Shown one piece after another: positions 1-54,423 of a stretch of DNA of 54,423 nt. The notes under the pieces were generated by a model. That model saw only the letters and a list, made by a program, of their open reading frames with translations, searched no databases and was not told the DNA's origin. The translations under genes were made by a program, and so were the position numbers. The stretch is from NCBI RefSeq assembly GCF_005930495.1, contig NZ_SJEX01000026.1, positions 1-54,423 on the forward strand, in the 5' to 3' direction. How positions within the stretch are numbered: the stretch's first letter is position 1; the number at the start of each line of letters is the position of its first letter. This DNA comes from Modestobacter excelsi (lineage in GTDB: Bacteria; Actinomycetota; Actinomycetes; Mycobacteriales; Geodermatophilaceae).

Positions 1-135
1 GGCCGGGGTGCCGGTACGCCGCGCCCGCCGGGGGTGTGTGGCACGCTGTCGCCGCTCTCTGCCATCCACACCGGGCGGCCCGCCGGGAAGCCGACCCGCC
101 GGACCCGCGTCGGTCGCCGTCCCGAGGGGTCCCCC
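1..135. other. Leader region before the purine permease
   Basis: No coding region can be supported here. The only recognisable element is a GAGGGG Shine-Dalgarno-like stretch just before the ATG at 136. I saw no purine riboswitch fold and no clear promoter hexamers. Confidence 0.4.
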
Positions 136-1686
136 ATGCCCGACAGGTCACGTCCCGCCCGCACGCCCGGCAAGGGCACCGGCAGCACCGCGGTGGGGGC
201 GCCGGCAGCGACCCCGCAGGGGACGGCGACGGCAACCGCCACGCCGCGCCGCAGCCCCGGACCGAAGGTGCGCCCGAAGAACGGGGTGGACCGCTTCTTC
301 GGGGTCACCGAGCGGCGCTCCTCGTTCGGTCGCGAGGTCCGCGGTGGGCTGACCACCTTCTTCACGATGGCCTACATCGTGGTGCTCAACCCGATCATCC
401 TGTCCGGCGCGGACATCACCGGCGCGACGCTGCCGTTCGCCTCCGTCGCCGCGGTGACCGCGCTGGTCGCCGGGGTGCTCACCATCGCGATGGGCATCGT
501 CGGCAGGTACCCGCTGGCGCTGGCCACCGGCCTGGGCATCAACGCGATCGTCGGCGTCTACGCCGCCACCCAGCTCACCTGGCCCGAGATCATGGGCCTG
601 GTCGTGCTCGAGGGCCTGCTGATCACCGTGCTGGTGCTCACCGGCTTCCGCCGGGCCGTCTTCACCGCCATCCCCGCGCAGCTGAAGACGGCCATCGCGG
701 TGGGCATCGGCTTCTTCCTCACCATCATCGGGCTCGCCGACGCCGGCATCGTCCGGCCGGGCAACCCGCTGATCAGCTTCGGCGTGAACGGCTCGCTGGC
801 CGGCTGGCCGATGCTCACCTTCGTCGTCGGCCTGCTGCTCACCAGCGTCCTCGTCGTCCGCCGGGTCAGGGGCGCGCTGCTCATCGGGATCCTCGCCACC
901 ACGGTGTTCGCCATCGTGGTGGAGGCGATCGCCGACATCGGCCCGCGCACCGGCGCCGACGGCGCCGTGGCCAACACCCACGGCTGGGCGCTGCAGGTGC
1001 CGACCTGGCCCGGGCAGGTCTTCGACGTCCCGGACCTGTCGATCATCGGCAACTTCTCGCTGTTCGGCGGGTTCTCCCGGATCGGCGTCCTCGCCGCCGT
1101 CCTGATCGTCTTCTCGATCATGATCGCGGACTTCTTCGACACCGTCGGCACGATCACCGCCGTCGGTGCCGAGGGCGAGCTGCTCGACGAGGACCGCAAC
1201 CTGCCGCGGTCCCAGCCGGTGCTGCTGGTCGACTCGCTGGCCGCGGCGGCCGGTGGCGCGGCCAGCGTCTCGTCGAACACCACCTACATCGAGAGCGCGG
1301 CCGGCGTCGGCGACGGTGCCCGCACCGGCCTCGCCAGCGTCGTGACCGGCGCGCTGTTCCTGGTCGCCACCTTCTTCACCCCGCTGGTGCAGGTCGTGCC
1401 CTCGGAGGCCGCGGCACCGGTCCTGGTGATCGTCGGCGCCATGATGATCAGCCAGATCCGGGACCTCGAGTGGGGCGACATGTCCCTGGTCATCCCGGCC
1501 TTCCTCACGATCGCGCTGATGCCCTTCACCTACTCGATCACCAACGGCATCGGCGCCGGCGTGGTCAGCTACGTCGTCCTGCGGGTGGCCACCGGCCGCG
1601 GTCGCGACGTGCACCCGCTGATGTGGACCGTCGCCGCGGTCTTCGTCGTCTACTTCGCCCTGGACCCGATCCAGCAGCTCCTCTGA
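136..1686 (+). CDS. NCS2 family purine (adenine/guanine/hypoxanthine) permease
   Basis: Predicted cytoplasmic-membrane importer of nucleobases of the AzgA/PbuG branch of NCS2, 516 residues. The N-terminal motif GLTTFFTMAYIVVLNP and the later SSNTTYIESAAGVGDGARTG are hallmarks of this branch, and about 12 hydrophobic segments follow one another from residue 75 on. The first 50 residues are Pro/Ala/Thr-rich, charged and presumably cytoplasmic. I chose ATG 136 because of the GAGGGG just upstream; an in-frame earlier start near 34 would add only low-complexity sequence. The exact base transported cannot be told from sequence. A hairpin terminator follows the stop, so it is probably monocistronic. 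Confidence 0.9.
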   Translation: MPDRSRPARTPGKGTGSTAVGAPAATPQGTATATATPRRSPGPKVRPKNGVDRFFGVTERRSSFGREVRGGLTTFFTMAYIVVLNPIILSGADITGATLPFASVAAVTALVAGVLTIAMGIVGRYPLALATGLGINAIVGVYAATQLTWPEIMGLVVLEGLLITVLVLTGFRRAVFTAIPAQLKTAIAVGIGFFLTIIGLADAGIVRPGNPLISFGVNGSLAGWPMLTFVVGLLLTSVLVVRRVRGALLIGILATTVFAIVVEAIADIGPRTGADGAVANTHGWALQVPTWPGQVFDVPDLSIIGNFSLFGGFSRIGVLAAVLIVFSIMIADFFDTVGTITAVGAEGELLDEDRNLPRSQPVLLVDSLAAAAGGAASVSSNTTYIESAAGVGDGARTGLASVVTGALFLVATFFTPLVQVVPSEAAAPVLVIVGAMMISQIRDLEWGDMSLVIPAFLTIALMPFTYSITNGIGAGVVSYVVLRVATGRGRDVHPLMWTVAAVFVVYFALDPIQQLL

Positions 1687-1691
1687 CGGAG

Positions 1692-1719
1692 GACCCCGGT
1701 GCAGCACGTCGCCGGGGTC
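1692..1719 (+). terminator. Hairpin terminator after the purine permease
   Basis: GACCCCGG at 1692-1699 pairs with CCGGGGTC at 1712-1719 (8 bp plus a G-T pair). There is no T-run, as is usual for high-GC actinobacterial terminators. It begins five bases after the stop codon. Confidence 0.6.
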
Positions 1720-1724
1720 GATCG

Positions 1725-1753
1725 TTAGACAGGCTTCGTACCAGGACTAAGGT
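1725..1753 (+). promoter_or_regulatory. Promoter of the marR-MFS pair, leaderless type, with overlapping inverted repeat
   Basis: A -35-like TTAGAC (1725-1730) and a -10-like TAAGGT (1748-1753) are separated by exactly 17 bp, and the -10 ends 7 nt before GTG 1761. Transcription would then start at or next to the start codon, giving a leaderless mRNA. TTAG (1725-1728) and CTAA (1747-1750) form an inverted repeat over the promoter and could be the MarR autoregulatory operator; that part is inference. Confidence 0.5.
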
Positions 1754-1760
1754 GGAGCAC

Positions 1761-2195
1761 GTGGCTCGGACGACGCTGGACACCGCGGCGCTCGCCCATG
1801 ACCTGCGGCTGGCCGTCATGCGGTTCAGCCGGCGGCTGCGCAACCAGCGGGTGGACACCTCGGTGACCCTCACCCACTTGGCCGCGCTGTCCACCCTCAA
1901 GCGGCACGGCCCGATGAGCCCCGGGGAGCTGGCCACCCACGAGCGGGTCCAGCCCCCGTCGATGACCCGGGTGGTCGTCGCGCTCGAGGCCCGCGGGCTG
2001 GTCACCCGCACGCCGCACCCCACCGACGGCCGGCAGGTGGTCATCGACCTCACCCCGGCCGCGGAGGAGCTGCTGACCGAGGAGGTCCGCGCCCGCGAGG
2101 CGTGGCTGTCCGGGCACCTCCACGAACTGACCGCCGAGGAGCGCGCCGTCCTGCGCGAGGCCGCGGTGATCATGGACAAGCTCGCCAGCGGGTGA
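1761..2195 (+). CDS. MarR family transcriptional regulator
   Basis: 144-residue winged-helix regulator with the usual MarR organisation: N-terminal dimerisation helix (LAHDLRLAVMRFSRRLR), recognition helix region around residues 50-75 (MSPGELATHERVQPPSMTRV), and a wing with the typical DGRQVVIDLT stretch. GTG 1761 is chosen because a promoter with 17-bp spacing ends 7 nt before it; GTG 1752 in the same frame is an alternative. The stop overlaps a possible GTG of the next gene, an MFS exporter, a pairing in which MarR proteins commonly repress the pump in response to a small aromatic ligand. The ligand is unknown. Confidence 0.88.
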   Translation: MARTTLDTAALAHDLRLAVMRFSRRLRNQRVDTSVTLTHLAALSTLKRHGPMSPGELATHERVQPPSMTRVVVALEARGLVTRTPHPTDGRQVVIDLTPAAEELLTEEVRAREAWLSGHLHELTAEERAVLREAAVIMDKLASG

Positions 2196-2233
2196 CGCAG
2201 ACGCCTGACGCAGACGCACGGCGGAGGACGGCG

Positions 2234-3586
2234 ATGTTCGCCGCCCTCCGCGTACGCAACTTCCGGCTGTACGCGTCGGCCAACCTGGTCAGCCTGACCG
2301 GCACCTGGATGCAGCGCATCGGCCAGGACTGGCTGGTCCTGCAGCTGTCGGGCGGCAGCGGCGTCGCGCTGGGCGTGACCACCGCGCTGCAGTTCGCCCC
2401 CACCCTGCTGTTCAGCTTCTACGGCGGCGTCCTCGCCGACCGCCACTCCAAGCGCCGGGTCCTGGTCGTCACCCAGGCGGTGATGGGCGCCCTGGCGCTC
2501 GGGCTGGGCCTGCTGGTGGCCACCGACGGCATCGCCCTCTGGCACGTCTACCTGCTGGCCGCCGCGCTCGGGGTGGTGTCCTCGCTGGACATGCCGGTGC
2601 GCCAGTCCTTCGTCTCGGAGATGGTCGGCCCCGACCGGCTGGCCAACGCGGTGAGCCTGAACTCCACCGTCTTCAACGGCGCCCGGCTGGTCGGGCCGGC
2701 GATCGCGGGCTCGGTCATCGGCCTCGCCGGGGGTGACACGGCCCCGGCGTTCCTCATCAACGCCGCCAGCTTCGCGGTGACCATCGCGGCGCTGCTGGCC
2801 ATGCGCGGCAGCGAGCTGCGGCCCAGCCCACCGGCGTCCCGCTCCCGGGGGCAGCTCCGGGAGGCGCTGGGCTACACCCGGCGGCACCCCGACCTGGTCC
2901 TGGCCATGTCGCTGGCCTTCGTGGCCGGCACGTTCGGGTTCAACACCCAGATCACCATCGCGCTGATGGCCCGGGAGGAGTTCGGGCTCGGCGCGACCGC
3001 CTTCGGCTTCATGTCCACCGCCTACGCCGTGGGCTCGCTGTCCGGGGCGCTGCTGTCCACCCGGCGGAGCACCAGGCCGCTGCAGCGGTTCCTCATCGTC
3101 TCCTCCGGCGTGTTCGGCGCGCTGCTCGTCGTCGCGGGGCTGATGCCGACCCAGACGTCGTTCGCCCTGCTGCTGGTGCCCACCGGTGCCGCCGCGCTGG
3201 TGTTCAGCGTCGCGTGCAACAGCTTCGTCCAGCTCGGTGTCGACCCGCAGATGCGCGGGCGGATCCTGGCGCTGTACTTCATGTGCTTCATGGGTGGCAC
3301 CCCGGTGGGCGCCCCGCTGATCGGCTGGGTGTCGGAGCACCTGGGCGCCCGCTGGGGGTTCATCGCCGGCGGCCTAGTCTGCGTCGCGGCGGCCGTCGTC
3401 GCCGGTGCGGTCCTGGCCCGCGGCCGGCGGGTGCGCCTGGAGCTGCACGTCGTCCCGCCGAGCGCGCAGCTGCACGTGGCCGCCGGACCGCGCGCCGACC
3501 CGGTGCCCGACCGGGTCGCCGGCATCGCGGAGGAGGCCGACGGCGAGGTCCCGGGCGAGCAGGTGGCGCGCGATCCCGTGCGTTGA
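2234..3586 (+). CDS. MFS transporter, drug/siderophore exporter-like (MFS_3 type)
   Basis: 450-residue major facilitator with about 12 membrane segments. The start FRLYASANLVSLTGTWMQRI and the loop GVLADRHSKRR between helices 2 and 3 are typical of the EntS-like MFS_3 group of exporters. ATG 2234 has an excellent GGAGG at 2223-2227. A GTG at 2192 overlapping the marR stop (GTGA) would add 14 residues and cannot be excluded. It lies in an operon with the MarR regulator, which suggests ligand-induced efflux. The C-terminal 50 residues are hydrophilic and presumably cytoplasmic. Substrate unknown. Confidence 0.88.
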   Translation: MFAALRVRNFRLYASANLVSLTGTWMQRIGQDWLVLQLSGGSGVALGVTTALQFAPTLLFSFYGGVLADRHSKRRVLVVTQAVMGALALGLGLLVATDGIALWHVYLLAAALGVVSSLDMPVRQSFVSEMVGPDRLANAVSLNSTVFNGARLVGPAIAGSVIGLAGGDTAPAFLINAASFAVTIAALLAMRGSELRPSPPASRSRGQLREALGYTRRHPDLVLAMSLAFVAGTFGFNTQITIALMAREEFGLGATAFGFMSTAYAVGSLSGALLSTRRSTRPLQRFLIVSSGVFGALLVVAGLMPTQTSFALLLVPTGAAALVFSVACNSFVQLGVDPQMRGRILALYFMCFMGGTPVGAPLIGWVSEHLGARWGFIAGGLVCVAAAVVAGAVLARGRRVRLELHVVPPSAQLHVAAGPRADPVPDRVAGIAEEADGEVPGEQVARDPVR

Positions 3587-3608
3587 GCGGTCGCACTCAG
3601 CGGTCACG

Positions 3609-3637
3609 TTGTCACCAGCCGTCGGCGGACGTAACGT
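3609..3637 (+). promoter_or_regulatory. Leaderless-type promoter
   Basis: TTGTCA (3609-3614), a 17-bp spacer and TAACGT (3632-3637) give a good vegetative-type promoter; the -10 ends 7 nt before GTG 3645. The spacing supports both the promoter and the start of the downstream gene. Confidence 0.55.
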
Positions 3638-3644
3638 CAGACAC

Positions 3645-4193
3645 GTGCCCTCAGCAGGGTCGGCCTCTGCGGACGTCGGGACGTCGTTGTTGCGCCTCGG
3701 CGGTCTCGTCGCGCTCTTCGCCGCCACGGCCGCACTCGTCGCCCTGCTGCTGCGCTGGGTGACCGGTGAGCTGCAGCTGAACCGGCTGGCCCGCCGTCGC
3801 CTCCGCGAGGAACCGCCGCCTGCGGTCGATCCCGCACCCCGGCCGGCCGGTTCCGCCGACCGCCGTCCGGCCGCCGCCGGGCACCACCCCGTGGGCCGCC
3901 GCGTCCCGGGTTCCCGCCCGGCCCCGACGCCGGCCCCCCGGCCGCGCCGTCCGCTGCAACTGGTCGCCGCTGACGTGCGGCGGCTGACCCGTGAGCTGTC
4001 GATGGTGCCCGGCGGGATGCCGATGGCCCGGCGCCGCGGGCTGCTGGCCGCCTACGACGACGTGCTGATCGAGGCGGCAGAGCTGCTCGAGGTGCCGCAC
4101 CAGCTCACCTCGGTGTCACCGGCGAACCGGGAGCTGGAGCGGTTGCGGCTCATCGCCTCGCTGGAGGCCGCCGGGCTGGTGGTGGCCGGCTGA
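3645..4193 (+). CDS. Small single-pass membrane protein, function unknown
   Basis: 182 residues. One clear membrane helix near residues 14-38 (LRLGGLVALFAATAALVALL) is followed by a Pro/Arg-rich linker (about 55-100) and a conserved-looking helical C-terminal domain (about 105-182) containing LVAADVRRLTRELSMVPGGM and AAYDDVLIEAAELLEV. I do not recognise the family. The GTG start is supported by a promoter ending 7 nt upstream, with no Shine-Dalgarno needed. It overlaps the start of the thpR-like gene by 4 bp, so the two are probably co-transcribed. The C-terminal domain would be cytoplasmic if the N-terminus faces out. Confidence 0.75.
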   Translation: MPSAGSASADVGTSLLRLGGLVALFAATAALVALLLRWVTGELQLNRLARRRLREEPPPAVDPAPRPAGSADRRPAAAGHHPVGRRVPGSRPAPTPAPRPRRPLQLVAADVRRLTRELSMVPGGMPMARRRGLLAAYDDVLIEAAELLEVPHQLTSVSPANRELERLRLIASLEAAGLVVAG

Positions 4194-4759
4194 GCGAGTC
4201 GGCCGGCCGGCTGTTCCTCGCCGTCGACCCCTCGCCCGCCGCGGTGGCCCACCTGGACCGGGCCCTGCAGCCGCTCCGTGCCGCCCCGGGTGCGCCGCGC
4301 TGGACCCCTCCCTCCCGCTGGCACCTCACCCTGCTGTTCCTCGGGGACGTCCCGGCGGGCCTGCTGGCCCCGCTCACCACCGCGGTCGCCCCGGCGGTGG
4401 CGGGCACGCCGCCGCTGACGCTGCAGCTGGCCGGTGCCGGCCGGTTCGGCCCGCCCCGCCGGCCGGCGGTCTGCTGGGCCGGTCTGACCGGGGACGTCGC
4501 CGGGTTGACCGCGCTGGCCGGCCGGCTGTCCGCCGCCGTGCAGGCCCTCGGGCTTCCGGTGGAGGACCGGCCGTTCCGGGCGCACCTGACCCTGGGGCGC
4601 TGGCGACCCGGCCGGCCGGCGGACGCCGCCCTGCCCGACCGGCTGGCCGGCTACGCCGGGCCGGCGTGGCCGGTCCCGGAGGTGGTGCTGTGGCGCAGCC
4701 ACCTCGGCCGCGCCGAGCCCCGCTACGAGCGGGTGGCGGCCTGGCCGCTCGCCGGGTGA
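4190..4759 (+). CDS. thpR: RNA 2',3'-cyclic phosphodiesterase (2'-5' RNA ligase family)
   Basis: 189-residue member of the 2H phosphoesterase family. Both catalytic HxTx motifs are present: HLTL in RWHLTLLFLGD (about residue 47) and HLTL in FRAHLTLGRW (about residue 130). Such enzymes hydrolyse 2',3'-cyclic phosphate ends on RNA. The family's N-terminal strand RLFLAVDP lies upstream of the first in-frame GTG (4244), and no ATG, GTG or TTG precedes it in frame. The most likely start is therefore CTG 4190, whose last two bases begin the TGA stop of the preceding gene (CTGA overlap), giving the natural N-terminus MSESAGRLFLAVDP. Confidence 0.85.
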   Translation: MSESAGRLFLAVDPSPAAVAHLDRALQPLRAAPGAPRWTPPSRWHLTLLFLGDVPAGLLAPLTTAVAPAVAGTPPLTLQLAGAGRFGPPRRPAVCWAGLTGDVAGLTALAGRLSAAVQALGLPVEDRPFRAHLTLGRWRPGRPADAALPDRLAGYAGPAWPVPEVVLWRSHLGRAEPRYERVAAWPLAG

Positions 4760-4762
4760 CGG

Positions 4763-4811
4763 CCCCGTCCCGAGCCTCGTGCCGAGCCTGCGAGGCATGA
4801 GGAGGACGGGG
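4763..4811. terminator. Bidirectional terminator between convergent genes
   Basis: CCCCGTCC (4763-4770) pairs with GGACGGGG (4804-4811), and inside it CCTCGTGCC pairs with GGCATGAGG. The long hairpin sits between the convergent thpR and aldo/keto reductase genes. Confidence 0.6.
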
Positions 4812-4819
4812 TCCTCCGA

Positions 4820-5788
4820 TCACCAGGCGTACTGCATCGGCGCGGGCTTCCTGCCCGGGAACACCTCGTCGAGTGCGGCCAGCTGCTCGCCGGACAGCGT
4901 GACGCCGACCGCGGCCAGCGAGCCCTCGAACTGCTCCATCGTGCGCGGGCCGATGATCGGTGCGGTCACCCCGGGCCGGCTCAGCAGCCAGGCGATCCCG
5001 ACGTCGGCCGGTGCCAGGCCCCACTCGGCGCACAGGTCTTCGTACCGCTGCAGCTGCGGGCGCACCTCGTCCAGCCGTTGCTGGGCCCGCGCGTCGCTGC
5101 GGCGGGCGCCGTCGGACTTCGCCAGCGCGCCGGCCAGCAGGCCGCCCTGCAGCGGGCTCCACGGGATGATCCCGATCCCGTAGTGCTGCGCGGCCGGGAC
5201 CACCTCCTGCTCGATGTCGCGGACCAGCAGGTTGTAGATGGACTGCTCGCTGACCAGGCCGGTGAAGTGCCGGGCACGGGCCGCCTCCGTGCCGGCGGCC
5301 AGCTGCCAGCCGGCGTGGTTGGAGGAGCCGACGTAGAGCACCTTGCCCTGGGCGACCAGGGTCTCGCAGGCCTGCCAGATCTCGTCCCACGGCGTCTCGA
5401 GGTCGACGTGGTGGAACTGGTAGAGGTCGATCCAGTCGGTCTGCAGCCGGGCCAGCGAGGCGTCGCAGGCCCGGACGATGTTGCGGGCGGACAGGAACGT
5501 GTCGTTCGGCCAGTCGGACATGCCGCCGTAGACCTTGGTCGCCAGCACGGTGCGGTCCCGGCGCTCCCCGCCCTGGGCGAACCAGGTGCCGAGCACCTCC
5601 TCCGTGCGGCCCTTGCCGGCGTCGAAGCCGTAGACGTTGGCGGTGTCGAAGAAGTTGACGCCCTCCGTGTGCGCCCGGTCCATGATCGCATGGCTGTCCT
5701 CCTCGGGGGTCTTCCAGCCGAAGTTCATCGTGCCCAGGCACAGCCGGGAGACGGAGAGGCCGCTGCGGCCGAGGTGGGTCTGGTCCAT
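4820..5788 (-). CDS. Aldo/keto reductase
   Basis: 322-residue NADPH-dependent aldo/keto reductase, cytoplasmic TIM barrel. The catalytic tetrad is visible: Asp and Tyr in NFFDTANVYGF (about residues 45-55), Lys in LATKVYGG (about 84) and His in LYQFHHVD (about 125). The C-terminal cofactor segment GVTAPIIGPRTMEQ is present. It resembles the YhdN/Tas-like general subgroup; the physiological carbonyl substrate cannot be inferred. The start ATG 5788 gives MDQTHLGRSGLSVSRLCLGTM, the usual N-terminus. Only 27 bp separate it from the divergent thioesterase gene, so the two promoters must overlap or be leaderless. Confidence 0.92.
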   Translation of the reverse strand: MDQTHLGRSGLSVSRLCLGTMNFGWKTPEEDSHAIMDRAHTEGVNFFDTANVYGFDAGKGRTEEVLGTWFAQGGERRDRTVLATKVYGGMSDWPNDTFLSARNIVRACDASLARLQTDWIDLYQFHHVDLETPWDEIWQACETLVAQGKVLYVGSSNHAGWQLAAGTEAARARHFTGLVSEQSIYNLLVRDIEQEVVPAAQHYGIGIIPWSPLQGGLLAGALAKSDGARRSDARAQQRLDEVRPQLQRYEDLCAEWGLAPADVGIAWLLSRPGVTAPIIGPRTMEQFEGSLAAVGVTLSGEQLAALDEVFPGRKPAPMQYAW

Positions 5789-5815
5789 GCGCCCGAGCCT
5801 GGCACCCTGTCCGTC

Positions 5816-6640
5816 GTGCCGCAGACCGACGTCCCCGCCTTCGACCGCGCCACCGCCGTCACCCGGACCGAGGCCGGTGGGCTGGTCGCCGAGCTCGACC
5901 CCGGCTGGGACGTCGGGGGCGGGATCCTCAACGGCGGCTACCTGCTGTCGGTGGTCGGCCGCGCCGCGCTGCTGGAGAGCCCGCACCCGCACCCGGTGGC
6001 GGTGTCGGCCAGCTACCTCCGGGCCCCGGCCGCCGGTCCGGCCACGCTGACCGTCGTCCCCGGTCCGGCCGGCCGCACGCTCGCGCACTCGCTGGTCACC
6101 CTCGCCGACGCCGATGGGCCGGCGCTCACCGTCACGGTGACGACGGCGACGCTGGGCACCGCCGGCCCGCAGTGGTCCGAGCCGACCCCGGACGCCCCGC
6201 CGGTGGAGGAGTGCGTGTCGGTGGCCGAGCACCGCGAGCTCGCCCCGCCCGGCGTGCAGGTGCCCGGGCTGTCGCTGCGGGTGGACACCCGGCTGGACCC
6301 CGCCACCGCCGGCTGGGCGTTCGGCCGGCCCTCCAGCGAGCCGCGGCTGCGGGCGTACATGCGCTTCACCGACGGCCGGGACCCCGACCCGCTGGCGCTG
6401 CTCACCTTCGCCGACGCCCTCCCGCCGACCAGCTTCGCGATGGGCGACCTCGGCTGGGCGCCCACCGTGCAGCTGCAGGTGCTGGTGCGGGCGCTGCCCG
6501 CACCGGGCTGGTGCCTGGTCGAGGCGCGGTCCAGCGAGATCGCGGGGGGCTGGGTCGACGAGGACTACCGGATCTGGGACTCCACCGGGCGGCTCGTCGC
6601 ACAGAGCCGGCAGCTCGCCCGCTCGCCCCGCCGCCGCTGA
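5816..6640 (+). CDS. Thioesterase family protein (TesB-like double hotdog)
   Basis: 274 residues, two hotdog-type halves. The first half carries DPGWDVGGGILNGGYLLSVV, matching the GGxxG helix region of acyl-CoA thioesterases of the 4HBT_3/TesB-like group; the second half has FTDGRDPDPLALLTFADALPP. It would hydrolyse acyl-CoA thioesters in the cytoplasm; chain length is unknown. GTG 5816 gives VPQTDVPAFDRATAV, a normal N-terminus for the group. It is divergent from the aldo/keto reductase and convergent with the phosphoribosyltransferase. Confidence 0.82.
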   Translation: MPQTDVPAFDRATAVTRTEAGGLVAELDPGWDVGGGILNGGYLLSVVGRAALLESPHPHPVAVSASYLRAPAAGPATLTVVPGPAGRTLAHSLVTLADADGPALTVTVTTATLGTAGPQWSEPTPDAPPVEECVSVAEHRELAPPGVQVPGLSLRVDTRLDPATAGWAFGRPSSEPRLRAYMRFTDGRDPDPLALLTFADALPPTSFAMGDLGWAPTVQLQVLVRALPAPGWCLVEARSSEIAGGWVDEDYRIWDSTGRLVAQSRQLARSPRRR

Positions 6641-6652
6641 CCTCGGGTCAGC
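6636..6652. terminator. Compact bidirectional hairpin
   Basis: GCTGACC (6636-6642), a 3-nt loop, and GGTCAGC (6646-6652) form a perfect 7-bp stem. It contains the TGA stops of both convergent genes. Confidence 0.5.
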
Positions 6653-7292
6653 CCCAGCGGGTCAGTGCGTCGCGGACGACGTCGTCGTCCAGCTGGGTGA
6701 AGTCGCCGTAGTCGACGCTGACCGCGCGCATCGGGGTGCGCTGCAGCAGGGCGACGCCGCCGTCCACCCGCGGTCGCACCCGCGCCCAGGCGGTCGCGTC
6801 GGCCACCGGCACGGCCAAGCCCAGCCAGCCCGGGCGCCCGGCGCGCAGCTCGGCGATCGCGGCCTCGACCGTCGAGCCGGTGGCCAGCCCGTCGTCGACC
6901 AGCAGCACCGAGCCGTCCGGAGGCGTGCCCGGCTCGGGCAGCGCGGCAGCCCGGTCCGCCAGCCGACGGCGGGCGTCGGCGGTGAGCGCGGCGTACCGGG
7001 CGTCGTCGACCCCGGTGACCTGACCGGCCGTCGCGCTGCGCACGGTGGCGTGCGCGGTCACCGCGCCGAGCGCCAGCTCCGGGAACTCCGGGGCGAGCAC
7101 CTTGGCGACGACGACGAGGTCCAGCCGGACCGTCCAGCCCAGGGCGCGGAGCCCCTCCACCAGCGCGGCGCCGACGAGGACGCCGCCGCGGGGCAGGCCG
7201 ACCACGGTGACCGGCCGCCCGGCGGGGAGCACCGCCGCCGCGGGCCCGACCAGGCGGTGTCCGGCGTCGCTGCGGTCGCGGAACGAGGCCAC
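6648..7292 (-). CDS. Phosphoribosyltransferase domain protein
   Basis: 214 residues. The PRPP-binding loop is clear in VLLVDDGLATGSTVEAAI (about residues 128-145), with the two acidic residues followed by GLATGST. The N-terminal half has PVTVVGLPRGGVLVGAALVE, as in the COG1926 group of stand-alone phosphoribosyltransferases, whose substrate is unsettled. The GTG start at 7292 gives VASFRDRSDAGHRLVGPAA, the normal N-terminus (FRDRxDAG). No operon partner: upstream is a hairpin repeat belonging to the FtsX-type gene, downstream is a convergent gene. Confidence 0.85.
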   Translation of the reverse strand: MASFRDRSDAGHRLVGPAAAVLPAGRPVTVVGLPRGGVLVGAALVEGLRALGWTVRLDLVVVAKVLAPEFPELALGAVTAHATVRSATAGQVTGVDDARYAALTADARRRLADRAAALPEPGTPPDGSVLLVDDGLATGSTVEAAIAELRAGRPGWLGLAVPVADATAWARVRPRVDGGVALLQRTPMRAVSVDYGDFTQLDDDVVRDALTRWG

Positions 7293-7310
7293 GCACCGAG
7301 CGTGCCACGG

Positions 7311-7416
7311 TGGCCCCCTCCCAGGGGCCCGCCCCGAGTTGGTGACGTGCTGGAGCGGCCCCCTCGCAGGGGCCCGCCCCGAGCTCGCGAGGGGTGGGGG
7401 GAGAGGGGGTCCTTCG
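7311..7416. repeat. GGACC-type hairpin repeat (family B), two part-copies
   Basis: Two copies of a GGCCCCCTC/AGGGGCCCGCCCCGAG unit (about 7312-7341 and 7368-7398) are followed by GGGGTGGGGGGAGAGGGGGT. Read on the minus strand it starts four bases after the stop of the FtsX-type permease with AAGGACCCCC. Related copies occur at 17563-17618, 38090-38146 and 43720-43776, each directly behind a stop codon, which suggests a mobile or amplified terminator. Confidence 0.65.
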
Positions 7417-10074
7417 TCAGGCGTCCTGGCGGAGGACCGTCGCGGGGTCGGCCCGGTCGGCGGCGCGCTGGGCGTACAGCGCGGCCAGCCCGGCGACGAC
7501 GACCACCACGACGGCGCTGGCGGCGAGCGCCGTCCAGGGCACGTCCAGCAGCGGGGTGGGTGGCCGGAGGAGGTCGACGTCCAGCCGGCGGTGGACCAGC
7601 GCCACCGCGCCGCCGGCCAGCGCCCCGCCGAGCAGCAGCCCGGCGACCGACACCCCGCCCAGCTCCACCAGCAGCGAGCGCAAGTGGGCGCCACGGCTGA
7701 GACCCAGCCGGCGCGCCATCACGTACCCCGACACCCGGCTGCGGGAGCGCGCCTCCAGGTACAGCAGCAGCCCGCCGACCGAGATCACCCCGACGAAGAC
7801 GGCGAGTGCCGACAGGTAGCCGAAGGTCCACGTGATGCCCAGGAAGTTCGCGGTCTGCAGCACGCCGGCCGGCTCGAGCGCGCGGAAGCCGACACCGCCG
7901 GCCGCGCTGAGCGCCTCGACCGCGGGCCCCAGCGGCCCGTTGGTCCAGATCTCGGCGGCGCGGGCGGCACCGGCGGTGCGCTCGATCTCCGGGAGCCGGT
8001 CGGCGGCCACCAGGACCATCGCCGCGTCCAGCCGCCGACCGGGCAGCACCCGGGCCGTCGCGACCACCTCGGCCGGCACCTCGGTGCTGCCCAGCTGCAG
8101 CTGCGGGTCCCCGGCGGGCAGCCCGGCGGCCACCACCGGCAGCCGGCCGTCCACCGTCGGTCCGGTCAGTGCGGCCATGAGCTCGGGCAGCGGCTCGTCG
8201 GCGAAGGAGTCGTCCCAGAACGCGGTGCCGGCGAAGTCGGTGGGGTCGACGGCGAGCACCTGGACGTCCTGCCGGCCGGCGCTGTCGCCCTGCCCCTCGG
8301 GTGCGGTCGCGCTGCCCTCGTAGCGGACGACGAAGGTGCCGACCTCGTCGATCGCGGCGGTCGGCGCGAACCGGGACAGGGTCTGCAGCGCCCGGGTGGC
8401 GCCGATCTGCACGCCCACCTTGGCGTCCAGCGTCTTCTGCGCGCTGGCGGTCAGCGTCGCGGTGTAGCCCAGCACCGCGACCGGCAGGGTGACCGCGACC
8501 AGCAGGGTCGCCGTGGCCAGCCGGGCGGCGGCCAGCCGGTTGACGGCCAGGAAGACGGCGGGGGAGCGGCGTCCGGCCCAGCGGCGCAGCCGGGGCAGCA
8601 GCGCGGAGAGCACCCGGCCGAGCAGCACCGCGGCGCCGGCGATGGCCAGCAGCGGGAAGGCGACCAGCAACCCGTTGACCTGCGCGACACCACCGGTGCT
8701 CACCACCGCGTCGCGGGTCTGCAGCAGCAGCCAGCACCACCCGGCGCCCAGCAGCAGCACCAGCTCCCACGGCACGCGGGAGGGCCACCGCGGGGCCGCG
8801 CCGAGCGGGCGCTCGGCCGTCCCGCGGGCACGCAGGCCGGCCACCGCGGCGGCGGCCCCCAGCCCGACCACGAAGGCCGCGACGGCCGTGGCGACCGCGG
8901 CGGAGGTGGCCGACGGGTCCAGGTCGTCGGCCGGACCGAGCCCGCTGGTCAGCAGCCGGGCGGCGGCCCAGCCGACCGCGGCGCCGGCGAGCGCGGGCAG
9001 CCCCAGCTCCAGGGCCGCCTTGCCGGCCAGCGGCACCGGACCGACCCCGCGGGCGGCCAGCAACCGCACCTCGGTGGCCCGCCGGTCGGCCCAGAAGCTG
9101 CCGGCCGCGGCGACGAGGACGAGGGCGAGCAGCGCCCCGGCGACGGCGACCGGCAGGACCGGACCGCGCAGCCCGGACTCCACCAGCTCGGCCCGGTCGA
9201 CCGCGTCGGCCAGCCGGGAGTTGACCAGCCCGTCCTCCGCCGACGCTCCCGGCAGCCCGAGCAGCGCGAACGCCCGCCGCTGCGCCCGGTCCTGCCCGGT
9301 GAGCAGCGCCCGGGCGTCGCTGGCCGACAGCCCGGCGGCGTCCACCGGCACCTGCGCCAGCTGCTGAGCTCCGTACCGGTAGCCGGCCGACACCGCGTAG
9401 AAGGTGTCCGGGTCGGTGGCCAGCGCGAAGGCCGGGGGAGCGGTGTTGGCGTTGATGTCGTTGGCGTAGAGGATCCGGTAGTCGCACCAGTAGGGGCCGG
9501 CGTCGACGCTGAACAGGTCGCGGTACAGGCCGACGACGTCGACCGGGGTGCCGGCCACCGTGATCCGGTCGCCGAGGCCGATGCCGGCGCCCTCGGCGTA
9601 GGAGGCGGGCAGCCACAGCCCGTCGCCCGCCCGCTGGGCGACCACCTGGACGTGGTCGAGAGCGTCGGGACGGAAGTAGACGCTGACCGGCTGGGACGCC
9701 TCCGCACCGTCGGCGGCGGTGACCCTCCCCGGCTCGGCGCCTCGCTGCCGGCCCACCACGGCGGCGGTGGCCAGCACGGGCTCGGCGGTGCGCCCCTGCT
9801 CCGCCCAGGCGGTGACCAGGGCGTCGGTGTAGCCCGGCTCCGCGCGGGGGGTGCCCACCCCGTCCTGCACCCAGCCGGCCTCAGCGCACTGGTCGGCGAG
9901 CTGCTGCTGCAGCGCGGCCGAGCGGGCCGAGGAGAGGAACAGCGGCGCGGAGGCGACCGCGCAGGCCAGGATCGCGCTGGTCACCAGCACGGCGAGGACG
10001 GCGGCGGGCTGGCGCAGCCCCAGCAGCGGCGCCCGGGTCCAGGGGGCCAGCCGCCACAGCGGCGGTCGGCTCAT
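7417..10074 (-). CDS. ABC transporter permease, FtsX-like (MacB type)
   Basis: 885-residue membrane component of an ABC system. A first membrane helix (about residues 24-50) is followed by a large extracytoplasmic domain, then a cluster of helices in the middle (SFWADRRATEVRLLAARGVG is the typical FtsX coupling region after a helix), a second extracytoplasmic domain, and a C-terminal FtsX domain (FGYLSALAVFVGVISVGGLLL, RSRVSGYVMARRLGLSRG). Such permeases act in lipoprotein or peptide handling or efflux rather than import. Its ATPases are the two genes upstream (10145-10831 and 10828-11571), separated by a repeat spacer of about 70 bp. Ends AATVLRQDA, usual for the family. Confidence 0.88.
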   Translation of the reverse strand: MSRPPLWRLAPWTRAPLLGLRQPAAVLAVLVTSAILACAVASAPLFLSSARSAALQQQLADQCAEAGWVQDGVGTPRAEPGYTDALVTAWAEQGRTAEPVLATAAVVGRQRGAEPGRVTAADGAEASQPVSVYFRPDALDHVQVVAQRAGDGLWLPASYAEGAGIGLGDRITVAGTPVDVVGLYRDLFSVDAGPYWCDYRILYANDINANTAPPAFALATDPDTFYAVSAGYRYGAQQLAQVPVDAAGLSASDARALLTGQDRAQRRAFALLGLPGASAEDGLVNSRLADAVDRAELVESGLRGPVLPVAVAGALLALVLVAAAGSFWADRRATEVRLLAARGVGPVPLAGKAALELGLPALAGAAVGWAAARLLTSGLGPADDLDPSATSAAVATAVAAFVVGLGAAAAVAGLRARGTAERPLGAAPRWPSRVPWELVLLLGAGWCWLLLQTRDAVVSTGGVAQVNGLLVAFPLLAIAGAAVLLGRVLSALLPRLRRWAGRRSPAVFLAVNRLAAARLATATLLVAVTLPVAVLGYTATLTASAQKTLDAKVGVQIGATRALQTLSRFAPTAAIDEVGTFVVRYEGSATAPEGQGDSAGRQDVQVLAVDPTDFAGTAFWDDSFADEPLPELMAALTGPTVDGRLPVVAAGLPAGDPQLQLGSTEVPAEVVATARVLPGRRLDAAMVLVAADRLPEIERTAGAARAAEIWTNGPLGPAVEALSAAGGVGFRALEPAGVLQTANFLGITWTFGYLSALAVFVGVISVGGLLLYLEARSRSRVSGYVMARRLGLSRGAHLRSLLVELGGVSVAGLLLGGALAGGAVALVHRRLDVDLLRPPTPLLDVPWTALAASAVVVVVVAGLAALYAQRAADRADPATVLRQDA

Positions 10075-10077
10075 GAG

Positions 10078-10144
10078 GACATGCCTCGCTCCGCTCGGGG
10101 ACTCGTTCCGCTCCTCGCTCGCTGGCGCTCGCTGCGATGCTCGC
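10078..10144 (-). repeat. GAGCATCGC-type spacer repeat (family A)
   Basis: On the minus strand the spacer runs straight from the TGA of the ATPase gene as GAGCATCGCAGCGAGCGCC, followed by AGCGAGCGAGGAGCGGAACGA. The same sequence recurs at 22684-22761 and, tandemly, at 32495-32720. It fills the only real gap between the ABC genes here. Confidence 0.65.
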
Positions 10145-10831
10145 TCACGGGGACCCTCCCTCGGTCACCACGCCGTCGCGCATCGACAGCACCCGGTCGG
10201 CGCGGGCCCAGGCGAGCTCGTCGTGCGTGGCGATGAGCACCGCCGCCCCGCCCCGCGCGGCCTCCACGACCGCGTCCAGCAGCCCGTCGGCGTGCCCGCG
10301 GTCCTGGTGCGCGGTCGGCTCGTCGGCCAGCAGCACCGCCGGGCGGAGCAGCAGCGCCCGGGCGACGGCGACCCGCTGCTGCTCGCCGAGGGAGGCCTGG
10401 TGCGGGTAGCGGTCGGCGAGGTGCGCGAGACCGAAGTCCGCCAGCAGCGCCCGGGCGCGGGGTTCCTCGGTGCCGGCGGTGCCGCGCAGGCGGGCCGGCA
10501 GCAGCACGTTGTCCGCGAGGCTGAGGTCGGTCACCAGGCCCAACGCCTGCGGCACGAGCGCGAGGTCCCGCCAGCCGAAGGTGTCCGGGCGGCGGTCGCC
10601 CAGCGGCCCGAGGTAGCGCAGCTCGCCGGCGTCGGCGGTCTCCCACCCGCAGAGCAGGGCCAGCAGCGTGCTCTTGCCCGAGCCGGACGGGCCGACGAGC
10701 GCCACGAACTCCCCGGAGTCCACCCGCAGGTCCACCCCGGCGAGGGCGGAGACGGTCTCCACGCCGCGGGGATAGCACTTGACCAGCCCCCGGCCGACCA
10801 GCCCGCCGGACGGTTGCACCCGCTCGGTCAC
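10145..10831 (-). CDS. ABC transporter ATP-binding protein (MacB/LolD-like)
   Basis: 228 residues. Walker A is GPSGSGKST (about residues 47-55), Walker B LLADEP, and the switch His lies in IATHDE. The signature is odd: ASLGEQQR where LSGGEQQR is expected, so the second and third signature positions deviate, and the D-loop reads AHQD rather than xxLD. It may be the weaker half of an asymmetric ATPase pair with the gene just upstream, whose signature is canonical. GTG start overlaps the upstream stop by 4 bp (GTGA), implying translational coupling. Confidence 0.9.
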   Translation of the reverse strand: MTERVQPSGGLVGRGLVKCYPRGVETVSALAGVDLRVDSGEFVALVGPSGSGKSTLLALLCGWETADAGELRYLGPLGDRRPDTFGWRDLALVPQALGLVTDLSLADNVLLPARLRGTAGTEEPRARALLADFGLAHLADRYPHQASLGEQQRVAVARALLLRPAVLLADEPTAHQDRGHADGLLDAVVEAARGGAAVLIATHDELAWARADRVLSMRDGVVTEGGSP

Positions 10832-11571
10832 GGCACCAGCCGGCCGTGGTCGAGCCGCACGAAGCCGTCGGCGATGGCCATCACCCGGGGGTCGTGCGAG
10901 GAGAGCACGAAGCCCACGCCGGCCGCGGCGAGGTCCTCCATGGCGGTCAGCACCCGCTCGGCGGCGGCGGTGTCCAGCTCGGCGGTGGGCTCGTCAGCGA
11001 CGACCAGCGCCGGGTCGCCGACGACGCCGCAGGCCACCGCCAGCCGCTGCTGCTCCCCGCCGGAGAGCTGCCCGGGCAGGTGGTCGGCGCGCTCCTGCAG
11101 GCCGAGCCGGTCCAGCAGGTCCAGCGCTGCCGTCGCGGTCACCGGGGCGCCGCGCAGCGAGGCGGCGAGCCGGACCTGGGCGACGGCGTCCAGGTAGGGG
11201 AGCAGGTTCTCGCCCGGCCGCTGGAACAGGTAGGCGACCTGGCGCTGCCGCAGCCGACGGCGGGCCCGGGGGCGCAGCCGGTCCACCCGCTGCCCGGCGA
11301 CGAGCACCTCGCCGGCGTCGGGGGAGTCGATGCAGGCCAGCAGCCGCAGCAGCGAGGACTTGCCCGACCCGGACGGCCCGACCACCACGGTCACCCGGGC
11401 GCGCGGGATCGCCAGGGTGACGTCGACCAGCGCGGGGACCGACTCGGTCGCCGTCCGGTAGGTCTTCTCCACGCCGCGGCACACGGCGGCGGGAGCGGTG
11501 TCGGCCGCGGGGGCGAAGACCGGGGCGGACAGCGGGTCCTCGGCGAACCGGAAGCCCTCGGCGCTGGTCAT
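10828..11571 (-). CDS. ABC transporter ATP-binding protein (MacB/LolD-like)
   Basis: 247 residues with intact motifs: Walker A GPSGSGKSS, signature LSGGEQQRLAVA, Walker B LVVADEPTAELD and switch His in LSSHDPRV. The N-terminal extension of about 30 residues before the strand CRGVEKTYRTATESVPAL is unusual but rich in Ala/Pro and probably disordered. It is translationally coupled to the second ATPase. It starts 11 bp after the tetR stop, so the two ABC systems may be one transcriptional unit. I infer that this canonical ATPase and the degenerate one form a heterodimer on the 885-residue permease. Confidence 0.9.
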   Translation of the reverse strand: MTSAEGFRFAEDPLSAPVFAPAADTAPAAVCRGVEKTYRTATESVPALVDVTLAIPRARVTVVVGPSGSGKSSLLRLLACIDSPDAGEVLVAGQRVDRLRPRARRRLRQRQVAYLFQRPGENLLPYLDAVAQVRLAASLRGAPVTATAALDLLDRLGLQERADHLPGQLSGGEQQRLAVACGVVGDPALVVADEPTAELDTAAAERVLTAMEDLAAAGVGFVLSSHDPRVMAIADGFVRLDHGRLVP

Positions 11572-11582
11572 CGACGGGCAGC

Positions 11583-12221
11583 CTAGAGGTCGGTGGCGGC
11601 CCTGCCCGGCAGGTCGACCTGGCCGGTGAGGTAGCGCTGCACGGTGGGGCCGACGGCCGCGACGAGCTCGTCCGCCGACGCCGACGCCAGCGGTTCGACC
11701 TGCAGCACGTAGCGGGTCATCACCACCCCGATCAGCTGGGAGGCGACCAGCGACCCGCGGGCCTCCGCCTCGGCGGCCGGGAGGTCCAGCGTGCCGACCA
11801 CCCGGCGCAGCACCTGGGCGACGAGGAACTCGCGGAGCAGCCGGGCGGTCCACTCGTTGCTCACCGCCGAGCGCACCAGCGCCAGGCCGGCGGCGCGGGT
11901 GGGGCCGTCCCAGACCTTCACCAGCAACCGGACGACGTTGGCGCCGAGCTGGTCCGGCCCGCCGGCCAGCGCCTCCGGCAGCAGCTCCTCCGGGTCGGCC
12001 GGAGCCTCGATCGCGGCGAGGAAGAGCTTGTCCTTGCTGCCGAAGTAGTGGTGCACGAGGGCCGGGTCGACCCCGGCGTCGGCGGCGATCACCCGGATCG
12101 ACGCGCCGTCGAACCCGCGCTCGGCGAAGGCGGTGCGCGCCGCGGCGAGCACCGCCTCCCGCGTGCCGGGGTTGCCGGGGCGCCGGCCGCTGGGGCGGGC
12201 GCGGCGTGCGGGCTGGCTCAG
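11583..12221 (-). CDS. TetR family transcriptional regulator
   Basis: 212 residues. The N-terminal helix-turn-helix is clear: TREAVLAAARTAFAERGF, DGASIRVIAADAGVDPALVH, then HYFGSKDKLFLAAI. The start is unusual. The natural N-terminus MSQPARRARPSGRRPG begins at CTG 12221, which overlaps the TGA of the preceding permease (CTGA) and has a strong GGAGGAGG five bases upstream; the nearest other in-frame start, GTG 12302, would add an Arg-rich tail that merely copies permease DNA in another frame. As third gene of the ATPase-permease-tetR operon it probably autoregulates through the operator at 13733-13752. Confidence 0.9.
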   Translation of the reverse strand: MSQPARRARPSGRRPGNPGTREAVLAAARTAFAERGFDGASIRVIAADAGVDPALVHHYFGSKDKLFLAAIEAPADPEELLPEALAGGPDQLGANVVRLLVKVWDGPTRAAGLALVRSAVSNEWTARLLREFLVAQVLRRVVGTLDLPAAEAEARGSLVASQLIGVVMTRYVLQVEPLASASADELVAAVGPTVQRYLTGQVDLPGRAATDL

Positions 12222-12985
12222 CTGGTCCTCCTCCGCAGGGTGGCCGCCGCCAGCCCGAGGGCCAGCAGCGCGGCGCCGGCGACGACGCCGACGTCGGTCC
12301 ACATGGTGCCCGTCGCCTCCGTCGAGCGACCGACCTCCTGCAGGGCCTCGACGGCGTAGGTGAGCGGGAGGGCGTCGCTGACCACCTGCAGCCAGCCGGG
12401 CAGCTGCTCGCGCGCCACCAGCAGCCCGCAGAGGAAGAACTGCGGCAGCACGACGACCGGCATGAACTGCACGGCCTGGAACTCGCTGCGGGCGAAGGCG
12501 CTCGCCAGCAGCCCCAGCGCCACCCCCAGCACGGCGTCGACGACGGCGATCAGGACGACGAGCGCGAGCGGACCGGCGACGTCCAGGCCGTAGAGCGTCG
12601 TCGCCACGGTCACGGTGACCACAGCCTGCAGCGCGGCGGCCAGCCCGAACGCGGCGCCGTAGCCGAGCAGCAGGTCGGGGCGGGAGAGCGGCGTGGTGAG
12701 CAGCCGCTCGAGCGTCCCGGAGGTGCGCTCGCGGAGCATCGCGATGCTGGTCACCAGGAACATCACCACGAACGGGAAGACGCCGAGCATGATCAGCCCG
12801 ACCCGGTCGAAGGTGTCCGGCTGACCGGGTCGGGCCGGGACGTCGGACCAGATCAGGTAGAGCAGCCCGAGCAGGGCGCTGGGCAGCACCAGCAGCATCG
12901 CCACCGTGCGGTGGTCGTGGGCGAGCTGGCGCAGCACCCGGCCTGCCGTGGCGGTGGTCAGCGCGGGGCTGAGGGTGGTCGTCAC
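12218..12985 (-). CDS. ABC-2 type transporter permease
   Basis: 255 residues, six predicted membrane helices, with the ABC-2 motif FVVMFLVTSIAMLRERTSGT followed by LERLLTTPLSRPDLLLGY. The late segment VVVLPQFFLCGLLVAREQLP and ALPLTYAVEAL are also typical. It should form the channel for the ATPase encoded immediately upstream; GTG start and upstream stop overlap by 4 bp. Daunorubicin/antibiotic-type export is the usual role; with a co-encoded TetR regulator, ligand-induced efflux is likely. Substrate unknown. Confidence 0.9.
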   Translation of the reverse strand: MTTTLSPALTTATAGRVLRQLAHDHRTVAMLLVLPSALLGLLYLIWSDVPARPGQPDTFDRVGLIMLGVFPFVVMFLVTSIAMLRERTSGTLERLLTTPLSRPDLLLGYGAAFGLAAALQAVVTVTVATTLYGLDVAGPLALVVLIAVVDAVLGVALGLLASAFARSEFQAVQFMPVVVLPQFFLCGLLVAREQLPGWLQVVSDALPLTYAVEALQEVGRSTEATGTMWTDVGVVAGAALLALGLAAATLRRRTS

Positions 12986-13704
12986 GCCGCCACCTCCTCG
13001 GTCTCGCGCACCAGGGAGAGGAAGGCCTCTTCCAGGTCGTCGGTACCGGTGCGGGTGCGCAGCTCGGCGGGCGTGGAGTCGCTGAGCAGCCGGCCCTCGC
13101 GGAGCAGCAGCAGCCGGTCGCAGCGACCGGCCTCGTCCATCACGTGGCTGGAGACGACCAGCGTCGTCCCGGCGTCGGCGAGGGCGTGGAAGCGGCTCCA
13201 CAGCTCGACCCGCAGCACCGGGTCGAGGCCGACGGTCGGCTCGTCCAGCACCAGCAGCTCCGGTTCGCCGACCAGCGCGCAGGCCAGCGACGCGCGCCCG
13301 CGCTGACCGCCGGAGAGCTCCTCGACCAGCTGGCCGGCGGCGTCGGCGAGGCCGACGTCGGCGATCGCCGCGTCGGCGGCTGCGGCTCCCCGGCCGTACA
13401 GGGCGGCGAAGTAGCGGGCGTTCTCCCGGACGGTGAGGTCGGCGTACACGCTCGGGGCCTGGGTGACGTAGCCGACCCGCGAGCGCAGCTCCGCCGAACC
13501 GGCCGGTCGGCCCAGCACGGTGACCGACCCCGAGCGCACCTGCTGCACGCCGACGATCGCGCGCATCAGGGTGCTCTTCCCGCTCCCGCTCGGCCCCAGC
13601 AGGCCGGTGACCTGACCGGGCGGGACGGTGCAGCCCACCTCGTGCAGGACCCGGCGCGCCCCGCGGTGCACGACCAGGTCGGTGACGGTGACAGCGGCGT
13701 CCAT
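12982..13704 (-). CDS. ABC transporter ATP-binding protein (drug export type)
   Basis: 240 residues with Walker A GPSGSGKST, signature LSGGQRGRASLA, Walker B LLVLDEPTVGLD and switch His SSHVMDEA; the C-terminal tail LEEAFLSLV is typical of the DrrA/CcmA-like group. ATG 13704 is preceded by GGAGG at the right distance; a GTG 12 bp further upstream is less likely. First gene of the operon, with a clear promoter/operator region upstream (13733-13767). Partner of the ABC-2 permease. Confidence 0.92.
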   Translation of the reverse strand: MDAAVTVTDLVVHRGARRVLHEVGCTVPPGQVTGLLGPSGSGKSTLMRAIVGVQQVRSGSVTVLGRPAGSAELRSRVGYVTQAPSVYADLTVRENARYFAALYGRGAAAADAAIADVGLADAAGQLVEELSGGQRGRASLACALVGEPELLVLDEPTVGLDPVLRVELWSRFHALADAGTTLVVSSHVMDEAGRCDRLLLLREGRLLSDSTPAELRTRTGTDDLEEAFLSLVRETEEVAA

Positions 13705-13732
13705 GACGACCTCCACAACTCAACGAGTGGTG

Positions 13733-13752
13733 AACTCAACGCTAGATGAGTT
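13733..13752. promoter_or_regulatory. Likely TetR operator
   Basis: AACTCA (13733-13738) and TGAGTT (13747-13752) form an inverted repeat over 20 bp that covers the -10 of the ABC-tetR promoter; a third AACTCA lies at 13717-13722. Position and symmetry fit binding by the co-encoded TetR repressor. Confidence 0.55.
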
Positions 13753-13767
13753 GCACGGATCGGGCAA
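13739..13767 (-). promoter_or_regulatory. Promoter of the ABC-tetR operon
   Basis: Minus strand: TTGCCC (13767-13762), 17-bp spacer, TAGCGT (13744-13739). Transcription would begin near 13732, about 28 bases before the ATG at 13704. Confidence 0.55.
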
Positions 13768-13825
13768 GACCCCGGTGCGGCGGAGCGGGCTCAGGGTGCG
13801 GCGGTGCCGGCCCGGAGGAACGCGG

Positions 13826-14683
13826 TCACGCGGACGTCGGTCGGGCCTGCCGGCGTCGGACCGCGTCGAGCAGCGCGATGAGCGCCAGCGGGACCACCGA
13901 CCAGAGCCCGAGGACCCACAGCGCACGGGTCACGCCGTCGCCGTCGAAGTAGGTGGCGCCGCGCAGCGCCCGCACGGCGACCCCGGGCGGGAGGACCTCC
14001 GCCAGCGGGTGCAGCCACGGCGGCAGGTACTCGGCGGGGAGGTTGCCCGTGCTGGTGGCGTTGCCGAGGACGACAGGCCCAGCGAGGTGACGAAGGTGCC
14101 GGCCGACCCGATGGACCGCGGAGTAGGACTGGATGCCGAACAGGAAGCCGCCGAGCACCACCCCGAAGGAGCCGTAGAAGATCCCCAGGCCGCGCGTGTC
14201 ACCGGGAGCCAGCGGCCGCAGGTCCTCGGCCTGCAGCTGCCCGCCGGCCTGCTGGGCGAGCGGGCTGAACGCCTGGGTCACCGTCATGGTCACGCCCTGG
14301 CCGTTGGCGCCGGCGGAGAGCAGCCGCGCGGGCGGGCCGGGCAGGAAGGCGGCGTACACGTCCCGCTGCAGGACGGCGGCGCGGGCGGCCGCCTCGTCGG
14401 TCAGCCGGGCGACGGCGAACTCGCCCGGGGCGGCCCGGTCCAGCGCGGTGCGCACCTGGTCGACCTGCGCCGCGCTGCCGACGACGCCGACCGGCAGGTC
14501 GTGCGGTACCGCCGCGTGGAAGGCGTCCAGGAAGACGACCACGAACGCCAGGCCGATCAGCGTCGCCACCAGCGCCGGGACCAGGACCCCGCGGGCCAGC
14601 GCAGCGACGGCTGAACCCTCCGACCGCTGGGTCTCCACGCCGGCCTCCGCCGGGCCGGGTGGGGGGCTGAAGCCGCCGGGCAC
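13826..14683 (-). CDS. YhgE/Pip-like (ABC-2 superfamily) membrane protein, apparently damaged
   Basis: 285 residues. An N-terminal helix (about 28-52), an extracytoplasmic stretch, and the helix LGIFYGSFGVVLGGFLFGIQ match this family, as does LGNATSTGNLPAEYLPPWLHP. As I recall the family, homologues have about 350-400 residues with several helices between those two blocks; here only about 20 residues remain. Within that stretch a different minus-strand frame reads GTFVTSLGL, the sequence expected before VVLGNATS, so two compensating single-base changes flank it (about 14060-14105). I read it as a gene with an internal deletion plus a +1/-1 pair, still open but probably non-functional. GTG 14683 has a GAGGAG upstream. 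Confidence 0.6.
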   Translation of the reverse strand: MPGGFSPPPGPAEAGVETQRSEGSAVAALARGVLVPALVATLIGLAFVVVFLDAFHAAVPHDLPVGVVGSAAQVDQVRTALDRAAPGEFAVARLTDEAAARAAVLQRDVYAAFLPGPPARLLSAGANGQGVTMTVTQAFSPLAQQAGGQLQAEDLRPLAPGDTRGLGIFYGSFGVVLGGFLFGIQSYSAVHRVGRHLRHLAGPVVLGNATSTGNLPAEYLPPWLHPLAEVLPPGVAVRALRGATYFDGDGVTRALWVLGLWSVVPLALIALLDAVRRRQARPTSA

Positions 14684-14717
14684 GCGGGGTCTCCTCGGGG
14701 TCGGGGTGACAGGCGCG

Positions 14718-14745
14718 CAGCGTCAGGCGGGCAGCGTCAGGCGGG
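14718..14745. repeat. 14-bp tandem duplication
   Basis: CAGCGTCAGGCGGG occurs twice in direct succession and carries the stop codon of the adjacent FAD protein in its second copy, so the stop codon has been duplicated. Confidence 0.5.
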
Positions 14746-15684
14746 CAGGTCGCCGGCCAGCGACCGGCCGAGCGCGTCGCCGGAGCGCCAGGCGCTCTCC
14801 ACCTTCGACGGTGCGCACCAGCCGTCGCCGCACCGGCCGATCCCGTCGTCCAGGGCGAAGGGGGCCTCGCGGGGCGCGGTGGGCTTGGCGAAGGTCCAGC
14901 GGTGCGCGTGGGCCCACCCCGGGTCGGCGTCGATGCCCAGCAGCGCGCGGACCGCCGCCGTCACCGCCGGGACGGCGTGGTCGGGGTCGTCGAGGTGCTC
15001 GGCCGCGAAGGCCGGGGTGGTGTGGGCGACGAGCACCGGGGCGGCGTCGCCCCGCCGGTCGCCGTCGTCGGCCACCCACTCGAGCACGGGGGAGCCGTGC
15101 ACGAAGACGCCGTGCAGGTCGGCGGGCCAGCGCCGGTCCGGCCAGCCCAGCGCGACGGCCAGCGAGGGCTGCCAGCCCGCGTCCGGGACGTCGTCCGAGG
15201 CCAGCAGCCGGGCCGCCTGCGGATCGGGCATGGCCAGCACCACCGCGGCCACCGCCTCGCCGTCCACCTGCGGTCCGCGGGTCACCTCGGTGACAGCGCG
15301 GCCGAGCTCGACGTCCAGCCCGGTGGCGAGGTCGACGACCAGGCTGCGCAGCCCGCCGGGGGTGCCGTAGCGGACCGGGCCGGAGGTCGTCCGCTCGATG
15401 CCGCCGGGCCCGGCGACCGCGAACGTGTCGGTCCACGGCCGGGCCAGCCCGCGCCGCACCCAGTCCTCGACGACCGGCGCGAACGCCGAGCCCTCGCCCG
15501 CGGTCAGGTAGGAGGCGCCAAGGTCGACCGGCCGGCCGTGCAGGGTCCGGCCGCCCATCCGCCCGCCGAGCCGGCGTCCGCGGTCGACCAGCCGCACCCG
15601 GGCGCCCCGGTCGGCCAGGGCCCGGGCGCAGGCCACCCCGGAGATCCCGCCACCGACGACGACCGTGCTGCGTGCGCTGTCCAC
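14737..15684 (-). CDS. FAD-dependent NAD(P)-binding amine oxidoreductase (renalase-like)
   Basis: 315 residues. The dinucleotide-binding motif VVVGGGISGVACARALADRG is at the N-terminus, followed by the second FAD motif LGGRMGGRTLHG and a C-terminal FAD segment ending in WRSGDALGRSLAG. Organisation and size resemble the renalase/MSMEG-type small amine oxidase family; substrate unknown. GTG 15684 puts the motif at residue 6; a GTG seven codons earlier is an alternative. It is divergent from the RNA methyltransferase with about 95 bp between them. Confidence 0.85.
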   Translation of the reverse strand: MDSARSTVVVGGGISGVACARALADRGARVRLVDRGRRLGGRMGGRTLHGRPVDLGASYLTAGEGSAFAPVVEDWVRRGLARPWTDTFAVAGPGGIERTTSGPVRYGTPGGLRSLVVDLATGLDVELGRAVTEVTRGPQVDGEAVAAVVLAMPDPQAARLLASDDVPDAGWQPSLAVALGWPDRRWPADLHGVFVHGSPVLEWVADDGDRRGDAAPVLVAHTTPAFAAEHLDDPDHAVPAVTAAVRALLGIDADPGWAHAHRWTFAKPTAPREAPFALDDGIGRCGDGWCAPSKVESAWRSGDALGRSLAGDLPA

Positions 15685-15779
15685 GCCGCCGATCCTGCGG
15701 GGCACGACGTGATCGCGCGCGGCGAGCCCCGCGGGCCGGTCCTGGGGGAGGGGCGGCGGCCGGGCGAGGGCCGGCGGGG

Positions 15780-16598
15780 ATGATCGACGGTGTGCCCGCG
15801 CCCGAGGTGATCACCGATCCGACCGACGAGCGGGTGGCGGACTTCCGTGACCTGGTGGCCGGCGACCGTCGTCCCGGTACCGAACGGGGCACCGGGCCGG
15901 TCATCGTCGAGGGGGTCCCCGCAGTGGATCGCCTGCTGGCCTCGCCGTACCCGGTGCGCAGCGTGATCGGCATCCCCGGCCGGGTCGCCGCCCTCGACCT
16001 CCCCGCCGGCACCACCGCGTACGAGGCGGACAAGTGGGTCCTCTCGGACCTGATCGGCTTCCGGCTGACCCGCGGGGTGCTCGCCTCCGCCGACCGGCTG
16101 CCGCCGCCGGACCTGGACGCGCTCGTCACCGGCCCGGACCCGGCGGCACCACGGCGGCTCGCGGTGCTCGAGGGGCTCAACGACCACGAGAACATCGGGT
16201 CGATCGCCCGGTCCGCCGTCGCGCTCGGCATCGACGGGCTCCTGCTGGACCCGCACTGCGCCGACCCGCTCTACCGGCGGTGCGTCCGGGTGTCGATGGG
16301 GCACGTGCTGACGCTGCCGATCGCGGTGCTCGGGGACTGGCCCGGCGGCCTGGACCGGCTGCACGAGGCCGGGTACCTCACCGTCGCCCTCACCCCGGCG
16401 GACGACGCGGTCGACCTCACCGACGTCGACCCCGGGGCACACCCCCGCACCGCGGTGCTGCTCGGTGCGGAGGGGCCCGGCCTCACCCGCGAGGCGCAGC
16501 AGGCCGCCCGGGTGCGGGCCCGGATCCCGATGCGCAGCGGCGTCGACTCGCTCGGGGTCGCCGCGGCGGCCGCCGTCGCCTTCGCCACGCTGCGCTGA
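15780..16598 (+). CDS. SpoU/TrmH family RNA 2'-O-methyltransferase
   Basis: 272 residues. The SPOUT knot motifs are present: motif 1 LNDHENIGSIARSAVALGID (about residues 132-151), motif 2 VLLGAEGPGLT (about 223), motif 3 IPMRSGVDSLGVAAAAAVA (about 244-262). It transfers a methyl group from SAM to a ribose 2'-OH in tRNA or rRNA; the target base cannot be inferred. ATG 15780 is preceded by a G-rich stretch; GTG 15792 is an alternative. Its 3' end abuts the decayed SnoaL-like sequence on the other strand. Confidence 0.92.
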   Translation: MIDGVPAPEVITDPTDERVADFRDLVAGDRRPGTERGTGPVIVEGVPAVDRLLASPYPVRSVIGIPGRVAALDLPAGTTAYEADKWVLSDLIGFRLTRGVLASADRLPPPDLDALVTGPDPAAPRRLAVLEGLNDHENIGSIARSAVALGIDGLLLDPHCADPLYRRCVRVSMGHVLTLPIAVLGDWPGGLDRLHEAGYLTVALTPADDAVDLTDVDPGAHPRTAVLLGAEGPGLTREAQQAARVRARIPMRSGVDSLGVAAAAAVAFATLR

Positions 16599-16975
16599 CC
16601 CGGCGGGCGGTCCCAGCCGGCGACGGCGGCGGCCAGGGCCGCTGCCTCGTCGCGCTCGAGACCGGCGTACGGGTGGTCGACGACGTGCAGCCAGCCGCCG
16701 CCGGGCTGCCGACGCGCGACCTCGGCGCTGATCGCGGACACCGTCTGGTCACCGATGGTGAGCGTCCACTCGTTGCTCAGCACCGCGAGGTCACCCGCCT
16801 CGATGACGTAGCGACTGCGCAGGGTCATGTGGCCCTTCATCTCGAGCAGGCCCGCCCACTGCTCGCCGATCGCCTCCCTGCCGGTCACGGTCGAACCGTC
16901 CGGCACCACAGCCGGCCGGCCTGGCGCGGCATCGTGGCCCGCAGTGAGCTGCCGACCGGCTGCAGTGGCGTTCAG
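16599..16975 (-). pseudogene. Decayed SnoaL/NTF2-like (DUF4440-type) gene
   Basis: The minus strand encodes a recognisable SnoaL-like core: VVPDGSTVTGREAIGEQWAG, SRYVIEAGDLAVLSNEWTL, then GGGWLHVVDHPYAGL. The expected N-terminal helix of about 35 residues is missing or scrambled (only LNATAAGRQL remains, directly at the stop of the stress-protein gene), and the frame has no stop where the family ends; it would run on antisense through the RNA methyltransferase gene. No ATG/GTG start in a sensible place. I therefore call it a pseudogene, although a CTG start overlapping the upstream TGA is conceivable. Confidence 0.6.
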
Positions 16976-17445
16976 CCGCGCAGGGACAGCTTGGCCAGCT
17001 CGGCCCGCGCCTGCTCGGCGACCTGCGGGGCGCACAGCACGTCGTACCGGCTGGCGACCACCTGGCTGGTGCTGGTGAAGTCCCGCTTGCCCTGCGAGGC
17101 GGCGTAGCCGACCGCGCCGAAGACCGCGCCGAACACCAGCCCGATCAGGAGACCGGTGAGCACCGAGCCGATCCAGTCGGCGCCGTCGGTGGCGAAGATG
17201 CCGAGCAGCAGGCCCACGAAGAGCCCGAACCAGGCGCCGCTGGCCGCGCCGGCGCCGATCGCCCGGCCCCAGCTGAGCCGGCCGGTGACCCGCTCGACCA
17301 TCCGCAGGTCGCTGCCGATGATCGTCACGTTCTCCACCGGGAACTTCTGGTCGGAGAGGTGGTCCACCGCCCGCTGTGCCTGCTGGTAGTTCTCGTAGGA
17401 CCCCACCTGCACGCCGCCGAGCGGCATGGACACCGATGCTGACAC
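16972..17445 (-). CDS. General stress protein (GSP17M-like), two-helix membrane protein
   Basis: 157 residues. An N-terminal domain GGVQVGSYENYQQAQRAVDH, then LSDQKFPVENVTIIGSDLR, is the general-stress-protein 17M fold; a glycine-rich double membrane hairpin follows (about residues 75-125: GAGAASGAWFGLFVGLLLGI and LTGLLIGLVFGAVFGAVGY). GTG 17445 has GGAG six bases upstream; ATG 17427 is an alternative start. A candidate stress-sigma promoter lies 50-70 bases upstream (17492-17517). Role in stress is by family only; the biochemical function is unknown. Confidence 0.82.
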   Translation of the reverse strand: MSASVSMPLGGVQVGSYENYQQAQRAVDHLSDQKFPVENVTIIGSDLRMVERVTGRLSWGRAIGAGAASGAWFGLFVGLLLGIFATDGADWIGSVLTGLLIGLVFGAVFGAVGYAASQGKRDFTSTSQVVASRYDVLCAPQVAEQARAELAKLSLRG

Positions 17446-17491
17446 GACTGTCTCCGCTCCGGGCCGGGGACGACGACCAGCCCACCACCGG

Positions 17492-17517
17492 AACGATCTT
17501 CCTGGGCCCACTGTTCC
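17492..17517 (-). promoter_or_regulatory. Possible SigH/SigR-type stress promoter
   Basis: Minus strand GGAAC (17517-17513), 18 nt, then GTT (17494-17492) matches the GGAA-N18-GTT pattern of thiol/heat-stress ECF sigma factors of actinobacteria. It sits about 45 bases before the start of the general stress protein gene. Only eight positions are fixed, so chance is possible. Confidence 0.35.
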
Positions 17518-17562
17518 GCAAGGCCCCTGTGCCGGGAGTCGGACGGTCTCGACCGCTCACTC

Positions 17563-17618
17563 GCCTCCGTGCAGGGGCCCGCCGCGAGCTCGCGAGTGGT
17601 GGGGAGCAGGGAGGTCCT
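17563..17618 (-). repeat. GGACC-type hairpin repeat (family B), terminator of sepH
   Basis: Directly behind the sepH TGA the minus strand reads AGGACCTCCCTGCTCCCCAC, followed by the CTCGCGAGCTCGCGG and GGGCCCCTGC blocks shared with 38090-38146 and 7311-7416. Confidence 0.6.
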
Positions 17619-18626
17619 TCAGCGGTGCCGGCGGACCCCGAAGACGATGTCCTCCCAGGCCGGGATCCGGGCGCGTGGGTCGTCGGTCTCGCCGTCACCG
17701 AGCGGACCGAGGACGATGGTGTCCTGGGTGTCGGCGTCGTCGTACGGGCTGAGCGCGGGGTGGCCGTCGTACGCCGGCCGGGCCTCGCCGTACGGGCCGT
17801 CGTCGCCGGAGAGCAGGACGTCGACCGGGTTGCCGTCGGCGGGGACCACGTTGCGCACCTGGTCGTCGAGCCGGTCGTCGTGGCCGGGCTGGTCGTCCCC
17901 CTGCCCCCCGCCGCCGTAGCCGTCCGCGCCGGGCGCCGTCGGGGCGGACCGGCGCGAGATGGGCGCAGCCGGCAGGCCGACCGGGACGTCGGGGACGACC
18001 CGGACCAGCCGGGTGCCCTCGGCGAAGTCCATCGTCGTGGCGTCGACCGGGGTCACCGTCTTGGCCGGGATGTCGTAGCTCCACCGGGTGGTGCCGGACT
18101 TGTGGCCGGCGCGCCAGGCGGCGCGGACCTGCCAGGTGCCGTCCTCGGACCGGTGCGCGTCCCACCGGACGGCGTCCAGGTCGGCGCCGAGCAGGCGCAA
18201 CCGCTCGGACATGAACTGCTCCAGCGGCACGCTGGGCGTCCCCTCCGACAGCCGGACCCGGGCGTCGCGGGCCTGCTCGGCCACCCGGGTGCGCTCCTGC
18301 AGCACGGGATGGGCGAACCGCATGATCCGCTCGACCCGGGTGCCCGAGGCGTGCGCGACCTGCTCGGGGCTCTCCCCGGCGCGGATGCGCGCCTGGATCA
18401 CCCGGGGCGGCAGGTCGTTGGCCGGCTGCGCGGGGGCGGGCTGCGGCGCCGCCTCCTGCGCGGGCTCCGGGGTCGGCTCGGCCGGCCGGCTCGCGAGGAG
18501 CGACCGCAGGTGCTCGTCGACCGCCAGCTCGAGGTGCTCGACGTCGTCGGACGGGTCGGGCCCCTCCGCGGCGAGCACCAGGTGGGTGCCGTCCTCGGAG
18601 AGCGCCACGAGGCGCAAGGAGCGCAT
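17619..18626 (-). CDS. sepH: Septation protein SepH
   Basis: 335 residues, cytoplasmic FtsZ-ring regulator of actinobacteria (DUF3071 family). The conserved N-terminal domain starts MRSLRLVALSEDGTHLVL and contains a helix-turn-helix-like part (RVIQARIRAGESPEQVAHAS, TRVERIMRFAHPVL) that in Streptomyces SepH stimulates FtsZ assembly. The middle and C-terminal third are acidic and disordered; the extreme C-terminus RIPAWEDIVFGVRRHR is the signature tail. ATG 18626 has GGAGG seven bases upstream. Monocistronic: a repeat-type terminator follows, and a divergent gene lies upstream. Confidence 0.95.
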   Translation of the reverse strand: MRSLRLVALSEDGTHLVLAAEGPDPSDDVEHLELAVDEHLRSLLASRPAEPTPEPAQEAAPQPAPAQPANDLPPRVIQARIRAGESPEQVAHASGTRVERIMRFAHPVLQERTRVAEQARDARVRLSEGTPSVPLEQFMSERLRLLGADLDAVRWDAHRSEDGTWQVRAAWRAGHKSGTTRWSYDIPAKTVTPVDATTMDFAEGTRLVRVVPDVPVGLPAAPISRRSAPTAPGADGYGGGGQGDDQPGHDDRLDDQVRNVVPADGNPVDVLLSGDDGPYGEARPAYDGHPALSPYDDADTQDTIVLGPLGDGETDDPRARIPAWEDIVFGVRRHR

Positions 18627-18680
18627 GGGGCGACCTCCAGCAGGGAACCGGTGCTCATCCGGGGGAGCGGACCAGCTGCA

Positions 18681-18686
18681 ACGCTA
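18681..18686 (-). promoter_or_regulatory. Possible -10 element of sepH
   Basis: Minus-strand TAGCGT about 55 bases before the sepH start; the -35 region is poor. The rest of the 293-bp divergent intergenic region (18627-18919) shows no gene and no clear promoter for the plus-strand gene. Confidence 0.3.
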
Positions 18687-18919
18687 TCCGCGCCTCCGGG
18701 CACGTGTACGGCCGACACGCCCGGCCCGGCGCGTCGGCTCGACAACAGCCCGCGGAACGTCCTCGACCGTCGGTCACCGCCCGGTCGCAGGCTGCTGCGG
18801 CGGCCGTCAGGATGGTCCCTCAGCGCCCCTGACCGGCGCCAGGTCACGTGCCCGAAACAGTCCGGGGGCATGGTGGACCGGACGTTCTGCGACGGCAACC
18901 GGCACAGGGAGGGGCACGC

Positions 18920-20704
18920 ATGTGCGGCATCTCGGGTGAGGTCCGGTTCGACGGTGGGATCGCCGACATGGCGGCGGTCGCCGCCATGTGCGACCAGCTG
19001 CAGCGCCGGGGGCCCGACGGTTCCGGCGGCTGGCAGTCCGGGCCGGTGGCGCTCGGCCACCGGCGACTGAAGATCATCGACCTGACCGACGCCGGCGCCC
19101 AGCCGATGGTCGACGCCGAGCTCGGCCTGACCACGGTCTTCAACGGGATCATCTACAACTACCGGGAGCTGCGTGCCGAGCTGCAGCAGGCCGGCTACCG
19201 GTTCTTCTCCACCTCTGACACCGAGGTGGTGCTCAAGGCCTACCACCGCTGGGGTGCGGCCTGCGTCGAGCGCTTCCTCGGGATGTTCGCGTTCGTGGTG
19301 GTCGAGCGGGGGACCGGCCGGGTGGTCATGGGCCGCGACCGGCTGGGCATCAAGCCGCTGTACCTCAGCCGCGGCCCCGGCCGGGTGCGCTTCGCCTCCT
19401 CGCTGCCGGCCCTGGTGCGGGCCGGCGGCGTGGACACCGGCATCGACCCGGTCGCGCTGCACCACTACATGTCCTTCCACGCCGTGGTCCCCGCGCCCCG
19501 CACGATCCTGGCCGGGGTCCGCAAGCTGCCGCCCGCCACGGTGCGCACCTACGAGCCGGACGGGCGCGAGTCCGACTGGGAGTACTGGCGCCCGGTGCAC
19601 GAGCGGCGGGCCGAGCTCGCCGACCTGCACCCGGTGGAGTGGCAGGAGCGGGTCCTCGAGCAGCTGCGGATCGCCGTCCGGCGGCGGATGGTGTCCGACG
19701 TCCCGGTCGGCGTGCTGCTCTCCGGCGGCCTGGACTCCAGCCTCATCGTCGGGCTGCTCGCCGAGGAGGGCCAGAAGGACCTCGCCACGTTCTCCATCGG
19801 CTTCGAGGCGGTGGGCGAGCGGTCGGGCGACGAGTTCGTCTACTCCGACGTCATCGCCGAGACCTTCGCGACCGACCACCACCGGCTGATGGTGCCCAGC
19901 GCCGACGTGCACGCGGGGCTGGACGGGGCGATCGGCGCGATGAGCGAGCCGCAGACCAGCCACGACGCCGTCGCGTTCTACTTGCTCTCGCAGCAGGTCA
20001 GCCAGCACGTGAAGGTGGTGCAGAGCGGGCAGGGCGCCGACGAGGTGATGGCCGGTTACGACTGGTACCCGCCGCTGGACGGCGTCCCGGTCGCCGACGC
20101 CGTCGACGCCTACGCGAGCGTCTTCATCGACCGCCCGCACCGCGAGCTGGCACGCGTCCTGGCCGAGCGCTGGATGGTCACCGAGGACGTCAGCCGGGCC
20201 TTCGTCGCCGAGCACTTCGCCCGGCCGGGCGCGGACACCACGCTGGACCGGGCGCTGCGGCTGGACTCGACGATCATGCTGGTCGACGACCCGGTCAAGC
20301 GGGTGGACAACATGACGATGGCGTGGGGCCTCGAGGCACGCGTGCCGTTCCTGGACCACGAGTTCGTGGAGCTGGCCGCCGCCGTCCCGCCGGAGCTGAA
20401 GCTGCTGCACGGGGGCAAGGGGGTGCTCAAGGACGCCGCCCGCAAGGTCGTGCCGGCCGACGTCATCGACCGGCCGAAGGGCTACTTCCCGGTCCCGGCC
20501 ATCATCGACCTGCAGGGGGAGTACCTGGAGACGGTGCGGGCGGCGCTGCACGCACCGGAGGCCCGGGACCGTGGCCTGTTCCGCACCGAGTACGTCGACC
20601 GGCTGCTGGCCGAACCGAACAGCCACCGCACCACCCTGGGCTCCAACCAGCTCTGGCAGGTGGGCCTGCTCGAGCTCTGGCTGCAGCGGCACGGCATCCG
20701 CTGA
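18920..20704 (+). CDS. asnO: Asparagine synthase-like amidotransferase, N-acetylglutaminylglutamine amidotransferase type
   Basis: 594 residues. Class II glutamine amidotransferase domain with nucleophile Cys2 (MCGISGEVRF) and RRGPDGSG, then the synthetase domain with PP-loop LLSGGLDSSLIVGLLAEEGQ (about residue 268). Blocks such as TIDPVALHHYMSFHAVVPAP (here GIDPVALHHYMSFHAVVPAP), SMSEPQTSHDAVAFYLLSQQ and VVQSGQGADEVMAGY resemble the amidotransferase that amidates the osmolyte N-acetylglutaminylglutamine more than ordinary AsnB. That assignment is from memory of the family; plain asparagine synthetase remains possible. ATG 18920 has AGGGAGGGG upstream. Followed by an S9 peptidase and an ATP-grasp protein on the same strand. 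Confidence 0.8.
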   Translation: MCGISGEVRFDGGIADMAAVAAMCDQLQRRGPDGSGGWQSGPVALGHRRLKIIDLTDAGAQPMVDAELGLTTVFNGIIYNYRELRAELQQAGYRFFSTSDTEVVLKAYHRWGAACVERFLGMFAFVVVERGTGRVVMGRDRLGIKPLYLSRGPGRVRFASSLPALVRAGGVDTGIDPVALHHYMSFHAVVPAPRTILAGVRKLPPATVRTYEPDGRESDWEYWRPVHERRAELADLHPVEWQERVLEQLRIAVRRRMVSDVPVGVLLSGGLDSSLIVGLLAEEGQKDLATFSIGFEAVGERSGDEFVYSDVIAETFATDHHRLMVPSADVHAGLDGAIGAMSEPQTSHDAVAFYLLSQQVSQHVKVVQSGQGADEVMAGYDWYPPLDGVPVADAVDAYASVFIDRPHRELARVLAERWMVTEDVSRAFVAEHFARPGADTTLDRALRLDSTIMLVDDPVKRVDNMTMAWGLEARVPFLDHEFVELAAAVPPELKLLHGGKGVLKDAARKVVPADVIDRPKGYFPVPAIIDLQGEYLETVRAALHAPEARDRGLFRTEYVDRLLAEPNSHRTTLGSNQLWQVGLLELWLQRHGIR

Positions 20705-20809
20705 CGCCGCGGGGCTCTTCACGGGCCCGACCCGTCCTGCCGATGCCGGGGAGGACGACGACGTCCACCCCGGCAGGCCCGCTCTGCCCCGTCCCGTCGA
20801 GGAGGTGAC

Positions 20810-22669
20810 ATGACCGACGCGCTGCGCTCCGCCGGCCTGTCCACGGAGGTGCGCCTCGCCATCGCCGAGATCGCCGGTGCCTCCGGCGCCTGGTGCCCCA
20901 CGCTCGCGCCCACCGGTGACCGGGTCGCCTACGTGAGCGACCGCTCCGGGCTGCCGCGCCTGGAGGTCGCCACCCTCGAGCAGCAGACGCCGCCGGCCGT
21001 GCTGTCCGGCCCGGGCGAGGAGGTCGTCTCGGTCGCCTGGTCGCCGGACGGCGAGTGGCTGGCCTACCTGGTGAGCCCGGGCGGGTCGATCTGCGCGCAG
21101 CTGTGGGCTGTGCGGCCCGACGGCACCGAGCGGCACCTGGTCGCGGGGGAGGACCCCCGGTCCACCGTCTTCGCCGGCGGCTGGACCGCCGCGGCCGGCC
21201 ACTACGTCTGCTCGATCGCCCCCGGCGACGGCCCGGACGCCGACGTCGTCCTGGTCGACGTGGTCAGCGGCGCCCGGCGCGCGCTGGCCACCGGCGGCTT
21301 CCTCTCGGTCACCTCGGTCGCCGCCGACGAGCGCACCGTGCTGGCCCGCCGGGGGCCGCGCGGGCACCGGCACGTCGTGCTGGTCGACGTCCCCACCGGC
21401 GCCCAGCGGCGGGTCATCCCGCTCGGCGACCCCGGCGGCCGGGCGTCGGAGGACGGCCGGTTCGCCCCGGACGGCCGGGCGGTCTACCTGCGGGCCGGGC
21501 TGCCGGGCCTGCCCGACGTGCCCCGCAGCGACCGGACGGCGCTGGTCCGGGTCCCGCTCGACGAGGACCGGGCGCCCGGGCGCGGTGAGGTGCTGGTGTC
21601 CCGGCCGGACGCCGACCTCGACGCCTACGCCGTCCGCGCCGACGGCACCGTCGTCTGCGTCTGGAACGCCGACGGGTGCACCGAGCTCGACGTCCGCGAC
21701 CTGGCCGACGGCACGCTGCGGCACACCGTCCCGCTGCCCCAGCCGGTGATGCCGGGCTGGTCGCTGTCGCCCGACGGCCGCACGCTGCTCGCCGAGCTCA
21801 CCGGCCCGCTGTCCCCGCGGTCGCTGTGGCTGGTGGCCCTCGACGGCGAGGACACCGCGGTCCCGCTGCCCTCGACCCCCCGGCGTCCCGACGTGCACCT
21901 GCTGGTCACCCCGGAGCACCGCCGGTACCCGGCCGCCGACGGCACCGAGCTCGACGGCTGGCTCTACACGCCGCCCGGGGTGCACGGGCCCAACCGCACG
22001 GTGGTCAGCTTCCACGGCGGCCCGGAGGGCCAGGAGCGGTCGGGTTTCTCCCCGGTGGCGCAGTCACTGGTCGCCGCCGGGCTGACCGTGTTCGCCCCGA
22101 ACGTGCGCGGCTCCGGCGGGCACGGTGCGGCGTTCATGGCCGCCGACGACCTGGCCGCCCGGGAGGCCTCCTTCGACGACGTCGTGGCCACCGTGGAGCA
22201 CCTGGTCACCGCCGGCATCGCGTTGCCCGGGCAGGTCGGCGCGCACGGCTGGTCCTACGGCGGCTACCTGACGCTGGTGGCGCTGACCCGCTGGCCGGAG
22301 CTCTTCGCCGCCGGCGCCACGCTCGCCGGGATGAGCGACCTGCGCACCTTCTTCGCCGGCACCGAACCGTGGATGGCGGCTGCGTCGGTGACCGAGTACG
22401 GCGACCCGGTGGCCGACCGGGAGATGCTCGCCGCCCTCTCGCCGATGACCGCGCTCGGCCGGCTGACCGCCCCGGTCCTGCTGACCCACGGCGACCGGGA
22501 CACCAACGTGCCGGTGCTCGAGTCCATCCAGGCGCACCAGGAGCTCACCGCGCTGGGCGCACCGGCCGAGCTGGTGCTGCTGCGCGGCGAGGGACACACG
22601 ATCGTGGGACGGGAGAACCTGGTGCACCTCTCCGAGCGGGTGGCCGAGTGGTTCGATCGATGGCTGTGA
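20810..22669 (+). CDS. S9 family peptidase (prolyl oligopeptidase/acylaminoacyl-peptidase type)
   Basis: 619 residues, no signal peptide, so probably cytoplasmic. The N-terminal half is a WD40/TolB-like propeller (repeated SPDG motifs, e.g. WSPDGEWLAYL). The C-terminal alpha/beta hydrolase (from about residue 370) carries the oxyanion motif VVSFHGGPEGQ, nucleophile Ser in HGWSYGGY (about residue 482), Asp in THGDRDTNVP and His in LRGEGHTI. It releases short peptides or acyl-amino acids; next to an asnO-type gene it may turn over the amidated peptide product, as an M42 peptidase does in the classical NAGGN operon (inference). ATG 20810 with GAGGAGGTG upstream. Confidence 0.92.
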   Translation: MTDALRSAGLSTEVRLAIAEIAGASGAWCPTLAPTGDRVAYVSDRSGLPRLEVATLEQQTPPAVLSGPGEEVVSVAWSPDGEWLAYLVSPGGSICAQLWAVRPDGTERHLVAGEDPRSTVFAGGWTAAAGHYVCSIAPGDGPDADVVLVDVVSGARRALATGGFLSVTSVAADERTVLARRGPRGHRHVVLVDVPTGAQRRVIPLGDPGGRASEDGRFAPDGRAVYLRAGLPGLPDVPRSDRTALVRVPLDEDRAPGRGEVLVSRPDADLDAYAVRADGTVVCVWNADGCTELDVRDLADGTLRHTVPLPQPVMPGWSLSPDGRTLLAELTGPLSPRSLWLVALDGEDTAVPLPSTPRRPDVHLLVTPEHRRYPAADGTELDGWLYTPPGVHGPNRTVVSFHGGPEGQERSGFSPVAQSLVAAGLTVFAPNVRGSGGHGAAFMAADDLAAREASFDDVVATVEHLVTAGIALPGQVGAHGWSYGGYLTLVALTRWPELFAAGATLAGMSDLRTFFAGTEPWMAAASVTEYGDPVADREMLAALSPMTALGRLTAPVLLTHGDRDTNVPVLESIQAHQELTALGAPAELVLLRGEGHTIVGRENLVHLSERVAEWFDRWL

Positions 22670-22683
22670 AGGCGACGGGCGAG

Positions 22684-22761
22684 TGAGCATCGCAGGGAGC
22701 TGCCCGAAGCCGACAGGGAGCGAGCATCGCAGGGAGCGCCAGCGACCGAGGAGCGGAACGA
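22684..22761 (+). repeat. GAGCATCGC-type spacer repeat (family A), two part-copies
   Basis: TGAGCATCGCAGGGAGC at 22684 and CGAGCATCGCAGGGAGCGCC at 22721, the second continuing AGCGACCGAGGAGCGGAACG, nearly identical to the spacer at 10078-10144. It fills most of the 168-bp gap between the peptidase and ATP-grasp genes. Confidence 0.65.
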
Positions 22762-22837
22762 CCGCGGAGGCGACCCGTGCTGTTGACCGAGGAGCCGAGC
22801 GGGTCCGGAGTCGGACCATGAACGCCGTGAGCCCGGG

Positions 22838-24325
22838 ATGACCAGCGGTCCCGGCGTCTTCGCCCGGTACCCCGCCTCGGCGTCGGACGAGGCCGTGACC
22901 ACCGACGGCTCGGTCCGGCCCGGCTACGCGCCGGTCGCCCGGGTCCTCGACCGGCTCGGCGGGGTCGGCCTCGCGGCCGTCGTCGGCGCGGTCGCCCAGG
23001 AGCGGCGGATGCGCGGGGTCGTCTTCGGCAGCTACGTCGACGGCCGGCTCGAGGAGCGCCCGTTCCCGCTCTGCCCGGTCCCGCGGTTGCTCTCGGCGGC
23101 CGACTGGGCGCACCTGTCCGCCGGCGTGGAGCAGCGCACCCGGGCACTGAACGCCTTCCTGGCCGACGTCTACCGCCCGGCCGGACGGCGGCGCACCGAC
23201 GAGGACAAGCAGCCCGAAGTGGTGCGGGCCGGCGTCGTCCCGGACTGGGTCGTCTCCGCCAGCCCCGGGTACCGGCCGGACGCCGTCAGCTCAGCTGCGG
23301 CCGGGCAGCAACGGATCACCGTCTCCGGGATGGACCTGCTGCTGGGGCCGGGCGGCTGGGTGGTGCTCGAGGACAACCTGCGGGTGCCCTCCGGCATCGG
23401 CTACGCCCTCACCAACCGGGACAGCGGCCGGGCCGCGCTGCCGCAGCTCTACGCCGAGGCCGAGGCCGCGGGGCTGGTCGACCCGGCCGAGTCGGTGGCG
23501 CTGCTGCACGCCGCGCTGGCCGATGCCGCACCGGCCGGGTGCGCAGGGGTGCCGCAGCTGGGCCTGCTCACCGACGGCCCGCACAACTCCGCCTGGTTCG
23601 AGCACCAGCTGCTCGCCGAGGCGATGGGCATCCCGGTCGTCACCCCCGACGTCCTCTGGCCGACCGCGGCCGGCGGGGTGGCGGTGCAGCGGGACGGCGA
23701 GCGGGTGCCGGTCGACGTCCTGTACCGGCGCTTCGACGAGGCGGACCTGGCCGCCCACCTCACCCCCAGCGGCGCCTCGGTCGGCGCGCTGCTCGCCGGG
23801 GCGGTCCGCGGCGGGCGGCTCGCGGTGGCGAACGTGCCGGGCAACGGCGTGGCCGACGACAAGGCCACCTACCGCTACGTCGACGCGATGATCCGGTTCT
23901 ACCTGGCCGAGGAGCCGGTGCTGTCCTGCGTGCCGACCTGGCTGCTGGCCGAGGAGGTCGACCTGGCCGAGGTGCGCGACCGGCTGCACGAGCTCGTCGT
24001 CAAGCCGGTCGACGGGTACGGCGGGCAGGGCGTCGTCTTCGGCCCGCTGTGCTCGGCCGCCGAACTGGCCGAGCTGCAGGCCGAGGTGCTCGCCGCCCCG
24101 CACCGGTTCGTGGCCCAGCAGCCGGTCGACTTCTCCACGGTCCCGACCGTCGTCGACGGCATGGTCGTGCCGCGGCACGCCGACCTGCGGGTCTTCGCCG
24201 TCGCCGGCAGCAGCACCCGGGCGCTGCCCGCCCCGCTGACCCGGGTCGCGCTCACCGAGGGCTCGATGCTGGTCAACTCCAGCCAGGGCGGCGGCAGCAA
24301 GGACACCTGGGTCCTGCCCACGTGA
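22838..24325 (+). CDS. Circularly permuted ATP-grasp protein (CP_ATPgrasp_2/DUF407 family)
   Basis: 495 residues. Family landmarks: VRPGYAPVARVLDRLG near the N-terminus, RTRALNAFLADVYRPAGRR, the SGMDLLLGPGGWVVLEDNLR, VPSGIGYAL block, AWFEHQLLAEAMGIPVV, NVPGNGVADDKATYRYVDAM, and the nucleotide site ELVVKPVDGYGGQGVVFGP. ATP-grasp enzymes of this kind are thought to make amide bonds between a carboxylate and an amine. The usual partners (alpha-E protein, transglutaminase) are not here; instead it follows an asnO-like amidotransferase and an S9 peptidase, suggesting it makes the peptide bond of the product that AsnO amidates. ATG 22838 fits the family start, though its ribosome binding site is weak. 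Confidence 0.85.
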   Translation: MTSGPGVFARYPASASDEAVTTDGSVRPGYAPVARVLDRLGGVGLAAVVGAVAQERRMRGVVFGSYVDGRLEERPFPLCPVPRLLSAADWAHLSAGVEQRTRALNAFLADVYRPAGRRRTDEDKQPEVVRAGVVPDWVVSASPGYRPDAVSSAAAGQQRITVSGMDLLLGPGGWVVLEDNLRVPSGIGYALTNRDSGRAALPQLYAEAEAAGLVDPAESVALLHAALADAAPAGCAGVPQLGLLTDGPHNSAWFEHQLLAEAMGIPVVTPDVLWPTAAGGVAVQRDGERVPVDVLYRRFDEADLAAHLTPSGASVGALLAGAVRGGRLAVANVPGNGVADDKATYRYVDAMIRFYLAEEPVLSCVPTWLLAEEVDLAEVRDRLHELVVKPVDGYGGQGVVFGPLCSAAELAELQAEVLAAPHRFVAQQPVDFSTVPTVVDGMVVPRHADLRVFAVAGSSTRALPAPLTRVALTEGSMLVNSSQGGGSKDTWVLPT

Positions 24326-24334
24326 GCCGGGTCG

Positions 24335-24358
24335 CAGCGCGTCACTCCCCGAGCGCTG
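24335..24358. terminator. Hairpin between convergent genes (family C)
   Basis: CAGCGC (24335-24340) pairs with GCGCTG (24353-24358) across a 12-nt loop. The loop-and-right-arm sequence CCGAGCGCTGGGACTCC recurs at 50590-50606. It supplies the last codons and stop of galE. Confidence 0.5.
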
Positions 24359-25322
24359 GGACTCCACTCAGCCAGGCGGTCCAGGCGCTGGTGACCATGT
24401 CGTGCAGGTCGTGCCGCGCGCGGAAGCCGAGCTCGCGCTCGATCCTGCCGACCGCGGCCACCACGCTCGCCGGGTCGCCGGCACGGCGGCCGACCACCTC
24501 GGGCGTGGTGTCCGCGCCGGTCACCTCGCCGACCACCCGGAGGACGTCGAGCACGCTGCTGCCCTGCCCGCGGCCCACGTTGTAGGTGCCCCCCGGCGAG
24601 CCGGACGTCAGGGCGCGCACCGCGGCGAGGTGGGCGTCGGCGACGTCGGCGACGTGCACGTAGTCCCGGACGCCGGTGCCGTCGGGCGTGCCGTGGTCGT
24701 CGCCGAACACGACCGGGGCGCAGCCGGCGTCCAGCGCCGCGAAGACCAGCGGCACCAGGTTGGCCGCACCCGAGTCGCCCAGCCGGGGTGCCACCGCGCC
24801 GGCGACGTTGAAGTAGCGCAGCGAGGTCGCGGCCAGACCCCACGCGGCGGCGCAGTCGCGGAGCAGCCACTCGCCGACCAGCTTGGTCTGCCCGTAGGGC
24901 GACAGCGGCCGGCACGGCGCGTCCTCGGCCACCGGGTCCTGCTCGGGGGTGCCGTAGACGGCGGCGCTGCTGGAGAACACGAACCGGGCCACGCCCTTGG
25001 CCCGGCAGCTCTCCAGCAGCGCGATGAGCCCCTCGACGTTCTCCGCGTAGTAGGTCAGCGGGTCGGCGACCGACTCGGCCACCTGCTTCTTGCCGGCCAC
25101 GTGCACCACGCCCTGCACGGCGTGCTCGCGCAGCACCCGGCGGACCAGTCCCCGGTTCCGGACGGAGCCGACGACCAGCGGCACACCGGGCAGCTCCTCC
25201 AGCCGGCCGGCGTCCCCGGTGGACAGGTCGTCGAGCACCACGACCTGCTCACCGGCCGCGGTCATCGCGTGCACGACGTGCGCACCGATGTAGCCGGCAC
25301 CGCCGGTGACCAGCCAGCTCAT
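24342..25322 (-). CDS. galE: UDP-glucose 4-epimerase (extended short-chain dehydrogenase)
   Basis: 326 residues. NAD motif TGGAGYIGAH at the N-terminus, catalytic Ser/Tyr/Lys in FSSSAAVYG and SPYGQTKLVGE, and TSLRYFNVAGA, all typical of GalE, which interconverts UDP-Glc(NAc) and UDP-Gal(NAc). Last gene of the ten-gene operon; its ATG overlaps the PIG-L stop by 4 bp. It could supply the UDP-sugar donor of the glycosyltransferase two genes upstream. The final residues GVPALGE are encoded by the terminator hairpin, so the extreme C-terminus is not conserved. Confidence 0.9.
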   Translation of the reverse strand: MSWLVTGGAGYIGAHVVHAMTAAGEQVVVLDDLSTGDAGRLEELPGVPLVVGSVRNRGLVRRVLREHAVQGVVHVAGKKQVAESVADPLTYYAENVEGLIALLESCRAKGVARFVFSSSAAVYGTPEQDPVAEDAPCRPLSPYGQTKLVGEWLLRDCAAAWGLAATSLRYFNVAGAVAPRLGDSGAANLVPLVFAALDAGCAPVVFGDDHGTPDGTGVRDYVHVADVADAHLAAVRALTSGSPGGTYNVGRGQGSSVLDVLRVVGEVTGADTTPEVVGRRAGDPASVVAAVGRIERELGFRARHDLHDMVTSAWTAWLSGVPALGE

Positions 25323-26044
25323 GCCCGGACCGGGCTGTCCGCCCGGGCCAGCACGGCGCGCGCCGCCGGGCCGGCGAGCAGCACCTCCGGCAGCCCGGCG
25401 AGCGCCGCGCGCATCGGCACCTCGCCACCGAACTGGAAGCCGAGCTGGGTGGTGTAGCAGGCGCAGGCGTCGGCCCGCCGGTCCGCGCGCTGGGCCAGCT
25501 CGACCGGTGCCAGGCCGTCGGGCAGCGCCGGCCCGGGGACGGCGTCGGGTCGGCGGAGCACGTAGGGGCTGTCCCGCCACCAGAGCACCGGCGGGTCCAG
25601 CGACGCGACCGCCCGCAGCACCTGCAGGTGGTCGACGTGCGCGCCCAGCGCCTGCGGCGCCAGCCACAGGTCCGCGTCGAGCCCGGCCAGCCGGTCGGCC
25701 ACCTCGCGCCAGACGTCGTCGCCCGGGTGCACGCCGGCGAACAGGTCGGGGGCGCTGGTGTAGCCGCGGTGCGGTGCCTCGGGCAGGTCGAGGTCGACCG
25801 GGGTGGCGCCGAGGACCGCCATCGCGGCCGCGTTCTCCGCCCGGCGCAGCGCCAGGTAGTCGACGTCGGGGGGCAGGCCCTTGTCCAGCTGGCAGGCCAG
25901 CGCGAAACCGGTCGGGTCGGGCACGCTGCGGGTGAAGCAGGTGACCACGGTGACCTCGTGCCCGGCCTCGGCCAGCGCCGCGAGCGTCGCCCCGGCGGAG
26001 AAGGCCGCGTCGTCCAGGTGCGGGCTGACCGCGAGCACGCGCAT
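25319..26044 (-). CDS. PIG-L family (MshB-like) N-deacetylase
   Basis: 241 residues, zinc-dependent LmbE/PIG-L fold. The metal motif PHLDDAAFSAG gives His9 and Asp12, with the third ligand in AHVDHLQVLRA (about residue 138). Members deacetylate N-acetylglucosamine on inositol carriers (MshB in mycothiol, PIG-L in GPI anchors) or related amino sugars. Here it directly follows a GT4 glycosyltransferase and shares an operon with an inositol-phosphate synthase, the same trio as early mycothiol biosynthesis. Shorter than classical MshB (about 290-300). ATG overlaps the upstream stop by one base (TGATG). Confidence 0.88.
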   Translation of the reverse strand: MRVLAVSPHLDDAAFSAGATLAALAEAGHEVTVVTCFTRSVPDPTGFALACQLDKGLPPDVDYLALRRAENAAAMAVLGATPVDLDLPEAPHRGYTSAPDLFAGVHPGDDVWREVADRLAGLDADLWLAPQALGAHVDHLQVLRAVASLDPPVLWWRDSPYVLRRPDAVPGPALPDGLAPVELAQRADRRADACACYTTQLGFQFGGEVPMRAALAGLPEVLLAGPAARAVLARADSPVRA

Positions 26045-27252
26045 CAGAGCAGGTGCGCCGCGGCCCGGAACCGGCAGCTCGGGTCGACGGTGGTGGGCGG
26101 CGTCCAGTCCAGGTCGGGCACGGTCCCGGCGAGCTCGGTGTAGACCTCGTCGATCGCCCTGGCCAGCACCGGCCAGGAGTACAGCCGGCGGACCTCCTCC
26201 AGGGCCGTCGTCGCCAGCCGGGTGCGCAGCGGGGCGTCGGAGAGCAGCCGGTCCAGCTCCTTGGTCAGGCCCGCGACGTCACCGGGGGCGTGCAGCAGGC
26301 CGTTCTCCTCGTGCCGCAGGCAGTCGACGACGCCGACGCTGTCGGTGCTGACCGTGGGCAGGCCGCTGGCCATCGCCTCCAGCAGCGTGTTGCTGAAGCC
26401 CTCGCTGTAGGTCGGGCTGACGAAGACGTCGGCCGAGCGGTACACCGCCGGCGCCTCGTCCGGGGGCACGTAGCCGAGGAAGGTGGTGCGGCTGTCCGCG
26501 CGGGCGCGGGCCTCCTCGAGGTCCGGGCCGATGCCGGAGACCACCAGCCGGACGCCGTCGGGCAGCGCCTCAAGAAGGTCGAGCACGCCCTTGCGGCGGT
26601 CGACCCGGCCGTGGAACAGCAGCACCGGCGGGTCGGCCAGGCTGCCCGGCGGCCGTTCGGCCGGGGTGAAGCGCCGGGTGTCGGTCGCGCCCGGGACGAT
26701 CCGGAAGCGCACCGGGTCGGTGCCCAGGTTGCCGACCACCTCGTCGCGGAAGCTGGCGCTGCCGATCAGCACCGCGCCGGCGTGGTCGAGCACGGCGCGC
26801 ATCGCCTCGGCGTGGGTGCGGCAGCAGGTGCCCACCCAGTGGCCGTCCCCGCCCTGGATGCTCACCACGTTCGGCACGCCGGTCCGCCGGGAGGCCGCCA
26901 GCACGGCCAGCCCCGGCGGGTAGCCGTACTGGGCGTGCAGCACGTCGAAGGGCCGCCGGTCGTGCAGGCCGACGACGGTGCGCACGATCTCCTCGATGTC
27001 GCCCTCCCAGTCGGCGGGGACGACGGTCTCGCCGCGGCTGGGCAGCGCGTGGACCTCGACGCCGGCCGGCACCCGGTCGGCCGGCGGGGGGCCGCCCCCG
27101 TAGACCCGGGTACCGGCCTCGTCGTCCCGGTACTGGCTGACCAGCGTCACGTCATGGCCGAGCGCGACCAGCTCGCGCAGCAGGTTCTCCGCGTAGACGC
27201 TCATGCCGCTCACCGCCGGCCAGTAGCGCCGGCTCACGAAGCAGACCCTCAT
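26044..27252 (-). CDS. Family 4 glycosyltransferase (MshA-like organisation)
   Basis: 402 residues, GT-B fold. N-terminal acceptor domain begins RRYWPAVSGMSVYAENLLRE; the C-terminal donor domain has LLFHGRVDRRKGVLDLLEAL and the E-x7-E motif SPTYSEGFSNTLLEAM with AMASGLPTVST. Retaining transfer from a nucleotide sugar. Given the adjacent deacetylase, epimerase and inositol synthase I infer transfer of a HexNAc (GlcNAc or GalNAc) to an inositol or inositol phosphate, but the acceptor is not proven by sequence. Start and stop overlap neighbours (ATGA with the isomerase gene). Confidence 0.9.
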   Translation of the reverse strand: MRVCFVSRRYWPAVSGMSVYAENLLRELVALGHDVTLVSQYRDDEAGTRVYGGGPPPADRVPAGVEVHALPSRGETVVPADWEGDIEEIVRTVVGLHDRRPFDVLHAQYGYPPGLAVLAASRRTGVPNVVSIQGGDGHWVGTCCRTHAEAMRAVLDHAGAVLIGSASFRDEVVGNLGTDPVRFRIVPGATDTRRFTPAERPPGSLADPPVLLFHGRVDRRKGVLDLLEALPDGVRLVVSGIGPDLEEARARADSRTTFLGYVPPDEAPAVYRSADVFVSPTYSEGFSNTLLEAMASGLPTVSTDSVGVVDCLRHEENGLLHAPGDVAGLTKELDRLLSDAPLRTRLATTALEEVRRLYSWPVLARAIDEVYTELAGTVPDLDWTPPTTVDPSCRFRAAAHLL

Positions 27253-28079
27253 GCCTCGGCCTTCCTCAGCAGCTCGATGGAGCGGGGCACCAGCTGGTGC
27301 GCCCGGTGGCCGTCGCGGGAGAGCTCCAGGCTGACCAGCCGGTCGTAGCCCACCGCGCGCAGCGCGGCGAGCACGGCGGGCAGGTCGACGTCGCCCTCGT
27401 CGAGCGGCAGGTGGTCGTGGACGCCGCGCCGCATGCCCTCGACGGCGACCGCCCCGAGGTGCGGCCCGAAGGTGGTCACCGCCTCCTCGGGGGTGTACCG
27501 GCCGCTGACCACGCAGTGCCCGGTGTCCAGCGCCAGGGTCAGGCCCGGTACCCGGTCGGCGAGCGCGGCCCAGTCGTCGGCGTCCTCGACGAGCATCCCC
27601 GGCTCTGGTTCGACGGCCAGCGCGTAGGAGCGCCCACCGTGGCTGTCGACCAGCGCCCGCACGCCGTCGACCAGCCAGCGCCGGGCGTCGTCCCGGTCGA
27701 CCCCGGGCTGCGGCACGCCGGCCCAGAAGCTCACCGCCTCGGCCTGCAGCACCTCGGCGAGGTCGCAGGCCAGCCGCAGGTAGGCCAGCCGGCGGGCCCG
27801 GCCCTCCGGCGTCGGGTTGACCAGCGTCGGCTCGTGCTTGACCCGCGGGTCGAGCAGGAACCGCGCGCCGGTCTCGACCACCACGCCCAGCCCGAGGGAG
27901 TCGCAGCGGCGGCGGACCCGCTCGGCGTGCGCGACGGCGTCGTCGGCGAACGGGTCGAGGTGGTGGACGTCGAGGGTGAGGGCCACCCCGGCGTATCCGG
28001 TGTCTGCCAGGAACGACAGCGCGTCGTCCAGCCGGTGCGAGGTCAGCCCGTTGGTGTTGTAGGCGTACCGCAGGCTCAT
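27249..28079 (-). CDS. Sugar phosphate isomerase/epimerase (xylose isomerase-like TIM barrel)
   Basis: 276 residues. TIM barrel of the AP-endonuclease-2 type: RYAYNTNGLTSHRLDDALSF at the N-terminus, metal-site elements AVEPEPGMLV (Glu), LTLALDTGHC (Asp, His) and the last strand VSLELSRDGHR (Glu). Relatives include inosose isomerase/dehydratase (IolI, IolE), hexulose epimerases and EboE of the ebo cluster, which would fit an inositol-derived substrate; here that is inference. ATG overlaps the ycaO-like stop by 4 bp. Confidence 0.85.
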   Translation of the reverse strand: MSLRYAYNTNGLTSHRLDDALSFLADTGYAGVALTLDVHHLDPFADDAVAHAERVRRRCDSLGLGVVVETGARFLLDPRVKHEPTLVNPTPEGRARRLAYLRLACDLAEVLQAEAVSFWAGVPQPGVDRDDARRWLVDGVRALVDSHGGRSYALAVEPEPGMLVEDADDWAALADRVPGLTLALDTGHCVVSGRYTPEEAVTTFGPHLGAVAVEGMRRGVHDHLPLDEGDVDLPAVLAALRAVGYDRLVSLELSRDGHRAHQLVPRSIELLRKAEA

Positions 28080-29527
28080 GACGCCACCGCCAGCGCCGCC
28101 ACGTGCCGGCCGGGCTCGCGGTAGAGCGCGTACAGCTCGCCGACCGCGCGGTCGGCGCCGGCCCGGTCGAACCAGGCCGGACCGCCCAGCCGCTCCTCGG
28201 CGTCGGCGGTCAGGTGGACCCGCGCCCAGCCGCCCGGGTCCGCGCCGACGACGGCGAGCCCGGCGCCGGGGCCCTCGCCGCGGTCCAGCAGCCGCCGCAC
28301 GCCGCGCTCGCCGATCCGGCCGTAGGACATCGTCTCGGCCTCCAGGCCGGGCGCCAGCACCTTCGCCGCGACGGCCTCGCCCCGCGAGGGCTGCAGGTCC
28401 ACCAGCACGTCGAACCCCTCGGCGGTCAGGGTGCCGACCACGTCGTCGTCCCCGCCGGTCGGCAGGTCGGTCAGCGCCACGGTGCTCCGCCGCGACAGCA
28501 CCGAGCCGCGCAGCAGGTCGGTCAGCCGGTCGGTGCCCAGCCGGGTCCACGCGAGCATCGCCTGCAGCGCACGGTCCTCCTCGACCATCCGCTCCGGCGG
28601 GTGCCCGCGCAGCCACTGGTCGAGGTAGCCCGGCGGGGTGGCGGCGGCGACGGCGTCCAGCGGGCCGTGCATGAACGCCTTCCGGCTGCGGGCGGCGGCG
28701 AACTCGTGCAGCGCCTTGCGCACCGCGGCGTCCCGGTCGGGGTCGGCGGCCTCACCGCAGGCGGTGACCATCATCGGGGTGGGCTCCGAGCCGTCCCGCG
28801 AGCAGCCGACGGCGTAGACGTCGACGACGCCGTGCTCGGTGCCGGCCAGCTTCACCAGCACGTCGATGCCGGCGGCGTCGAGCCGGTCGAGCAGCGCCAG
28901 CGCGTCGGGGTCGCGCAGCCCGGCCAGGTCGACGACCACGCCCTGGTCCAGCGCCCGGAAGGTGGTGGCGTTGCCGTCGCGCTGCAGCAGCTCCAGCAGG
29001 GCGTGCCGGGTCGCCCGGCCGGCGTCGAACGCCGCGCCCTGGCCGTTGGTGATCACCGTGGTGAGCCAGCCGCCGGGGGGCGGGTCGCCGGGCAGCTCCT
29101 CGGGCGCGGAGACGACCAGCTCGGCGGGCACCAGCACGGTCCCGCCGTCCCGGCTGCGGGTCATCGGCAGCCACTGCAGCGGCCGGTCGTCGTCGTAGGC
29201 GCTGCCGGCCTCCAGGCACAGCGTGCGCGGGTCCTGCACCCGGTCGCGGCCCTCGGTGCGGGCCAGCTCGCGGTAGGAGCTGAGCACCCGGTCCAGCCCC
29301 TGGTGGGCGCGGATGGACAGCGCCATCTCCGCCATCTCGCCGAGCGCGCCGGTGCGGGCCTCCTCGCGGGTGGCGCCGTAGCCCAGCCCGCTGCCCCCGG
29401 GGTGGGCGGGTGAGGAGGAGAGGAACGCGCTGTGCAGCGGGACGTCGAGCACGTCCAGGCCCTCGATCGCGAACTCCTGGACCCCAGCGGGGAAGGAGTC
29501 GAGGTAGCGCTGGGAGCTGGCGGTCAC
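28076..29527 (-). CDS. YcaO-like family protein
   Basis: 483 residues. The two diagnostic ATP/Mg blocks are visible: GLGYGATREEARTGALGEMA (about residues 47-66) and TNGQGAAFDAGRATRHALLE continuing LLQRDG (about 160-186). YcaO enzymes phosphorylate amide oxygens with ATP, enabling azoline, thioamide or amidine formation, mostly on ribosomal peptides or on ribosomal proteins. No TfuA, dehydrogenase partner or precursor peptide could be found nearby, and the C-terminal proline-rich tail of azoline-forming YcaOs is absent (ends HVAALAVAS). The substrate may be a small molecule of this operon. GTG start overlaps the MBL gene stop by 4 bp. Confidence 0.85.
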   Translation of the reverse strand: MTASSQRYLDSFPAGVQEFAIEGLDVLDVPLHSAFLSSSPAHPGGSGLGYGATREEARTGALGEMAEMALSIRAHQGLDRVLSSYRELARTEGRDRVQDPRTLCLEAGSAYDDDRPLQWLPMTRSRDGGTVLVPAELVVSAPEELPGDPPPGGWLTTVITNGQGAAFDAGRATRHALLELLQRDGNATTFRALDQGVVVDLAGLRDPDALALLDRLDAAGIDVLVKLAGTEHGVVDVYAVGCSRDGSEPTPMMVTACGEAADPDRDAAVRKALHEFAAARSRKAFMHGPLDAVAAATPPGYLDQWLRGHPPERMVEEDRALQAMLAWTRLGTDRLTDLLRGSVLSRRSTVALTDLPTGGDDDVVGTLTAEGFDVLVDLQPSRGEAVAAKVLAPGLEAETMSYGRIGERGVRRLLDRGEGPGAGLAVVGADPGGWARVHLTADAEERLGGPAWFDRAGADRAVGELYALYREPGRHVAALAVAS

Positions 29528-30432
29528 AGCTCGGCCAGCGCGATCGGCGCGGCGTCCGGCCGGCCGGAGAGCAGCCGCTGCACCAGGTGGACGACGTGGT
29601 CGGTGGTCACACCGGGCACCAGCTCGAACGGCGTGGCCACCGCGCCGAACTCCAGCTCGGCGACCACCGCCAGGTACTCCCGCAGCTCGCCGTGCGACAG
29701 CGGGATCTGCGCGTGGAACGCCTTGTGCGCGCTCAGCCCGACCGGGTTGCCGTCGGCGTCCAGGTCGACCTTGAGCGAGTCGCCGCAGAAGAGCACCCCG
29801 CGTCGGCTGTCGTGCAGCACCGAGTGGCCCGGGAAGTGCCCACCGGTGCGGTGCAGGACCAGGTCGGGGGCCAGCTCGAGCACGTCGTCGGCCGGCCAGG
29901 TGACCCGGAAGGCCTTGGTCCACTCCAGGTCGCGCACCCCGACGCAGACCGTCCGCGGCTCCAGCTCCAGCTGCAGCTGCCACAGCGCGCCGTAGCCGTG
30001 CACGTGGCTGGAGGCGAGCACGTCGAGGCCGCCCTTCCCGGCCGCCATCCGGCGCAGCTCGGCCAGCATGGCGTGCGTGTACCAGGGGGCGCACTCGAAG
30101 CCGACCAGCCCGGCGTCGGTCTCGATGACCCAGCCCCGGCTGTCCAGCCCGAAGCGGGGCTCGGTGCCGAACTCGGTGATGCCCGCGACGGCGGTGGGCC
30201 GCCAGAAGCCGGTGACCAGCTCGTCGGCCTGCTTGGGGGTGACGAACTCGAAGCCGTGCTCGGGCAGCGCGTTGCGCACGTCGGCGCAGACCGGGCAGAC
30301 CTGCGGGCCGGGGGCCGGCCAGCGCTGCCAGTGCCCGCAGTTGGTGCAGGCGAAGGCGGGCAGGTCCGGCAGGAGGCCGCGGTAGGGGTTGGTGTCGGGT
30401 CCGGTGGGCGGGTGGGTGGCAGCAGGGCTCAC
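29524..30432 (-). CDS. MBL-fold hydrolase with N-terminal zinc ribbon
   Basis: 302 residues. Residues about 23-45 form a rubredoxin-like zinc ribbon (CTNCGHWQRWPAPGPQVCPVC, given in part: CTNC and CPVC). The rest is a metallo-beta-lactamase fold: SSHVHGYGALWQLQ replaces the usual HxHxDH loop (the Asp-His pair is missing), with later ligands in GGHFPGHSVLHD and LFCGDSLKVD. Family members hydrolyse thioesters or lactones or open cyclic compounds; the altered metal loop suggests one rather than two metals or a different reaction. GTG start overlaps the preceding gene by 4 bp. Confidence 0.8.
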   Translation of the reverse strand: MSPAATHPPTGPDTNPYRGLLPDLPAFACTNCGHWQRWPAPGPQVCPVCADVRNALPEHGFEFVTPKQADELVTGFWRPTAVAGITEFGTEPRFGLDSRGWVIETDAGLVGFECAPWYTHAMLAELRRMAAGKGGLDVLASSHVHGYGALWQLQLELEPRTVCVGVRDLEWTKAFRVTWPADDVLELAPDLVLHRTGGHFPGHSVLHDSRRGVLFCGDSLKVDLDADGNPVGLSAHKAFHAQIPLSHGELREYLAVVAELEFGAVATPFELVPGVTTDHVVHLVQRLLSGRPDAAPIALAEL

Positions 30433-31433
30433 GAGGCGACTCCGGTGCGGTCGGTGGCGGTGTCGAGGGCCTGCACGAGCAGGCGGTGCAGGGCGAGGTC
30501 GCGGTCGGCCGGGTACGGCCAGGGCGCCTCGCCGGTGACGGCGGCGCCGAAGCCGGCGAACTGGGCGGTGAACGGGTCGGTGCCGGCGAAGGGGACGTCG
30601 ACCGGCTCGGGGCGGTACAGCGTCAGGGACCCGCCGGCCGTCTGGCCCATCGTGTCGACGGCGACGGCCATGCCCCGGGTGCCGACCACCTCCAGCCGGC
30701 GGCGGGGGAGGGCGTCCGGGCAGTTGTAGGACACGTGCAGGTCGACCAGCACGCCGCCGGCGGTGCGGCCGGCCAGCAGCGCCCCGTCGTCCACCGGGTA
30801 GTCCTGCACCCGCGTCTGCAGCACGGCGGTGAGCTCGACGACGTCGTCGGCGAGCAGGACGCCGGCCAGGTCCAGGCCGTGCGGCGCCAGGTCGATCGCG
30901 GCGCCGCCGCCGGCCCGCGACCGGTCGACCCGCCAGTTGTCGTGCGGGCCGCCGTCGGGCGACCAGTCGGCCGGCAGCCAGCAGCAGTAGGCGATCCGGA
31001 CGGCGGTGACCGTGCCCAGCTCGGGCACCAGTTCGCGCAGCCGGACGTGGGCGGGGTGCCAGCGCTGGTCGAAGGCGGTGCCGAGCAGGACGCCGGCGCG
31101 GGTGGCCGCGCCGACGGCGGCCTCGGCGTCGGCGGCGTCGGCGGCCAGCGGCTTCTCGCACAGCACCGCGACGCCGGCGGCGGCGGCCGCCTCGACCACC
31201 TGCCGGTGGGCGGAGTTGGGCACCGCGACGTAGACCGCGTCCAGGCCGGGGGTGGTCAGGAACGCTGCCAGGTCGGTGCTGGCGGGCACCTCGGCGCGCA
31301 TCCGCGCCAGCGCTCCCGGGTCGCGGTCGTGCAGGGCCACCAGCCGGGCACCGGGGACCTGCAGCAGGCCGGGGAGGGCGTGGTCGCGGGCCACCCAGCC
31401 GCAGCCGGCGATGCCCCACCCGACGCCGCTCAC
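30429..31433 (-). CDS. Gfo/Idh/MocA family oxidoreductase
   Basis: 334 residues. N-terminal Rossmann motif GIAGCGWVARDHALPGL, the catalytic Lys motif CEKPLAADA (about residue 92) and the His in DLAPHGLDLAG (about 172). The family oxidises or reduces sugars and cyclitols with NAD(P), including myo- and scyllo-inositol dehydrogenases, which would fit the operon's inositol theme. Two consecutive GTG codons are available; GTG 31433 makes the 4-bp GTGA overlap used throughout this operon. Confidence 0.88.
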   Translation of the reverse strand: MSGVGWGIAGCGWVARDHALPGLLQVPGARLVALHDRDPGALARMRAEVPASTDLAAFLTTPGLDAVYVAVPNSAHRQVVEAAAAAGVAVLCEKPLAADAADAEAAVGAATRAGVLLGTAFDQRWHPAHVRLRELVPELGTVTAVRIAYCCWLPADWSPDGGPHDNWRVDRSRAGGGAAIDLAPHGLDLAGVLLADDVVELTAVLQTRVQDYPVDDGALLAGRTAGGVLVDLHVSYNCPDALPRRRLEVVGTRGMAVAVDTMGQTAGGSLTLYRPEPVDVPFAGTDPFTAQFAGFGAAVTGEAPWPYPADRDLALHRLLVQALDTATDRTGVAS

Positions 31434-32485
31434 CACTGCTCCGGCAGGTCGACCAGCAGCCGCCGGCGGGCCGCGTCGGCCGGCAGCGGGTCCGGCCAGC
31501 GGGCCGGCAGGTGCGCCGACCGGGGGCCGTACTCGGCGGCGTACCGCTCGCTGGGCCAGCGGAGCCCGCCGTCGGTGTAGAGCGGGTTGGGCCGCAGCGG
31601 CCCGAGCGGCTCGCCCAGGTCCACCGGCGCCGGGCCGCGCAGGTCGCCGGCCACCAGGGCGATCGCCTCGCTGCCGGCCAGCTCCTCGGCCGCCGCCGGC
31701 CGGGGCGGGCGCCGCTCCAGCAGCGAGCGGGTCAGCTCCTCGTCGTCGTAGAGCACCGTGGCCCCGAGCAACCCGGCGTACTCGGCCGGTGCCAGCGGCT
31801 GGCCGGCGGACACGGTGTCGGCCACGTGTGCGTGCCCGACGACGACGGTGCCGTCCGGGCCGGCCAGCCGGGCCATCGCCGTGGCGGCCGCGGCCTTGTC
31901 CCGGAAGAAGTAGAAGGCGTCGTGGCAGGTGACGTACGCCGGCCGGTCCACCTGCAGGTCCGGTGCGGTCGTCACGTCGGCGCACACGTACCGGGCGGTC
32001 GGGCAGACGAAGCGCCGGGCCAGCCAGAGCTTGGACCAGACGACGTCCAGGCCGACCAGGTCGGCGACGCCGCGGCGGGCGAGCTCGCGCAGCTGGGTGC
32101 CGATGCCGCAGGCCACGTCGACCACGGGTGCGTCCCCGGGCCAGTGCCGGCCCAGCAGCGCCAGGCCGGCCAGGTGCGTGGGGTCGGACCAGCGGTGGGC
32201 GAAGTAGTCACCGACCCGGCCCATGCCGAGGGTGGCCATCGCCTCCCGCAGCGTCCGCGCCGCCGGGACCTGTGCCAGCTGCCCGGCCGGCGGTGCCGGC
32301 TCGGTCCACCAGTCGTCGGCGTCGGCGAACAGCGCCACCCGGGCGCGATCGACCTCGCCGTCGGCCAGCAGGTCGGCGACCCGCCCCTGCAACTCCTCCC
32401 GCCCGGTGCGGGCGAAGGGGATGCCGTCGACGACCGGCACGCCGGCCGCCGTCACGCCCGACGGTGCCGCCGTCCCCAGGCTCAC
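31430..32485 (-). CDS. Class I SAM-dependent methyltransferase
   Basis: 351 residues. Motif I is VVDVACGIGTQLRELARRG (about residues 112-130), motif II LVGLDVVWSKLWLAR, then YVTCHDAFYFFRDKAAA. N- and C-terminal extensions of about 100 and 130 residues are unusual and may be substrate-specific. O-, N- or C-target unknown. Start is uncertain: GTG 32485 gives VSLGTAAPSGV; an in-frame GTG 32548 would begin inside the 79-bp tandem repeat (MSIAAKNERG) and translate repeat DNA. I prefer 32485. Confidence 0.8.
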   Translation of the reverse strand: MSLGTAAPSGVTAAGVPVVDGIPFARTGREELQGRVADLLADGEVDRARVALFADADDWWTEPAPPAGQLAQVPAARTLREAMATLGMGRVGDYFAHRWSDPTHLAGLALLGRHWPGDAPVVDVACGIGTQLRELARRGVADLVGLDVVWSKLWLARRFVCPTARYVCADVTTAPDLQVDRPAYVTCHDAFYFFRDKAAAATAMARLAGPDGTVVVGHAHVADTVSAGQPLAPAEYAGLLGATVLYDDEELTRSLLERRPPRPAAAEELAGSEAIALVAGDLRGPAPVDLGEPLGPLRPNPLYTDGGLRWPSERYAAEYGPRSAHLPARWPDPLPADAARRRLLVDLPEQW

Positions 32486-32494
32486 AGCGTCACC

Positions 32495-32720
32495 GTTCGC
32501 TGCCGCGGCAGGCTCCGCTCCTCGCTCGTTCTTCGCTGCGATGCTCACCTGCCTGTCCGCTCAGGAGTCCTCGGTTCGCTGCCGCGGCAGGCTCCGCTCC
32601 TCGCTCGTTCCTCACTGCGATGCTCACCTGCCTGTCCGCTCAGGAGTCCTCGGTTCGCTCCCGCGGCAGGCTCCGCTCCTCGCTCGTTCCTCGCTGCGAT
32701 GCTCACCTGCCTGTCCGCTC
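32495..32720 (-). repeat. 79-bp tandem repeat, 2.9 copies (family A)
   Basis: Units start at 32495, 32574 and 32653, with only a few base differences; the third stops at 32720. Each contains the palindrome CTGCCGCGGCAG or a one-base variant and GAGCATCGCAG-type sequence (minus strand). On the minus strand the array starts in the TGA stop of the HD-like gene and fills the only gap in the ten-gene operon. The unit length is not a multiple of three, so it is unlikely to be coding. Confidence 0.85.
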
Positions 32721-33624
32721 ACAATCCGCACGCGGCGAGGACGTCGAGGTGGAAGGACTGCACCGGCCCGGCGTGCACCAGCTCCAGGTCGTCCAGCGCC
32801 TGCGCCGCGGTGAAGGCCGCGGCGCGCGCGTGGTGGTGCACCTGCAGCACCCGGTCCAGGACGTCGGCCGCGTGGAACGCCTGCGACTCCGGTGCCACCG
32901 CGTCGGCCCGCAGCGCCAGCACCTGCCGCAGCCGGGCCGCCAGCTCCGCGGGCAGCTCGGCGAGCTCGCGCTCCTCCAGCGTCCCGAGCACCCGGTCCAG
33001 CGCGCCGCCCAGCAGCACCTCCCCGGCGAACCCGGCGTCGGGCAGCACCACGTTGTGCAGGTGGTGGGCCATCCCGACCAGGAACGGCGGCACCGGGTCG
33101 GCACCCAGCGCCGGGGCGAGCAGGCAGCCGTAGACGGCCACGGTGAGGCAGTGGTCGCCGTGGCTCTCCGGCGGCTCGACGATCACCCGCGGCTTGCCGG
33201 GGCTGGTCGCCCCGGCCCGTGGCTGGGCGTTGAGCGCCACCGCCAGGGACGGCGGGGGCCCGGCCGGCCGCACCGCGGGCAGTGCCGCCCGCAGCCGGCC
33301 GGCCAGGTCGGCGTCGATCGCCCCGGCGACCTCGTCGAAGGCGCGTCCCAGCACTGTCTGCGCCTCGTCGTCGGGCATCCCGGCCGCCGCGAGCACCGCG
33401 GCGTCGATCCCGGCCAGTCGCGCCCGGGCCACCGCCGCCGCGGTCTCCGACAGCGCCACCGTCCCGGCGTCCTCGCCCTCGAGCAGCCGGGCCCACGCGC
33501 GGCCGAACGCCTGCTCGGCGAGCGAGCCGGGCGCTGCGGCCGTCCGGACGCGCTTGGCGTCGCCGATCTCGGCGAGCAGGGGCCGCAGCGCCCCGAGGGT
33601 GGACAGGTCGGTCGTCGCCGTCAC
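32719..33624 (-). CDS. HD-domain-like protein with altered HD pair
   Basis: 301 residues. The C-terminal two thirds resemble the HD metal-dependent phosphohydrolase fold: ESHGDHCLTVAVYGC (His), then VGMAHHLHNVVLPDAG where the usual HD is HH, followed by an Asp. The N-terminal 110 residues are helical and unrecognised (DLSTLGALRPLLAEIGDAKR). If active it could dephosphorylate inositol phosphate made by the gene upstream; the altered pair makes this uncertain. GTG 33624 overlaps the inositol synthase stop (GTGA). Confidence 0.65.
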   Translation of the reverse strand: MTATTDLSTLGALRPLLAEIGDAKRVRTAAAPGSLAEQAFGRAWARLLEGEDAGTVALSETAAAVARARLAGIDAAVLAAAGMPDDEAQTVLGRAFDEVAGAIDADLAGRLRAALPAVRPAGPPPSLAVALNAQPRAGATSPGKPRVIVEPPESHGDHCLTVAVYGCLLAPALGADPVPPFLVGMAHHLHNVVLPDAGFAGEVLLGGALDRVLGTLEERELAELPAELAARLRQVLALRADAVAPESQAFHAADVLDRVLQVHHHARAAAFTAAQALDDLELVHAGPVQSFHLDVLAACGL

Positions 33625-34871
33625 CGTGAGGCGGGCAGGGCGTCGCCCCCGGCCGGTGCCGCGCCGTTGCCCAGCCACTCCAGCAGCTCCTGCTCCTGAC
33701 GGTGCAGGGCGTGCTCGGGGGTGCTGCCGTCGGCGGTGATCGGGGCCTTGAAGAACCAGCCGAGGTGCCGCTGCACGCCGCCCTCCCCGCGCTGCTGGGC
33801 GAGATCGACCAGCCGGACGATCTCCACGGCGAGCGGTGCGGCCAGGATCGAGTCCCGGCACTGGAAGTCGACCTTGATCTGCATGCGCTGGCCGAGGAAG
33901 CCGACCAGGTCGATGGCGTCCCAGGCCTCCTTCTGGTCACCGCGCGGCCGGTAGTAGTCGATCCGGACGACGTGGTCCTCGACGGGGTAGCCGAGGATCG
34001 AGTCGAGCACCTTCGCCTTGGTCTGCAGCTTGCTCTCCAGCGAGGCCGGGTCGTCGAGCGCGAGCCCGTCCCGGTTGCCGAGGATGTTGGTGGAGTACCA
34101 GCCCTCGACGGTGAGCGCGCGGCTGCGGAACGCCGGGGCGAGCACCGTCTTCATCATCGTCTGGCCGGTCTTGCCGTCCTTGCCCGCGATCGGCACGCCG
34201 CGCTGCTCGGCGAGCTGGACCAGCGCCGGGACGTCGGCCGACAGGGAGGGCGTGAAGTTGGCGTAGCCGACGCCCTCGGTGATCGCCGCGTAGGCGTAGA
34301 CCATCGACGGGGTGATCGCCCGGTCGTCGGCGTCCAGCCCGGCCTCGAACGCCTCGGGCGTCTGCAGGCAGGCCGCCGCCGGGTCGGGCCAGCGCTCGGT
34401 GGAGGCCAGGTTGAGCAGCACCAGCCCGTCGAGCTGCTGCTCTTCGCGGAAGCGGCGCAGGTCGGCACGGACGGCGTCCACCTGGGCCCGGCGGCCCTCG
34501 GCGAGCACCACGTTGCCGCCGGTGACGTTGCGGCAGAAGTCGGCGTCGCCGGCGGCGGGCCAGGGGGTGATGGACGACAGCAGCGGCTCGGCCTGGGACA
34601 GCTGGCGGGTGTCGAGCACGCCGTGCTGCTCGGCGGCCTTGTAGAGGTCGGAACCGTCCAGGTCCCAGCCGCCGACGACCAGGTCGTCGTAGCCGGCGAG
34701 GCCGGTGGCCTCCTCCAGGGACGCGTCACCGAGGGTCAGCCCCGCCAGGGGGAGGCCGTCGGCGCCGACGGCGCCGAGCCGCAGGAGCTCCAGCCCGGCG
34801 ACGGCGGTGGTCGCCACGGCGCCCCCGAGCCCGACGATGGCCGTTCCTACTCGACGTGGTGGGTGCGCCAC
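33621..34871 (-). CDS. ino1: Inositol-3-phosphate synthase (long type)
   Basis: 416 residues; converts glucose 6-phosphate to 1L-myo-inositol 1(3)-phosphate with NAD. Nucleotide motif VGLGGAVATTAVAGLELL at the N-terminus, and the family blocks GKDGKTGQTMMKTVLAP and GWYSTNILGNRDGLAL. Mycothiol-type Ino1 of actinobacteria is about 360 residues and differs in these blocks, so this looks like a second, specialised enzyme. First gene of the ten-gene operon; GTG 34871 has GAGGAG five bases upstream. It commits carbon to an inositol phosphate, setting the theme for the pathway. Confidence 0.88.
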   Translation of the reverse strand: MAHPPRRVGTAIVGLGGAVATTAVAGLELLRLGAVGADGLPLAGLTLGDASLEEATGLAGYDDLVVGGWDLDGSDLYKAAEQHGVLDTRQLSQAEPLLSSITPWPAAGDADFCRNVTGGNVVLAEGRRAQVDAVRADLRRFREEQQLDGLVLLNLASTERWPDPAAACLQTPEAFEAGLDADDRAITPSMVYAYAAITEGVGYANFTPSLSADVPALVQLAEQRGVPIAGKDGKTGQTMMKTVLAPAFRSRALTVEGWYSTNILGNRDGLALDDPASLESKLQTKAKVLDSILGYPVEDHVVRIDYYRPRGDQKEAWDAIDLVGFLGQRMQIKVDFQCRDSILAAPLAVEIVRLVDLAQQRGEGGVQRHLGWFFKAPITADGSTPEHALHRQEQELLEWLGNGAAPAGGDALPASR

Positions 34872-34887
34872 AGGTGCTCCTCGAGCT

Positions 34888-34903
34888 CAGTGCCCGAGCA
34901 CTG
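34888..34903. promoter_or_regulatory. Inverted repeat just upstream of the ten-gene operon
   Basis: CAGTGC (34888-34893), 4 nt, GCACTG (34898-34903), a perfect 6-bp inverted repeat 17 bases before the ino1 start. Could be an operator or an RNA hairpin; it also could serve as terminator of the upstream serC. No convincing -35/-10 pair was found in the 111-bp gap. Confidence 0.35.
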
Positions 34904-34982
34904 CTCCCGGGCCTGAGACGAGCCTCACACGAAGGAGCGGATGGTGCACCACCAGATCGTGGCCACTCGTTGCCGACCCCCG

Positions 34983-36128
<1,146 letters not shown>

Positions 36129-36150
36129 TCACTTTCGGCGCCGAAAGTGA
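36129..36150. promoter_or_regulatory. Perfect 22-bp palindrome between gltA and serC
   Basis: TCACTTTCGGC followed directly by its reverse complement. It lies 7 bases after the citrate synthase stop and 30 bases before the serC start. As RNA it is a stem of nine pairs with a 4-nt loop (terminator of gltA); as DNA it is an ideal operator for a dimeric repressor of serC. No T-run follows on the minus strand, so I slightly favour an operator. Confidence 0.55.
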
Positions 36151-36157
36151 CGTGGCA

Positions 36158-37288
36158 TCAAGCGGGGGCGGCCTGGGTGATGGCCTTGGTGGTGATGGTG
36201 TCCCAGCCCTCGACGTCCTCGGGCCGGCGCGGGTCGGGGCCGACGTACCGCGCGGAGGGGCGCACCAGCCGACCGGTGTTCTTCTGCTCGAGGATGTGCG
36301 CGCACCAGCCGGCGGTGCGGGCGCAGCTGAACATCGAGGTGAACATGTGGCTGGGCACCTCGGCGAAGTCCAGCACGATCGCGGCCCAGAACTCGACGTT
36401 GGTCTCGATCGGACGGTCCGGACGGCGCTCGCGCAGCTCCTCCAGCGCGGCCTGCTCCAGCGCGCGGGCGGCCTCGAACCGGGGGGCGCCCAGTTCCTCG
36501 GCGGCGCGGCGGAGCACCCGGGCGCGCGGGTCCTCGGCGCGGTAGACGCGGTGGCCGAAGCCCATCAGCCGGTCGCCGCGGTCCAGCAGGTCCTTGACGT
36601 ACCTCGTCGCGTCGCCGGACTCCTCGACGCCGTCCAGCATGTGCAGCACCCGGGACGGCGCACCGCCGTGCAGCGGGCCGGACATGGCGCCGATCGCGCC
36701 GGAGAGCGCCGCGGCGACGTCGGCGCCGGTGGAGGCGATCACCCGGGCGGTGAACGTCGAGGCGTTCATGCCGTGCTCGGCGGCCGAGGTCCAGTAGGCG
36801 TCGACGGCGGCGACGTGGCGGGGGTCGGGCTCGCCGCGCCAGCGCACCATGAACCGCTCCACGATGGTGGCCGCCTCGTCGATCCGCTTCTGCGGCACGG
36901 CCGGGACGCCGATCCCGCGCGCGGACTGCGCGACGTAGGACAGCGCCATCACCGCGGCGCGGGCCAGCTCGTCCCGGGCCTCCTCGGCGGAGATGTCCAG
37001 CAGCGGGCGGTAGCCCCAGATCGGGGTGAGCATCGCCAGCGCCGCCTGCACGTCCACCCGGACGTCACCGGTGTGCACCGGGATGGGGAACGGCTCGGCC
37101 GGGGGCAGGCCGGGACCGAACTTCCCGTCGACCAGCAGCGCCCACACGTTGCCGAAGGTGACCTTGCCGACGAGGTCATCGATGTCGACGCCGCGGTAGC
37201 GCAGCGCGCCGCCGTCCTTGTCCGGCTCCGCGATGGTGGTCTCGAAGGCGACGACGCCTTCCAGTCCGGGGACGAAGTCGTCAGCCAT
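36158..37288 (-). CDS. gltA: Citrate synthase (type I-like, short)
   Basis: 376 residues. Family blocks: the first catalytic His region NASTFTARVIASTGADVAAA (preceded by SAAEHGMN), the second in GFGHRVYRAEDPRARVL, and the catalytic Asp in ETNVEFWAAIVLDFAEVP. It condenses oxaloacetate with acetyl-CoA; 2-methylcitrate synthase activity cannot be excluded, since the short actinobacterial forms (CitA/PrpC-like) overlap in sequence. ATG 37288 has GAGGAG eight bases upstream; a -10-like TAGGTT lies at 37352-37347 on the minus strand. Confidence 0.92.
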   Translation of the reverse strand: MADDFVPGLEGVVAFETTIAEPDKDGGALRYRGVDIDDLVGKVTFGNVWALLVDGKFGPGLPPAEPFPIPVHTGDVRVDVQAALAMLTPIWGYRPLLDISAEEARDELARAAVMALSYVAQSARGIGVPAVPQKRIDEAATIVERFMVRWRGEPDPRHVAAVDAYWTSAAEHGMNASTFTARVIASTGADVAAALSGAIGAMSGPLHGGAPSRVLHMLDGVEESGDATRYVKDLLDRGDRLMGFGHRVYRAEDPRARVLRRAAEELGAPRFEAARALEQAALEELRERRPDRPIETNVEFWAAIVLDFAEVPSHMFTSMFSCARTAGWCAHILEQKNTGRLVRPSARYVGPDPRRPEDVEGWDTITTKAITQAAPA

Positions 37289-37375
37289 CTCGCATGCTCC
37301 TCTGCGCGCGGGTGGGGACGGCGCTGGACCAGCGCTCGACGAGCACAACCTAGGCCGTCCCGGGTGGGCTGGTGT

Positions 37376-37392
37376 ACCCGGGCAGCCCGGGT
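37376..37392. promoter_or_regulatory. 17-bp inverted repeat in the gltA-pdxH divergent region
   Basis: ACCCGGG, 3 nt, CCCGGGT. It sits about 24 bases upstream of the likely gltA -10 and 47 bases before pdxH, a position suited to a shared operator. In GC-rich DNA such repeats can arise by chance. Confidence 0.3.
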
Positions 37393-37438
37393 GTCCACGG
37401 TCACCCGGCGGCGCCCGGCGCAGCGGTGACAGCATGAG

Positions 37439-38089
37439 GTGGTGCCCGACCTGATCCGCATGCGCAGGGACTACGACGACGGCGCCTTCGGTGAGGACGG
37501 TCTCGCCCCCACCTGGCTCGAGCAGTTCGACCGGTGGTTCGCCGACGCCGTCGCTGCCGACCTCCCCGAGCCCAACGCGATGGTGGTGGCCACCGCCGAC
37601 GCCGACGGCGCCCCCGACGCCCGCGTCGTGCTGATGAAGGGCTACGACGTCGACGGGTTCGTCTTCGGCACCAACTACGCCTCGGCCAAGGGAGCGCAGC
37701 TGGCGGTGAACCCGCGGGCGGCGCTGGTGTTCCCGTGGCACGCCCTGCAGCGCCAGGTGCGGGTGACCGGCGCGGTGGAGCGCATCGGGGAGACCGCCTC
37801 CGACCTGCTCTGGGACCCCCGCCCGCGCGGCTCGCAGCTGGCCGCGGCCGCCTCGATCCAGTCGACGGTGGTCGAGTCGCGGGACCAGCTGCGCACCCGG
37901 GTGACCGAGCTGGACGCGCAGACCCCGCCCGGGCAGCTGCCACGGCCGGTGAACTGGGGCGGGTACCGGGTCCTGCCCGAGCGGGTGGAGTTCTGGCAGG
38001 GCGGGCACGACCGGCTGCACGACCGGCTGCTGTTCGTCCGCGACGACGAGGAAGGCGGCGGCTGGGTCGTGCAGCGCCTGGCCCCATGA
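37439..38089 (+). CDS. pdxH: Pyridoxamine 5'-phosphate oxidase
   Basis: 216 residues, FMN enzyme of the split-barrel fold forming pyridoxal 5'-phosphate. Conserved pieces: MRRDYDDGAFGEDGLAPTWL at the N-terminus, DARVVLMKGYDVDGFVFGTN with Lys for FMN/substrate, GSQLAAAASIQSTVVESRDQ, and WGGYRVLPERVEFWQGGHDR followed by LHDRLLF, the substrate-binding C-terminal block. Two adjacent GTG codons (37439, 37442) could both start translation. Divergent from gltA. A family B terminator repeat follows the stop at once. Confidence 0.95.
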   Translation: MVPDLIRMRRDYDDGAFGEDGLAPTWLEQFDRWFADAVAADLPEPNAMVVATADADGAPDARVVLMKGYDVDGFVFGTNYASAKGAQLAVNPRAALVFPWHALQRQVRVTGAVERIGETASDLLWDPRPRGSQLAAAASIQSTVVESRDQLRTRVTELDAQTPPGQLPRPVNWGGYRVLPERVEFWQGGHDRLHDRLLFVRDDEEGGGWVVQRLAP

Positions 38090-38146
38090 AGGACCCCGCT
38101 GCCCCCCACGCCTCGCGAGCTCGGCGCGGGCCCCTGCAGCGGGGCC
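38090..38146 (+). repeat. GGACC-type hairpin repeat (family B), terminator of pdxH
   Basis: Begins directly after the pdxH TGA with AGGACCCCGCTGCCCCCCAC and contains CTCGCGAGCTCGG and GGGCCCCTGC, the inverted counterpart of 7311-7416. Confidence 0.6.
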
Positions 38147-38172
38147 GCACACGCGGGAGTGCCGGCGAGGAG

Positions 38173-39519
38173 GTGACGCCGGTCGACCCGCTGGAGGGCG
38201 GCGGGCCGGTCGAGGAGCCGCAACCGACCGGCCGGCGCAGGAGCTGGGCGATCGACACCTCCCCGCTGCGCAACCGCGCCTACCGGCGGGTCTTCGGCGG
38301 CGTCACGGTCACCATGCTCGGCCAGCAGATGACCCTGGTCGCCGTCCCGTACCAGGTGTACGAGCTGACCGGCTCCTCGCTGATGGTCGGCCTCACCTCG
38401 GTCGTCGCGCTGGTGCCGCTGGTCGTGTTCGGCCTGCTCGGCGGGGCGATCGCGGACGCGATGGACCGGCGCACGCTGATGCTGGTCACCTCGGTCGGCG
38501 CCGCGGTCACCAGCGCGCTGCTCGCGGTGCAGGCACTGCTGCCCGGCGAGGGCCACGTGGCCGTGCTCTGGGTGCTGGCGGCGGCGGTGTCCGCGTTCGC
38601 CGCGGTGAACCAGCCGGCCCGCAGCGCGGTGATCCCGGCGCTGGTCGGTCCGGACGGCGTGGCGGCCGCGAACGCCCTGGCGATGACCGTCCGGCAGGCC
38701 GGGGTGATCGTCGGTCCGCTGCTGGCCGGGCTGCTCATCGGCGTCGGCGACCTGTCGGTCGTCTACACGATCGACGCGCTGGGGTTCCTCGCCGCCGTCC
38801 TGCTGCTGCGCGGCCTGCCGCCGCTGCCACCCGGTGGCGTCACCGCGGGCCCGCTGCGGCTGGGCGCCGCCGTGCGCGGGGTCGGCGAGGGGTTCGCCTT
38901 CCTGCGCACCCAGCCGGTGCTGCTGATGACCTTCGTCGTCGACATCATCGCGATGCTGTTCGCCTGGCCGCAGGCGGTGTTCCCGGAGCTGTCGGTGACC
39001 ACCTACGGCGGGGACGCCAACAGCCTGGGCTGGCTGTTCGCCGGGGTGTCGATCGGCTCGCTGCTGATGGGGCTGAGCTCGGGCTGGGTGAGCCGGGTCG
39101 ACCGGCAGGGTGCCGTCGTGCTGGCCGCCATCGCGGTCTGGGGCGTGGCGATCATCGGGTTCGGGCTCGCCTCGACCCTGTGGCTGGCGGTGCTCTGCCT
39201 GGCGGTCGCCGGTGCCGGTGACATGGTCAGCGCGGTGCTCCGGACGTCGATGCTGCAGAGCGCCGCACCGGACGAGATGCGCGGCCGGATGCAGGGCGTG
39301 TTCATCGTCGTCGTGGCCGGCGGGCCGCGGTTGGGTGACCTGCGCGCCGGCGTGCTGGCCAGCTCGTTCGGCGTCAGCGCGGCGATGGTGTCCGGCGGTG
39401 TGGTGATCGTCGCAGCGATGCTGGTGGTCGCCGTCGTGGTGCCGTCGTTCTGGCTGTTCCGCGCCTCGCGGGCCGACGAGCTCGCCGAGTCCGCGCGCCG
39501 GAGGATGGCAGGGAGCTGA
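38173..39519 (+). CDS. MFS transporter (MFS_3 type)
   Basis: 448 residues, about 12 membrane helices. RRVFGGVTVTMLGQQMTLVA and GGAIADAMDRRTLMLVTS are typical of the enterobactin-exporter-like MFS_3 group; a hydrophilic tail ends RRRMAGS. GTG 38173 is the most upstream sensible start, though the AGGAG lies unusually close to it; the mature protein probably begins near the WAIDTSPLRNRAYRRVF segment. Not linked to a regulator. Substrate unknown. It is about 50% larger in loop 6-7 flexibility than usual only in appearance; size is normal for the family. Confidence 0.85.
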   Translation: MTPVDPLEGGGPVEEPQPTGRRRSWAIDTSPLRNRAYRRVFGGVTVTMLGQQMTLVAVPYQVYELTGSSLMVGLTSVVALVPLVVFGLLGGAIADAMDRRTLMLVTSVGAAVTSALLAVQALLPGEGHVAVLWVLAAAVSAFAAVNQPARSAVIPALVGPDGVAAANALAMTVRQAGVIVGPLLAGLLIGVGDLSVVYTIDALGFLAAVLLLRGLPPLPPGGVTAGPLRLGAAVRGVGEGFAFLRTQPVLLMTFVVDIIAMLFAWPQAVFPELSVTTYGGDANSLGWLFAGVSIGSLLMGLSSGWVSRVDRQGAVVLAAIAVWGVAIIGFGLASTLWLAVLCLAVAGAGDMVSAVLRTSMLQSAAPDEMRGRMQGVFIVVVAGGPRLGDLRAGVLASSFGVSAAMVSGGVVIVAAMLVVAVVVPSFWLFRASRADELAESARRRMAGS

Positions 39520-39561
39520 TCGTTGGCGCTTGCACACCGGGTCAGCGGGTAGCGGGACTGC

Positions 39562-40743
39562 ATGGCTCTCCCGAAGGTCCTCGTGTTGGTGCTCGCCGGT
39601 GGCAAGGGCAGCCGTCTGGAACTGCTCACCGAGACCCGGGCCAAGCCCGCCGTCCCGTTCGCCGGCGTCTACCGGCTCATCGACTTCCCGCTGTCCAACT
39701 GCGAGCACTCCGGCATCGCCGACGTGTGGGTGTCGGTGCAGTACCAGCCCCAGTCGGTGAACGAGCACCTGGCCAACGGCCGCCCGTGGGACCTGGACCG
39801 GACCACGGGCGGGCTGATGATGCTGGCGCCGTTCCAGGGCAGCGAGCGCGGCGGCTGGACCGAGGGCACCGCCGATGGGCTGTGGCGGCAGTCCGAGCTC
39901 ATCCGGCAGTTCGACCCGGACGCGCTGGTCGTCGTCAGCTCCGATGCGGTCTACAAGCTGGACTACCGGGACGTCGTCGACGCCCACCTGGCCTCGGGCG
40001 CCGAGGTGACGATGGTGACCACCGAGGTCGCGGCCGACGACGCCGCGCGCTACGGCATCGTCCAGGTCGGCGACGACGGGACGGTCACCGACTACGCCTA
40101 CAAGCCCGACCAGCCCGCCACGACCACGGCCACCAACGAGGTCTTCGTGTTCACCCCGACGGCGACGCTCGACCGGCTGCAGGCGCTCAAGGACCACGTG
40201 GGCGACGACGGCCTGGAGGACCTCGGGACCCACCTGCTCCCCGCGCAGACCAAGGACGGCCTCGCCCGCGCGTACCCGCTGACGGGCTACTGGCGCGACC
40301 TGGGCACCGTCGAGTCCTACTGGCAGGCCCACCGCGACTTCCTGTCGGCGGAGCCGCCGATCGACCTCGACGAGCCGAACTGGCCGGTGCACACCCGCGG
40401 CGGACGGCACAGCGCCGCCCGGGTGCTCGACGACGGGCAGATCGAGAACAGCCTGCTCTCCGGCGGGACCCGGGTCTCGGGCAACGTCCGCGGATCGGTG
40501 CTGTCGCCCGGCGTGGTCGTCGAGCAGGGCGCCACGGTGGTGGACTCGGTGCTGCTGCCCGGCGTCCAGGTGCGCGCGGGCGCGACGGTCACCCGGGCCG
40601 TCCTGGACGACAACGTCGTGGTGGGGGAGCGGGCCACGGTGGGTGGCGACGGCGACATCACCCTGGTCGGCCGGGAGGCGGAGGTCCCCGACGGCGGCGA
40701 GGTGCCCGCCGGCGGTCGCCTCCCGGAGCCCGAGCGCAGCTGA
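39562..40743 (+). CDS. glgC: Glucose-1-phosphate adenylyltransferase
   Basis: 393 residues. Catalyses ATP + glucose 1-phosphate to ADP-glucose, first step of glycogen and maltose-1-phosphate synthesis. Nucleotide loop LVLAGGKGSRLELLTETRAK, the SDAVYKLDYRDVV metal-binding block, YWRDLGTVESYWQAH, and a C-terminal left-handed beta helix of hexapeptide repeats (SLLSGGTRVSGNVRGSVLSP). No Shine-Dalgarno precedes the ATG, but a -10-like TAGCGG ends seven bases before it, suggesting a leaderless transcript. Slightly shorter than the usual 400-410 residues. Confidence 0.93.
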   Translation: MALPKVLVLVLAGGKGSRLELLTETRAKPAVPFAGVYRLIDFPLSNCEHSGIADVWVSVQYQPQSVNEHLANGRPWDLDRTTGGLMMLAPFQGSERGGWTEGTADGLWRQSELIRQFDPDALVVVSSDAVYKLDYRDVVDAHLASGAEVTMVTTEVAADDAARYGIVQVGDDGTVTDYAYKPDQPATTTATNEVFVFTPTATLDRLQALKDHVGDDGLEDLGTHLLPAQTKDGLARAYPLTGYWRDLGTVESYWQAHRDFLSAEPPIDLDEPNWPVHTRGGRHSAARVLDDGQIENSLLSGGTRVSGNVRGSVLSPGVVVEQGATVVDSVLLPGVQVRAGATVTRAVLDDNVVVGERATVGGDGDITLVGREAEVPDGGEVPAGGRLPEPERS

Positions 40744-40759
40744 CGCCTCCGGCGGGGCG

Positions 40760-41479
40760 TCAGGCCAGGGCGGCGGCGACCACCCTCAGGTCGGCGACCA
40801 GGGCGTCGTAGGCGGCGGCCCGGGCGTCGTCCGGGGTGCGCAGGACGGCGGAGGGGTGCGCGGTCGCCAGCATCCAGGTCTGGGCCGGCACCTCCTCCTC
40901 GGGCTCGTCGCCGTCGGCGTCCGGCTCGGTCAGCGGCAGGGCGTGCCGGCCGGGCGGCGTCCAGGGCAGCAGCTGACCGCGGTCCTTGGTGATCCGGAAC
41001 GACGGCGAGATCAGCGCCTTCGCGGCGACCGCGCCGAGGCAGACCACGACCTCGGGCTGCAGGACGGCGAACTCCGCCTCCAGCCACGGCCGGCAGGCCA
41101 TCAGGTGCTCGGCGCCCGGGGACTGGTGGATCCGCCGCTTCGGGGTGGGCGTGAACCGGAAGTGCTTCACCGCGTTGGTGATGTAGGCGTCCCGGCGGTC
41201 GATGCCGGCTTCGGCCAGGGCCTTGTCCAGCAGTCGGCCGGCCGGGCCGACGAAGGGCTCGCCCTTGCGGTCCTCCTGGTCGCCGGGCTGCTCGCCGACG
41301 AAGACGATCCGGGCGGTCTCCGGGCCCTCCCCGAAGACGGTCTGGGTGGCCGGCTCCCACAGCTCGCAGGCCCGGCAGCCGGCCGCGGCCTCGCGCAACC
41401 CGGTCAGGCCGACTCCGGAGGGCGGCTGGGCCGGGTGGTCCTTCGACGCACCTCGCGTCGGGTGGTCAGGGTTGCTCAT
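40760..41479 (-). CDS. udgX: UdgX-type uracil-DNA binding protein (family 4 UDG superfamily)
   Basis: 239 residues. Family 4-type motif A GEQPGDQEDRKGEPFVGPAG and Cys ligands for a 4Fe-4S cluster (CRACEL near the N-terminus, later CRPW and CLG). The decisive feature is the loop TPKRRIHQSPG, with His118 in the KRRIH motif: in mycobacterial UdgX the equivalent His (His109) forms a covalent bond with the abasic sugar after uracil removal, giving a suicide DNA-protein complex. Motif HPSAVLR closes the fold. The role in vivo (uracil tolerance or repair signalling) is still open. Convergent with glgC, divergent from the ABC exporter. Confidence 0.92.
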   Translation of the reverse strand: MSNPDHPTRGASKDHPAQPPSGVGLTGLREAAAGCRACELWEPATQTVFGEGPETARIVFVGEQPGDQEDRKGEPFVGPAGRLLDKALAEAGIDRRDAYITNAVKHFRFTPTPKRRIHQSPGAEHLMACRPWLEAEFAVLQPEVVVCLGAVAAKALISPSFRITKDRGQLLPWTPPGRHALPLTEPDADGDEPEEEVPAQTWMLATAHPSAVLRTPDDARAAAYDALVADLRVVAAALA

Positions 41480-41621
41480 GGGTCGATGACACCCGACCGG
41501 GGGCTGGGCCGCAGCGTGGGACGCCGATACGGTCGGTCCCGGCTCGCAGACACACCCCGACTGCTCACGTGACGATCTGGAGAGCGACGGCGTGCGGCAG
41601 GCGACGACCCGCGGAGGAGCT

Positions 41622-42530
41622 GTGCTCGAGATCGACGGCCTCTACAAGGCCTACGGCGACAACCAGGTGCTGGAGGGCGTGAGCTTCACCGTCGCCCCCG
41701 GGCAGATGTTCGGCTTCTGCGGGTCCAACGGTGCCGGCAAGACCACGACCATGCGGATCGCCATGGGCCTGGCCCGGGCCGACGCCGGCGAGGTCCGCTG
41801 GCTCGGCCGCTCCGTCGACGAGGCGGTCCGCCGGCGGATCGGCTACATGCCCGAGGAGCGCGGGCTGTACCCGAAGATGAAGGTCGGCGAGCAGCTCACC
41901 TACTTCGCCCGGTTGCACGGCCTCGACGCCGCACCGGCCGCCCGCGCCGCCGAGACCTGGGCCGAGCGCCTCGGGCTCGGCGGTCGCCGCGGCGACCGGG
42001 TCGAGAAGCTGTCGCTGGGCAACCAGCAGCGGGTGCAGCTCGCCGCCGCGCTGGTCAGCGAGCCTGACGTGCTGATCCTCGACGAGCCGTTCTCCGGCCT
42101 GGACCCGGTCGGCGTCGACTCGCTCGCCGAGGCCCTGCTCGAGCAGTGCCGGCGCGGCGTCCCGGTCGTCTTCTCCAGCCACCAGCTGGACCTCGTCGAG
42201 CGGCTGTGCGACGCGGTCGGCATCCTGGCCCGCGGCAAGATCGTGGCCAGCGGCACGGTCGAGGAGCTGCGGTCCGGAGCGGCCGGCCGGCAGCTGCGGG
42301 TGGTCGCACCGGACGCGCCACCCGGGTGGGCGGCCGCGGTACCGGGGGTGCGGGTCGTCTCCGAGCAGCGCGCGGACGTCGTCCTCGAGCTGGGTCCCGG
42401 CACCGACGACCAGCAGGTGCTGGCGGCGGCGCTGGCCACCGGGCGGGTCACCCACTTCGCCTGGCGCGAGCCCACCCTGGTCGAGCTGTTCCGCGGTGCG
42501 GTCACCGACACCCGGGCGGTGGCGGCATGA
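41622..42530 (+). CDS. ABC transporter ATP-binding protein (NatA-like)
   Basis: 302 residues. Walker A CGSNGAGKTTTMRI (Ser for the usual Pro before N), signature LSLGNQQRVQLAAAL, Walker B LILDEPFSGLDPVG and switch His in SSHQLDLVERLCD, followed by the DUF4162-like C-terminal domain (about residues 220-300). The signature LSLGNQQ is the NatA-type variant. GTG 41622 has GGAGGAG just upstream; a GTG at 41592 is less likely. Coupled by ATGA overlap to the permease; together they resemble the Na+ or drug extruding NatAB system. Confidence 0.9.
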   Translation: MLEIDGLYKAYGDNQVLEGVSFTVAPGQMFGFCGSNGAGKTTTMRIAMGLARADAGEVRWLGRSVDEAVRRRIGYMPEERGLYPKMKVGEQLTYFARLHGLDAAPAARAAETWAERLGLGGRRGDRVEKLSLGNQQRVQLAAALVSEPDVLILDEPFSGLDPVGVDSLAEALLEQCRRGVPVVFSSHQLDLVERLCDAVGILARGKIVASGTVEELRSGAAGRQLRVVAPDAPPGWAAAVPGVRVVSEQRADVVLELGPGTDDQQVLAAALATGRVTHFAWREPTLVELFRGAVTDTRAVAA

Positions 42531-43717
42531 CCAGCACCGAGATCCGGCCGCACACGCCGGCCCAGCTGGTCCGCCTGGTCGCCGGCCGGGAGATCTCCAC
42601 CCGGATCCGGGACAAGGGGTTCCTGATCGGCTCCGGCGTCCTGATCGTGCTGATCCTGGGGATGCTCGTCTTCCAGGTGGCGGTCAACAGCGGCGGCAAC
42701 GCCACTGAGCTCGGGGTGGTCGGGGGCAGCGCGGCCGTCACCGACGCCCTGCAGGCGCAGGGGAAGGCGCTCGACACCGACGTCTCGGTCGTCGACTACG
42801 ACGACGAGGCCGCCGCGCGCCGCGCGGTCGAGGACGGCGACGTCGACGCCGCGCTGCTCAGCCCGTCGGCCGCCCAGCCCGAGCTGCTCGTGGAGAAGAG
42901 CGGCGGCACCGCCGAGACCGTCGTCCAGGGCGCGGTGCAGGGCATGGCGGTCACCCAGCAGCTGGCCGACGCCGGCGTGCAGCTGCAGAGCCCGCCGCAG
43001 GTGGACCTCGTCGCGCTCGACCCGGACGCCGACGCCGACACCGAGGCCGCGATCGTGGCCCTGGTCGGCGTGGTCGTGCTCTACAGCCTGCTCATCCTGT
43101 TCGGCCAGTTCGTCGCCCAGGGCGTGGTCGAGGAGAAGTCCTCCCGGGTGGTCGAGCTGCTGCTGGCCACCATGCGGCCCTGGCAGCTGCTCGCCGGGAA
43201 GGTCCTGGGGCTCGGGCTGCTCGGGCTGGCCCAGATGCTGGTGATCGCGGTCATCGGGGTCGCCGGGGCGCTCGCCTTCGACGTCGTCGAGCTGCCCGGC
43301 CGGCTCATCGGCACCGTCGTCACGGTGATCGCGTGGTTCGTGCTCGGCTACGCCTTCTACGCCTCGGTGTTCGCCGCCGCGGCGTCGCTGGTGAGCCGGC
43401 AGGAGGACCTGGCCAGCGTGATCACCCCGGCGTCGCTGCTGCTCGTCGTCGGCTTCGTGATCTCCATCCAGGCCGCCCAGGACCCGACCGGCACGCTCTC
43501 CACGGTCACCTCGTTCATCCCGGGGCTCTCGCCGCTGGTGATGCCGGTGCGGCAGGCCGCCGGGGCAGCGGCGTGGTGGGAGGTCGTGGTCGCCGTCGTC
43601 CTGATGCTGGTCACGATCGCCGTCATCGTCCGGGTGGGCGGCCGGATCTACTCCGGCGCGCTGCTGCGCACCGGCGGCAAGGTCAAGCTCCGCGACGCCA
43701 TGCGCGCCGAACGCTAG
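42527..43717 (+). CDS. ABC transporter permease (NatB-like, ABC-2 type)
   Basis: 396 residues. N-terminal block REISTRIRDKGFLIGSGVLI, helix 1, then an extracytoplasmic domain of about 130 residues (residues 50-185), then five or six helices. VAQGVVEEKSSRVVELLLAT is the NatB hallmark next to the second helix. Channel for the ATPase upstream; export of sodium ions or a drug is the usual assignment, not provable here. A family B hairpin repeat follows the TAG. Confidence 0.9.
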   Translation: MTSTEIRPHTPAQLVRLVAGREISTRIRDKGFLIGSGVLIVLILGMLVFQVAVNSGGNATELGVVGGSAAVTDALQAQGKALDTDVSVVDYDDEAAARRAVEDGDVDAALLSPSAAQPELLVEKSGGTAETVVQGAVQGMAVTQQLADAGVQLQSPPQVDLVALDPDADADTEAAIVALVGVVVLYSLLILFGQFVAQGVVEEKSSRVVELLLATMRPWQLLAGKVLGLGLLGLAQMLVIAVIGVAGALAFDVVELPGRLIGTVVTVIAWFVLGYAFYASVFAAAASLVSRQEDLASVITPASLLLVVGFVISIQAAQDPTGTLSTVTSFIPGLSPLVMPVRQAAGAAAWWEVVVAVVLMLVTIAVIVRVGGRIYSGALLRTGGKVKLRDAMRAER

Positions 43718-43719
43718 GA

Positions 43720-43776
43720 GGACCCCGGTGCCCCCACGACGCGCCCCGCACGCCGCGGGTCCCTGCACCCGCGCCG
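43720..43776 (+). repeat. GGACC-type hairpin repeat (family B), degenerate
   Basis: Right after the TAG: GGACCCCGGTGCCCCCACGA, then CCGCGGGTCCCTGCACCCGC; the same order of blocks as at 38090-38146 but more diverged. Confidence 0.5.
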
Positions 43777-43786
43777 TTCCATCACC

Positions 43787-44710
43787 TCACTGACGCTGGG
43801 AGAGGGCGCCGAGCGGGCCGCGGTACGGATTCGCCGGCGGACCGCTCACGCCCGCGCGGACGGTGAACAGCCGGCCGGCGTCGGGCTGGGCGGCGCGGGC
43901 GTCGTCGTCCAGCCCGTGCACCGAGGTGCTGATCACCAGCAGGTCGCCGGCGAACGCGCAGCTGGTCGTGTTCTCCACACCCGGGACGTCGACCACCGCG
44001 AGCAGCTCGCCGCCGGGGGAGTACCGGCGCACCTGACCGCCGCCCCACAGCGCCGTCCAGAGGCAGCCCTCGTCGTCCACGGTCAGCCCGTCGGCCACGC
44101 CGTCCGGGTCGTCGCTGAAGTCCAGCAGCACCCGGCGCGGGCCGAACGTCCCGGCGGTCAGGTCGTAGTCGCATGCCCACACCGCCTTCGCGCCGGAGTC
44201 CGACAGGTAGACCGTCGCGTCGTCCGGGGACCAGCCCAGCCCGTTGGACACGGTGAGCCCGTCGAGGACCGTGCGCACCGTCCCGTCGAGGTCCAGCCGG
44301 TACAGCGTCCCGGCGCCGGGGCGCTCGTCGAAGGCCATGGTGCCGCCGAAGAAGCGGCCGGCCCGGTCGCAGGCGCCGTCGTTCATCCGGGTGCCGCCCG
44401 CCTCCTCCGACAGGCCCTCCCCGGTCAGCTCGATCAGCACGGACGCCTCGCCCTCGGCGGTCAGCCGGCTGATCCCGGCACCGGCGCCCAGCAGCCAGCC
44501 GCCGGCCGCCGCCGGGACGACGAAGCCCACCGTGTCGCCGCCCCGGTGCTCGGCCACGTCGACGACGTCGTCGCCCTGCACCCGGCCGCGCCGGACCTTG
44601 CCCCCGGTGATGTCCACCCAGACCAGCTCCTGCGCGGCGTCGTCCCAGACCGGGCCCTCCCCGTGCTCGGCCGGTGCGGCGCTGGCAGGGGACGCGTCGA
44701 GTCGGATCAC
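43787..44710 (-). CDS. SMP-30/gluconolactonase/LRE family protein
   Basis: 307 residues, six-bladed propeller with a divalent metal site. Ligand residues lie in EGPVWD (Glu, about residue 18), RMNDGACDRAGRFFGGTM (Asn, Asp, about 108) and LTVSNGLGWSPD (Asn, about 153) and VADGLTVDDEG (Asp). Family members hydrolyse sugar lactones such as gluconolactone or cyclic esters. GTG 44710 has GGGGAGG upstream. It is divergent from ppc; the 68-bp gap contains GTGAC/GTCAC inverted repeats (44739-44756). Confidence 0.9.
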   Translation of the reverse strand: MIRLDASPASAAPAEHGEGPVWDDAAQELVWVDITGGKVRRGRVQGDDVVDVAEHRGGDTVGFVVPAAAGGWLLGAGAGISRLTAEGEASVLIELTGEGLSEEAGGTRMNDGACDRAGRFFGGTMAFDERPGAGTLYRLDLDGTVRTVLDGLTVSNGLGWSPDDATVYLSDSGAKAVWACDYDLTAGTFGPRRVLLDFSDDPDGVADGLTVDDEGCLWTALWGGGQVRRYSPGGELLAVVDVPGVENTTSCAFAGDLLVISTSVHGLDDDARAAQPDAGRLFTVRAGVSGPPANPYRGPLGALSQRQ

Positions 44711-44766
44711 GCCGACATCCTCCCCGGTGGACGGACCCGTGACACGAGCCCGTCACACGGACCCCG

Positions 44767-44772
44767 GATACT
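44767..44772 (+). promoter_or_regulatory. -10 element of ppc (leaderless type)
   Basis: GATACT ends six bases before GTG 44779, so the message would begin at the start codon. No good -35 at 16-18 bp. Confidence 0.35.
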
Positions 44773-44778
44773 GCGCCG

Positions 44779-47550
<2,772 letters not shown>

Positions 47551-47553
47551 GGG

Positions 47554-47595
47554 ACGCTTGTGCTCTGCTCACCATGGTGAGCAGAGCACAAGCGT
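47554..47595. terminator. Perfect 42-bp palindrome, bidirectional terminator
   Basis: 21-base arm ACGCTTGTGCTCTGCTCACC plus A, followed at once by its exact complement. It starts three bases after the ppc stop and ends 12 bases before the stop of the convergent aminotransferase gene. No flanking T-runs. Confidence 0.7.
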
Positions 47596-47607
47596 GCAGG
47601 GGTGCTC

Positions 47608-48741
47608 CTACGGGCGGGCGGCCTCGATGGCCTCGGCCAGCCGGCGCACGCCCTCGTCGACGTCCCCGGGCTGCACCGCGGAGTAGGCGAGCCGGAAGGA
47701 GTTGTGCCCGCCCTCCAGCAGGAAGTCCGTGCCCGGGACGATCGCCACGCCGCGGGCAGCCGCCTCGGCGGTGATCCGGGCGACGTCGTGGCCCTCGCCC
47801 TCGGGCAGCGACACCCAGAGGAAGTAGCCACCCTCGGGACGGCGGAAGGTGGCCTGCGGCAGGTGCGCCCGCAGCGCGTCGTCCAGCAGCCCGACCCGCT
47901 CGGCCAGCGCCGACCTCACCCGCTCCAGCGCCGCCGGGAAGCGGTCGCCCTGCAGGTAGGCGTACACCGTGCCCTGGGCGACCATGTTCGGTGCGATGTA
48001 GGTGTTGGTGGCCCGTACCTGGATCTTCTTGATCAGCGCCGGCGGCCCGACCAGGTAGCCCACCCGGATGCCGGGGCAGACGGTCTTGGAGAACGACGAG
48101 GCGTAGACGACGTGCTCGCTCGCGGCGCCGCCGTCCAGCTCCAGCATCCGGGGGAGCGGCTCACCGCTGAACCGGATGTCGACGTACGGGTCGTCCTCGA
48201 ACAGCACGAGGTCGTACTGCCGGGCGAGCTCCAGCAGCCGCTCGCGCTTGGCGAGCGAGAGCGTGTAGCCGGCCGGGTTCTGGAAGTTGGGGATGACGTG
48301 CGCCAGCGCGGGCCGCAGGCCGCCCTCGAGCAGGCCGGCCACCTCCTCGACGGCGATCCCGTCCTCCTCCAGCGTCACCAGGTGCACGTCGGCCCTGCGG
48401 TTGCGCAGCCCGAGGAGGGTGCGGTCGTAGGTCGGGCGCTCGGTGAGGACGGCGGCACCGGGGGTCGCCAGCTCGTCGAAGAGGAACGCGTCGGCCTGCA
48501 TCGAGCCGTTGGTGACCAGGACGTGCTCGACGGGGACGCCGTGCTTCTCGGCGATCCACCTCCGCAGCGGCACGTAGCCGACCGCCGTCCCGTACCCGGT
48601 CATCCCCGCCGGGTCGCTGTCGAACGCCGCGACGGCGGCCTGCTTGAGGCCCTCGACGTCGACGATGTCGGTCGACGGGGCGCCGCGCGCGAAGGAGATC
48701 ATCGGGGTGGCCGGTGAGGTCTGTACCGGGGTGCTGCTCAC
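47608..48741 (-). CDS. PLP-dependent aminotransferase (MocR-type domain without DNA-binding part)
   Basis: 377 residues, fold type I class I/II aminotransferase close to LysN/2-aminoadipate and ARO8-like enzymes. NPAGYTLSLAKRERLLELA and DLVLFEDDPYVDIRF (PLP Asp and Tyr), PLP Lys in YASSFSKTVCPGIRVGYLV (about residue 224), Arg for the substrate carboxylate in HNSFRLAYS. N-terminus ISFARGAPSTDIVDVEGL is typical. No winged-helix domain, so an enzyme rather than a MocR regulator. Amino acid specificity unknown. GTG 48741. Confidence 0.9.
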   Translation of the reverse strand: MSSTPVQTSPATPMISFARGAPSTDIVDVEGLKQAAVAAFDSDPAGMTGYGTAVGYVPLRRWIAEKHGVPVEHVLVTNGSMQADAFLFDELATPGAAVLTERPTYDRTLLGLRNRRADVHLVTLEEDGIAVEEVAGLLEGGLRPALAHVIPNFQNPAGYTLSLAKRERLLELARQYDLVLFEDDPYVDIRFSGEPLPRMLELDGGAASEHVVYASSFSKTVCPGIRVGYLVGPPALIKKIQVRATNTYIAPNMVAQGTVYAYLQGDRFPAALERVRSALAERVGLLDDALRAHLPQATFRRPEGGYFLWVSLPEGEGHDVARITAEAAARGVAIVPGTDFLLEGGHNSFRLAYSAVQPGDVDEGVRRLAEAIEAARP

Positions 48742-48785
48742 ACCGCCGAGTCTGCCGTACCGCGGCGAGGACGGCCCGGGGGTCC

Positions 48786-50171
48786 TCAGCCCTCCGCGGC
48801 GGCCGCGGCGGAGCGGACGGCGGCCAGCAGCGACTCCCGGTCGTGCAGGGTCGTCCGGGCGCGACCGTGCGCGGCGCCGAGGGCGATCTCGGCGGCGTCG
48901 ATGGCCCGCCAGTCGGCGAGCAGCACCGGCCGCCCGCCCCGGGCCACCAGGGTGTCGACCCAGTCCTCGTCCCCCCGGGGCACGAGGACGCCGGATGCGG
49001 CGTCGGCCAGCAACGAGCCGACCGTCTCCCGGGCGTCGTGCTTGTTGGTGCCCACCACCCCGGTGGGTCCGCGCTTGATCCAGCCGGCCACGTACTCGCC
49101 GGTGCTGGGCACGCCGTCGCGGAGCACCCGGCCCGCCTGGTGCGGCACCGTGCCGGCGTCCAGCGGCAGCCCGGGGAGGGGGTGCCCCCGGTAGCCGACC
49201 GAGCGCACCACCAGGTCGGCGGGCAGCGTGTACGTCTCCCCGGTGCCGACCGCCCGGCCGTCCTCGTCGACCGTCGTCCGCTCCACCTCCACACCGGTGA
49301 CCCGGTCGGTGCCCAGCAGCCGCACCGGTCGGGCGTGGAACTGCAGGTGCACGGTGGTCCACCCGTCCACCGGCAGGTTCTCGGTGAACCCCTGGAGCGC
49401 GGCGAGGTTACGGGCCACGTGCCGGTCCGCGGCGGCCAGGGCCTCGTTCCCCGGGTCGTCCAGGTCGCGGGGGGAGACCAGCACCGTCGCCCGGGCCAGG
49501 TGGCCCAGCTCGCGCAGCTCCTGGGTGGTGAAGGTGGCCTGCGCCGGTCCGCGCCGGCCGAGCACCGTGACCCGCTCCACCGGCGCGGCGGCCAGTGTGT
49601 CCAGCACGTGCTGCGGCATCTCGGTGGGGTCCAGCTCGGCGGGGGAGCGGGCCAGCACCCGGGCGACGTCGAGCGCGACGTTGCCGACCCCGACGACGAC
49701 GACGTCGCGGGCCCGCAGCACGGCCTCCTCGACCCGCGCCCGGTCGGCGTCGGGGTGACCGCAGTACCAGGCGACGACGTCGGTGGCGGCCAGGCTGCCG
49801 GGCAGCTCCTCGCCGGGGACACCGAGCCGCCGGTCACCGGCCGCGCCGTAGGTGTAGACGACGGCGTCGACGTGCCGGCGCAGCTCGTCCAGCGACAGGT
49901 CGGTGCCGATCTCCACGTTGCCGACGAACCGGACCCGCTCGTGGTCCAGCGTGTGGTGCAGCGTCTCGCGCAGCGCCCGCATCTTGACGTGGTCAGGGGC
50001 GATCCCGTGCCGGACCAGCCCGAACGGCGTCGGCAGCCGGTCGACCAGGTCCACGGCCACCGGGACGTCGTCCTGGCCGGCGAGGGCCTCGGCGGCGTAG
50101 ATGCCCGCTGGCCCGGCCCCCACGACGGCCACCCGCAGCGGGCGCCATCCAGTACGTGCGGGTTCGGCCAC
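48786..50171 (-). CDS. fprA: Ferredoxin/adrenodoxin-type NADP+ reductase
   Basis: 461 residues. FAD motif VAVVGAGPAGIYAAEALAGQ near the N-terminus, TPFGLVRHGIAPDHVKMR (adrenodoxin reductase signature), NADP motif VVVGVGNVALDVARVLAR (about residue 150), and the C-terminal WIKRGPTGVVGTNKHDARET block. It passes electrons from NADPH to ferredoxins, for example for P450 enzymes. Mycobacterial FprA is the closest known relative in layout. GTG 50171 puts the FAD motif at residue 15; earlier in-frame starts would add an unconserved tail. Confidence 0.93.
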   Translation of the reverse strand: MAEPARTGWRPLRVAVVGAGPAGIYAAEALAGQDDVPVAVDLVDRLPTPFGLVRHGIAPDHVKMRALRETLHHTLDHERVRFVGNVEIGTDLSLDELRRHVDAVVYTYGAAGDRRLGVPGEELPGSLAATDVVAWYCGHPDADRARVEEAVLRARDVVVVGVGNVALDVARVLARSPAELDPTEMPQHVLDTLAAAPVERVTVLGRRGPAQATFTTQELRELGHLARATVLVSPRDLDDPGNEALAAADRHVARNLAALQGFTENLPVDGWTTVHLQFHARPVRLLGTDRVTGVEVERTTVDEDGRAVGTGETYTLPADLVVRSVGYRGHPLPGLPLDAGTVPHQAGRVLRDGVPSTGEYVAGWIKRGPTGVVGTNKHDARETVGSLLADAASGVLVPRGDEDWVDTLVARGGRPVLLADWRAIDAAEIALGAAHGRARTTLHDRESLLAAVRSAAAAAEG

Positions 50172-50253
50172 GCCCGCATCGTCGTCCCCAGGGCGGGTAG
50201 GCGCCAGGGTGAGCCGTGCCTGCTCGGCCGACCCGTTCTGTGAGGAGACCCTG

Positions 50254-50562
50254 TTGTCCATCCTGATCGTCGCCACCATCTCGCCCAAGCCCGGCCGCGC
50301 CGACGCGGTCCGGGAGGCGTTCACCGCCGCCATCCCGAAGGTGCACGAGGAGCCCGGGTGCGAGCTGTACGCCCTGCACGAGGACGGCTACGGCTTCGTG
50401 GTGATCGAGCGGTGGGCCACCCAGGAGGACGTGAAGGCCCACGGCGCCGGCGAGACCTTCAACCAGTTCTCCAAGAGCGTCAAGGAGGACCTCACCGAGC
50501 CGATCGGCATCCGGCTGCTCAGCGCGGTCCCGGCCGGCGACCAGGCCAAGGGCGCCGTGTGA
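50254..50562 (+). CDS. Antibiotic biosynthesis monooxygenase (ABM) domain protein, quinol monooxygenase-like
   Basis: 102-residue ferredoxin-like fold of the ABM/YgiN type. SILIVATISPKPGRADAVRE forms the first strand and helix, PGCELYALHEDGYGFVVIER and WATQEDVKAH the second half. Members oxidise quinols or have unknown small-molecule roles. The start is TTG 50254: GAGGAG at 50242-50247 lies six bases upstream and there is no ATG or GTG nearby in frame. Divergent from the ferredoxin reductase and convergent with the Nei-type gene. Confidence 0.85.
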   Translation: MSILIVATISPKPGRADAVREAFTAAIPKVHEEPGCELYALHEDGYGFVVIERWATQEDVKAHGAGETFNQFSKSVKEDLTEPIGIRLLSAVPAGDQAKGAV

Positions 50563-50565
50563 GCG

Positions 50566-50609
50566 AGCGGAGTCCCAGCGCATCACCAGCCGAGCGCTGG
50601 GACTCCGCT
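50566..50609. terminator. Strong hairpin between convergent genes (family C)
   Basis: AGCGGAGTCCCAGCGC (50566-50581) pairs perfectly with 50594-50609 over a 12-nt loop. The right arm includes the stop of the Nei-type gene. Loop and right arm resemble 24341-24365. Confidence 0.75.
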
Positions 50610-51417
50610 AGACCGCTTGGCAGGTGGGGCACCAGAAGAGGTTGCGGCCGACCATGACCTCGGTGCGCACCTCGGTGCCGCAGATCCGGCAGGGCAGCCC
50701 GGCGCGCCGGTAGACGTAGTGCGCGTCCTCCCGCAGCGCCGGCCCGCGCCGGCGTTCCCGGTCGACGCGTTCGGTGGTGACGATCCTGCCCGCCTTGACG
50801 CCGGCCTTCATCAGGACCACCAGGTCGGCCCACATCCGGGTCCACGCCTCGGCGTCGACGTCCCGGCCCGGCCGGAAGGGGCTCATCCGCTGCCGGAAGA
50901 GGACCTCGGCGCGGTAGACGTTCCCCACCCCGGCGAGCACGGTCTGGTCCATCAGCAGCGCGCCGATGACCACCCGGCTGCGGGAGATGCGGGCGAACGC
51001 CTTCGCCGGGTCCGACCGCCGGCGCAGCGGGTCCGGGCCCAGCCGGTCGAGGATGAACTGCACCTCACCCTCGGTGATCAGGTCGCAGGCGGTGGCGCCG
51101 CGCAGGTCGGTCCACACGCCTTCGCCGTCCTCACCCGGTCCCTCCCAGCGCATCCGCAGCGCGCCCCGGGGCACCGGCGGCAGCCCGGTGCCGGAGGTGA
51201 ACGTCCCGTACAGCCCCAGGTGCACGTGCACCACGTCCGGGCCGAAGCTGGCGAACAGGTGCTTGCCGTAGGAGGTCACGTCGTCGAGCACCCGGCCGTC
51301 GAGCAGCTCGGCCTGGCCGGCGAAACGGCCCTGCGGGCTGGTCACGTGCACCTCACGGCCGGCGAACGCGGCCTGCTGCTCACGGGCGAGCCGGAACAGG
51401 GTGTGGCCCTCAGGCAC
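50608..51417 (-). CDS. Endonuclease VIII/Fpg family DNA glycosylase (Nei2-like)
   Basis: 269 residues. The N-terminus MPEGHTLFRLA, in which Pro2 is the Schiff-base nucleophile and Glu3 the acid, marks the Nei group (Fpg has MPELPEVE). The helix-two-turns-helix part is LLMDQTVLAGVGNVYRAEVL with Lys/Asn for DNA, and the C-terminal zinc finger is CRICGT...WCPTC (about residues 245-265). It excises oxidised bases from DNA and cuts the strand by beta,delta elimination. GTG 51417. Lies next to a photolyase gene on the same strand: a small repair pair. Confidence 0.92.
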   Translation of the reverse strand: MPEGHTLFRLAREQQAAFAGREVHVTSPQGRFAGQAELLDGRVLDDVTSYGKHLFASFGPDVVHVHLGLYGTFTSGTGLPPVPRGALRMRWEGPGEDGEGVWTDLRGATACDLITEGEVQFILDRLGPDPLRRRSDPAKAFARISRSRVVIGALLMDQTVLAGVGNVYRAEVLFRQRMSPFRPGRDVDAEAWTRMWADLVVLMKAGVKAGRIVTTERVDRERRRGPALREDAHYVYRRAGLPCRICGTEVRTEVMVGRNLFWCPTCQAV

Positions 51418-51492
51418 GGGCGCCTCGGTGCGTCATGACACCAGCGTGACCTGCACGGACGCGGTCCGCCACGACGGGGGACGTGATCCTCA

Positions 51493-52860
51493 TCAGGTCG
51501 CGCGGACCCGGTTGTAGCGGTCCAGGCTGACCTCGCGCTCGTGGGCGTGGTCGACGATCCGCTCCGGGTAGCCGGCCGGCAGACCGCCAGGCGCCGTCCA
51601 CGGCTCGTGCACGTGCGCCGGGTCCACGTCGCGCAGCTCGGGCACCCAGCGCTTGACGTAGGTGCCGTCGGGGTCGAACTTCTTGCCCTGGGTGATCGGG
51701 TTGAAGACCCGGTAGTAGGGCGAGGCGTCGGTGCCGGTGCCGGCGACCCACTGCCAGCCGTGCTGGTTGCTGGCCAGGTCGCCGTCGACCAGGTGCTGCA
51801 TGAAGTAGCGGGCGCCCAGCGTCCACTCCTGGTGCAGGTCCTTGACCAGGAACGACGCGACGATCATCCGCACCCGGTTGTGCACGTAGGCCTCGCCGAG
51901 CATCTGCCGCATGCCGGCGTCGACGATCGGGAAGCCGGTGCGGCCGGTCTCCCAGGCGTGCACCAGCGCCTCGGCGCCCGGGCCGGAGTCGTACCCCATG
52001 CGCTGCAGCTCGGGCTTGAGGTACGCCCGGGCCGAGTCGGGCCGGTGCCACAGCACGTCGGCGTAGAAGTCCCGCCAGGCGAGCTCGTCGGTGTAGCGGC
52101 GGACCGACGCCTGCCCCTCCTCGGCCGCCAGGTCGGCCAGCAGCGTGCGGGGGTGGATGCAGCCGTACTTCAGGTAGGCCGACAGCCGGCTGGTGCCGTT
52201 GGTCCCCGGCAGGTTGCGGCCCTCGTCGTACCCGAGGAGCCGTTCGTCGCGGAACCGGTGCCAGGAGTCCAGCGCGGCGGACTCGCCGGCCGGCGGCAGC
52301 TCGACGCCGTCCAGGTCCGGCGGCTCGGGCGCCGGGTCCGAGCGCACCCCGGTCTGCCACGGGACGCTGCCGGGCCGGGCGGCCGGGGCGTGCGAGCCGT
52401 GCTCACGCCAGGCGCGGGAGAAGGGCGTGAAGACCTGGAACGGGGTGCCGTCGCGCTTGGTGAGCCGGCCGGGCGCGACCGCGTAGGGCGAGCCGGTCCG
52501 GACGAGGGGGACGTCGCCCAGCGCCCGCTCCACCGCCTGGTCGCGCCGGCGCCCGTAGGGGCCGGCGTCGGCGGTGACGTGCACGCTGACCGCGCCCAGC
52601 TCGGCCACCAGCGCCGGGACGACGTCGGCCGGGTCCCCGGTCCGCCGGACCAGCGCCCCACCGGTGTCCGTGTCGAGCTCGGCGAGGCAGTCGAGCAGGA
52701 AACGGCGGCGCGGGTCCCCCGAGGGGCCGTAGAGCCGGTCGTCGAAGACGAACAGCGGGACGACGGTGCCGTCGGGGCTGGCCGCGTCGACCGCGGCCAA
52801 CAGGGCCGGGTGGTCACCGAGGCGCAGGTCGCGGCGGAACCAGAGCAGCGCAGTGGGCAC
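51493..52860 (-). CDS. phr: Deoxyribodipyrimidine photolyase
   Basis: 455 residues, class I CPD photolyase/cryptochrome fold. N-terminal photolyase domain TALLWFRRDLRLGDHPALL, FAD-binding domain with GTSRLSAYLKYGCIHPRTLL, ELAWRDFYADVLWHRPDSAR, MLGEAYVHNRVRMIVASFLV and DLASNQHGWQWVAGTGTDAS. The residues GWQW, DA and NxxQ-type segments fit a light-driven dimer repair enzyme rather than a cryptochrome. Start GTG 52860 with a leaderless-type -10 just upstream. Downstream Nei-type gene 75 bp away in the same direction. Confidence 0.95.
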   Translation of the reverse strand: MPTALLWFRRDLRLGDHPALLAAVDAASPDGTVVPLFVFDDRLYGPSGDPRRRFLLDCLAELDTDTGGALVRRTGDPADVVPALVAELGAVSVHVTADAGPYGRRRDQAVERALGDVPLVRTGSPYAVAPGRLTKRDGTPFQVFTPFSRAWREHGSHAPAARPGSVPWQTGVRSDPAPEPPDLDGVELPPAGESAALDSWHRFRDERLLGYDEGRNLPGTNGTSRLSAYLKYGCIHPRTLLADLAAEEGQASVRRYTDELAWRDFYADVLWHRPDSARAYLKPELQRMGYDSGPGAEALVHAWETGRTGFPIVDAGMRQMLGEAYVHNRVRMIVASFLVKDLHQEWTLGARYFMQHLVDGDLASNQHGWQWVAGTGTDASPYYRVFNPITQGKKFDPDGTYVKRWVPELRDVDPAHVHEPWTAPGGLPAGYPERIVDHAHEREVSLDRYNRVRAT

Positions 52861-52866
52861 CGGTAG

Positions 52867-52872
52867 AGCCTA
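52867..52872 (-). promoter_or_regulatory. -10 element of phr (leaderless type)
   Basis: Minus-strand TAGGCT ends six bases before GTG 52860. No good -35 match at 16-18 bp. The lack of any ribosome binding site supports a leaderless start. Confidence 0.4.
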
Positions 52873-52901
52873 AGAAGGTCGTGCCCAACCCGCTCGGTGG
52901 A

Positions 52902-53222
52902 TCAGCTGTTGGCGGTCGCCAGCCCGAACGTCGGGCGGTCGGCCTCGGTGACGAGGTCGAGCTCCTCCGGGTGGTCGAGGAGGTACTTGCGGATGAAGGA
53001 GCAGTAGGGGAGCACGTGCAGGTCACGCTCGCGGGCGGCGGTCAGCACGCCACGGACCAGCTGGGTGCCGAGGCCACGGCCGCTCCGCGACGGGTCGATC
53101 TCGGTGTGCGGCAGGGTCATCAGACCGCCGTCCACGTGGTAGCTGGCCAGTCCGACGCAGAGTTCGCCGTCCCGGATCTCGAAGCGACCCCGTTCGGGGA
53201 CGTCGACCACCGTGATGTCCAT
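52902..53222 (-). CDS. Small GNAT-like N-acetyltransferase (YidJ/COG2388 type)
   Basis: 106 residues. Half-sized GNAT fold with the acetyl-CoA motif DPSRSGRGLGTQLVRGVLTA (about residues 46-66) and the conserved HVLPYCSFIRKYLLDHPE in the C-terminal part. Related small proteins (human NATD1/GTLF3B type) have no established substrate. ATG 53222 has GGTGGAG five bases upstream; an in-frame start at 53330 would add an unconserved tail. A minus-strand TACCTT at 53282-53277 may be its -10. Confidence 0.88.
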   Translation of the reverse strand: MDITVVDVPERGRFEIRDGELCVGLASYHVDGGLMTLPHTEIDPSRSGRGLGTQLVRGVLTAARERDLHVLPYCSFIRKYLLDHPEELDLVTEADRPTFGLATANS

Positions 53223-53413
53223 CAGATCTCCACCTCCCGCGCCGCCGGCGCCGTTGCCGGGGCTCGTGCTCAGCCAAGGTAACCGTTGCGGCACGACAGC
53301 GCCCCTATCTGTTCCGACGAGTTCACCCACGGGGATGTTCCCGCGTCCCCCGGGAGTGGCCAGCTAGCCTCAACGCCGCACACCCCGGTCGGCCGCGCCG
53401 CGCGCACCGACGA

Positions 53414-53489
53414 GCCCCCATAGCTCAGGGGATAGAGCATCGGTTTCCTAAACCGTGTGTCGCAGGTTCGAATCCTGCTGGGGGCACCA
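53414..53489 (+). tRNA. tRNA-Arg (anticodon CCT), CCA encoded
   Basis: Acceptor stem GCCCCCA (53414-53420) pairs with TGGGGGC (53479-53485); discriminator A and CCA follow (53486-53489). D arm TAGCTCAGGGGATAGAGCA, anticodon loop TTCCTAA with CCT, T arm CAGGTTCGAATCCTG. Reads AGG codons. A possible promoter -10 TAGCCT lies at 53364-53369. The tRNA's 3' end is followed by lower-GC DNA with an excisionase gene, so it is a likely attachment site. Confidence 0.95.
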
Positions 53490-53490
53490 C

Positions 53491-53521
53491 GCTGGTCAGC
53501 GGTTTGATCCCTCTGACCAGC
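53491..53521 (+). terminator. tRNA terminator hairpin
   Basis: GCTGGTCAG (53491-53499), 13-nt loop, CTGACCAGC (53513-53521), followed by ACCTTTG. Confidence 0.65.
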
Positions 53522-53804
53522 ACCTTTGCCTCCCGACGGGTCCCGCGTCGTTTGGCCAGTATGCCTCGCATACCCCCTGGCGACCCATGCTCGCCCGTGC
53601 TTCTTGCACGCTTCTTGCACGCCGGGTGCGTCTGGTTGAGTGACCAGAGTCGGTCGTATGTCGCCGTGGCAGTCCTCTTGCGCTGCGATCGAACATTGAG
53701 GTGATCGGTTGCGCCTGCGCTGCCGGCAGGGCATCTAGGCACAGAAAGAGCAGGCGACGACGATCCCGCCGTCTGGGCGGACCTTGGAGATGGGACGCGC
53801 GGTC
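53522..53804. other. Low-GC gene-free stretch between tRNA and excisionase gene
   Basis: No believable gene. Base composition is visibly lower in GC (about 60%) than the chromosome. A direct repeat CTTCTTGCACG occurs twice in tandem near 53600-53622 and could be an integrase arm site. This is where an integrase gene would normally lie. Confidence 0.5.
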
Positions 53805-54029
53805 TCAGGTCTGGGGCGGGAGAGGTTCCACCGCGCGGGCCTCGAGGTAGGCGTCGAGGTCGGTCTGCCAAAAGCGCAGGGAGCGGCCGGCGTAGGTGAA
53901 CTTGACTCGCCGTTCGGCGACGAGGCGGTAGATGAGCCGTGGTCCGCAGCGGAGGTAATCGGCGGCGCTATGGACGTCGTGGAGTCGGTCGCCGCCGTTG
54001 GCTGAGGGGTGGGGCCCTGACGCGGTCAT
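53805..54029 (-). CDS. Excisionase/MerR-like helix-turn-helix protein
   Basis: 74 residues of the excisionase (HTH_17) type: RLHDVHSAADYLRCGPRLIY, RLVAERRVKFTYAGRSLRFW and QTDLDAYLEARAVEP give the winged-helix with the typical R-F-x-x-x-D-L-D-A-Y end. Such proteins bend attachment-site DNA for excision or act as small regulators in actinobacterial integrative elements. ATG 54029 has AAGGAG six bases upstream; an ATG 18 bp further upstream is less likely. It points towards the tRNA, the orientation found in tRNA-integrated elements where int follows xis, but no int is present. Confidence 0.8.
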   Translation of the reverse strand: MTASGPHPSANGGDRLHDVHSAADYLRCGPRLIYRLVAERRVKFTYAGRSLRFWQTDLDAYLEARAVEPLPPQT

Positions 54030-54047
54030 GTTCGCTCCTTCGCACAC

Positions 54048-54231
54048 GGTTTGGCGCCCTGGTGGGCTGCCGACCGGAACCCCGGCTCGCCGCGGGCGTC
54101 GACGGTCCTTTGGTGTCTATAGGCGCTTCTCAGGGCCGATTGGTGACACCCGGCGAATAGGGGTTCATGCAGCTGTCTCTGTCGGCTTATGCCGGACTCG
54201 GCGGTCCGTTGCGCCGCCGCGGTCGGCACGT
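54048..54231. other. Intergenic region upstream of the excisionase gene
   Basis: No gene seen. Contains TATAG at about 54117-54121 and presumably the xis promoter on the minus strand, but no clear -35/-10 pair. Confidence 0.3.
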
Positions 54232-54423
54232 TCAACGGCTGAGGCTGCGGGCTCGCCGGTGTTCAGGGGGACCGCTACGGACGCGTTCGGGAGGCCGGAT
54301 GCAGGCAGGTCCGGCTTCCAGCTGCCGCTCGCTGCCCTCGTCGTCATGGTCGAGCAGGTGGCTGGCGACAAGCGTCTCCAGGTGGGCGCGCACTTCGGGT
54401 GAGGGGGAGGCATGGGGTCCGAC
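54232..54423 (-). CDS. C-terminal part of an unknown protein (runs off the window)
   Basis: An open frame enters from the right edge and ends at the TGA at 54232 after about 63 codons. It contains an acidic helical stretch PEVRAHLETLVASHLLDHDD and a basic tail ending RRARSLSR. There is no start within the window. In elements of this type the gene preceding xis is often a replication or transfer protein; I do not recognise the sequence, and a chance open frame in GC-rich DNA is possible. Confidence 0.35.
   Translation of the reverse strand, partial: VGPHASPSPEVRAHLETLVASHLLDHDDEGSERQLEAGPACIRPPERVRSGPPEHRRARSLSR

Follow-up and report, generated by a model that had tools for sequence, protein, structure and literature searches.

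Biosynthetic systems related to the locus described here

The closest described systems are the mycothiol pathway (Ino1-MshA-MshB-MshC-MshD); the mycosporine-like amino acid/gadusol pathway, which uses a dehydroquinate-synthase-like cyclase, an O-methyltransferase and an ATP-dependent ligase; and the Ebo clusters, which contain the EboD cyclase and the TIM-barrel protein EboE. A further point of reference is the YcaO family, most characterised members of which act on peptides. Examples of peptide-acting YcaO enzymes are given in PMC11002830. Here, we analyzed a gene cluster in a 54,423-nucleotide stretch of Modestobacter excelsi DNA (the window), nine genes of which, g10 to g2, probably constitute one self-contained pathway to an intracellular cyclitol-aminosugar small molecule, both the product and the reactions being predictions. 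Our search of open PubMed Central papers did not find a description of this gene set, a weak absence given that scope.

Organization of the gene cluster

Our analysis bore out the ten minus-strand genes between positions 24342 and 34871, with overlaps of 1-4 bp at eight of the nine junctions, as the earlier note had reported; the protein family names given there are also consistent with Pfam and NCBIfam. The genes, in order of transcription, are:

33621..34871, minus strand: g10 (Ino1L), myo-inositol-1-phosphate synthase family, 416 aa, first gene of the unit (PF07994/PF01658)
32719..33624, minus strand: g9, HD-fold protein of YfbR/HDDC2 type, 301 aa
31430..32548, minus strand: g8 (MT), class I SAM methyltransferase, 372 aa (PF13649/PF08241)
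30429..31433, minus strand: g7 (Gfo), Gfo/Idh/MocA oxidoreductase, 334 aa (GTG start at 31433 or 31436)
29524..30432, minus strand: g6 (MBL), metallo-beta-lactamase-fold protein with an N-terminal CxxC...CxxC rubredoxin-like knuckle, 302 aa (PF00753)
28076..29527, minus strand: g5 (YcaO), YcaO-domain ATP-dependent enzyme, 483 aa (PF02624, 1.4e-46)
27249..28079, minus strand: g4 (TIM), AP_endonuc_2 TIM-barrel isomerase/dehydratase, 276 aa (UlaE 41.6 bits, IolE 9zmu 40.8 bits)
26044..27252, minus strand: g3 (GT4), GT4 glycosyltransferase, 402 aa (family profile)
25319..26044, minus strand: g2 (PIG-L), PIG-L/LmbE zinc de-N-acetylase, 241 aa (PF02585)
24342..25322, minus strand: g1 (galE), UDP-glucose 4-epimerase GalE, 326 aa (TIGR01179 339 bits, cut-off 262.3)

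The junctions measure -4 bp at Ino1L/g9, +170 at g9/MT (the sole gap within the window), -4 at MT/Gfo, Gfo/MBL, MBL/YcaO, YcaO/TIM and TIM/GT4, -1 at GT4/PIG-L and -4 at PIG-L/galE. Other families and phyla show the same gene order, so the arrangement is more than chance.

The conserved unit consists of g10 to g2, and galE is accessory. The UDP-sugar epimerase had been counted as part of the pathway, a view that we abandon since only two of the 11 family relatives (L032 and L033) have a galE behind PIG-L in the same orientation; in four others it is downstream but inverted, and none was seen within the fetched stretch in the remaining five. An ATP-grasp gene (22838-24325) lies on the strand opposite to the unit, and of the 11 family relatives two, L032 and L038, have a homologue next to the cluster.

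Distribution and conservation of the unit

Eighty named relatives were listed, 69 of them long enough to judge. All nine genes are present in one order in 48 of these 69 loci, while 13 more, all from Methylobacteriaceae, keep eight genes in that order and lack MBL at the locus; the MBL gene was found elsewhere in the genome in all six Methylobacteriaceae genomes tested, and no neighbour of the relocated gene was found in all six stretches. The co-conservation on which the earlier note had staked its reading is therefore present. What stands of the pathway it proposed is one co-conserved unit with an inositol-type ring, GT4, PIG-L and YcaO; the epimerase and an essential methyltransferase do not.

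The ordered loci span Actinomycetota and Pseudomonadota, and more clusters occur in Roseomonas and in Hymenobacter (Bacteroidota), the latter without the methyltransferase. The marker gene g9 is present in 58 of 59 sampled Methylobacterium genomes versus 3 of 385 in its class. Within the host family, the cluster occurs in 12 of 57 genomes, including that of the window (YcaO identity at least 74%). Four Actinomycetospora loci hold only g10 to g5, without GT4, PIG-L or TIM at the locus, suggesting that the sugar part may be optional. Flanks are poorly conserved, the widest-spread flanking ORF family reaching five genus labels (37 chosen loci, ORFs of at least 90 aa). Stand-alone YcaO genes of about 50% identity (from the genus that we labelled g4) gave no hint of function, the neighbours of the L044 copy recurring in at most two of eight others. 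Four findings go beyond the earlier note: the HD-like gene, the gene fusions, the replacement of the first enzyme by a dehydroquinate-synthase-type cyclase, and the near-universal occurrence in Methylobacterium.

Ring-forming enzymes

Both family domains are present in Ino1L (218.5 and 120.4 bits), and residues D232, K234, K241, K281, K285 and K314, presumably the catalytic Lys/Asp positions of myo-inositol-1-phosphate synthases, are invariant in 23/23 sequences. By these sequence features Ino1L is a member of that family. Its best solved relative is 7nwr (400 bits), which we take to be from Bacteroides, versus 49 bits for 1gr0, presumably the M. tuberculosis enzyme. Ino1L is missing in three Kineococcus and in Goekera; a search run without a positive control gave a single other inositol-phosphate synthase in each of these.

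In one order of Verrucomicrobiota, all three clusters found (L132, L172 and L173) carry a dehydroquinate-synthase-type cyclase in the place of Ino1L, and no TIM-barrel gene was found at these loci. This swap and the accompanying absence of TIM from the loci suggest that step one probably makes a carbocycle on which the TIM enzyme acts. Residues E157, D185, H188 and E252 of TIM are invariant in 23/23; here and in the other enzymes of the unit, we take the invariant residues to be metal-binding or catalytic positions of the respective families.

The protein encoded by g9 matches the YfbR-type fold, but its sequence departs from the H...HD...D metal site and catalytic Glu, with HH in place of the HD motif and Asn where YfbR has Glu72, both in 29/29. 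As these two residues of a typical HD phosphatase are missing from g9, no inositol phosphate phosphatase was identified in the unit. An essential role of the methyltransferase is not supported, as it was not found at loci L063, L132, L141, L166 and L172.

The Gfo, MBL and YcaO proteins

The best solved relative of Gfo is the 1,5-anhydrofructose reductase 2glx (200 bits), with inositol dehydrogenases at 76-100 bits. Gfo is retained beside the dehydroquinate-synthase-type cyclase, whose own product should be a ketone, and may therefore act off the ring. Among the MBL proteins, PF00753 was detected in 21/21 and RUBY_RBDX in 11/21 (E<=0.1); the four Cys together with H143, H145, H199, D218 and H236 are invariant in 21/21, and the HxHxDH motif is replaced by HxHx[YF]G. 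A structure search with the MBL model returned the general fold and nothing more specific. For YcaO, the best solved relative is 6pe3 (MJ1094, 89 bits), presumably a McrA-glycine thioamidation enzyme, and the ERD motif is QRD in 27/27. The protein passes neither the SagD model TIGR03604 (69.1 bits, cut-off 219.25) nor the McrA-glycine thioamidation model TIGR03266 (51.8 bits, cut-off 365).

Gfo and MBL are fused in L062 (671 aa), MBL and YcaO are fused in L132 (777 aa), and in L172 the MBL and YcaO matches lie within one 795-codon open frame. These fusions support the prediction that Gfo, MBL and YcaO work together.

The sugar enzymes and the mycothiol pathway of the host

The GT4 family profile matched 6kih (131 bits), 3c48 (111 bits), which we take to be MshA, BshA 5d00 (109 bits) and the D-inositol-3-phosphate glycosyltransferase 7qsg (104 bits). 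The earlier note had allowed that this GT4 might be the only MshA of the organism; this is excluded, as it scores 62 bits against the MshA model TIGR03449 (cut-off 462.5), with 635 bits for a different gene in the genome. PIG-L is nearest to teicoplanin/A40926-type deacetylases (109-115 bits), with MshB at 21.7 bits, and its residues H9, D11, D12 and H139 are invariant in 21/21. At L132 no PIG-L was found; in L173 the order differs, with GT4 and PIG-L ahead of MBL and YcaO and an extra gene between these last two.

The host genome encodes MshA and MshC elsewhere, as well as a second inositol-phosphate synthase. The absence of MshC, the Cys ligase, from the unit had been noticed before and is borne out, the MshC of the genome being on contig C135. 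At the level of sequence, the nine-gene unit is separate from the host mycothiol pathway.

Proposed pathway and alternative explanations

In the pathway that we propose, Ino1L would very likely close glucose-6-phosphate into inositol phosphate; Gfo/Idh may then turn one hydroxyl of the ring into a ketone, with dehydration or isomerisation of the ring perhaps falling to the IolE-like TIM enzyme. Judging by their families, GT4 would attach N-acetylglucosamine or a similar sugar, from which PIG-L would remove the acetyl group, exposing an amine. YcaO, with Gfo and the MBL-fold protein as its partners, is predicted to use ATP to activate a non-peptide carbonyl (an amide, or the oxidised ring in its enol/ketone form), which an amine or sulfur nucleophile would attack. 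Decoration by the methyltransferase would follow in most lineages but not all. The nine genes include neither a sulfur-carrier nor an amine-donor gene.

It is possible that the product protects against UV. Methylobamine is reportedly a UVA-absorbing compound of Methylobacterium, and we tentatively entertain, at rather low probability, that the unit makes an inositol-based counterpart of the mycosporines, a new family of sunscreens or photoprotectants. In this reading, YcaO rather than an ATP-grasp ligase would join an amine to the activated ring enol, Ino1L and the IolE-like enzyme would stand in for the dehydroquinate-synthase-type cyclase of the gadusol and mycosporine pathways, and glucosamine would confer solubility in water; the unit could then be the source of methylobamine.

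A thiol or sulfur protectant of the mycothiol/bacillithiol kind, in which YcaO would sulfurate a GlcN-cyclitol and MBL would handle a sulfur or redox step, seems unlikely. MshA and BshA among the nearest solved relatives of the GT4 profile, the Ino1 and PIG-L types in the unit, MJ1094 as nearest solved YcaO with its score to TIGR03266, the rubredoxin-like knuckle on MBL and nine genes without an exporter are all consistent with it; however, cysteine ligase, TfuA and sulfur carrier are absent among the nine, PIG-L is distant from MshB, and MshA and MshC are already encoded in the genome. That the product is an exported antibiotic or signal of aminocyclitol type is quite improbable: the combination of aminocyclitol and amino sugar is antibiotic-like and presence in the host family is patchy, but the nine genes include no transporter, regulator or resistance gene, flanks are not widely conserved, and presence in 58 of 59 genomes of one genus is unlike most antibiotic clusters. 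Finally, a ribosomal-peptide (RiPP) cluster with a peptide-modifying YcaO is very improbable. In its favour are the peptide substrates of most characterised YcaO enzymes and two short minus-strand ORFs (45 and 53 aa) in or across the g9/MT gap of the window. Against it, seven of the 11 family relatives show no such gap, their g9 and MT genes overlapping (-4), although the distance from g9 to the MT profile start over 78 named junctions has a median of 66 and a maximum of 288; no conserved precursor peptide and no widely conserved ORF emerged among flanking ORFs of at least 90 aa, and the eight other genes are mostly of cyclitol or sugar types.

The proposed cyclitol-aminosugar pathway, whose marker is in nearly all sampled genomes of a major leaf-dwelling genus and which extends over several phyla, would appear to have no known product. 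If the proposal is correct, YcaO, mainly an enzyme of peptide chemistry, enters small-molecule carbohydrate chemistry, and two unrelated ring-forming enzymes have been naturally swapped at the head of one pathway. If the sunscreen reading holds, methylobamine gains its genes and YcaO a sugar/cyclitol substrate. Methylobacterium is easily manipulated, so that both the product and its function, be it protection against light, drying or redox stress, can be tested directly.

Comparison with known systems

With the peptide YcaO enzymes (SagD and McrA-glycine thioamidation) the unit shares the YcaO fold, but its protein falls below both cut-offs and has QRD instead of ERD. The likeness to Ebo clusters lies in a sugar-phosphate cyclase and an AP_endonuc_2 TIM barrel, and the cyclases of L132, L172 and L173 pass PRK06203, which presumably includes EboD; the unit has YcaO, MBL and GT4 instead of Ebo-named families, none of its nine genes being named as EboA, EboB or EboC (UbiA).

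Shared with the mycosporine/gadusol pathway are a ring-closing cyclase, a methyltransferase and an enzyme that consumes ATP and might couple an amine to an activated enol/ketone. However, a cyclase of dehydroquinate-synthase fold heads only the three Verrucomicrobiota variants, whereas Ino1L heads the main type, including that of the window; the ATP-using enzyme is YcaO, with no ATP-grasp ligase among the nine genes; and GT4, PIG-L, Gfo/Idh, MBL and HD proteins are extra.

Mycothiol biosynthesis shares an inositol-phosphate synthase, a GT4, a PIG-L-type deacetylase and the expected pseudodisaccharide start. The unit differs in that its Ino1L belongs to a different branch, its PIG-L is nearer to glycopeptide deacetylases and its GT4 reaches 62 of the 462.5 bits of the MshA cut-off; moreover, it has no MshC-type gene, it carries several extra enzymes, and a dehydroquinate-synthase-type cyclase can replace Ino1L at its head.

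Organization and conservation of the gene cluster

The earlier note had described ten overlapping genes on one strand, and this arrangement is present in the window, with overlaps of 1-4 bp at eight of the nine junctions:

24342-34871, minus strand: ten genes, first to last Ino1L (inositol-1-phosphate synthase family), g9 (HD-fold protein), MT (methyltransferase), Gfo (Gfo/Idh), MBL (metallo-beta-lactamase fold, with a CxxC...CxxC knuckle), YcaO, TIM (AP_endonuc_2 TIM barrel), GT4, PIG-L and GalE
22838-24325, plus strand: circularly permuted ATP-grasp gene, convergent, ending 16 bp from the operon end

The conserved unit comprises the nine genes from Ino1L to PIG-L, with GalE as an accessory. 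Exporters, regulators and resistance genes are absent from these nine, and g9 had no Pfam match at E<=0.001.

YcaO was matched in 23 of 57 Geodermatophilaceae genomes, namely the window's own, 11 at 74-90% identity, nine at 50-51% and two weakly. A search for co-conservation, which the earlier note had called for, recovered the neighbours of YcaO in unchanged order in all 11 close family relatives, the exception being a Goekera genome (L042) without Ino1L, as well as in other groups. An ATP-grasp homologue adjoins the cluster in two of these 11 (L032 and L038). The fetched stretches of the nine genomes with a YcaO of about 50% identity contained no other cluster gene. One Geodermatophilaceae genome carries a stand-alone YcaO (L044:8282-10740), about 50% identical to that of the cluster and separated by some 30 bp from a bacteriorhodopsin-like gene of the same orientation; eight other genomes of its genus have this stand-alone YcaO, with no bacteriorhodopsin-like gene in their stretches (tblastn, 1e-25). 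Across a phylum sample of 296 genomes, the MBL profile gave eight matches: the window, one weak match and six Rubrobacteraceae, all six bearing the cluster (one, L063, is cut by a contig end and lacks MT).

Distribution and variants

A g9 profile search of a genome collection matched 204 relatives; the 80 best of these were examined and included Geodermatophilus, Blastococcus, Modestobacter, Goekera, Actinomycetospora, Pseudonocardia, Streptomyces, Kineococcus, Micromonospora and Rubrobacter, together with Methylobacterium, Methylorubrum, Sphingomonas, Skermanella, Aerophototrophica, Acetobacteraceae, a Verrucomicrobiota bin and a few others. Contig ends cut 11 of the 80 loci, leaving 69 for scoring. 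All nine genes occur in one order and strand in 48 of the 69 (one with an extra weak Gfo match far downstream, and a few, e.g., L107, L119 and L104, with a gene matched in at least two pieces). Another 13, every one from Methylobacteriaceae, keep the order minus MBL, and the MBL gene lies elsewhere in the genome (361-381 bits) in 6/6 Methylobacteriaceae tested. The others comprise four loci with Ino1L to YcaO only, one without Ino1L, two Kineococcus variants (Ino1L missing and TIM placed upstream in divergent orientation, with MT missing too in one of them) and one Verrucomicrobiota variant. Plasmid records carry the set in Roseomonas haemaphysalidis (nine of nine genes) and in Hymenobacter volaticus (Bacteroidota), where MT is absent, Gfo is annotated as two pieces and GT4 is matched across two frames.

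Several individual loci deserve mention. The Actinomycetospora loci that keep Ino1L to YcaO (L100, L103, L117 and L131) lack GT4, PIG-L and TIM, and the next gene is an IclR regulator in 3/3 examined. The Rubrobacter marinus record (L064, L107) has Gfo and PIG-L matches in several pieces, the other seven genes being whole, so that these two genes look broken. A Frankineae bin (L091, L125), with TIM directly after MBL and, on another contig, a YcaO copy some 7 kb upstream of Ino1L, is a rearranged or mixed assembly. Next to the cluster of the Hymenobacter plasmid, on the opposite strand, lies a gene (L166:17401-18135) that carries the annotation bacillithiol deacetylase bshB1.

Within the genus of Methylobacterium platani, g9 is present in 58/59 sampled genomes, compared with 3/385 from its class (two of them from the same genus sample, the third with g9 in two pieces) and 3/197 from a Verrucomicrobiota order; the wider samples may miss some matches, because fewer first-look candidates were scored per genome (6 for the class, 11 for the order and 8 for the phylum, vs 39 for the genus). 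Flanking genes do not move together with the cluster in 37 chosen loci, where the widest-spread flanking ORF family reached five genus labels and most others listed reached three. A rapid tree from four concatenated proteins, built from the window and 64 loci of the best 80 of 204 (Rubrobacter and Verrucomicrobiota left out), split Actinomycetota and Pseudomonadota across one branch, so the set is old or has seldom moved between these two phyla.

Exchange of the first enzyme and gene fusions

In the Verrucomicrobiota bin (L132), Ino1L's place, overlapping the g9 start, is taken by a dehydroquinate-synthase-fold cyclase (PF01761, 113.9 bits), which passes the PRK06203 cut-off (552 bits; cut-off 333). 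Two loci of the same order, L172 and L173, have cyclases adjoining g9 that score 545 and 467 bits against this model. None of the three loci yielded a TIM gene. PIG-L and MT are likewise absent from the L132 locus and MT from that of L172, and L173 has an altered gene order. Besides L132, no such cyclase was found at the locus among the best 80 of 204 relatives. A second YcaO (L172:60-1571) immediately follows PIG-L in L172.

Ino1L is missing in three Kineococcus genomes and in Goekera, each with exactly one other inositol-phosphate synthase (one of the two runs had no positive control). Among 14 other cluster-bearing genomes, Methylorubrum salsuginis has a single such gene and each of the remaining 13 has two or three; the same comparison found none in the Verrucomicrobiota bin. 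We infer that the first step supplies a carbocycle, which would be inositol phosphate for clusters of the main type, and that TIM probably acts on the ring.

Gfo and MBL form a single 671-aa ORF in a Rubrobacteraceae locus (L062), MBL and YcaO form a single 777-aa ORF in L132, and both match within one open frame of 795 codons in L172. These fusions link Gfo, MBL and YcaO.

A putative cyclitol-aminosugar pathway

Gene order, co-occurrence, fusions, the enzyme swap and residue conservation are directly observed; on this basis we propose that the unit encodes a cyclitol-aminosugar pathway, of which every reaction and the product are predictions. Ino1L would provide a cyclitol, to be oxidised by Gfo and reshaped in its ring by TIM; GT4 and PIG-L would join an amino sugar to it, and YcaO would modify a carbonyl in the company of MBL and Gfo, and methylation would be an optional step. 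No published description of this gene set was found in the open-access literature; one in a subscription journal could exist.

The cluster occurs in many genera that are sun-exposed or radiation-tolerant. The UVA-absorbing compound that Yoshida described in 2017 is said to be highly polar, the positive isolates reportedly all being Methylobacterium. UVA-absorbing compounds are reported from Methylobacterium (PMC12573535, citing Yoshida 2017), and methylobamine is mentioned in PMC9664959. The match with a gene set found across the genus, and with an amino sugar that would be polar, is suggestive only. Against a UVA-related role, the set also occurs in genera for which we know of no such report, and YcaO may instead perform sulfur chemistry.

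Mycothiol synthesis was rejected as the identity of the cluster. The earlier note had raised whether the GT4/PIG-L pair is the organism's only MshA/MshB; a separate MshA lies elsewhere in the genome (635 bits; cut-off 462.5), as do another inositol-phosphate synthase and MshC (631 bits; cut-off 485.1), and the window GT4 reaches 62 bits against the MshA model. The solved structures nearest to the GT4 family profile are 6kih (a sucrose-phosphate synthase; 131 bits), 3c48 (MshA; 111), BshA (109) and 7qsg, a D-inositol-3-phosphate glycosyltransferase (104). The closest relatives of the cluster PIG-L are glycopeptide GlcNAc deacetylases (109-115 bits, vs 21.7 for MshB); the genome has seven other PIG-L genes. 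Every enzyme of the cluster comes from a known superfamily, and the cluster lacks features that define mycothiol, mycosporine, peptide-YcaO and Ebo systems.
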